A stretch of 32,261 bases of DNA from an uncultured Elusimicrobia bacterium (GTDB lineage Bacteria > Elusimicrobiota > Elusimicrobia > UBA1565 > UBA9628), in NCBI GenBank assembly GCA_903830945.1, contig CAIKVT010000008.1:1-32261 (forward strand), read 5' to 3'. The notes below the pieces were generated by a model. The model had not been told where the DNA came from, ran no database searches, and saw only the letters and a program-made list of their open reading frames with translations. Below, one piece after another: positions 1-32,261 of the stretch. The position numbers and the translations under genes are program-made. The first letter of the stretch is position 1. Every line of letters starts with the position of its first letter.

Positions 1-1385
1 AGCCCGTCGGAGACGTTGCCGCCCTTGATGAGCCCCTTGGCCGCCTTGTCCACGCTCATGGCGATGCGCGCCGAGTTGCCGACGGTGGCCACGATGAGGT
101 TGGTCTTGCGCATCAAGCCCCGCTCGTCGGTCTCATAGTGATGGATAAGAGTACCACGAGGCGCTTCCACCACGCCCACGCCGACCTTCGGCGTCTTGGT
201 CGGGAGCGTGCGGAACTCCTTGGAGGTGATCTGCGGGTCGTTGACCAGCTGCACGATGGTCTCCGCGGCCTGGATCATCTCCACGACGCGCGCATAGTGA
301 TTGGCCAGCGTATGGTGCACGGGCTTGCCGCCCAGGATCTTGAAGTACTCCTCGTAGGCCTTCTGCGCCTCGAAAGTGGCCATGCCGTCGGCCGCGTTGA
401 GGCGCGCCATGGGCGCCACCGCGTAGATGCCGGAGCTTCCCCCCTCCACGAATCCCTTCCAGCCAACACCTTTGAGGAACGGGAACTTAATGTAGCTCCA
501 AGGCTCCACGTGTTCGTTGATGTGCTCCAGGTATTTCTGGACGGGGAACTTGGCGTACTCCTTGCCTTCCGGCGTCACCACCCGCACGTCCCCATCGTAG
601 AAGTTCACCTTGTTGTTCTTATCCACCAGCCCCATGTAGTAGGTCTTGTGGGTGAAAGCGTCCGAGGTGATGAGTTTGACGTAGGCCTCGTTCTTAAGGA
701 CGATGTCCTTGAAGACCTGCAGGGTGAACTTGGCGAACTCCAGGCCCTCGGCCGCGACCTGCTTGAACTCCGCGATCTGGTCCGCAGAGATGCCCTTGGC
801 CACGCCGCCCGGCAGGCCCAGCACCGGATGGATGACCTTGCCGCCCGCGTAGTTGATGATCTCGCGCAGGCGCCGGCGCATGGAGATGACCTTCTTGCCC
901 ACGTCCAGGCCGACCTTGCCGATGACGCCGATCACGTTGCGCAGCTCCTTGGGCGCGTCGGGCCCCACGATGAAGTCCGGGCCGCCGAGGATGTAAACGT
1001 GCAAGGCGTGGTCCTCGAGAATGAAGGTATTGTAAACCAGCTCGCGGATCTTGCGTCCCACCGGGTGGCACTCGACCTGATAGAGGTCGTCTAAAGCCTT
1101 GGCCGCGGCCATATGATGCGCCGTGGGGCAGACCCCGCAGATGCGCGAGGTGATCTGGGGCATGTCCTCGGAAGGGCGGCCCAGGCTGAAGACCTCGAAG
1201 CCCCGCAGCTCCGGGATCTGCAAGTAGGCATGGTCCACGTCTCCCTGGTCGTTGAGGAAGATGTCGATCTTGCCGTGGCCTTCCAGACGCGTGATGGGGT
1301 CGATGGAGATGCGGCGATTCTGAATATACTGATTGTTGGCGAGCTTCTGCGCCTTATCGAAGATCTGCTGCGCGTTCTTATCCAT
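1..1385 (-). CDS. mvhA: F420-non-reducing-type [NiFe] hydrogenase large subunit MvhA (3' end outside window)
   Basis: Large subunit of a group 3 [NiFe] hydrogenase, which holds the Ni-Fe site where H2 is cleaved or formed in the cytoplasm. About 461 codons are visible on the minus strand and the frame is still open at position 1, so the C-terminal DPCxxC ligand motif lies outside the window. The start is ATG at 1385 with AGGAG about 10 nt upstream, 11 nt after the mvhG stop. The N-terminus carries the family motif around RLEGHG (residues 33-38, including Glu35). RICGVCPTAH (residues 81-90) contains the first two metal-ligand cysteines, Cys83 and Cys86. It is the last visible gene of the hdr-mvh unit. 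Family assignment is firm. The substrate role (H2 uptake or evolution) cannot be read from sequence. Confidence 0.95.
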   Translation of the reverse strand, partial: MDKNAQQIFDKAQKLANNQYIQNRRISIDPITRLEGHGKIDIFLNDQGDVDHAYLQIPELRGFEVFSLGRPSEDMPQITSRICGVCPTAHHMAAAKALDDLYQVECHPVGRKIRELVYNTFILEDHALHVYILGGPDFIVGPDAPKELRNVIGVIGKVGLDVGKKVISMRRRLREIINYAGGKVIHPVLGLPGGVAKGISADQIAEFKQVAAEGLEFAKFTLQVFKDIVLKNEAYVKLITSDAFTHKTYYMGLVDKNNKVNFYDGDVRVVTPEGKEYAKFPVQKYLEHINEHVEPWSYIKFPFLKGVGWKGFVEGGSSGIYAVAPMARLNAADGMATFEAQKAYEEYFKILGGKPVHHTLANHYARVVEMIQAAETIVQLVNDPQITSKEFRTLPTKTPKVGVGVVEAPRGTLIHHYETDERGLMRKTNLIVATVGNSARIAMSVDKAAKGLIKGGNVSDG

Positions 1386-1396
1386 TGATGCCGCTC

Positions 1397-2362
1397 CTAG
1401 TTAAGCTTCCGTCGTAAGATGCACTTGGAAAGCCCATAGCGATAGAAAGTCCCGATGGGATCCGGGATTCCGTCCAACACGGCGTCGATGTCTTTTTCTT
1501 CCTTGGGCACGATGTTGGAGAACACCGAAGACACGAATTTCGCGCCTTGGTCCTTGACGCGCGAGGTCGGCCCAAAGCACCCGGTGCAGGGCATGTTGCC
1601 CGACGGGCAAAGGGCCTCGCAGCCCGAGCGCGTGGCCGGGCCCATGCAGACCAGGCCTTGGGCCAGGAGACATTTCTCCGGGTCGATCTGCACCTGATGG
1701 GGACGCTTGAACTCGGCCAAAGCCAGATCCGCGGGCTTGGAATCCTTGCGCTTGCACTCCTCGCAGAGCGCGATGTCGGGCGAAAGGACCGTTCCACGGG
1801 CCGGCAGCTTGCCCGCCAGGATGGCCTGCACCGCGCTCATGATGATCTTGGGCGTGGGCGGGCAGCCGGGCAGGTAGTAGTCCACCTCGATGACCTGGTC
1901 CAGGGAGCGCACCATGTTATGGAGCACGGGCAAGGTCAAGGTGCGGCCCTCGTCCACGGTCGAGGTCTGCGGCCGGATCTTCTGCGGGTTGTCGATGCCC
2001 GGGCAGTCCTCATAGACGAACTTGAGGATGTCTTCTTTCTTGAATTGGTTGGCCAGGGCCGGGATGCCGCCGGAGTTGGCGCAGGCGCCAAAGGAGACCA
2101 CGACCTGGGCCTTGCGGCGCAGCATGTGGACCCATTCCTCCTGCTCGGAAGTGCGGATCGCGCCGTTGATGAAGGCCACCGCGACGGACTTGTCCGGCCG
2201 GGCCGCTATGTCGGCTTTCTTGAAGTCCATAGCCACGGGCCAGAGCACGATGTCCACGGCTTCCACGACCTTGAGGATGTCCTCGGCAAGATCCACCACG
2301 GCTTCTTCGCAGCCGCCGCAGGACGCGCACCAGTAAAAAGCGACCTTAGGTTTATCGGGCAT
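1397..2362 (-). CDS. mvhG: F420-non-reducing-type hydrogenase small subunit MvhG
   Basis: Small, FeS-relay subunit of the [NiFe] hydrogenase, passing electrons between the Ni-Fe site in MvhA and MvhD. The chosen start gives 321 residues. The N-terminus has WCASCGGCEEAV (residues 11-22), the proximal-cluster motif. GACANSGG and LPGCPP follow, and a cysteine-rich C-terminal half contains CEEC, CLLAQGLVCMG and the stretch around MPCTGCFGP, as expected for the medial and distal clusters. ATG at 2362 is preferred over an in-frame ATG at 2383 because GGAGGT lies 5 nt upstream of 2362 and the family N-terminus begins close to the CxxC motif. The start overlaps the mvhD stop by 11 bp, suggesting translational coupling. 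Confidence 0.94.
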   Translation of the reverse strand: MPDKPKVAFYWCASCGGCEEAVVDLAEDILKVVEAVDIVLWPVAMDFKKADIAARPDKSVAVAFINGAIRTSEQEEWVHMLRRKAQVVVSFGACANSGGIPALANQFKKEDILKFVYEDCPGIDNPQKIRPQTSTVDEGRTLTLPVLHNMVRSLDQVIEVDYYLPGCPPTPKIIMSAVQAILAGKLPARGTVLSPDIALCEECKRKDSKPADLALAEFKRPHQVQIDPEKCLLAQGLVCMGPATRSGCEALCPSGNMPCTGCFGPTSRVKDQGAKFVSSVFSNIVPKEEKDIDAVLDGIPDPIGTFYRYGLSKCILRRKLN

Positions 2363-2843
2363 GGGCCACCTCCGTTGGGGCATCGGAGTTGACGTGAGCT
2401 TCCAGCTCCTCGATCTCCTTATCCCATTCTTTAAATTTTCCGGGCATATCGAGCGGGCCCAGGGCGCGGACCTTGGCTACCATGTCGTTGACCGTGACCT
2501 TGACCTTCTCGCCCTCAGCTCCGGAGATCCACTCCAGACGGAAACGGCCATCCTCTATGCCCATATCCTTGAGCATGCGATTGAGCATGCGCATGCGGCG
2601 CAAAGTCTTGTAATTGCCTTCCGCGTAGTGACAGTCGCCGGGATGGCACCCCCCCAGGAGCACCCCGTCGGCGCCCTTGGCGAAAGCATCCATCACGAAC
2701 TGTGGGTCCACCCGGCCGGAGCACATCACCCGGATGACGCGAACGTTGGGGGCGTACTTGAGGCGCGAGACGCCGGCCAGGTCCGCCGCGGTGTAGGTGC
2801 ACCAGTTGCAGAAGAACGCCACGATCTTAGGTTCGAAGCTCAT
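2352..2843 (-). CDS. mvhD: Methyl-viologen-reducing hydrogenase delta subunit MvhD
   Basis: Iron-sulfur protein that links the hydrogenase to heterodisulfide reductase subunit HdrA. It has 163 residues, near the family's usual length. Visible cysteines are Cys12 and Cys15 (FFCNWCTY), Cys41 (VMCSGRVDP), Cys66 and Cys71 (GGCHPGDCHY); these are the conserved FeS ligands of the MvhD family. The start ATG overlaps the hdrA stop as ATGA, and its own stop overlaps the mvhG start by 11 bp. MvhD lies between hdrA and mvhG, consistent with the electron path HdrA-MvhD-MvhG-MvhA. No fusion to HdrA is seen, although such fusions exist in other lineages. Confidence 0.95.
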   Translation of the reverse strand: MSFEPKIVAFFCNWCTYTAADLAGVSRLKYAPNVRVIRVMCSGRVDPQFVMDAFAKGADGVLLGGCHPGDCHYAEGNYKTLRRMRMLNRMLKDMGIEDGRFRLEWISGAEGEKVKVTVNDMVAKVRALGPLDMPGKFKEWDKEIEELEAHVNSDAPTEVAHAR

Positions 2844-4849
2844 TTTCCCAATACCCCCTCGATCTCGCTGAAGATCTCCTCATCCTCGAACAGATTCTGC
2901 CTGATGGAGCCCGACGGGCAGGCCGCGGCGCAGACCCCGCAGCCCTTGCAGATCACCTCGTTGATGACGGCCTTCTTCTTGGCCTCGTCGAAGGTGATAG
3001 CCGTATAGGGGCACAGGGGCACGCAGGACTTGCAGCCGCAGCACTCCTCCTCGACTACGTGCGAGGTATTGGGCTCGAGCTCCACATGGCCCGCGTCGAT
3101 GAGGACCAAGGCCTCCGCGGCGGCCGCGCCAGCCTGGGCCACGGTGTCCGGGATGTCCTTAGGCGACTGGCAGGCGCCGGCGATGAAGATGCCGTCCGTG
3201 AAAGTGTTCACGGGCGCCAGCTTGGGATGGCGCTCCTGGAAGAATCCCTCGTTGCCGCAGCCGATGTTGAAGCGGCGGCGCACCTCCTGGGCGTCGGCCT
3301 GGGGCTCCAGGCCCGTGGCAAGCACCACCATGTCCACTGGCACACGCCGGACAAAGCCCGCCAAGGTATCCTCCACCCGCAGGACCAGCTTGCCCTCCTC
3401 TTCCGGCGTCATGGCCCAGTCCGTGACCTCGGCCACGCGGCCGCGGATGAAGTGCACTCCCTCGGAGAGGAGCTTGTCGTAGAATTCCTCGTAAGCCTTG
3501 CCCGCGGCGCGGATGTCGATGTAGAAGTTGTACACCTCGGCGCCCGAGTGCTCCTTGATGAGGTGCGCGAGCTTAAGCGAGTACATGCAGCACACGCGCG
3601 AGCACCACTTATTGGTCTTCTCGTCGCGCGATCCCACGCAGTGGATGATGCCCACGGCCTTGGGATGCTTACCGTCGCGCAGCACCACCTCGCCGGAGGT
3701 CGGCCCCGAAGCGTTGACCAGCCGCTCGATCTCCAGAGCCGTGAATACGCCCGGGTATTTTCCGTAGCCGTAGTGGGGCTCTTTCTTGGCGTCGAAGGTC
3801 TTGAATCCCGTGGCCAGGATGATGGCACCGACCTGCAGTTCCTTGACCTCTTCCTTTTGGTCGAAGTCGATGGCCTTCCGATCGCAGGCCTCCGCGCAGG
3901 ACTTCTTACACTTGCCGGTCTTGAACTGGATGCAGGTCTCCGGGTCGATCATCACGACCTTAGGGGTGGCCTGCGGGAAGTCGATGTAGACGGGCTTGCG
4001 CTTGCCCAGGCCCTGGTTGAACTTGTCCGCGAACTTCGGCTCCTTGAAGACGCAGGCGTCGATGCACTCCATGCAGCCGACGCAGAGGTCTTCTATCACG
4101 TAGCGCGGCTTGCGCTTGACCGTGACCTTGTAGTTGCCGACGTAGCCCTCCACCTTGGACACCTCGGAGTAGGTCCAGAGCGTGATGTTCGGGTGCGACT
4201 TGACCGCGGACATCTTCGGGGTCAGGATGCAAGCCGCGCAGTCCAGGGTCGGGAAGGTCTTGTCGAAGGCGGCCATATGGCCGCCGATGGTGGACTCGCG
4301 CTCGACCAGCGTGACCTTCTTGCCCGCGTTGGCCAAGGTCAAAGCCGCGTGGATGCCGGCGATGCCGCCGCCCACGACCAGGACGTTGGGGTCCACGGGG
4401 ACCTGCTGCTTCTCCAGGGCCTTATGGAAGCGCACCCGGTACACAGCGGCGCGGGCCAGGTCCTTGGCCTTGGCGGTCGCGGCCTTCTTATCCTCGTGCA
4501 CCCAGGAGGCGTGCTCGCGGATGTTGACCATCTGGAAGAAGAAGGAGTTCAGCCCGCCCTTGGCCGCGGCCTTGCGAAAGGTCTCCTCGTGCAGGTTCGG
4601 AGAGCAGGCCGCCACCACGAGCCGTTCCAACTTGTGCTCCCTGATGTCCTGGGCGATCATCTCCTGGCCCGGGTCCGAGCACATGTACTTGTAATCGCGC
4701 GAGACGACCACGCCGGGCAGGCCCGCCGCATATTTGGCGACATCGGCCACGTCGATGGTGCCCGCGATGTTGGACCCGCAATGGCAGATGTAGAAGCCGA
4801 TGCGCGGCAGCCCGTTGGGCTGTTGCTTGTTTGCGTTATTGTCGGCCAT
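2840..4849 (-). CDS. hdrA: Heterodisulfide reductase subunit A, FAD-dependent electron-bifurcating subunit
   Basis: Flavin subunit proposed to split electrons between ferredoxin and the HdrBC site. It has 669 residues. The N-terminal cluster domain shows Cys22, Cys24, Cys57 (YMCSDPGQ) and Cys82 (AACSPN). GGGIAG (160-165) is the FAD dinucleotide fold, followed by the HdrA-specific DCAACILTPKM (203-213). An inserted ferredoxin domain has CVGCMECIDAC (256-266) and a second Cys group after MIDPETC. Further on are HCVGSRDE and WCSRVCCMYS, both typical of HdrA. The C-terminus is a two-cluster ferredoxin, CCGCKSCVPLC (603-613) and CKGCGVCAAAC (634-644). No selenocysteine codon is evident. GGGAGGT precedes the ATG. 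It sits 3 bp after hdrB and overlaps mvhD by 4 bp. Confidence 0.96.
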   Translation of the reverse strand: MADNNANKQQPNGLPRIGFYICHCGSNIAGTIDVADVAKYAAGLPGVVVSRDYKYMCSDPGQEMIAQDIREHKLERLVVAACSPNLHEETFRKAAAKGGLNSFFFQMVNIREHASWVHEDKKAATAKAKDLARAAVYRVRFHKALEKQQVPVDPNVLVVGGGIAGIHAALTLANAGKKVTLVERESTIGGHMAAFDKTFPTLDCAACILTPKMSAVKSHPNITLWTYSEVSKVEGYVGNYKVTVKRKPRYVIEDLCVGCMECIDACVFKEPKFADKFNQGLGKRKPVYIDFPQATPKVVMIDPETCIQFKTGKCKKSCAEACDRKAIDFDQKEEVKELQVGAIILATGFKTFDAKKEPHYGYGKYPGVFTALEIERLVNASGPTSGEVVLRDGKHPKAVGIIHCVGSRDEKTNKWCSRVCCMYSLKLAHLIKEHSGAEVYNFYIDIRAAGKAYEEFYDKLLSEGVHFIRGRVAEVTDWAMTPEEEGKLVLRVEDTLAGFVRRVPVDMVVLATGLEPQADAQEVRRRFNIGCGNEGFFQERHPKLAPVNTFTDGIFIAGACQSPKDIPDTVAQAGAAAAEALVLIDAGHVELEPNTSHVVEEECCGCKSCVPLCPYTAITFDEAKKKAVINEVICKGCGVCAAACPSGSIRQNLFEDEEIFSEIEGVLGK

Positions 4850-4852
4850 GAC

Positions 4853-5713
4853 TTACCTCCCGGCGAGGACGACGTCGGCGGAGATGATGCTGCGCTTAAG
4901 ACCCAGCTCATCGGCACTCAGGCCCATGGCCAGACCAAGGACCTGGGTGAAGTACACGACAGGCATGTCGACCGCTTCGAATTTTCGGGCGATCTGGTCC
5001 TGATAGCCGTCAAGGTTGAACTGGCAGAGCGGGCAGACCGTGACCACGGCCTCAGCCCCGCGCTTCTTGGCTTCCTTGAGGATGATGTAGGCCAGGCGCA
5101 GGCCGACCTCGGGCACGGTGCCGGTGAGGCTGCCGCCGCAGCAGCGCGTCTTGAGAGGGAAGGTCACGTTTTCCGCGCCCGCCGCGGCCAGCAGCTTGTC
5201 CATGGTCTTCGGATCGTACTGGTCGTCAAAGCTCGCGAAAGGGCGCACGATCTGGCAGCCGTAATAGGGCGCGAACTTGTGGCCCTTGAGCGGGCTCTTG
5301 ATCCGCTTGGCGATCGCATCCAGGCCCACATCGTTGATCAGGACATCGAGGGGATGGCGGACCTTGACCTTGCCGTGGTATTCCAGGCCGGCGGCGGCCA
5401 GCGCCTTGGTCACTCTGGCGCGGATCTCCGGGTGGTCCTGGAGGCTCTTCTGCGCCTTGTTGAGGCCCAGGTAGCAGGCACTGCAAGGCGCGATGACGTC
5501 GAGCTCTTCGCGCTCCGCGATGGCCAGATTGCGCCCCGCCAGAGCGTAGGACTTGGCCTCGTCGACGGACATGTAGGCCGTGGCGCCGCAGCAGTTCCAG
5601 TCGTCGATCTCCTTGAGTTCGACACCGAGGGCCCGGAACACGGCCAGGAGGGATTCCTCGTAGGCCTTGCCGGTCCCTTTGAGAGAGCAGCCGGGAAAAT
5701 ACAGGTATTTCAC
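4853..5713 (-). CDS. hdrB: Heterodisulfide reductase subunit B (two CCG domains)
   Basis: Catalytic subunit that, in methanogens, reduces the CoM-S-S-CoB disulfide on non-cubane [4Fe-4S] clusters. It has 286 residues with two complete CCG domains: Cys9, Cys41-Cys42-Gly, Cys77-x2-Cys80, and Cys153, Cys191-Cys192-Gly, Cys227-x2-Cys230. All cluster ligands are therefore present, which argues for a real disulfide- or thiol-type active site and not a degraded paralogue. The start ATG overlaps the hdrC stop (ATGA). The physiological substrate in a bacterium cannot be named from this sequence. CCG domains also occur in lactate and succinate-type oxidoreductases, but the hdrC and hdrA neighbours settle the assignment. 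Confidence 0.95.
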   Translation of the reverse strand: MKYLYFPGCSLKGTGKAYEESLLAVFRALGVELKEIDDWNCCGATAYMSVDEAKSYALAGRNLAIAEREELDVIAPCSACYLGLNKAQKSLQDHPEIRARVTKALAAAGLEYHGKVKVRHPLDVLINDVGLDAIAKRIKSPLKGHKFAPYYGCQIVRPFASFDDQYDPKTMDKLLAAAGAENVTFPLKTRCCGGSLTGTVPEVGLRLAYIILKEAKKRGAEAVVTVCPLCQFNLDGYQDQIARKFEAVDMPVVYFTQVLGLAMGLSADELGLKRSIISADVVLAGR

Positions 5714-6300
5714 TTCGCCACCTCCGTTTTGTCGGCTTCCAGGGCGTTCAAGATCTTACGCAGCTCATCCTTGCGGCGGATGGAGTCGGGCAAAAAGGAC
5801 ATGCGGCCCGTGCGCATGAGATTGAGCCCCAGGCCGGTCATGCTCAGGAACTTGAACCAATTGGTGCGCAGGAACAGGTCGATGACCAGCAGGGTCTCGT
5901 TGACCCGGCCCCACATGAAGATCATGCGGCCGAACTCCTTGGCCAGGACCGGGATGGGGAAACGCTTCGGGTAGACGCCCTCCTGGATGGCCCGCCGCTT
6001 CAAGGCGTACATGATGTCGGTGACCTGGATCTTCTTGGGGCATTCCACCCGACAGGCGTAGCAGCTGGCGCACAGCCAGATGGTCAGAGAGCTCAGGACC
6101 TCATTCTTGAAGCCCTCCCGGGCCAGGTTGATGAGCCGCCGGGGCGTGTAGTCCATGTACAAGGACAAAGGGCAGGTGGCGCTGCAGACTCCGCACTGGA
6201 TGCAGTGGCGCAGGTTCTCGCCGCCGGTCTGGCTGGTCGCCCAGCGAGCGAAATCAGCGTCGCGATCCGCCTCGTACTTCATCATCTGCGTTATGGCCAT
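5710..6300 (-). CDS. hdrC: Heterodisulfide reductase subunit C (two [4Fe-4S] ferredoxin subunit)
   Basis: Small ferredoxin-like subunit carrying electrons from HdrA to HdrB. It has 196 residues with two classical cluster motifs, CIQCGVCSATCP (Cys33/36/39/43) and CASCYACRVECP (Cys77/80/83/87). The second half is helical and ends with a charged tail. AAGGAGGT lies 7 nt before the ATG, one of the best ribosome-binding sites in this unit, and pckA ends 22 bp upstream. This is the widest gap in the operon, so HdrABC-MvhADG translation may be reset here. The order hdrC-hdrB-hdrA-mvhD-mvhG-mvhA keeps all six subunits contiguous. Confidence 0.94.
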   Translation of the reverse strand: MAITQMMKYEADRDADFARWATSQTGGENLRHCIQCGVCSATCPLSLYMDYTPRRLINLAREGFKNEVLSSLTIWLCASCYACRVECPKKIQVTDIMYALKRRAIQEGVYPKRFPIPVLAKEFGRMIFMWGRVNETLLVIDLFLRTNWFKFLSMTGLGLNLMRTGRMSFLPDSIRRKDELRKILNALEADKTEVAK

Positions 6301-6322
6301 CTCACGACCTCCTTAAATACCG

Positions 6323-7963
6323 TCAGCGCATCGGCCCGGCCGCCCGCACTTCGGCCGGACAGCTGGACTCGAACTTCTTGAAATTCTCGCTGAAGCGGGC
6401 CGCCAGCTCCCGATACTTCTGCGCGTAGAGGGCCTTGTCCGGCCAGGAATCCGCCGGGTTCAGCACGCCCGCCGGCACCCCGTCGCAGGACTTGGGGACC
6501 TGGAAGCCGAAGACCGGGTCCTGGCCGAACTCGACGTTGAGGAACTTGCCGCTCAAAACCGCATCGAGCAGGCCGCGGGTATGGCGGATGCTGATGCGCT
6601 TGCCCACGCCATAGGCCCCGCCGACCCAACCGGTGTTGACCAGCCAGCAGTTGACGCCGTGCTGGAGCACCTTGCGCTTGAGCAGGCCCGCGTAAACGGA
6701 GGGATGCTGGACCATGAAGGGCGCGCCGAAGCATGTGCTGAATGTCATCTGCGGCTCTTTGCCCAGCCCCGCCTCGGTCCCGGCCACCTTCGAGGTGTAG
6801 CCGGAGATGAACTGGTAGAGCGCCTGGTCCGGGGTCAGCCTGGCAATCGGAGGCATGACGCCGAAGGCGTCGCAGGTCAGGAAGATGATGTTGCGCGGAT
6901 GCCCGCCGGTCTTCTCCGGCACGGCGTTGGCGATGAACTCCAGCGGGTAGGAGGCCCGGGTGTTCTCGGTGCGGGACTCGTCGTCGAGGTCGATGAGCCG
7001 GGTCGCCGGGTCGAAGACGACGTTTTCCAGGATGGCGCCGAATCGCCGGACGGCCGAGGTGATCTGCGGCTCGGCCGTGGGCGAAAGGCGGATGACCTTG
7101 GCGTAGCAGCCGGCCTCGAAGTTGAAGACGCCCGCATCGCTCCAGCCGTGCTCGTCGTCGCCGATGAGCCGCCGCGCGGGGTCCGCCGACAAGGTCGTCT
7201 TGCCCGTGCCTGAAAGCCCGAAGAACAGCGCCGCGTCGTTGTCCGGGCCGATGTTGGCGGAGCAGTGCATGGGCAGCACGCCCTTGAGCGGCAGCAGATA
7301 GTTCAAAATCGAGAAGATGGACTTCTTGATCTCGCCGCCGTAGCCCGTGCCGCCGATGAGGCACAGGCGCTGGGCGAAGTCGACCAGGATGAAGGTGCCG
7401 GACTTGGTGCCGTCCGCCTGAGGATCGGCCTGGAACGACGGCACGGAGACGACCGTGAACTCCGGCACGAAGCGCCGGTGCTCCTCGGCGGTGGCCGGCT
7501 TAAGCAGCATGTTGCTCGCGAAAAGGCTGTGCCAGGAGCGCTCCGTGATGACCCGCACCGGGAGCCGGTAGCCAGGATCCGCCCCGCCGTAGCAGTCCTG
7601 CACGAAGACGTCGCGACCCTCGAGGAAGCCCCGCAGACGCTTGTAGAGGCCGTTGAACTTGTCCTGGCTGAAGGGCCGGTTGTAGTCCCCCCACCAGACC
7701 TTGTCCGAAGTCGTCTCTTCCTTGACGATGAACCTGTCGTTGGGGGAGCGCCCGGTGTGCTTGCCGGTGTCCACCAGCAGCGCGCCCATATGCGAGAGGC
7801 TGCCCTCCTGGCGGCTGATGGCCTCTTCATAAAGCGCGGCCGCGGGAAGGTTCCAGTAGACCTTCCGGAGGTTCGCGAAGCCCTGCTTCTCCAGCCCGTA
7901 GTCGCTCTGCAGAAGCCGGGCCGCGCCCGCCGCGGTATGCTTAGCGTCCAGGATGTTGTTCAT
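6323..7963 (-). CDS. pckA: Phosphoenolpyruvate carboxykinase (ATP)
   Basis: Interconverts oxaloacetate plus ATP with phosphoenolpyruvate, CO2 and ADP in the cytosol. From the chosen start it has 546 residues, the usual length of the ATP-dependent family. Visible motifs: HTGRSPNDRF (69-78), the oxaloacetate-binding region around GYGGEIKKS (208-215), P-loop GLSGTGKTTLS (249-259), and LIGDDEHGW (267-275) with metal-binding Asp269/Asp270. ATG at 7963 overlaps the aminotransferase stop as ATGA; an in-frame start 23 codons upstream would lie inside that gene and is rejected. Position in the operon, ahead of hdrC, is unusual. The direction (gluconeogenic or ATP-yielding CO2 fixation) is not determined by sequence. 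Confidence 0.96.
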   Translation of the reverse strand: MNNILDAKHTAAGAARLLQSDYGLEKQGFANLRKVYWNLPAAALYEEAISRQEGSLSHMGALLVDTGKHTGRSPNDRFIVKEETTSDKVWWGDYNRPFSQDKFNGLYKRLRGFLEGRDVFVQDCYGGADPGYRLPVRVITERSWHSLFASNMLLKPATAEEHRRFVPEFTVVSVPSFQADPQADGTKSGTFILVDFAQRLCLIGGTGYGGEIKKSIFSILNYLLPLKGVLPMHCSANIGPDNDAALFFGLSGTGKTTLSADPARRLIGDDEHGWSDAGVFNFEAGCYAKVIRLSPTAEPQITSAVRRFGAILENVVFDPATRLIDLDDESRTENTRASYPLEFIANAVPEKTGGHPRNIIFLTCDAFGVMPPIARLTPDQALYQFISGYTSKVAGTEAGLGKEPQMTFSTCFGAPFMVQHPSVYAGLLKRKVLQHGVNCWLVNTGWVGGAYGVGKRISIRHTRGLLDAVLSGKFLNVEFGQDPVFGFQVPKSCDGVPAGVLNPADSWPDKALYAQKYRELAARFSENFKKFESSCPAEVRAAGPMR

Positions 7964-9177
7964 AGCCAGTCTCTCACCACTTTTTTGCCCCCGATGGATA
8001 TCTCTTGTGGGGCGTTGGGATCGAGCGCCCATCTCATGCGGGCGACGCCCTCGGTGATGTCCTCGGCCGAAGTGCAGTAGCTCAGCCGCAGATGCCCCTC
8101 CATGCCGAAATCCTTGCCCGGGACCGTGACCACCAGGGCCCGCTTGAGCAGCATCTGCGAGAGCTCCACCGAGCTGTGGCCGTAGGCCCGGAAGTCGGGC
8201 AGGCAGTAGTAGGTCCCGTCGGGCTGCGTGACCTTGACCCCGGCGAAGGCACGCAGCTCCCGCATCATGAGGTTGCGATTGTTCTCCAGGGCCAAGCGCA
8301 GGTCGTCGACGGGGCTCTGCGGGCCGGTCAGCGCGCCTACAGCCGCGGCCTGGAGGAGGCCCGAGGTGCAGGATATGGTCTGGCCCTGGATGTTGCCGAG
8401 CACCCGAACCAGGGCCTTAGGCGCCACCGCCCAGCCGATGCGAAAGCCCGTCATGCCGTAGAGCTTGGAGATGCCGTTGATGGTGACGATGTTGGTCTGC
8501 TCCGGGTCCCGGTCCGTGAACTTGTACGGGGAGACCGGAGTCTTGCCGTCAAAGACAAGCTTGTGATAGATGTCGTCGGAGATCAGCGTGATGCCCCGGG
8601 CCTCGCAGAAGCGCACGATCTCGGCGATGAGCTCCTCCGGGTACATGACGCCGGAAGGGTTGTTGGGCGAGTTGACGATGATGGCCTTGGTGCGGGGGCT
8701 CACCGCGGACTCGATGTCCTTCATCCTCGGGATGAAGCGGCCGTCCTGCGGGGCGACGATCACGGGCACCCCGCGGACCATCCGGATCATCTCGGGATAA
8801 CTCACCCAGTAGGGGGCCAGGACGATGACCTCGTCCTTGGGATCGAGCAGGGCGAAGAGCAGGTTGTAAAGCGAATGCTTGGCGCCGGCGGAAACGATGA
8901 CGTTCTCCGGCCCCACGATCCGGCCGTAGTTTTCATCGGTGTAGCGGACGATGGCCTTCTTGAGGGAGGGGATGCCGTTGGTCGGAGTGTACTTGATCTC
9001 CCCCTCCTCGAGCATAGCGGCTGAGGCCCGGATCGCGCTGATAGGGGCCCTATTCTTCGGCTCGCCGCCGCCGAGGTGGATGACGGCCTCGCCCTTCTCC
9101 CGGAGGGTCCGGGCGGTCTGATTAAGGCTCAATGTGGGGGATTCGGCGATGGCCCTGGCGATCGTGCTGAAGCTCAT
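7960..9177 (-). CDS. PLP-dependent class I/II aminotransferase, aspartate aminotransferase-like
   Basis: Fold-type I aminotransferase of 405 residues. PLP residues are readable: NSPNNPSG (169-176), SDDIYH (200-205), and the Schiff-base lysine Lys238 in NGISKLYGMTGFRIGW. A C-terminal RLSY supplies the expected carboxylate-binding arginine. The N-terminal HLGGGEPKN replaces the more common GxGEPDF form, marking a subfamily. Aspartate is the likely amino donor because the next gene is PEP carboxykinase, which uses the product oxaloacetate, but aromatic or alanine specificity cannot be excluded. GGAGGA lies 9 nt before the ATG. This is the first gene of the unit and shares a divergent promoter region with the LysR gene. 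Confidence 0.88.
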   Translation of the reverse strand: MSFSTIARAIAESPTLSLNQTARTLREKGEAVIHLGGGEPKNRAPISAIRASAAMLEEGEIKYTPTNGIPSLKKAIVRYTDENYGRIVGPENVIVSAGAKHSLYNLLFALLDPKDEVIVLAPYWVSYPEMIRMVRGVPVIVAPQDGRFIPRMKDIESAVSPRTKAIIVNSPNNPSGVMYPEELIAEIVRFCEARGITLISDDIYHKLVFDGKTPVSPYKFTDRDPEQTNIVTINGISKLYGMTGFRIGWAVAPKALVRVLGNIQGQTISCTSGLLQAAAVGALTGPQSPVDDLRLALENNRNLMMRELRAFAGVKVTQPDGTYYCLPDFRAYGHSSVELSQMLLKRALVVTVPGKDFGMEGHLRLSYCTSAEDITEGVARMRWALDPNAPQEISIGGKKVVRDWL

Positions 9178-9216
9178 GGCGGGGATCCTCCGTGACAGTC
9201 TGTCTCCTGCATCGCA

Positions 9217-9225
9217 ATGATAGCA
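9217..9225 (-). promoter_or_regulatory. Extended -10 promoter candidate for the aminotransferase-pckA-hdr-mvh unit
   Basis: Reading the minus strand, TGCTATCAT matches the extended -10 form TGnTAnnAT. It would start RNA near 9210, about 33 nt before the aminotransferase ATG, leaving room for the GGAGGA ribosome-binding site. No good -35 box lies at 16-18 bp, which is compatible with an extended -10 or an activator-dependent promoter. Confidence 0.4.
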
Positions 9226-9267
9226 AAATCATCAGATTCAGGCCTCGAATTCCTGCTTATGCTGGTA

Positions 9268-9285
9268 TAAGGTGAACTAATAGTT
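9268..9285. promoter_or_regulatory. Candidate LysR operator between the divergent genes
   Basis: TAA-GGTGAAC-TAA fits a TnA-N7-TnA pattern of the kind bound by some LysR-type regulators. It overlaps a perfect short inverted repeat AACTA-A-TAGTT at 9275-9285. It lies just upstream of the lysR extended -10 and 43 bp or more upstream of the -10 for the operon. Binding by the adjacent regulator is inference. Confidence 0.35.
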
Positions 9286-9294
9286 TGATAGAAT
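9286..9294 (+). promoter_or_regulatory. Extended -10 promoter of the LysR gene, probably leaderless
   Basis: TGATAGAAT matches the extended -10 consensus. Only 7 nt separate it from the ATG at 9302, so the expected start of transcription falls at or next to the start codon. No Shine-Dalgarno sequence is present, which agrees with a leaderless mRNA. Confidence 0.45.
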
Positions 9295-9301
9295 CGCACT
9301 C

Positions 9302-10201
9302 ATGCATCTAGAATCACTGCGCATCTTCCGGGACCTCATCGAGACCGGGAGCTTCTCCAAGGCGGCCGAGCTCAACTACCTGACCCAGTCGGCCGTGAGC
9401 CAGCAGCTCAAACACCTGGAGCGCTCCGTGGGGCGGCCGCTTTTGGACCGCGGCAGCCGCCAGCTCAAGCTGACCCCCGCAGGCAGCATCTTCTACCGGA
9501 CGGCCAAACGCATCGTGGCCGCCTACGAGGACATCACGGCGCGCATCCAGTCCGTCGCGCCGGAATCCGAGCAGCGGCTGCGCATCGCGGCCATCTACAG
9601 CGTGGGAACCTACGTGCTCCAGCGCTATCTCAAGGATTTCCTCCAGCGCCATCCCGAGGTCAAAGTCGAGGTGGACTACCAGAAGGCAAGCCGGATCTGC
9701 GACGACATCCTGCGCGGTCGGGCGGACCTGAGCATCATGGCCTATCCGGTGAAGCGCCGGGATCTGCAGACCATCCCCCTCTCCGAAGAGGAGATGGTCC
9801 TGGCCCTGCCCAAGCGCCATCCTCTGGCCCGCCAAAAGAACGTGTGCCTGGGAGACCTGGCGGGGCAGGATTTCATCGCCTTCGATCGAGGCACCCCGAC
9901 GCGCAAGGCCCTGGACAAGGTCCTGCGCGCAGCCAGGGTACGGCCGAAGGTGCGCATGGAACTCGACAACATCGAGACCATCAAGAGCGCGGTCTCAAGC
10001 GGGTTGGGCGTCTCCATCGTGCCGGAAGCGACGGTGGCGGCCGAAGCGAAGAGCGGCAGCCTCTGCATGCGGCGGTTCAGGGATCAGAAGCTCTACAGGC
10101 CGCTGGGAGTCCTGGTGCGCAGGACGCGGCGCGAGAACCGGGCCGTGCGAACCTTCCTAAAACACATCAGCGACCACCACGCCCATCAGTCTATCGCTTA
10201 G
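9302..10201 (+). CDS. LysR-family transcriptional regulator
   Basis: DNA-binding regulator of 299 residues. The N-terminal winged helix-turn-helix (residues 1-60) shows the family pattern SFSKAAELNYLTQSAVSQQL followed by LERSVGRPLLDR. The effector-binding domain (about 90-295) follows, with RIAAIYSVGTYVL at its start and the typical LSIMAYP region. It is divergent from the aminotransferase-pckA-hdr-mvh unit, the usual arrangement for a LysR protein and its target. It is therefore the best candidate regulator of that unit and of itself. The inducer is unknown; a central carbon or redox metabolite would fit the neighbours. It is convergent with the pseudouridine synthase gene, 20 bp apart. Confidence 0.92.
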   Translation: MHLESLRIFRDLIETGSFSKAAELNYLTQSAVSQQLKHLERSVGRPLLDRGSRQLKLTPAGSIFYRTAKRIVAAYEDITARIQSVAPESEQRLRIAAIYSVGTYVLQRYLKDFLQRHPEVKVEVDYQKASRICDDILRGRADLSIMAYPVKRRDLQTIPLSEEEMVLALPKRHPLARQKNVCLGDLAGQDFIAFDRGTPTRKALDKVLRAARVRPKVRMELDNIETIKSAVSSGLGVSIVPEATVAAEAKSGSLCMRRFRDQKLYRPLGVLVRRTRRENRAVRTFLKHISDHHAHQSIA

Positions 10202-10221
10202 CCTAAGATCCTGCCCGAAAA

Positions 10222-11163
10222 TCAACGCGGGCTGCGGCAGGAGACCCAGAACTGCCGCATATCCTTAGGGACCCGGGCCATGAACCGGACCGGGCGGCAC
10301 GTCGCAGGATGGGCGAATTCTATCTTATAGGCATGCAGCATGAGCCGCGGCGGCTGCGGCTGCCCGGGACCTGGCCGGTCGCACTCAGGGTCTCCCATGA
10401 CCGGATGGCCGAGAAGATTGAGGTGCACCCGGATCTGGTGGGTCCGGCCGGTCAAAGGCAAGGCCTCGACCAAGGCCCCGGCCGCGCATGACTCCAACAC
10501 GGCGAAACCGGTGGACGCTTCCTTGCCGAAAGGCGTCGCGATGACCCGCCGATGCCCTGGCTTGCGGCCCACCGGCGCTTCCACGCTGGACCTTTTTTCC
10601 AGCCACTGGCCACGCACCACGGCGCGATAGGTCTTGGAGACCACCCGGTCCTTGAACTCGCGGATCAAAGTCTCCGAGGCGGCCGGGGTCTTGGCCACAA
10701 GCAAGACCCCGCTCGTGCACCGGTCGAGGCGATGCACGATGCCGCAGCGCGGAGTCCCGGCCGCGCTGATGCCCGGGCGCTCGCGCAGCAGGATGCCGGC
10801 GAGATTGGGTTCGTCCTCGGCGAGCGCGGCCTCGGGCACGACGAGCCAGCTGCCGCCCAGCGGGTGCATGAGCAGGCCCGCGGGCTTGTTGAGGACCAGC
10901 AGATCGCGGTCCTCATGGAGCACCCAGTCTCCGAACGCGCCATAGGGCTTGGCCCACTCCGGGGTCAAGAACTCGACGGCCACGGACTCCCCGACGCGCA
11001 AGCGCCTGTCGGCGTCCGCGAGCTCGCCGCCCACCCGCGCCGCGCCCCGCGCGATCAGCTTCTTGAGATGGCTGCGGCTCAGATGCGGAAAATGGCCTGC
11101 CAAGAACACATCGAGCCGCTGACGCGGGGTGTCCGCGACGAAGGACGCCGGAGTTTGTTTCAT
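10222..11163 (-). CDS. RluA-family pseudouridine synthase with N-terminal S4 domain
   Basis: RNA uridine isomerase of 313 residues. An S4 RNA-binding domain occupies about residues 14-65 (QRLDVFLAGHFPHLSRSHLK). The catalytic domain starts near 85. HRLDRCTSG (144-152) holds the catalytic aspartate Asp147, followed by LTGRTHQIRVHL, the C-terminal RluA signature. ATG at 11163 is chosen because it overlaps the lgt stop as ATGA; a longer in-frame reading to 11358 runs inside lgt and has no family similarity. Members with an S4 domain usually modify 23S rRNA (RluD/RluC type), but the exact site cannot be told. It ends the MBL-lgt-lgt-rlu unit; RluA-type genes beside lgt are common in bacteria. Confidence 0.93.
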   Translation of the reverse strand: MKQTPASFVADTPRQRLDVFLAGHFPHLSRSHLKKLIARGAARVGGELADADRRLRVGESVAVEFLTPEWAKPYGAFGDWVLHEDRDLLVLNKPAGLLMHPLGGSWLVVPEAALAEDEPNLAGILLRERPGISAAGTPRCGIVHRLDRCTSGVLLVAKTPAASETLIREFKDRVVSKTYRAVVRGQWLEKRSSVEAPVGRKPGHRRVIATPFGKEASTGFAVLESCAAGALVEALPLTGRTHQIRVHLNLLGHPVMGDPECDRPGPGQPQPPRLMLHAYKIEFAHPATCRPVRFMARVPKDMRQFWVSCRSPR

Positions 11164-11945
11164 ATCGGCCGCACCCCCCTGCGCGCCATGACCACGGCGA
11201 CGGCCGCAATCCCGGTCAAGGCCAGCCATTGGGAGATGGAGAAAGGCGGCAAGGAGGCGCCCCGGTCGTCGAAGCGGAAAAACTCGATGACGAACCGTGC
11301 GGCGCTGTAGAAAGCGACATAGGCCAAGAACACCGTCCCCGCGACCAGCTTTCGGCACTTGACGCGAGGCAGGAGGACCTTAAGCAGGAAAAATCCTATG
11401 CCAAGGTTGGCCGCGGACTCGTAGAGCTGGGTCGGATGCAGGGGGATGCCCCAAAGCTCTCGCGGCGTCACGCTGGCCGGGTCTCCTCCCAGGGCGATGC
11501 CCCAGGGCAGACTCGTGGGGCGGCCGTAGCAGCAGCCCGCGGCCAGGCAACCCAGGCGACCAAGCGCATGGCCGAAAGGCAGAGCCACGCCGATATAATC
11601 GGCGACAGCGAGAAAACTAAATCCCAGCCAGAACTTGACGACGGTGCCCATGGCCAAGGCTCCCAGCACTCCGCCGAAGAAGACGAACCCGTAGCGGAAG
11701 TCCCCGACGAGGCTCAGCCGGCCGTCGAGGATGTCCCGATAGGACACGGCCCAGTACAGGAGCTTGCCGCCGACGATGGCTCCGAAGAACAGGCAGTAGA
11801 TGAGTCGCCAAAACCCATTCTCATCGAGCCCCAGCGCGGCCATCTGGGACTTGAGCCACAGGATGGCCACGAGGTAACCGGCGGCCACGGCGGCGCCGTA
11901 GGTGGACAGGTGGAGCGGCCCGAGCGCGATCAGGATTGGGTGCAT
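11160..11945 (-). CDS. lgt: Prolipoprotein diacylglyceryl transferase, second tandem copy
   Basis: Inner-membrane enzyme that transfers diacylglycerol from phosphatidylglycerol to the lipobox cysteine of prolipoproteins. It has 261 residues and about seven hydrophobic segments. Family features are an N-terminal HPILIALGPLHLSTYG, FFGGVLG (89-95), GRLGCLAAGCCYGRPT (129-144) and HPTQLYE. The Lgt signature has the Cys-rich GRxGCxxAGCC form and not GRxGNFxN; this form is widespread in Lgt of several phyla. It overlaps the upstream lgt by 16 bp in another frame. Of the two copies this one keeps the better GG loop, so it is the more likely housekeeping enzyme. That ranking is inference. Confidence 0.93.
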   Translation of the reverse strand: MHPILIALGPLHLSTYGAAVAAGYLVAILWLKSQMAALGLDENGFWRLIYCLFFGAIVGGKLLYWAVSYRDILDGRLSLVGDFRYGFVFFGGVLGALAMGTVVKFWLGFSFLAVADYIGVALPFGHALGRLGCLAAGCCYGRPTSLPWGIALGGDPASVTPRELWGIPLHPTQLYESAANLGIGFFLLKVLLPRVKCRKLVAGTVFLAYVAFYSAARFVIEFFRFDDRGASLPPFSISQWLALTGIAAVAVVMARRGVRPI

Positions 11946-12721
11946 GGCTTGCTCCTGGCCCAGGCGATGAGGACCAGCCCTGCCGACAGCAGGACCAGGC
12001 AGAGGGCCTGCCCGCCGGTCAGTCCAAAAACCCCGCGGACCGTGTCGCCGCGGAAGAATTCCACGCCGAAGCGCAGCATCCCGTAGGCGGCGAAGTACAG
12101 GCCGCTGATGGTCCCAAAAGGCAGGTCGCCCCTCTCGACGCGGGGAACCACAAGGAACCAGAGGCCCAGAAATATCCCCGCCTCCCCGAAGGCTTCATAG
12201 AGCTGCGTGGGATGAACGGGGGTACCGAGCAAAGCCTTGTCGATCAGACAGACGGGGTCCACAAAACGGACCGCCCAGGGCATCCGCGTGGGCCGGCCGA
12301 AGCAGCAGCCGGCCGCGAAGCATCCAAGCCTGCCGAAGATGTGCCAGAATGGGGCGACCAGGCTCACGTAGTCGAGCAACCTTAAAAAATGAATGCGGCG
12401 ACGGCGGGCCAGGAGCCAGACTGCGCCCACGACGCCGGCGAAGGCGCCCAGCACCGAGAAGCCCCGGCTCACCGAAAATACCGCCGACCACATGTCCGAG
12501 CCGCGGAATGGGACATACTCGATGATGTAAAGGCCGCGGCCTCCCAGGAAACCACCGAAGAGGATGACGTTGACCAGGAGCCAAAAATCATCTTCGCTGC
12601 GCAGGCCCATATTCTCTCTCTTGGCGCTCCAGATGAGGCACGAGAGGACGCCGCCGAGGGCGATAAGGACGCCGTAGCTGAACATGCGGAACTTGCCGAA
12701 GGTCAGCAGGACCGGATGCAT
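11930..12721 (-). CDS. lgt: Prolipoprotein diacylglyceryl transferase paralogue, first tandem copy
   Basis: Second Lgt-family membrane protein in the same operon, 263 residues. It has the same layout as its neighbour: HPVLLTFGKFRMFSYG at the N-terminus, GRLGCFAAGCCFGRPT (130-145), HPTQLYE and FGVEFFRGD near the C-terminus. The loop that is FFGGVLG in the neighbour reads VLGAFAG (90-96), so the Gly-Gly pair is lost. The two proteins are clearly diverged outside the motifs, suggesting an old duplication or acquisition and not a recent copy. It starts 3 bp after the MBL-hydrolase stop and overlaps the next lgt by 16 bp. It may have a different lipid or protein substrate range; this is untested. 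Confidence 0.9.
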   Translation of the reverse strand: MHPVLLTFGKFRMFSYGVLIALGGVLSCLIWSAKRENMGLRSEDDFWLLVNVILFGGFLGGRGLYIIEYVPFRGSDMWSAVFSVSRGFSVLGAFAGVVGAVWLLARRRRIHFLRLLDYVSLVAPFWHIFGRLGCFAAGCCFGRPTRMPWAVRFVDPVCLIDKALLGTPVHPTQLYEAFGEAGIFLGLWFLVVPRVERGDLPFGTISGLYFAAYGMLRFGVEFFRGDTVRGVFGLTGGQALCLVLLSAGLVLIAWARSKPCTQS

Positions 12722-12724
12722 GCG

Positions 12725-13357
12725 CTAAACCCCCAGCCGGAGGAACTCCTGCGGGGTCAAGGCCGCCAGAAACGGGTTCATTTTAAGGATAGCGCTCAGG
12801 GGCGCGCTCGGACGAGGGCCGTAATCGTGGCCGGGCCAGACCACGGTCGCTCCGGGCAGGGCCGCCAGGCGCCGCAGGCTCCGGTGCATGGCCGCTGGAT
12901 CCGAGCCGGGCAGGTCTGTGCGGCCGCAGCAGTCGATGAACAAGGTGTCGCCGGTGAAGAGCTGTCCCTGGGCCAGCAGGCACAGAGAACCGGGTGTGTG
13001 GCCCGGGGTGTGCAGACAGCGCAGCTCCAGGCCGCCGGCATCGAACGTGTCGCCATCATCCAGAGCGCGCACCGTCTTGCATGACTCGCCCAAGGCGGCG
13101 ACGTCCCCTTTGTAGGCGAGCACCGGGATCTGCGCCTGCGCCAGCAAGTCTTTGACCCCGCCGACATGGTCGAAATGGCCGTGGGTGAGCGCCACGGCCC
13201 TGATGACGCGGCCGTCCTGCGCCGCGGCCTCCAGGAGAGACCGGGCATCCCAGCCTGGATCGATGACCACGCAGTCGCGGCTTGCGCAGCCGCCCACTAG
13301 ATAGGCGAAGTTCCGCATGGGCCCTACGGCCAATTGCCTAAGATAGATCGCCTCCAT
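12725..13357 (-). CDS. MBL-fold metal-dependent hydrolase (glyoxalase II-like)
   Basis: Metallo-beta-lactamase-fold protein of 210 residues. Metal ligands are visible: THGHFDH (58-64), His120 in HTPGHTPGS, Asp137 in FTGDTLF and His177 in PGHDYG. The GRTDLPGSD stretch (145-153) is typical of the glyoxalase II / persulfide dioxygenase group. The substrate is not determined: hydroxyacylglutathione hydrolase in the strict sense is unlikely without the full C-terminal helical domain. The N-terminal LRQLAVGPMRNFAYLVG is the usual beginning of this family, supporting ATG at 13357 even though no ribosome-binding site precedes it. It heads the MBL-lgt-lgt-rlu unit. Confidence 0.88.
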   Translation of the reverse strand: MEAIYLRQLAVGPMRNFAYLVGGCASRDCVVIDPGWDARSLLEAAAQDGRVIRAVALTHGHFDHVGGVKDLLAQAQIPVLAYKGDVAALGESCKTVRALDDGDTFDAGGLELRCLHTPGHTPGSLCLLAQGQLFTGDTLFIDCCGRTDLPGSDPAAMHRSLRRLAALPGATVVWPGHDYGPRPSAPLSAILKMNPFLAALTPQEFLRLGV

Positions 13358-13367
13358 GATCTATCTC

Positions 13368-13373
13368 ATTCTA
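13368..13373 (-). promoter_or_regulatory. -10 box candidate for the MBL-lgt-lgt-rlu unit
   Basis: On the minus strand TAGAAT lies 10 nt before the ATG at 13357, predicting an untranslated leader of only a few nucleotides. There is no Shine-Dalgarno sequence in the gap. The preceding TG of an extended -10 is missing here (CGA), and no convincing -35 is seen, so this is weaker than the other sites. Confidence 0.3.
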
Positions 13374-13415
13374 TCGTATTTTGAGCTCATAAAGAATTTT
13401 GGCCGGAACCCCTCA

Positions 13416-13456
13416 GAAAACGCCGGCGCGCGAGTCTCCTGATCGCAGTCCGGCGT
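13416..13456 (-). terminator. Possible intrinsic terminator of the liv operon
   Basis: On the minus strand a perfect 7 bp inverted repeat ACGCCGG / CCGGCGT, with a long loop of about 23 nt, is followed directly by TTTTCT. It begins at the livF stop codon. The long loop makes it a weak terminator, but it is in the right place to separate liv transcription from the MBL-hydrolase unit. Confidence 0.35.
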
Positions 13457-14175
13457 CACGCTCCCAGGTACGCTTTCCTGACCCGAGGATCCCCAAGCAG
13501 TTCCTGCCCCGTGCCGGAGAGTTCCAGCTGCCCGGATCCGAACACGTACCCCCGCGAGGCCATGCGCAGGGCCATGTTGGCGTTCTGCTCGACCAGCAGG
13601 ATGGTGACTCCCTGCCGGTTGATGTCCGTCAGCATGGCGAGGATCTCCTTGACGAGCAGCGGAGACAGCCCCATCGAGGGCTCGTCGAGAAGCAGCAGCC
13701 CGGCGCCGCTCATCAGCGCCCGCCCCAGGGCCAGCATCTGCTGTTCCCCCCCCGACAAGGTGCCGCTCGGCTGGCCAAGGCGCTCCTTAAGCCGGGGAAA
13801 CAGCGCGAAAACGCGCTCGGTGCCGCGGTCTCTTGCTGCCCGGCTCCGGCACGGCCAAGCCGAGAGCTTGAGGTTCTCGTCCACCGTGAGATTGGCGAAG
13901 ATGCCGCGCCCTTCGGGGACGTGCGCGATGCCGCGCGCCGCGATCCGGTGGGGCGGCAACCCGCGCAGGAGGGTCCCCTCATGCCGGATCTCTCCGGAGT
14001 AGGGCAGCAGGCCTGAGATGGCGCGCAGCGTGGAGGTCTTGCCCGCCCCGTTGGCGCCGACCAGGGCCACGATCTCGCCTTGGCGCACTTCCAGCGAGAT
14101 GCCTTTCACGGCCTGGATGCCGCCGTAGGACACCGCCAGATCCCTGACTTCGAGCAGAGCTTGCCCCGCGCTCAT
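13456..14175 (-). CDS. livF: Branched-chain amino acid ABC transporter ATPase LivF
   Basis: One of two ATPase domains of a LIV-I-type importer. It has 239 residues. Walker A is GANGAGKT (40-47), the ABC signature LSGGEQQ (140-146), Walker B LLLLDEPSMGLSP (161-173) with Asp164/Glu165, and the switch LVEQNA follows. The Y-G-G-I-Q-A-V N-terminus and the SMGLSP ending of Walker B are characteristic of LivF as opposed to LivG. ATG at 14175 has AGGAGG 7 nt upstream and overlaps the livMG stop by 4 bp; a longer reading to 14289 lies inside livMG and is rejected. Last gene of the operon. Confidence 0.94.
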   Translation of the reverse strand: MSAGQALLEVRDLAVSYGGIQAVKGISLEVRQGEIVALVGANGAGKTSTLRAISGLLPYSGEIRHEGTLLRGLPPHRIAARGIAHVPEGRGIFANLTVDENLKLSAWPCRSRAARDRGTERVFALFPRLKERLGQPSGTLSGGEQQMLALGRALMSGAGLLLLDEPSMGLSPLLVKEILAMLTDINRQGVTILLVEQNANMALRMASRGYVFGSGQLELSGTGQELLGDPRVRKAYLGA

Positions 14176-15956
14176 GACGCCGCCTCCTGGCCGAGGTACG
14201 CTTCCAGCACCCGCGGGTGGCTCTGGATCTGCGCCGGAGTGCCGGCCGCGATGGTGGTGCCGAAATCCAGCACCTCCACCCGCTCGCACACGGACATGAC
14301 CAGACGCATCTGATGCTCGATGAGCAGGATGGCGACCGCGAACTCCGCGCGCACCCGCCGGATGAACTCCATGAGCTGGTCCACCTCCAGAGGATTCATG
14401 CCGGCCGCGGGCTCGTCGAGCAGGAGCAGGCGCGGCCTCGTGGCCAACGCCCGCACGATCTCCAGCCGGCGCTGCAGGCCGTAGGGAAGGCTGCCCGCGC
14501 AGGCCGAGGCCTGCCCCTCCATCTCGAAGAAGGCCAGCAGGTCCAGAGCGTGGTCCCGCACGCGTGACTCATCGGCCCTGTATCTTCCAGCATGCGACAG
14601 AGCTTCGGCCACGCCGCAGGCCGAGCGCGCATAGTGCGCGGTCATGATGTTGTCGAGCACCGACAGGTCCTTGAAGAGCCGAATGTTCTGGAACGTCCGG
14701 GCGATGCCCGCGGCATTGATCTCGCCGGGCCGCCGGCCCGTGATGTCCTGGCCGGCGAAGAGGATGCGGCCCTTATCCGGGCGGTACGCGCCGGTGATGA
14801 GGTTGAAGACCGTGGTCTTGCCCGCGCCGTTGGGCCCGATGATGCCGACCAGATCGCTTGAAGACATCCTCAGGCCGAAGCCGGATACGGCGGTGAGCCC
14901 GCCGAAGCGGTGGGTGAGGCCGGAGACATCCAGAAGGATGGGGACCTGGGCCCGGGGTTGGGCCGCGGCCGTGACGCCGGCCGCCCGCCCGCCGCCCCGC
15001 GCCTGAGGCCGCCGCCGGAACCACGGGAACTCGCGCATCCCCATGATGCCGCGCGGCCGGAAGATCATGAGCAGCACGAGAAGCAAGGGCATGAGCACCA
15101 TGCGCCACATCGCCAGCGGCCGCAGGACTTCCAGCAAGACCGTGTAGAGGGAGGCCCCGAGCAGCGACCCGCCGATGGAGGCCACGCCGCCCAGGTAGAC
15201 CATGACCAGCATCTCCGTGGATTTGACGATGTCGAACATCCCGGGGCTGATATACTGAAGCAGGTGCGCAAACAGCGCCCCGGCCACGCCGGCGAAGAAG
15301 GAGGCCACGACGAAGGTCAGAACCTTCACCTGGCGGGTGTCCACGCCCATGAACTCGGCGGCGGTCTCGTCCTCCCGCACCGCCAGCACGCCGCGGCCGT
15401 ACCGGGAGTATATGAAGTTCCGGATGACGAAGACCGTCCCGACGGTCCAGGCGAACACCCAGGGCAGCGTGGTGAGATGGTCCATGCCCAGGAAGCCGCG
15501 CGGCCCCCCGACCGCGTCGATGTTCTCGACGGCCGACTTCACGATGAAAACGAAGGCGAGCGTGACGATGGCAAGGTAGTCCCCCCGCGTCTTGAACGAC
15601 GGCAGCGCCACGAGCAGGCCCAGCAGAGCCGCCGCGCAGCCTCCGGCCAGGCAGGCGGCCGGGAAGGCCCACGCGACGCCGTGCGGGAAGACCCGCACGG
15701 TCAACAGGGAGGCGGTGTAGGCGCCGGCCGACATGAACCCCGCATGCCCCACGGAGAACTCGCCCATGAAGCCGTTGATGAGGTTGAGGCTCAGGCAGAG
15801 GATGACGTTGATGCCCACATACATGAGGATGAGCTGGACATAAGCGTCGAGGAGCCCGAAGCGGGGGATGGCCCAGGAAAGGACAAAGCCCGTCGCGGTC
15901 AGCGCGTAAAGCGTGCGTCGGTCCCGAAAAAGCGCCCCTGCCGTGTGCCAGGTCAT
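14172..15956 (-). CDS. Fused branched-chain amino acid ABC permease-ATPase (LivM-LivG)
   Basis: Single 594-residue protein joining a permease and an ATPase that are separate in most LIV-I systems. Residues 1-310 are LivM-like, with about eight to nine membrane segments and the family stretch GFMGEFSVGHAGFM (62-75). A basic, Gly/Ala-rich linker (about 312-338) leads to a LivG-like ATPase: Walker A GPNGAGKTT (374-382), signature LPYGLQRRLEI (490-500, with Leu in place of the usual Gln at 494), Walker B LLLLDEPAAGMNP with Asp514/Glu515, and His548 in IEHQM. No stop or frameshift separates the halves. GAGG precedes the ATG, 7 bp after livH. Confidence 0.93.
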   Translation of the reverse strand: MTWHTAGALFRDRRTLYALTATGFVLSWAIPRFGLLDAYVQLILMYVGINVILCLSLNLINGFMGEFSVGHAGFMSAGAYTASLLTVRVFPHGVAWAFPAACLAGGCAAALLGLLVALPSFKTRGDYLAIVTLAFVFIVKSAVENIDAVGGPRGFLGMDHLTTLPWVFAWTVGTVFVIRNFIYSRYGRGVLAVREDETAAEFMGVDTRQVKVLTFVVASFFAGVAGALFAHLLQYISPGMFDIVKSTEMLVMVYLGGVASIGGSLLGASLYTVLLEVLRPLAMWRMVLMPLLLVLLMIFRPRGIMGMREFPWFRRRPQARGGGRAAGVTAAAQPRAQVPILLDVSGLTHRFGGLTAVSGFGLRMSSSDLVGIIGPNGAGKTTVFNLITGAYRPDKGRILFAGQDITGRRPGEINAAGIARTFQNIRLFKDLSVLDNIMTAHYARSACGVAEALSHAGRYRADESRVRDHALDLLAFFEMEGQASACAGSLPYGLQRRLEIVRALATRPRLLLLDEPAAGMNPLEVDQLMEFIRRVRAEFAVAILLIEHQMRLVMSVCERVEVLDFGTTIAAGTPAQIQSHPRVLEAYLGQEAAS

Positions 15957-15963
15957 CGCGGCC

Positions 15964-16839
15964 TCAGAGCTTCTGCGGCCGAGGGCGGCCGAAGATCCCG
16001 TACGGTCTGAAGATCAGAAGCACGATCAGCAAAGAGAACGCCACGAAATCCCGGTATGTGGACGGCAGCGCGACCGCGACCGCGATCTCCACGGCGGCGA
16101 GGATATAGCCCCCGAGCATGGCCCCCCGGATGTCGCCTATGCCTCCCACCACGGCGGAGATGAAGGCCTTCCAGCCCACCAGCACGCCCATGTACGGGTC
16201 TATCACGGGATATGACAACGCGTAGAGCATGCCCGCGGCCCCGCCCAGCGCGCCGCCGATGGCGAACGTGGCGGAGATGACGCGGTTGACCGGCACGCCC
16301 AGAAGAGACGCTGTGTCGCGATCCCAGGACACGGCGCGCATGGCGATGCCCAGGGGGGTGCGCGCCACGACGAACTGGAGCGCGGCCATGAGACCCACGG
16401 AGAGCAGGACCGTGACGACCTGCAGGGAAGAGACGGCCAGCCCGCCCGCGTTCCAGGTCACGTTCTCGAAGGCCGGCGGGATGTGCAGCGGGTACGGGCT
16501 CAGGGCGAGGGTGAAATGCTCAAGAAAGATGCCTACGCCCAGCGCGGTGATGATGGCTGACACGCGGGGCGCCTTGCGCAGCGGCCGGTAGGCTGAGACC
16601 TCGACGGCTACGGCCAGCAGGGCCACGCCGGCCATGGAGATCAGGAGCGTGGGCACGAACGGCAGATGCAGGCGCGCCACGGAGAGAAAGCACAGGAAAG
16701 CCCCGACCATGAAGAAATCGCCGTGGGCGAAATTGATCATGGTCAGCACGCCGTAGACCATGGTATAGCCCAGGGCGATGAGCGCGTACACGCTGCCGAG
16801 CTGGAGCGCGTTGAGGGACTGCTGGATGAGATAAGTCAT
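15964..16839 (-). CDS. livH: Branched-chain amino acid ABC transporter permease LivH
   Basis: Inner-membrane permease that pairs with LivM. It has 291 residues and about eight hydrophobic segments. LGSVYALIALGYTMVYGVL (15-33) and the following INFAHGDFFMVGAF are the standard LivH N-terminal motif. GIAMRAVSWDRDTASLLGV is the cytoplasmic coupling-loop region, and AFISAVVGGIGDIRGAMLGG follows. No convincing Shine-Dalgarno sequence lies before the ATG; the 73 bp between livJ and livH contains only GC-rich sequence. It belongs to the operon livJ-livH-livMG-livF. Confidence 0.94.
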   Translation of the reverse strand: MTYLIQQSLNALQLGSVYALIALGYTMVYGVLTMINFAHGDFFMVGAFLCFLSVARLHLPFVPTLLISMAGVALLAVAVEVSAYRPLRKAPRVSAIITALGVGIFLEHFTLALSPYPLHIPPAFENVTWNAGGLAVSSLQVVTVLLSVGLMAALQFVVARTPLGIAMRAVSWDRDTASLLGVPVNRVISATFAIGGALGGAAGMLYALSYPVIDPYMGVLVGWKAFISAVVGGIGDIRGAMLGGYILAAVEIAVAVALPSTYRDFVAFSLLIVLLIFRPYGIFGRPRPQKL

Positions 16840-16912
16840 GGGCGGCGGCCGGTCGGCGGTCCGAAGTCCACAGTCGCCAATCCGCGTCCTCTCGTGTCGA
16901 GCCTGGCCCTAA

Positions 16913-18079
16913 CTACGGCTGCACGTCCGTGACCCAGACGAACTTTTCATCCTTGATCTGCAGGATGACCGCACCCTTCACCGGGTCGCCGGATCCGGGG
17001 GTGAACCTCATATTCCCGGTGACGCCTTGGTAATCCGTGGTCCGCGAGAGGGCGTCGCGGATGGCTCGGTGATCCGTCGTCCCGGCGGCAGCCAGCGCCA
17101 CCCGCAGCAGGCCGAACGAATCGTAGGTGAGCGCGGCCACGTCGTCAGGGACGCCGCCGTAAGCGGCCTTATAGCTGTCGATGAATCTGCGCGTGACCGG
17201 GTTGGTGGTCTGGGGCGAGTAGTGGTTGGAGAGGTAGAAACCGTCGCAGTCCTTGCCGCACATCTTGATCAGCTCTTCCGTGCTCCAGGCATCACTGCCG
17301 AGGAATGGGACCTTCAAGCCGAGGCGATGCGCCTGCTGCACCTGCAGAGGCACGTCCGTGTAGTAGCTGGGCAAAAAGACGATGTCGGGGCCCGCTTTCT
17401 TGATCTTGGTGAGCTGGGCGGAGAAATCCTTGTCGCCGGTCGTGTAGGTCTCGACGGCTACCACCCTCCCCCCACCGGCCTCGAAACTCTGCTTGAAGAG
17501 TTCCGACTGGCTCTTGAGAACCTCGGAAGCCACGTCGTAAAGCATGGCGGCCTTCTTGGCCTTAAGCGTCTCGGCGGCGAATTTCCCGAGCACATGCCCT
17601 TGGAACATGTCGGTGAAGCAGGCCCGAAACACGAACTTTTTCGGCAGATTGGTCTGGGCGTCCAGCGTGGTCTTGGGGTTGGTGGACCAAGGAGCGATCA
17701 TGACCACGCCCGCCTTCTCGGCGATCTCGGCGGCGGGCAGAGCATTGCTGCTGGAATTGGGGCCCACGATGGCGGCCACGTCATCACGGGTTATCGCCTT
17801 CTGCGCCGCCGCCGCGGCCTGGTCCGCCTTGGCCGCGGTGTCCTCGATCACAAGCTCGATCTTCTTTTTCTTGCCCCCCATCTCGATGCCGCCCGCGTCG
17901 TTGATCTCCTTGGCGGCAAGCAGGGCGGCATTGCGGCAGGAGGCCCCGACCGCGGGGATGGACCCGGTCAACTCGGCGATCACGCCGATCCTGATGGTGT
18001 CGCCAGAACGCCTTCCGCAGCCCCCAAGCATGACTACGGCGGCGGAGCAGCAGGCCAGGGACAGGGAAAGTCTTCTCAT
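16913..18079 (-). CDS. livJ: Branched-chain amino acid ABC transporter substrate-binding lipoprotein (LivJ/LivK type)
   Basis: Periplasmic binding protein of family 6 type I fold, anchored as a lipoprotein. From the chosen start it has 388 residues. The N-terminus MRRLSLSLACCSAAV leads to the lipobox VMLGGC, with Cys21 the predicted lipidation site. The mature part begins with IRIGVIAELTGSIPAVG, the normal start of this fold, and continues with VAAIVGPNSSSNALP and VVMIAPWSTNP. ATG at 18079 has AAAGGAG 7 nt upstream and is preferred over an in-frame start 8 codons earlier. Ligands may be Leu/Ile/Val, but related proteins bind other amino acids, amides or urea. First gene of the liv operon and a likely substrate of the lgt products. 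Confidence 0.92.
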   Translation of the reverse strand: MRRLSLSLACCSAAVVMLGGCGRRSGDTIRIGVIAELTGSIPAVGASCRNAALLAAKEINDAGGIEMGGKKKKIELVIEDTAAKADQAAAAAQKAITRDDVAAIVGPNSSSNALPAAEIAEKAGVVMIAPWSTNPKTTLDAQTNLPKKFVFRACFTDMFQGHVLGKFAAETLKAKKAAMLYDVASEVLKSQSELFKQSFEAGGGRVVAVETYTTGDKDFSAQLTKIKKAGPDIVFLPSYYTDVPLQVQQAHRLGLKVPFLGSDAWSTEELIKMCGKDCDGFYLSNHYSPQTTNPVTRRFIDSYKAAYGGVPDDVAALTYDSFGLLRVALAAAGTTDHRAIRDALSRTTDYQGVTGNMRFTPGSGDPVKGAVILQIKDEKFVWVTDVQP

Positions 18080-18151
18080 GATATTCTCCTTTGGAAAACG
18101 CAAAACGCTCCATGATCCGCTGCGATGCGGGGCGCAGCGTCATGAGAAAAG

Positions 18152-18200
18152 ATTATATATTTTTGTTTTTAAAAATAATCTTTATTCGATCCGGATCGAA
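18152..18200 (-). promoter_or_regulatory. liv operon promoter region with a 16 bp perfect palindrome
   Basis: A TATAAT box lies on the minus strand at 18157-18152 within AT-rich DNA, predicting a leader of about 65 nt before livJ. No good -35 is present. At 18185-18200 TTCGATCCGGATCGAA is a perfect 16 bp palindrome, centred about 35 bp upstream of the -10, where an activator or repressor might bind. As RNA it could also fold as a short hairpin with a CCGG loop followed by a U-rich stretch, i.e. a weak terminator for the upstream glycosyltransferase gene. The rest of 18104-18287 shows nothing recognisable. Confidence 0.4.
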
Positions 18201-18287
18201 GGAGAGATAAGCTCGTGCCTGAGAAACATGCGTTGCTATCATAAGCCGCCATCCCTCCCGGGCGCCGCAGCAGGGCATGACGCAGAG

Positions 18288-20102
18288 CTACCAGTTGCGC
18301 AGCACGGACAAAGCCCCCGGAACGGCCCACCCCCGGCGAAAGTCAAACAGATATGCCTCCACGCCATTGCCAAGGGGGATCACCCGCCAAAGGTAAGGAT
18401 AGAGCGCCATGCGGGACTCCACTTTGGGCATTTGCCAGACAGCGAGGACGGCAAAATCGATTTTCCTGCTGATAGCATAATTGACCAGAAGCTCCGGCGC
18501 CGCGAAGGGAGAAACGCGCCACTCCAGACCCGCATCGAGCGCAATCCAAGGGTTGTTGCACATCACGGACGAGCCGGAAGGAAGCGCCGTCGCGAGGACT
18601 CGCGAAAGCTCGGCGTCGTACTGATTGGATGACGTCATGCCGTGCGTGTGGATCATTCGCGGCAGCTTATAGTTGCACACCGCCCCATCCCAGACCATAA
18701 GTCCCATGACCCCCGCCGCGACAGCCGCGTAGCCGGCCGATGCGGGCGCGAGCCTATGGGTCAAGGCCCCGGTCACGGATGCCGCCCCTCGACAAAGCGC
18801 GTCCATGCCCCTTGCGGCCAAAATCGCCAGCAGCGGCAATATCGGGAGTTGGAACCGCGCGATCGCGTAGATCATCACCGCCTGAACGACGAGGATAACG
18901 ACCATGGTCGCATAGAGGAGCATGCCACGGCTCCACTTGAATCCAATTGGAGGCAGGAAGGCTCCCAGAAGCAATACGAGCCAGACGTATCTCGGGATGA
19001 GCGGCAAAGGCCCAACCGTAAAGTTACGCCACAACACGGGAAGCCACCGAAAATCAGAGTGCCTGACGAGTCCCAACGCGGCCTTTATGCCGCCGGCTGC
19101 GCTCCTGTGCCGCTTATGCCAGTCGCTTACGCCCCAGTAGTCGTCCTCGAGCTGCGTCGCGTCGGCGTTAAGCGCGTAGTGGATCTTCACGTAGGGCAAC
19201 GAGATACCCTTCTGGGTCCAGTCATAAAAGGTCGGCAGGGTCCTCGTCAGGTTCGAGAACTTCGACCCCATGCTCCACTGCCCGCTCACGGAGCGCACAT
19301 AAATGATCCACGGCGACACCACGATGGCAAACGCACCCGCCACGACCGCCGCCTGGAGCGCCTTTTTGCACAGAGGCCGGGCGGAAAAAAGGATCCTGTC
19401 GACGATAAACCAAAAAAGGAGGAACGCGAACATCACCGCCGCTTCGTTACGCACAAGAGCCGACAGGCCGATAAGCCCTCCCGCAAGAGCCCCCTGCCAG
19501 AATTGATCGCGCCGCGCCGCAAGCCACAAGAAGAGTATCCCCGCGATAAACAGCGTCGTAAAAAGAGGCTCGGACCCGCAATACATCCGCATCACATACG
19601 GGATCCTCCTCACCGCGAAAAACCACAGCGCCGGCCACACCGCGACGAGCGCCGCCGCCAAGACGCCGACACGGCGGTTATGCATATCCATCGCGAGGAA
19701 GTACACGGGGATCGGCAGCAGGCCCCCGGCGATGACCGATATCAACGCCGTGCAAAACAGGACGTTCGCGCTGACGAAGCTCGTCAGCCCGCAGAATATC
19801 GGATAGAGCGGAGGAAACGCCGTATGCGGCAAGCCGTTGAGCGTATACCCCTTGCCGGAGAACAGGCTCTTGCCGAGCATGTAATAATACGTTTCGTCAT
19901 AGTCGAGCGCCCCGCGCATGTAAAGCGCCCACGCCCTGAGGCCGATTGCAACGATGACGGCGGCGGCGACAAGCAGGGCGCCGCGGTCATTTTGCGACCG
20001 GTCGTTCGAGGAAACGCGCCCAGAGGATTTCCCGGCCCCCCGAACATCTGAAAGAAAGAAGCTGCCCAGAGGTGCTTGGAAGAACCTTCCTATAATATCC
20101 AC
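18288..20102 (-). CDS. GT-C (GT39/ArnT-like) membrane glycosyltransferase
   Basis: Polytopic membrane protein of 604 residues that probably transfers a sugar from a polyprenyl-phosphate donor on the periplasmic face. The first membrane segment (about 43-60) is followed by LDYDETYYYMLGKSL, containing the acidic Asp-Glu pair (69-70) expected in the first external loop of GT-C enzymes, and then TAFPPLYPIF. About ten further hydrophobic segments follow, then a soluble C-terminal part (about 490-604). Acceptor and sugar are unknown. The start is GTG at 20102; no ATG in frame precedes the first membrane segment, and a stop lies 15 codons upstream. A consensus promoter sits just upstream, so it is transcribed separately from ftsB. 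Confidence 0.82.
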   Translation of the reverse strand: MDIIGRFFQAPLGSFFLSDVRGAGKSSGRVSSNDRSQNDRGALLVAAAVIVAIGLRAWALYMRGALDYDETYYYMLGKSLFSGKGYTLNGLPHTAFPPLYPIFCGLTSFVSANVLFCTALISVIAGGLLPIPVYFLAMDMHNRRVGVLAAALVAVWPALWFFAVRRIPYVMRMYCGSEPLFTTLFIAGILFLWLAARRDQFWQGALAGGLIGLSALVRNEAAVMFAFLLFWFIVDRILFSARPLCKKALQAAVVAGAFAIVVSPWIIYVRSVSGQWSMGSKFSNLTRTLPTFYDWTQKGISLPYVKIHYALNADATQLEDDYWGVSDWHKRHRSAAGGIKAALGLVRHSDFRWLPVLWRNFTVGPLPLIPRYVWLVLLLGAFLPPIGFKWSRGMLLYATMVVILVVQAVMIYAIARFQLPILPLLAILAARGMDALCRGAASVTGALTHRLAPASAGYAAVAAGVMGLMVWDGAVCNYKLPRMIHTHGMTSSNQYDAELSRVLATALPSGSSVMCNNPWIALDAGLEWRVSPFAAPELLVNYAISRKIDFAVLAVWQMPKVESRMALYPYLWRVIPLGNGVEAYLFDFRRGWAVPGALSVLRNW

Positions 20103-20132
20103 AAATGCTTCCGTTGGGGGTGCGACACATCC

Positions 20133-20161
20133 ATTATATATCTAGACAGTTTTCATGCCAA
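20133..20161 (-). promoter_or_regulatory. Consensus sigma-70 promoter for the glycosyltransferase gene
   Basis: Minus strand: -35 TTGGCA (20161-20156), 17 bp spacer, -10 TATAAT (20138-20133). This is eleven of twelve matches to the consensus with optimal spacing. Predicted transcription start near 20126 leaves a leader of about 24 nt before the GTG. It is the strongest promoter-like sequence on the minus strand. Confidence 0.6.
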
Positions 20162-20208
20162 TCCGGGTTCAAGTCTAGCGGAGAAGGACGGCAAGCAGGC
20201 CGATATCT

Positions 20209-20538
20209 TCATTTCTTCGGCGGCGTGAAGCGATATTCGATCTCGCCAGACTTGGAAAAACCGACCTTGCGCGCCTCACGCTCCAACAAGGAATCGCTCT
20301 CGCGCAATTCCTTGAGGCGGACGGCGGTCCGCGTCCGCTCCGCCTCCAGGCTCGAGATCTCATGAGAAAGGCTGCGCAATTCCAGCCAATTGCGCACCAG
20401 ACTCCGGAAGCCCTGATTTCCGAAGAAGACCGCCAGCAGGCCGACCGAGGCCAACACCTGCCGCCAATGCAAGCGCAGCCAAGAGAACCAGATTTTAGGA
20501 TCAGGACTTTTCACTTGAAGTTCATCCCCCGACGGCAC
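20209..20538 (-). CDS. ftsB: FtsB/DivIC-like septum formation initiator
   Basis: Small bitopic cell-division protein of 109 residues. It has a short cytoplasmic tail, one membrane segment (about 26-43, VLASVGLLAVFFG), then a coiled coil rich in Leu/Glu (about 50-85, LSHEISSLEAERTRT) and a short C-terminal segment with GEIEYRF. In division it would work with FtsL and FtsQ in the periplasm. It lies 58 bp downstream of eno; eno-ftsB adjacency is conserved in many bacteria and supports the call. The start is uncertain: GTG at 20538 gives this length, while GTG at 20514 has GGGGGAT at suitable spacing. The first GTG is buried in a predicted hairpin. Confidence 0.8.
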   Translation of the reverse strand: MPSGDELQVKSPDPKIWFSWLRLHWRQVLASVGLLAVFFGNQGFRSLVRNWLELRSLSHEISSLEAERTRTAVRLKELRESDSLLEREARKVGFSKSGEIEYRFTPPKK

Positions 20539-20590
20539 GGACGTCCACCGCGGAGGGACGTCCGAATTCCGCGCCTACGGCGCGGGATTC
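20538..20590 (-). repeat. Two abutting hairpins between eno and ftsB
   Basis: CGGACGTCC (20538-20546) pairs perfectly with GGACGTCCG (20556-20564), a 9 bp stem with a 9 nt loop. Directly beside it GAATTCCGCGCC (20564-20575) pairs with GGCGCGGGATTC (20579-20590), 11 of 12 positions plus one wobble pair, around a 3 nt loop. No T-tract follows on the minus strand, so neither is a classical terminator. The first stem ends in the ftsB GTG codon. Confidence 0.6.
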
Positions 20591-20596
20591 AAAAGG

Positions 20597-21895
20597 CTAT
20601 CGGGTTGCCCCGGCAGCCGTCTTGAAGCAGGCCATGCCCGCGTAACGCGCCTTGGCACCCAGCTCGCGCTCGATGCGCAGCAGCTGATTATACTTGCACA
20701 GGCGCTCCGAGCGGCAGGGAGCGCCCGTCTTGAGCGCGCCGGCGTTTGTGGCCACGGCGAAGTCGGCGATGAAGGCGTCCTCGGTCTCACCCGAGCGGTG
20801 TGAGATGACAGTCGAGAAACCCGCCTTATGGGCGTTCAAAACCGTCTCCATGGTCTCGGTTACCGTGCCGATCTGGTTGAGCTTAATGAGGATGGAGTTG
20901 GCGGTCTTCTCATGGATGCCGCGCTTAAGTCGCTCGGGATTAGTCACGAAGATATCGTCGCCGATGATGGTCACGCCCGCGCCCAACTTGGCGGTCATGC
21001 CCTGCCATCCGGCCCAGTCATCCTCGGCCAGGGGGTCCTCGAAGGAGATGATGCCGTATTTCTTCTGCCAACCGCCGTAAAGATCGGCCATCTCTGAGGC
21101 GCTGCGGGGTCTGCCTTCGAACTGATAGGCGCCATCCTTGAAAAACTCGCTGGCCGCGGAATCAAGACCAAGCCGGACCTTGTCCTTATAACCCGCCTTG
21201 GCGATGGAATCTATCAAGACGTCCAAGGCGCCTGCGTGATCCTTAAGCTGGGGCGCGAAGCCCCCCTCGTCGCCCACGGCCACGGTCATCTTCATGCCGG
21301 CCAAGGTCTTCTTGAGCACCTGGTAGATCTCGGCGCCGGCGCGCAGCCCATCGTGAAAAGAGGCCGTGCCCACGGGAACGAGCATGAACTCCTGAACGTC
21401 AAGACCCGAATCGGCGTGCTTGCCTCCGTTGATGACGTTGAGCATGGGAGTAGGCAGCAGCCACTCGTCCTCAGGCAGGCCGTAAGCCTTACGCAGATAG
21501 ACGTAGAGGGGCAGCTTGGCCGAAGCCGCCGCGGCCCGGCAGACCGCCATGGAGAGAGAGAGGACGGCATTGGCGCCCAACTTCCCCTTGTTGGCGGTCC
21601 CGTCCGCCGCAATCATGGCCTTGTCCAGTGCCGCCTGCTCGCGCGGGTCCTTGCCCTTGAGTAATTTCTGCAAGGGGCCTTCCACGTGCGAGACCGCCTT
21701 CAAGACGCCCTTACCGCCGAATCGGGCCTTGTCCCCGTCGCGCAGTTCCACGGCCTCATGCTCGCCAGTGGAAGCGCCGCTGGGCACCGCGGCAGATGCG
21801 ACCGTCCCGTCGTCGAGGCGAACCTCGGCTTCTACGGTGGGGAAACCCCGCGAATCAAGTATCTCCAATGCGCGGACGGAATCAATCCTAGCCAT
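20597..21895 (-). CDS. eno: Enolase
   Basis: Glycolytic enzyme converting 2-phosphoglycerate to phosphoenolpyruvate. It has 432 residues, the normal length. Catalytic and metal residues are in place: Glu210 in VGDEGGFAP, Asp245 in GLDSAASEF, Glu287 in SFEDPLAEDD, Asp314 in IGDDIF, Lys338 in LIKLNQIGT, and SHRSGETED (365-373). ATG at 21895 is preferred over the in-frame GTG two codons earlier because GGGAG lies 9 nt upstream of the ATG but only 3 nt from the GTG. It begins 2 bp after the pgm stop and is followed by ftsB. Its product, PEP, is also the product of pckA elsewhere in the window. Confidence 0.97.
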   Translation of the reverse strand: MARIDSVRALEILDSRGFPTVEAEVRLDDGTVASAAVPSGASTGEHEAVELRDGDKARFGGKGVLKAVSHVEGPLQKLLKGKDPREQAALDKAMIAADGTANKGKLGANAVLSLSMAVCRAAAASAKLPLYVYLRKAYGLPEDEWLLPTPMLNVINGGKHADSGLDVQEFMLVPVGTASFHDGLRAGAEIYQVLKKTLAGMKMTVAVGDEGGFAPQLKDHAGALDVLIDSIAKAGYKDKVRLGLDSAASEFFKDGAYQFEGRPRSASEMADLYGGWQKKYGIISFEDPLAEDDWAGWQGMTAKLGAGVTIIGDDIFVTNPERLKRGIHEKTANSILIKLNQIGTVTETMETVLNAHKAGFSTVISHRSGETEDAFIADFAVATNAGALKTGAPCRSERLCKYNQLLRIERELGAKARYAGMACFKTAAGATR

Positions 21896-21897
21896 TT

Positions 21898-23373
21898 TCA
21901 CAATCTCCCTTGCAGAAGTTTCTTCCCCGCATCAACGAGCGCGGCGAGCTTTTTGGAGTCGTGGGCCTCCGCATAGAGGCGAAACACAGGCTCCATACCC
22001 GAGGAGCGCAGGCCCAGCCAGCTTCCGTCGCGCAGGATGAACTTGAAGCCGTCGGATTGGTCAATGCGCCACACGGAGCCGCCAGCCAGTTCCAACGGCG
22101 GCCGCACGCGCAGGCGTTCTTCAAGCTCCTGAATCTCCCGCGGCCGGGACATGGTGAAATCCTCACGGGTATTGTAGAAAGGGCCGACGCGCTTAAAAAG
22201 GCGATCCCGCACGACGCTCAACGGCTTGCGTTCGCAGGCGACGAGCTCAAGCATGAGCAGGCAGGCCAGCAGCCCATCCTTATTCGGCACATGGCCGCGG
22301 ATGGAGAGTCCGCCGGATTCCTCGCCGCCCAGGACGAACTGCCCGGTGCGCAACAGGTCGCCGATGAACTTAAATCCCACCGGGGTCTCCCGGGCTTCGA
22401 GGCCGTAGGATTTGGCCACGGCGTCGACGAAGTGGGAGGTCATGACGGTGCGCGCCACCTTACCCTTCATTCCCCGATTGACCACCAGGTGCTCCAGGGC
22501 CAGGGCCAACACCTCATTGGCAGGGATCCAGCGCCCGCCGGCGTCGAGGACGCCGAAGCGGTCGCCGTCGCCGTCGCAGGCCAAGCCGAGGCTGAGCTTC
22601 TTTTTGGCCACGACCTGCGCCAGTTCGGTCAAGGACTCCGGCGTGGGCTCCGGCGCGCGGCCGCCGAAGAGCACGTCACGCTGCTCATGGAGGCCGACCA
22701 CCTCCACACCCAGCCCCTCCAGAAAGGGCCGCATGTGATTGCGTGCGGACCCGTGCATGACGTCGACAGCGACCTTAAGCCCGGCCCTGCGAATCATCTT
22801 GACGTCCAGGAGGGAGGAGAGTTGCTTGAAATAGCCGGGGCGCAAGTCCGCCGTTTCAATCCACGATTCGCGCAGGGACCGGTCCAGGGACATGGTCTTA
22901 ATAGCGTGCGCCCCGAGGAGTTCTATGCGCCGCTCGATATCCTCGGTCACATCCAGCGTCGCGGCCCCGCCCCAAAAGGACATCCACTTGATGCCGTTGA
23001 TCTGGGCGGGACTCTGCGAGGCGGTGATCATAAGGCCGCCGACCGCCCTGCGCGCCAGAACGGCGGCGGCGACCGCGGGCGTGGGCACGTCGGAGGCGGA
23101 AAGGACGGTCTTAATGCCGTCCAGCGCGAAGACCGCAGCCACCTCATGGGCAAAATCCTCAGAAAGAAAGCGGCTGTCATAGCCGAGCACGATCACCGGC
23201 ACGGGGCTGCGCTTGCCTTCGCCGAGCCAGGACTGATAGTCGGGCGAGGTCATGCCGTAATCCGGGTTCTCCTTTACGGCGGCGGAAATGGCATGCGCCA
23301 CCTTCCTAATATTGAGAAAAGTAAACTCATCGCAAAGTTGCGCTCTCCAACCGCCCGTGCCGAATCTAATCAT
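21898..23373 (-). CDS. Phosphoglucomutase/phosphomannomutase family (alpha-D-phosphohexomutase)
   Basis: Sugar-phosphate mutase of 491 residues, four-domain family. Visible: N-terminal RFGTGGWRA (3-11), the phosphoserine loop ITASQSPAQINGIK (116-129) with Ser119, the metal loop CDGDGDRFGVLD, the sugar loop GGEESGGLS, and the phosphate-binding RSSGMEPVFRLYAEA near the C-terminus. The phosphoserine loop differs from the common TASHNP: His is Gln120 and Asn is Ser121. Ser119 and the metal loop are intact, so it is likely active, but glucose, mannose or other specificity cannot be assigned. First gene of pgm-eno-ftsB. No Shine-Dalgarno sequence precedes the ATG. Confidence 0.9.
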   Translation of the reverse strand: MIRFGTGGWRAQLCDEFTFLNIRKVAHAISAAVKENPDYGMTSPDYQSWLGEGKRSPVPVIVLGYDSRFLSEDFAHEVAAVFALDGIKTVLSASDVPTPAVAAAVLARRAVGGLMITASQSPAQINGIKWMSFWGGAATLDVTEDIERRIELLGAHAIKTMSLDRSLRESWIETADLRPGYFKQLSSLLDVKMIRRAGLKVAVDVMHGSARNHMRPFLEGLGVEVVGLHEQRDVLFGGRAPEPTPESLTELAQVVAKKKLSLGLACDGDGDRFGVLDAGGRWIPANEVLALALEHLVVNRGMKGKVARTVMTSHFVDAVAKSYGLEARETPVGFKFIGDLLRTGQFVLGGEESGGLSIRGHVPNKDGLLACLLMLELVACERKPLSVVRDRLFKRVGPFYNTREDFTMSRPREIQELEERLRVRPPLELAGGSVWRIDQSDGFKFILRDGSWLGLRSSGMEPVFRLYAEAHDSKKLAALVDAGKKLLQGRL

Positions 23374-23556
23374 ATCGTGCGGGCGATGTTAGCATATGAA
23401 GGGATGTAAGGCAATGGATTTCTTAGTCGGGACCACGCCCGGCTGGAAACTGTCGAAAAATGGGCCCTTAGTCCTATTGACACCCAGGCCCTTTGGCCTA
23501 TGGCAAACAGACCGAAGAGCATTATACTCTAGTGACAACGAACGCAGACCGACCTC

Positions 23557-23584
23557 TTGACAGGACCCCACAGGGCGCTATACT
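23557..23584 (+). promoter_or_regulatory. Strong sigma-70 promoter for the secreted-protein gene
   Basis: -35 TTGACA (23557-23562), 16 bp spacer, -10 TATACT (23579-23584). Expected start near 23591, about 11 nt before the ATG at 23602. A second TTGACA at 23477-23482 and a TATACT at 23523-23528 lie upstream in the same 228 bp intergenic region but do not pair at a good spacing. No pgm promoter on the other strand is convincing. Confidence 0.6.
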
Positions 23585-23601
23585 AACAGGCAAGGCATTA
23601 A

Positions 23602-24609
23602 ATGCATCCAAGAACGGCATGGTTGGCCCTCCTTCTGGGACCGGGCATTGCGGCTGCGGCCGCCTCCGCCTCTCCCGCCGACAGTTCCACCCAATTCGAG
23701 CAACACTCGGTCAAAGTCGGCACGGTCACCTATAAGCTGCCGGACAATTGGGTGTTCATCAAAACGAAGTGCACGGATACCGACCAGGCCTGCCGGAACA
23801 AGGCCGCAGCCTTCCTCGCCAAGTACCAGGACTCCAAGGGCAACGATTACTCGTTCCTCAGCAATCAGAACTGGCTGCAATGCCTCGGCAACTGCCCAGG
23901 CGGGTCAGCCAGTTCCGGCTTCGACCTCGACTACTGCATGCAGTCGCCAAGCTGCATGAAAGACATCCAGGGGACGCTGGCGGCGGCGCAGGCCGAAGCG
24001 GCGATGTCCGCGGACCCGCAGAATGCGCCGGCTCTCGGCGAAGCTTACGGCCAGACGCAAGCGGCGCCTTTTCTGGAGAATCCAAACCAGCTGCCGATGC
24101 TCTCAGACGACACGTCCTCCAGCCGCCTGACCGACAAGCCGGCACCTTCCCACGTGACGAGTGCGGACGGACAAGTCCTCTCCAAGGGAGGACCGCCGGC
24201 CGGCCGAAAACCCTCTTATTCCGCCGATCCCACCGCCGGCGGAACGAGGCCTGACGGAAACCCGGCAGAAAACGGCAGCGCGCAGGGCGATCCCACTTTG
24301 GCTTATGCAAGGAGAATTTTCCCCGAAAGCCTGGATTCGGGAATGGACGGGACTACCGAGGGGATCGTACAATCCTCCCCCTTTCTGGACGACCACAGGA
24401 GATTCTATTTGGCCAGCAACTCCGCCCCCACTGACCTGCACGCTCTCGAAAAGGTCGGCTCTGATATCATCAATCCGATCAGCCAGCAGGTCATAGGCGA
24501 CGGAACCTCAGGCCGCACTGCCTTCGACGGCCAATCCGCCAACCTACCGAAAGACGCGAAACGCAGGTGCGGCACCAACTTTTTCGGCGTAGAAAACTGC
24601 CCGAAATAG
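23602..24609 (+). CDS. Secreted protein of unknown function with eight cysteines
   Basis: I do not recognise this 335-residue protein. Residues 1-24 form a signal peptide (WLALLLGPGIAAAAASASPA), with cleavage probably after an Ala-Ser-Ala stretch. The mature N-terminal part (about 30-125) is compact and has six cysteines (57, 64, 94, 98, 112, 118). The middle (about 125-250) is rich in Ala, Pro, Gly, Ser and Asp and looks disordered. The last two cysteines (323, 333) lie in RRCGTNFFGVENC at the end. The even number of cysteines suggests disulfides in the periplasm or outside the cell. It has a strong promoter and is not in an obvious operon; the next gene, a membrane protein, has its own promoter-like site. 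Confidence 0.75.
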   Translation: MHPRTAWLALLLGPGIAAAAASASPADSSTQFEQHSVKVGTVTYKLPDNWVFIKTKCTDTDQACRNKAAAFLAKYQDSKGNDYSFLSNQNWLQCLGNCPGGSASSGFDLDYCMQSPSCMKDIQGTLAAAQAEAAMSADPQNAPALGEAYGQTQAAPFLENPNQLPMLSDDTSSSRLTDKPAPSHVTSADGQVLSKGGPPAGRKPSYSADPTAGGTRPDGNPAENGSAQGDPTLAYARRIFPESLDSGMDGTTEGIVQSSPFLDDHRRFYLASNSAPTDLHALEKVGSDIINPISQQVIGDGTSGRTAFDGQSANLPKDAKRRCGTNFFGVENCPK

Positions 24610-24624
24610 CGGCCTCCCCGGCCG
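24610..24624 (+). terminator. Small GC-rich hairpin after the secreted-protein gene
   Basis: Immediately after the stop codon CGGCC and GGCCG form a 5 bp stem with loop TCCCC. No T-tract follows, so it is at best a weak or factor-dependent terminator or a 3'-end stabiliser. Confidence 0.25.
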
Positions 24625-24643
24625 ACTGAACGTCCGGCTAGTT

Positions 24644-24652
24644 TGCTAGAAT
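24644..24652 (+). promoter_or_regulatory. Extended -10 promoter, probably leaderless
   Basis: TGCTAGAAT matches the extended -10 form and lies 8 nt before the ATG at 24661. The arrangement closely copies that in front of the LysR gene (TGATAGAAT, 7 nt before its ATG). No Shine-Dalgarno sequence is present. Confidence 0.4.
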
Positions 24653-24660
24653 ACGAGCCT

Positions 24661-25332
24661 ATGACGACCCTCTCTCTAGCCATCCTGCCGGACCCCTTCA
24701 TGGACGCCTACCGCCGCGCCATCGCGCACATCCCGGGCATCGCGGCCGCACTCTTGCTGCTCCTTCTCGGGATGTTCACGGCCCGTGTCCTACGGACCCT
24801 CATCGACCGTATCCTCAGCAGCGCCAAGCTCGACGAATACACCAGCAAGGTCGGCATCAACGAGGTCGTAGCCCGCCTAGGCCTAGGCAAATCTCCCGTC
24901 TACGTCTTCTCCTTCCTCGTCTATTGGTTCATCCTCTTTATCTTCTTCGTCTGCGCGGCCAACGCGGTCAACCTCAACGTGGTCTCGGACCTGCTCGAGC
25001 GCTTCGCGCTGTTCTTGCCCATCCTCATCGGCGCTCTGCTCATCCTCTTCGGCGGCCTGCTCTTCGCGCGCTTCCTCCGCGAGATCGTCTTAAACGCCGC
25101 CTCGGTCAACAATGTCCGCGGCGGCACGATCCTGGCCCACGCCGCATACATCCTGGTGGTAGTCTTCTCCGCCATGACCGCCATGGAGCAGTTGGGCATG
25201 AAAGTCAACTTCATCTCCGCGGCCATCCAGATACTACTCGGCTCGGTGGGTTTGGCCGCAGCCATCGCATTCGGCCTGGGAGGCCGGCACGTGGCAGCAG
25301 GGATGTTGCGCGACCTGCTTAAAAAAACCTAG
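24661..25332 (+). CDS. TM-helix-repeat membrane protein, mechanosensitive-channel-like
   Basis: Membrane protein of 223 residues with about five hydrophobic segments. The repeats LLLLLLGMFTARVLRTLIDRI near the N-terminus and ILLGSVGLAAAIAFGLGGRHVA near the C-terminus match the conserved TM-helix motif seen before the MscS beta domain. The MscS beta and C-terminal domains are missing, so this is the short, CmpX-like class and not a complete MscS. A role in membrane tension or ion flow is inference from family. ATG at 24661 is preferred to an upstream in-frame TTG because the -10 box overlaps the TTG reading. The gene is convergent with the small membrane protein gene, 6 bp away. Confidence 0.8.
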   Translation: MTTLSLAILPDPFMDAYRRAIAHIPGIAAALLLLLLGMFTARVLRTLIDRILSSAKLDEYTSKVGINEVVARLGLGKSPVYVFSFLVYWFILFIFFVCAANAVNLNVVSDLLERFALFLPILIGALLILFGGLLFARFLREIVLNAASVNNVRGGTILAHAAYILVVVFSAMTAMEQLGMKVNFISAAIQILLGSVGLAAAIAFGLGGRHVAAGMLRDLLKKT

Positions 25333-25338
25333 ACCGAA

Positions 25339-25641
25339 TCACTTCTTCTTCGTCCCTGTCGGGGACGGAACCTCCAGACGCCAAGTGCGCGGGCTGCCCG
25401 TGCTGGAGAGCTTGATGGGCGGGATGGCGGTGACCGCCGTCTCGGTGACCGAGCCCGCGCCCGACATCTGGCCCGACCTGGTCTCGATCGTCAAGCCGCC
25501 TGAGAGCTGCGGTGAGACCTGGGACCGCCGCGCCAGGAAGCCGCGAGCCCCGTAGAAGATCAGGATGGCGCCCAGGAACAGGGCCAAGCAGAAGACGACA
25601 TTTTCAAAAAGCGGATGCCGGCTTCTCTCGCTGCGCTCCAC
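25339..25641 (-). CDS. Small single-pass membrane protein of unknown function
   Basis: A 100-residue protein starting at GTG, with GGAG 5 nt upstream inside the end of rpoD and only 2 bp after the rpoD stop. Residues 1-11 are charged and probably cytoplasmic, 12-31 form one membrane segment (FENVVFCLALFLGAILIFYG), and the rest is a polar, Thr/Ser-rich tail ending in Lys-Lys-Lys. No family is recognised. Tight coupling to rpoD and a proper ribosome-binding site make it likely to be a real gene and not a chance reading frame. Confidence 0.65.
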   Translation of the reverse strand: MERSERSRHPLFENVVFCLALFLGAILIFYGARGFLARRSQVSPQLSGGLTIETRSGQMSGAGSVTETAVTAIPPIKLSSTGSPRTWRLEVPSPTGTKKK

Positions 25642-25643
25642 AT

Positions 25644-27359
<1,716 letters not shown>

Positions 27360-27376
27360 AATCTTTTTCCTCTGGT

Positions 27377-29128
27377 TTATTTCTTCGGCGAGCCTTTCAA
27401 TTCCCCCAGCAACCGCGAATATTCGGCATGCTCAGCAGCGCCGAGCTTGCCGTCGCGGCCCAAGGTCTGACGGAGCGCATCCCAACGGGTCTGAGCCCGA
27501 CGCCGAGCCAGCGTCGCCTGCAGGCGCGACGCGACTTCGGTCTTTTCAAACTCATCTGCCCTGAGCAGAATCCTCTGGACCAGAGAATTCTCCTCCGGCG
27601 CGAGTCCTTCGCGCACTCTCAGGGACCAATCACCGGGCCAAGGATGCAGCTTGGCCAGGGCCTGCCATATGCGCCGCCCAGTCTCGGAAGAAAAATCAGC
27701 CTCCCGCACCAGATCGAAGAGCCCCGGTTCCATAAAAACATCGGTGAAGATATCCTCCTCGCCGCCTGCCAACTCGGCCTTCGGGGCCATCGGATGAGTC
27801 GTCCCGGCTGGGGCCGACCGTAACGGCCGCTCGCCCTGCCCGCGCCGGGATAGCTGCAGGCGCAAAGACCCCTCGTCGATCTTGAGCCGTTGGGCGAGGC
27901 GGGTGAGCCACCCGCTCTTGACGATCTCATCCGGGCAGCGGCTGATGGTTTCCAGGACCTCCCGGGCCACGGCGGACTTCTCGGCCGGGCCCAGGGCCCC
28001 GGGCCGGCGCTTTAAAGCCAGCTCGGTCTGGAACTGGGCGAGGTCCACGGCCCCGGCCAGACACTTCTGAAAAGCCGGCAGGCCATGGGCATGCAGGAAT
28101 TCATCAGGATCCTTACCCTGAGGCACGGTCGCGACGCCGACGCCCAGCCCCTCGGCCAGCAGCAGCTCCGCGCTGCGCAAGGCGGCATTCTCGCCGGCCT
28201 GGTCCGCGTCGAAGACCACGATCGTCTCGCCGGCATAGCGCTTCACAAGCGCGACTTGGTCCAAGGTCAACGCGGTGCCCAGCGGCGCGCAAGCGGTCTT
28301 AAGGCCGTGCTGGTGGGCAGCCATCACGTCCATATAGCCTTCCATCAGGACCACACGGCGCTGCTTGCGCACATCAGGCAGCCCAAGGAACAAGCCATAG
28401 AGGACGCGCCCCTTGGAGAAGACCGGAGACTCGGGAGAATTGAGGTACTTGGGGTGGCCCTCACCCAAAGCACGGGCGCCAAAGCCCACCACCACGCCCT
28501 TAGCGTCCTGGATAGGATAGAGGACTCGGTCGAAAAAATAATCCCGCAAGCCGCCGCGCTCGGCCTTCCGGGCCAGCCCGGCCTTGACCACGAGCTCCGG
28601 CGCGAAGCCCTTGCGCAGGGCCCGTGCCGCCACGTCGCCGTCCTTCGGAGCATAGCCCAGGCGGAAGGTCGTGACGCTCTCGGCGGACACCTTGCGCTCG
28701 GCCAGATACTTCCGAGCGTTGGCCGCCGACGGAGACTTGAGCAGGGTCTGATGGTAAAAAGCGGCCGCGAGCTCCAAGAGCTCCCTGATCTTCAAGCGCT
28801 CGACTTCAGCCGGGCCCAGGGCCTCCTCGCTCTTAACGATCTTAACGCCGACGCGCTCCGCGAGCTTCTCCGCCGCTTCGGTGAAGCTCAGGGATTCCAT
28901 CTTCATCAAAAAGGCGAAGACGTCTCCGCCGGCGCCGCAGCCGAAGCAGTGAAAGGTCTGCCGTTCGGGCGTCACGATGAACGAGGGAGTGCGCTCTTGA
29001 TGGAATGGGCAGCGGGCCTTGAAGTTGCGCCCCGCACGCGCCAATTGTGGGACGTAGTCCTTCACCAGCTCCGCGATGTCGACACGGGAGCGGATGCTTT
29101 CCAAGGCGTCGTCAGGGATCAAAGCCAT
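27377..29128 (-). CDS. dnaG: DNA primase
   Basis: Synthesises RNA primers for replication. It has 583 residues. The N-terminal zinc-binding domain shows Cys40, His43, Cys61 and Cys64 ([11 protein letters not shown] and [10 protein letters not shown]). The catalytic core has [19 protein letters not shown], and the TOPRIM motifs are [11 protein letters not shown] (Glu263) and VVFDADQAG (Asp307, Asp309). A C-terminal helicase-binding region (about 440-583) is present. No good Shine-Dalgarno sequence precedes the ATG; a 14 bp hairpin lies in the 90 bp between rpsU and this gene. It is the middle gene of the macromolecular synthesis operon. Confidence 0.97.
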
Positions 29129-29148
29129 AAGTCAGCCCATCATACCGA

Positions 29149-29179
29149 CCCAGACGCGCGGCAGCGCCGCGCGTCTGGG
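29149..29179 (-). repeat. 14 bp perfect hairpin between rpsU and dnaG
   Basis: CCCAGACGCGCGGC (29149-29162) pairs perfectly with GCCGCGCGTCTGGG (29166-29179) around a 3 nt loop. It is very stable and GC-rich. On the minus strand it is followed by TCGG and not a T-run, so it may pause or partly terminate transcription, block RNA decay or mark a processing site. In E. coli the same rpsU-dnaG gap holds a terminator that lowers dnaG relative to rpsU. Confidence 0.7.
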
Positions 29180-29218
29180 CGGTCTGTTCCGGGAACTCTC
29201 GGTGGAACTCGCAGACGA

Positions 29219-29419
29219 TCAGACGCTAGGGCGCCGACGCCTGGCCCGACGCATCTTGCGGCGCGCTTCAGCGGCCTTAAGCTTGCGCTTGATGCTTGGG
29301 GAAACGTAGTGCTCGCGCCTCTTGATCTCTCGCAGGATACCGTTGCGCTCGCATTCACGCTTGAAACGCCGAAGGGCTTCCTCGACGGCCTCACCCTCAC
29401 GCAGTTTGACGAAAACCAT
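29219..29419 (-). CDS. rpsU: 30S ribosomal protein S21
   Basis: Small basic ribosomal protein of 66 residues, normal for bS21. It begins MVFVKLREGEAVEEALRRFK and contains KRECERNGILREIKRREHY, followed by an Arg/Lys-rich tail. AAGGTGG lies upstream of the ATG at somewhat long spacing. It is 32 bp downstream of the HIT gene and is the first of the rpsU-dnaG-rpoD set. S21 near the anti-Shine-Dalgarno end of 16S rRNA influences initiation on mRNAs, which is of note because several genes in this window lack a Shine-Dalgarno sequence. Confidence 0.95.
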   Translation of the reverse strand: MVFVKLREGEAVEEALRRFKRECERNGILREIKRREHYVSPSIKRKLKAAEARRKMRRARRRRPSV

Positions 29420-29451
29420 TTAAAAATTCACCACCTTGTCTTTCGAGATGC

Positions 29452-29793
29452 TCATCCCGGAGGCCACTGCATGGAGCGGCCTCCCAGCAGATGATAGTGT
29501 AAATGGTCCACGGATTGCCCGGCGCTGCGGCCGTTGTTTGTCACGAGCCGGTAGCCCGAGGCGATGCCCGCCTTCTCGGCCACGGCCGCGGCCACCCGCT
29601 GCAGATGCCCCAACAGGGCCTGGTCGCCGTCGCCACAGGCGCTCAAGCCCGCGACGTGCTTCCTAGGCACGATAAGGACATGCGTGGGCGCTTGCGGGGT
29701 CATGTCTTTGAAAGCGATGGCGTGTTCGTCCTCGTATACCAACTGAGAAGGTATCTGCCGCGCGATTATCTTGCAGAAAATGCAGTCTGACAT
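29452..29793 (-). CDS. HIT-family (HinT-like) nucleotide hydrolase
   Basis: Histidine-triad protein of 113 residues, usual for HinT. The N-terminal CIFCKIIARQIPSQLVYED contains the paired Cys4/Cys7 seen in many bacterial members, and the active-site triad is HLHYHLLGGR near the C-terminus. PTHVLIVPRKH is the nucleotide-binding segment. HinT proteins hydrolyse purine nucleoside phosphoramidates and adenylates; the in vivo substrate is not known. It has its own extended -10 site inside the end of mtaB and lies upstream of rpsU, so it may lead a rpsU-dnaG-rpoD transcript. Confidence 0.93.
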   Translation of the reverse strand: MSDCIFCKIIARQIPSQLVYEDEHAIAFKDMTPQAPTHVLIVPRKHVAGLSACGDGDQALLGHLQRVAAAVAEKAGIASGYRLVTNNGRSAGQSVDHLHYHLLGGRSMQWPPG

Positions 29794-29806
29794 GAAGAAG
29801 ACACAA

Positions 29807-29815
29807 ATTATAGCA
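29807..29815 (-). promoter_or_regulatory. Extended -10 promoter ahead of HIT-rpsU-dnaG-rpoD
   Basis: On the minus strand TGCTATAAT is a perfect extended -10. It lies 13 nt before the HIT ATG, predicting a leader of about 6 nt, and it begins only a few bases beyond the mtaB stop. No clear -35 is seen. It would allow the macromolecular synthesis genes to be transcribed independently of mtaB. Confidence 0.5.
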
Positions 29816-29818
29816 TAG

Positions 29819-31036
29819 TCAGACGCCGGCAGGGTCCAGGACCTGAGCCTGGGCTTTGTTCCCGACTTTTACCCGCCAGAGACCAGGCCCGGGGCTCCGG
29901 TCCAGGTTTACGGTCAGGAAATCCTCGGTGACGGCCTGCGCCCCGGTCCGCAACGGAACCGCGACCCGCTCCTGGCCAGCCGCCGCCATCGCATGGCGCT
30001 GCCGAAATTCTCGGTCGAGCCCAAGCCATCGCTCGAGGCGCTCGCGGGCCACGCCGGCAGGGACCTGGTCCGGCAAAGACGCGGCAGGGGTCCCCTCTCT
30101 CGCCGAGTAGCGGAAGACATGAAGACCGTGCAGGCCAAGGCCGCGGACGAAAGAGAAGCTCTCGCGGAACTCCGCCTCGGTCTCGCCGGGGAAGCCCGTG
30201 ATGATGTCCGTGAAGAATGCGAGGCCGGGGACCTGCTGCCGCAGCGCCGTGATCCGGCGGGTGAAGTCAGCCGCGCTGTAAGGTCGGTTCATGCGCCGAA
30301 GGGTCGCGTCGCAACCGGACTGCAGAGGCAGGTGAAGATGAGGGCATAGTCGGCCGGAGGAGTCGGCGATAAGCCCGGCCAGCGCGTCGTCGGCCTCATG
30401 GATCTCCAATGAGGATAGGCGCAGGCGGAACGCCCCGGGAATGAGGAGGATCCGCGAGAGCAGGCCGAAGAGCCCGACATCTGCGTGGCGATAGCGCCCG
30501 AGCCGGATGCCGCAGAGCACGATCTCCGGGACGCCAGCGACCACGAGACCGCGGACCCTGGCCTCCGCCGTCTCCGGGTCGAGGCTCTGCAGGTGCGGCC
30601 GCACCTGTGGGACCACGCAGTAGGCACAGGCGCCGTCGCAGCCGTCCTGGACCTTAAGCAGCGCCCGGGCGCGGTCCGGGGCGGCGACGCTGGGCTGCGT
30701 GGAGCTCAAACCCAGAGTCTGCGGCAGGGTACCCTTATCGGAAACGATCTGCGCCTGCGGGGCAGCCCTGCGGATATGTTCCGAGGGCCGCTCGGCCAGA
30801 CAGCCGGTCACCAGAAGCCGCGCGCGGGGGTTCTCGCGGCCGGCCCGCCGCAGGAACTTGAGGACTTCGCGGTCCGCGTCGCGCGTGACCGTACATGTAT
30901 TGACGACGCAGAGGTCAGCCTCCGCGAGGTCCGGCACGGCCGAGCCGCCAGCCGCGTCCAGGCGCGCACGCAGATCCTCGGTCTCGGCCTGATTGACCCG
31001 GCAGCCGAAGGTGCGCAGGAAATATTTGACTGTCAT
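29819..31036 (-). CDS. mtaB: Radical SAM tRNA methylthiotransferase, MtaB-like
   Basis: MiaB/RimO/MtaB-family enzyme of 405 residues, which adds a methylthio group to a modified adenosine in tRNA. The N-terminal UPF0004 domain has Cys12 (FGCRVNQAE), Cys48 (VNTCTVT) and Cys79 (VTGCLAE) for the auxiliary cluster. The radical SAM motif is Cys133-x3-Cys137-x2-Cys140 (DGCDGACAYCVVP). LHLPLQSGCDATLRRMNR and DIITGFPGETEAEF are typical later motifs, and a short TRAM-like end follows. FGCRVNQ favours MtaB over MiaB. ATG at 31036 has GGGAGG just upstream; a longer reading to 31465 runs antisense-like into the PorV gene and is rejected. Confidence 0.9.
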   Translation of the reverse strand: MTVKYFLRTFGCRVNQAETEDLRARLDAAGGSAVPDLAEADLCVVNTCTVTRDADREVLKFLRRAGRENPRARLLVTGCLAERPSEHIRRAAPQAQIVSDKGTLPQTLGLSSTQPSVAAPDRARALLKVQDGCDGACAYCVVPQVRPHLQSLDPETAEARVRGLVVAGVPEIVLCGIRLGRYRHADVGLFGLLSRILLIPGAFRLRLSSLEIHEADDALAGLIADSSGRLCPHLHLPLQSGCDATLRRMNRPYSAADFTRRITALRQQVPGLAFFTDIITGFPGETEAEFRESFSFVRGLGLHGLHVFRYSAREGTPAASLPDQVPAGVARERLERWLGLDREFRQRHAMAAAGQERVAVPLRTGAQAVTEDFLTVNLDRSPGPGLWRVKVGNKAQAQVLDPAGV

Positions 31037-31085
31037 GCCCTCCCTTTCGGGGATATATTTTGATTGACGACCCCGATAACAGCGG

Positions 31086-32087
31086 TCACGGCCGGTCCGG
31101 CGGTGGGGGCTGAAGGACAGGCACTGCCGGAGCCGGAATCGTCCCGCTTGACACCGCCGGTGGAATGACAGGCGCTGCAGCCGGCGCGCCCCACCGGTAC
31201 GCCACGCTCGCCCGGTTCGAGTAGCCAAGCGCGCCGAAGGGGACGATCGCGTAATCGAAGTCAAAATCATGGACCCGGCAGCCGATCCCGGCCGTGATCC
31301 CCACCCCGGCGTCATTGCTCTGGTTGTAGCCCAGCCGCAGAGCCAGCACCTTGAACACCCGCGTCTCCACGCCCACGGACACGCGCGCCGAATCGTTGCG
31401 CTCCTTGACCACATCCAGCGCCAAGGCGTTGCTCGCGCCCAGCCAGTCGCGCCGGTACGCCCCACCCAACCGCCAGGTCAGCGGCTGGTTCTCGTGCGCC
31501 TGGTCATAACTCACCGCCGGCCCCATGTTCAGAAGCGCCGCCCCCGCCGACAGCCCCGGCACCCGCGCCACCGCGTAGTGCGCGCCTAAGTCGAACGAGA
31601 CGTTGTCCCGCGGCGTCTGGTCTATGGTCTCCCGGATGTACTTGGCCCCGCCTCCGACAGAAAAATCTTCGGTCAGCCTACGGCCGTAGCCCGCGCTCAG
31701 CGCCAGGTCTGAGAGCGATGTATCCCCAAGCCCGCTCCCCGACGTGTTGTTCAGCGTGGTCTGCTGCACGTCGCCGAAGCTCAAGTAATTGATGCTCGCG
31801 CCCAAGCCCAGAGGCGAGGCGAAATCGAGGTACTCCTGGGTCACGCCCTGGAAGTACTGGTTGTGCATAAAACTCACTTCGTTGCGCTCCGTGCGCGCCA
31901 GGCCCGCCGGATTATAGCCCAAGGCGCCGGCACCCGTACCCAAAACCGTGTAAGCCCCGCCCATGGCCGCGGCCCGCGCATTGGAGTCCAGAAGGAGGAA
32001 TTGATAGGCGTCCGCGCCGCCTCCGGCCTGGACGAATGCCGGAGCCAGCAGGGCCGAGGCGACGACTATCCCTATGATCTTTTTCAT
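31086..32087 (-). CDS. PorV/PorQ-family outer-membrane beta-barrel protein
   Basis: Outer-membrane barrel of 333 residues. Residues 1-21 are a signal peptide (MKKIIGIVVASALLAPAFVQA). The mature start DSNARAAAMGGAYTVLGTG and LGYNPAGLARTERNEVSFMH is the diagnostic PorV/UPF0164 pattern. Alternating strands continue to SNRASVAYRW near residue 300. A Pro/Ala-rich tail of about 32 residues follows, ending PPPPDRP, which is unusual because such barrels normally end at the last strand. PorV proteins take part in type IX secretion in Bacteroidota; in other phyla the role is unproved. It starts directly after the stop codon of the upstream secreted protein. Confidence 0.85.
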   Translation of the reverse strand: MKKIIGIVVASALLAPAFVQAGGGADAYQFLLLDSNARAAAMGGAYTVLGTGAGALGYNPAGLARTERNEVSFMHNQYFQGVTQEYLDFASPLGLGASINYLSFGDVQQTTLNNTSGSGLGDTSLSDLALSAGYGRRLTEDFSVGGGAKYIRETIDQTPRDNVSFDLGAHYAVARVPGLSAGAALLNMGPAVSYDQAHENQPLTWRLGGAYRRDWLGASNALALDVVKERNDSARVSVGVETRVFKVLALRLGYNQSNDAGVGITAGIGCRVHDFDFDYAIVPFGALGYSNRASVAYRWGAPAAAPVIPPAVSSGTIPAPAVPVLQPPPPDRP

Positions 32088-32261
32088 CTATCGCACTATG
32101 ATGAGTTTCCTGGTGATCTTGCCGCAGCCGGGGCTGCTGATCATAGCCACATACCCGCCCGAGCCCACGTCCTGACCGCTGTCATTCTGGACGTTCCACT
32201 GCACCTTGCCGCTCGACGCGGACGTATCCAGCCGCGCCACCCGCCTCCCGGTGATCGCGTA
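32088..32261 (-). CDS. C-terminal end of a large secreted protein with a FlgD-like Ig / sorting-type domain (5' end outside window)
   Basis: Only the last 57 residues are present; the frame is open to the window edge. The pattern YAITGRRVARLD, then VQWNVQNDSGQDVGSGGYVAM and a closing KITRKLIIVR is the FlgD-like Ig fold found at the C-terminus of many secreted proteins, including type IX-sorted ones (usual form G-R-x-V, W-D-G-x-N-x-x-G, S-G-x-Y). Its stop codon abuts the PorV-family ATG with no gap, so the two are co-transcribed. The rest of the protein is not visible, so its function is unknown. Confidence 0.75.
   Translation of the reverse strand, partial: YAITGRRVARLDTSASSGKVQWNVQNDSGQDVGSGGYVAMISSPGCGKITRKLIIVR

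Follow-up and report, generated by a model that had tools for sequence, protein, structure and literature searches.

The window analysed here, a 32,261-nt stretch of DNA taken as a whole from an uncultured Elusimicrobia bacterium, holds a gene for a probably exported 335-aa protein that stands divergent from a phosphohexomutase gene (Table 1). The open reading frame was confirmed as the earlier note had described it, with an N terminus that satisfies the simple home-made rule by which we called signal peptides throughout, six cysteines in the N-terminal part and two at the end. The low-complexity middle reported in the same note stands as a bias of composition and not as a repeat: residues 126–260 consist of 83% GSPATDNQEKR and 16% ILVFMWYC, against 68% and 31%, respectively, in residues 26–125. 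A lipoprotein reading was rejected, as the signal peptide is not followed by a lipobox cysteine and the earliest cysteine is residue 57.

Table 1 Features of the divergent locus, numbered from the first letter of the window
Feature	Position	Strand	Basis
Phosphohexomutase gene (PGM_PMM), fixed divergent neighbour	21898–23373	-	Domain match; conserved neighbour
Upstream palindrome of the array, TRGGYC-N4-GRCCYA, 11/12	23461–23476	+	Consensus match
TTGAC-type spacer between the palindromes	23477–23484	+	Upstream-region comparison
Second palindrome, 11/12, exactly 24 bp after the first	23485–23500	+	Consensus match
Array promoter: −35-like ATGGCA, 17 nt, TATACT; 9/12	23500–23528	+	Promoter scan
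Second promoter: TTGACA (23557–23562), 16 nt, TATACT (23579–23584); 11/12	23557–23584	+	Promoter scan
Gene of the exported protein	23602–24609	+	335-aa open reading frame; frame conserved, dN/dS 0.40
Likely signal peptide, residues 1–25 (boundary approximate)	23602–23676	+	Rule-based
Cysteine-bearing head, residues 26–125, Cys 57, 64, 94, 98, 112, 118	23677–23976	+	Sequence, alignment
Ala/Pro/Ser/Gly-rich middle, residues 126–260, probably disordered	23977–24381	+	Composition; very low model confidence
Tail, residues 261–335, Cys 323 and 333	24382–24606	+	Sequence, alignment

Searches with the 335-aa protein gave no match above the curated cut-offs of Pfam and NCBIfam and none among PDB sequences, in line with the earlier reader, who recognised no family. 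Two sub-threshold Pfam candidates were discarded as non-members: a SpaA_4 prealbumin-like domain for the window protein (E 0.075; 14.3 bits against a cut-off of 27.3) and a GDNF/GAS1 domain for its relative in genome G042 (E 0.096; 13.9 against 22 bits). Phage and plasmid records contained no match to the window protein, Rfam gave none anywhere in the window, and our literature search found no paper on this protein or on the palindrome motif described below. AF2 models, built from three sequences each, were of too low a quality for structural comparison, with a mean pLDDT of 49.7 for the head and 33.3 for the whole protein.

Relatives were sought in a family set of 44 genomes and a phylum set of 340, many of them split into hundreds of contigs (G000 is the window's own genome). 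A single-protein search of the family set matched four genomes, all in the window's genus. Three of the six other genomes of the genus carry relatives, with identities to the window protein of 65% (G040), 48% (G038) and, over the matched part, 30% (G042), so the gene is not the orphan it had been taken for. Elsewhere in the genus, G043 has just 166 bp between the mutase and the channel-type gene and lacks the exported-protein gene, G039 has a different two-cysteine open reading frame with a signal-like start in its place, and G041 (79% complete) yielded no mutase for this site. A profile of the head run against the 340 phylum genomes added a single, weak match in another genus (G022, E 3e-4); matches of G044 and G012 to the low-complexity middle were discarded as products of composition. 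Among GTDB contigs, the single protein retrieved no relative, and a four-sequence alignment retrieved two loci (L036 and L037), the same as those of G038 and G042. The earlier note had also proposed a search for paralogues in the same genome; no second copy was found there, even at E ≤ 10.

Between G000 and G040, dN/dS was 0.40 for the gene (head 0.27, middle 0.53, tail 0.40) and 0.10 for the neighbouring mutase, and nothing in these ratios pointed to positive selection between the two genomes. By this measure the protein is fast-evolving yet constrained, and the gene-bearing members of the window's genus seem to share one lineage of it under ordinary constraint. Alignment of the four relatives placed C64, C94, C98, C112 and C118 in invariant columns, C64 within a gap-rich region of the G042 sequence; invariance does not extend to C57 or to either tail cysteine.

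As the G022 gene is likewise divergent from the same mutase, we searched by position. The mutase was detected in 39 of the 44 family genomes, and at 27 of the 38 readable sites (that of G009 lies at a contig end) an exported-protein-type open reading frame diverges from it, presence or absence being an open-reading-frame reading of the DNA upstream of the mutase. The gene occurs in genera g1, g2, g3, g5, g8, g11 and g12 and is missing from g6, g7, g9 and g10; the eleven gene-less sites are those of G043, G024, G025, G026, G028, G029, G030, G031, G033, G034 and G035. Contig ends truncate the positional genes of G018, G022 and G023, that of G036 contains masked bases, and in G010 another gene may intervene between it and the mutase. 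The 27 sites and a second G022 copy yield 28 positional proteins, 21 of which pass the signal-peptide rule. Those of G038, G042, G039, G001, G036 and G014 fail it and nonetheless have hydrophobic N-terminal stretches, and the G013 protein was checked minus its N terminus because its frame is split. In that single-contig genome (locus L063), the positional gene lies in two frames, through either a sequencing error or a real break.

In pairwise comparison of the positional proteins (G018, too short, omitted), 34 of 118 pairs within genera were linked at E ≤ 1e-3 and 1 of 233 pairs between genera, that of G042 and G022. Comparison of profiles gave strong links inside some groups and weak bridges between others, and no link between the window's group and the G005-, G004- or G011-type proteins. 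Across genera, the genes share their position and, in 24 of 28 cases, the array described below, but not detectable sequence homology; with so few inter-genus pairs linked, a common descent of all positional genes is putative.

Both this conserved position and a conserved element at 23461–23528 had been omitted from the earlier note. Upstream regions of the positional genes have a recurrent order, in which a TRGGYC-N4-GRCCYA palindrome, TTGACNNN, a second palindrome, a T[TG]GC core and, after about 16–17 nt, TATRCT follow one another; the array is a set of 16-bp palindromes abutting a sigma-70-like promoter. When each palindrome had to match the consensus at 10 or more of its 12 positions, a pair at a distance of exactly 24 bp was found upstream of 24 of the 28 genes. 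The exceptions are G037 (48 bp apart), G001 (25 bp), G027 (a single palindrome) and G042, where the gene is present and the array palindromes number zero. Scanning 1.4 kb of the window returned three promoter-like sites against a shuffle average of 0.3, and both promoters in Table 1 satisfy a sigma-70-type test of two hexamers at 16–18 nt. The near-consensus TTGACA-16-TATACT promoter, noticed before and suggested by the earlier note to give high expression, held up, 16-nt spacer included, upstream of the gene in all four gene-bearing members of the genus: it lies between the array and the start codon in G000, G040 and G038, and stands alone in G042.

These upstream regions also supplied the consensus, which leaves the genome-wide searches and the gene-less sites as its only independent controls. 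Within the window, the two palindromes form the sole pair scoring at least 20/24 (22/24), and 30 first-order Markov simulations of the window produced none. None of the 11 gene-less sites has the array; up to 400 bp from the mutase, the highest-scoring pair reached 13–17/24 there. Ten of these sites belong to other, more distant genera, and only G043 to the same one. Genome-wide searches covered 42 family genomes (all but G015 and G016). Half an array plus TTGAC gave 16 matches (control, 0), 13 of them at the gene or at the second G022 copy; this strict pattern misses the window's own array, which has a T at one R position. The full array with up to three mismatches gave 40 matches (control, 0). 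All 16 perfect full arrays lie at the gene or the second G022 copy, and the 17 matches away from the gene mostly carry 2–3 mismatches, several being intragenic or at contig ends; of these, we draw on those named in the text alone. A motif tried at the outset, GGCCTATGGC with one mismatch, was dropped as not above chance, with six occurrences in the window, a shuffle mean of 3.3 and 14 of 100 shuffles reaching six.

A single palindrome with the −35 core occurs 43 times in the 42 genomes (control, 1), 15 times at the gene or the G022 copy and 28 times elsewhere. At 20 of these 28 other sites, an open reading frame starts within 300 bp in the right direction. The signal-peptide rule is passed by 12 of the 20, two of which, those of G004 and G010, are related to the positional protein of G011, as against 71 of 307 background open reading frames taken by a GC-based picker with positional proteins included (p = 0.0007). 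Pfam, run on 19 of the 20 (all but L158), assigned exported-hydrolase types to several (GH25 twice, Amidase_2, S8 three times). Further matches were to OmpA, Lactamase_B (twice), Phosphodiest, Glyco_transf_9 (twice), AA_permease and a methyltransferase; the rest comprise one sub-threshold glycine-zipper match and four proteins without a family. The two GH25 genes lie in different genera, one in G011 and the other on contig C27 of the window's own genome (L162, 1075–1944), where it encodes an exported muramidase behind the only other exact single-element site of that genome. This site alone could be chance, as the sole control match also fell in the window's genome, which has two true matches. 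In G005, an M74 murein endopeptidase gene lies behind a match of both the half-array and the full-array searches. A shared exported role is opposed by the eight downstream proteins that fail the rule, and by some of apparently cytoplasmic function, namely the two heptosyltransferase-type GT9 enzymes and the methyltransferase; the permease counts likewise.

Taken together, these data lead us to propose, at a probability of about 0.5, that the gene, at a fixed divergent site beside the mutase, encodes an exported protein that evolves fast and shares its regulation with secreted lytic enzymes. The protein would be exported by the Sec route and would have disulphides in its head, then a long, flexible middle and a short tail; its gene keeps a fixed place in this family of Elusimicrobiota, transcribed away from the phosphohexomutase gene. 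The tandem operator, of two or three 16-bp palindromes at a 24-bp period, would probably be bound by a putative dimeric regulator adjacent to the −35 hexamer of a sigma-70-type promoter; both this period and the adjoining −35 hint at cooperative binding near RNA polymerase. Members of the window's genus that carry the gene have another, ordinary promoter nearer to it. The gene would then carry the tandem version of an operator common to a modest set of exported proteins, several of which are predicted to cut peptidoglycan or protein. As single elements precede exported hydrolase genes (GH25 muramidase, murein amidase and subtilases), deployment with a lytic or remodelling programme, extracellular or at the envelope, seems most likely. 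At or outside the surface, the protein would meet fast-changing partners, so that its sequence may drift fast as place and control are kept. The earlier note's suggestion of a lineage-specific component of the surface or envelope is plausible on these grounds, given the restricted relatives (its own genus and the weak G022 match among 340 phylum genomes), the single copy and an element common to exported murein hydrolases and proteases.

The low sequence similarity between types could also mean that the site beside the mutase works as an expression site with exchangeable contents, its array and promoter fixed and exported-protein genes of more than one lineage moved or recombined into it. Besides the mutually unrecognisable types, this tentative alternative draws on the G011-type protein, which stands at the mutase in G011 but at a second site in G004, G010 and G012 (E 1e-33 to 1e-37 against G011). 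There an array element precedes it and a class II tRNA synthetase gene lies nearby (the synthetase domain was confirmed by Pfam in G010 and G012), and the mutase site of these three genomes is occupied by another type. The two G022 copies, each with its own array, fit exchange as well, having heads of 52–67% identity and 3′ ends of 100%; these ends, however, reach contig ends, where assembly overlap can create identity. Fast divergence in place yields the same overall picture, and in the window's genus the gene follows one apparent lineage. A related and rather unlikely version would join exchange to the proposed co-regulation, the array-driven fixed site having its exported protein swapped or recombined between loci and acting as a surface-diversification site tied to secreted lytic enzymes.

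It is improbable that the array serves the mutase, or both genes, with the exported gene merely adjoining. The array does lie between the two divergent genes and its palindromes carry no orientation of their own, but its asymmetric parts (TTGAC, the −35 core and the −10) are oriented to the exported gene, it accompanies the second G022 copy, which has no adjoining mutase, and it is absent from the 11 sites where the mutase stands without the gene. A secreted toxin or bacteriocin whose active part varies would account for a fast-evolving, exported, cysteine-bearing protein sharing its element with lytic enzymes; we consider it more improbable still, as Pfam and NCBIfam gave no known toxin family, no immunity gene was seen, and the next gene downstream, for a conserved membrane protein of channel type, is retained in G043, which lacks the exported-protein gene. 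Decay or loss of function, which the fast divergence, the absence from G043 and the different open reading frame in G039 might suggest, is largely refuted by open frames, the dN/dS of the head and conserved promoters, and is very improbable. The reading that we prefer remains a fixed, array-controlled site for a fast-evolving exported protein deployed with lytic enzymes.

Envelope regulators such as WalR or Cpx control regulons that include secreted murein hydrolases. The present set resembles these regulons in its DNA element common to exported cell-wall hydrolases and other exported proteins. It differs in the palindromic 16-bp element, the 24-bp tandem array and a regulator that is putative, and in a tandem form mainly confined to one fast-evolving gene. 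Failed homology detection, a general explanation of lineage-specific, fast-evolving secreted genes (PMC7660931), has its likeness here in position recognising what sequence does not; the conserved regulatory array additionally marks the gene. If the proposal is right, the mostly uncultured Elusimicrobiota gain a candidate regulon defined by sequence, comprising secreted cell-wall and protein hydrolases and a fast-evolving exported protein, and the array would be a DNA handle for locating that protein where protein searches fail. The locus may also serve as a test case of whether 'orphan' genes are new or merely unrecognisable, in which position and control element either find counterparts missed by sequence comparison or expose real gene exchange at a fixed site.

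Several further observations concern the copies and their surroundings. The two array-driven copies of G022 (L042 and L016, on contigs C32 and C22) share an identical 3′ part, a possible gene-conversion tract or an assembly overlap. L132, L158 and L120 are the loci where a G011-type exported protein follows an array element and has a class II tRNA synthetase gene close by, and in G004 and G010 another exported-type open reading frame is divergent from the second-site gene. Downstream of the gene in G040 (L030, 10713–18619) and G038 (L031, 3–9265) come another small exported protein, which has no family, a PorV-like gene and a giant protein of >2000 aa, with a FlgD_ig domain in the sampled end of the G040 protein. 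The window itself encodes a PorV/UPF0164-like outer-membrane protein (31086–32087, minus strand). Its positions 3–6300 (minus strand) hold a row of genes for a nickel hydrogenase-type large subunit, an Oxidored_q6 subunit and a large FAD/4Fe-4S heterodisulphide-reductase-like protein, which we take to be Hdr/Mvh. Last, two adjacent prolipoprotein diacylglyceryl transferase (LGT) genes, each far above the cut-off, lie at 11160–12721 (minus strand), and the pair recurs in G038, G043 and G039.
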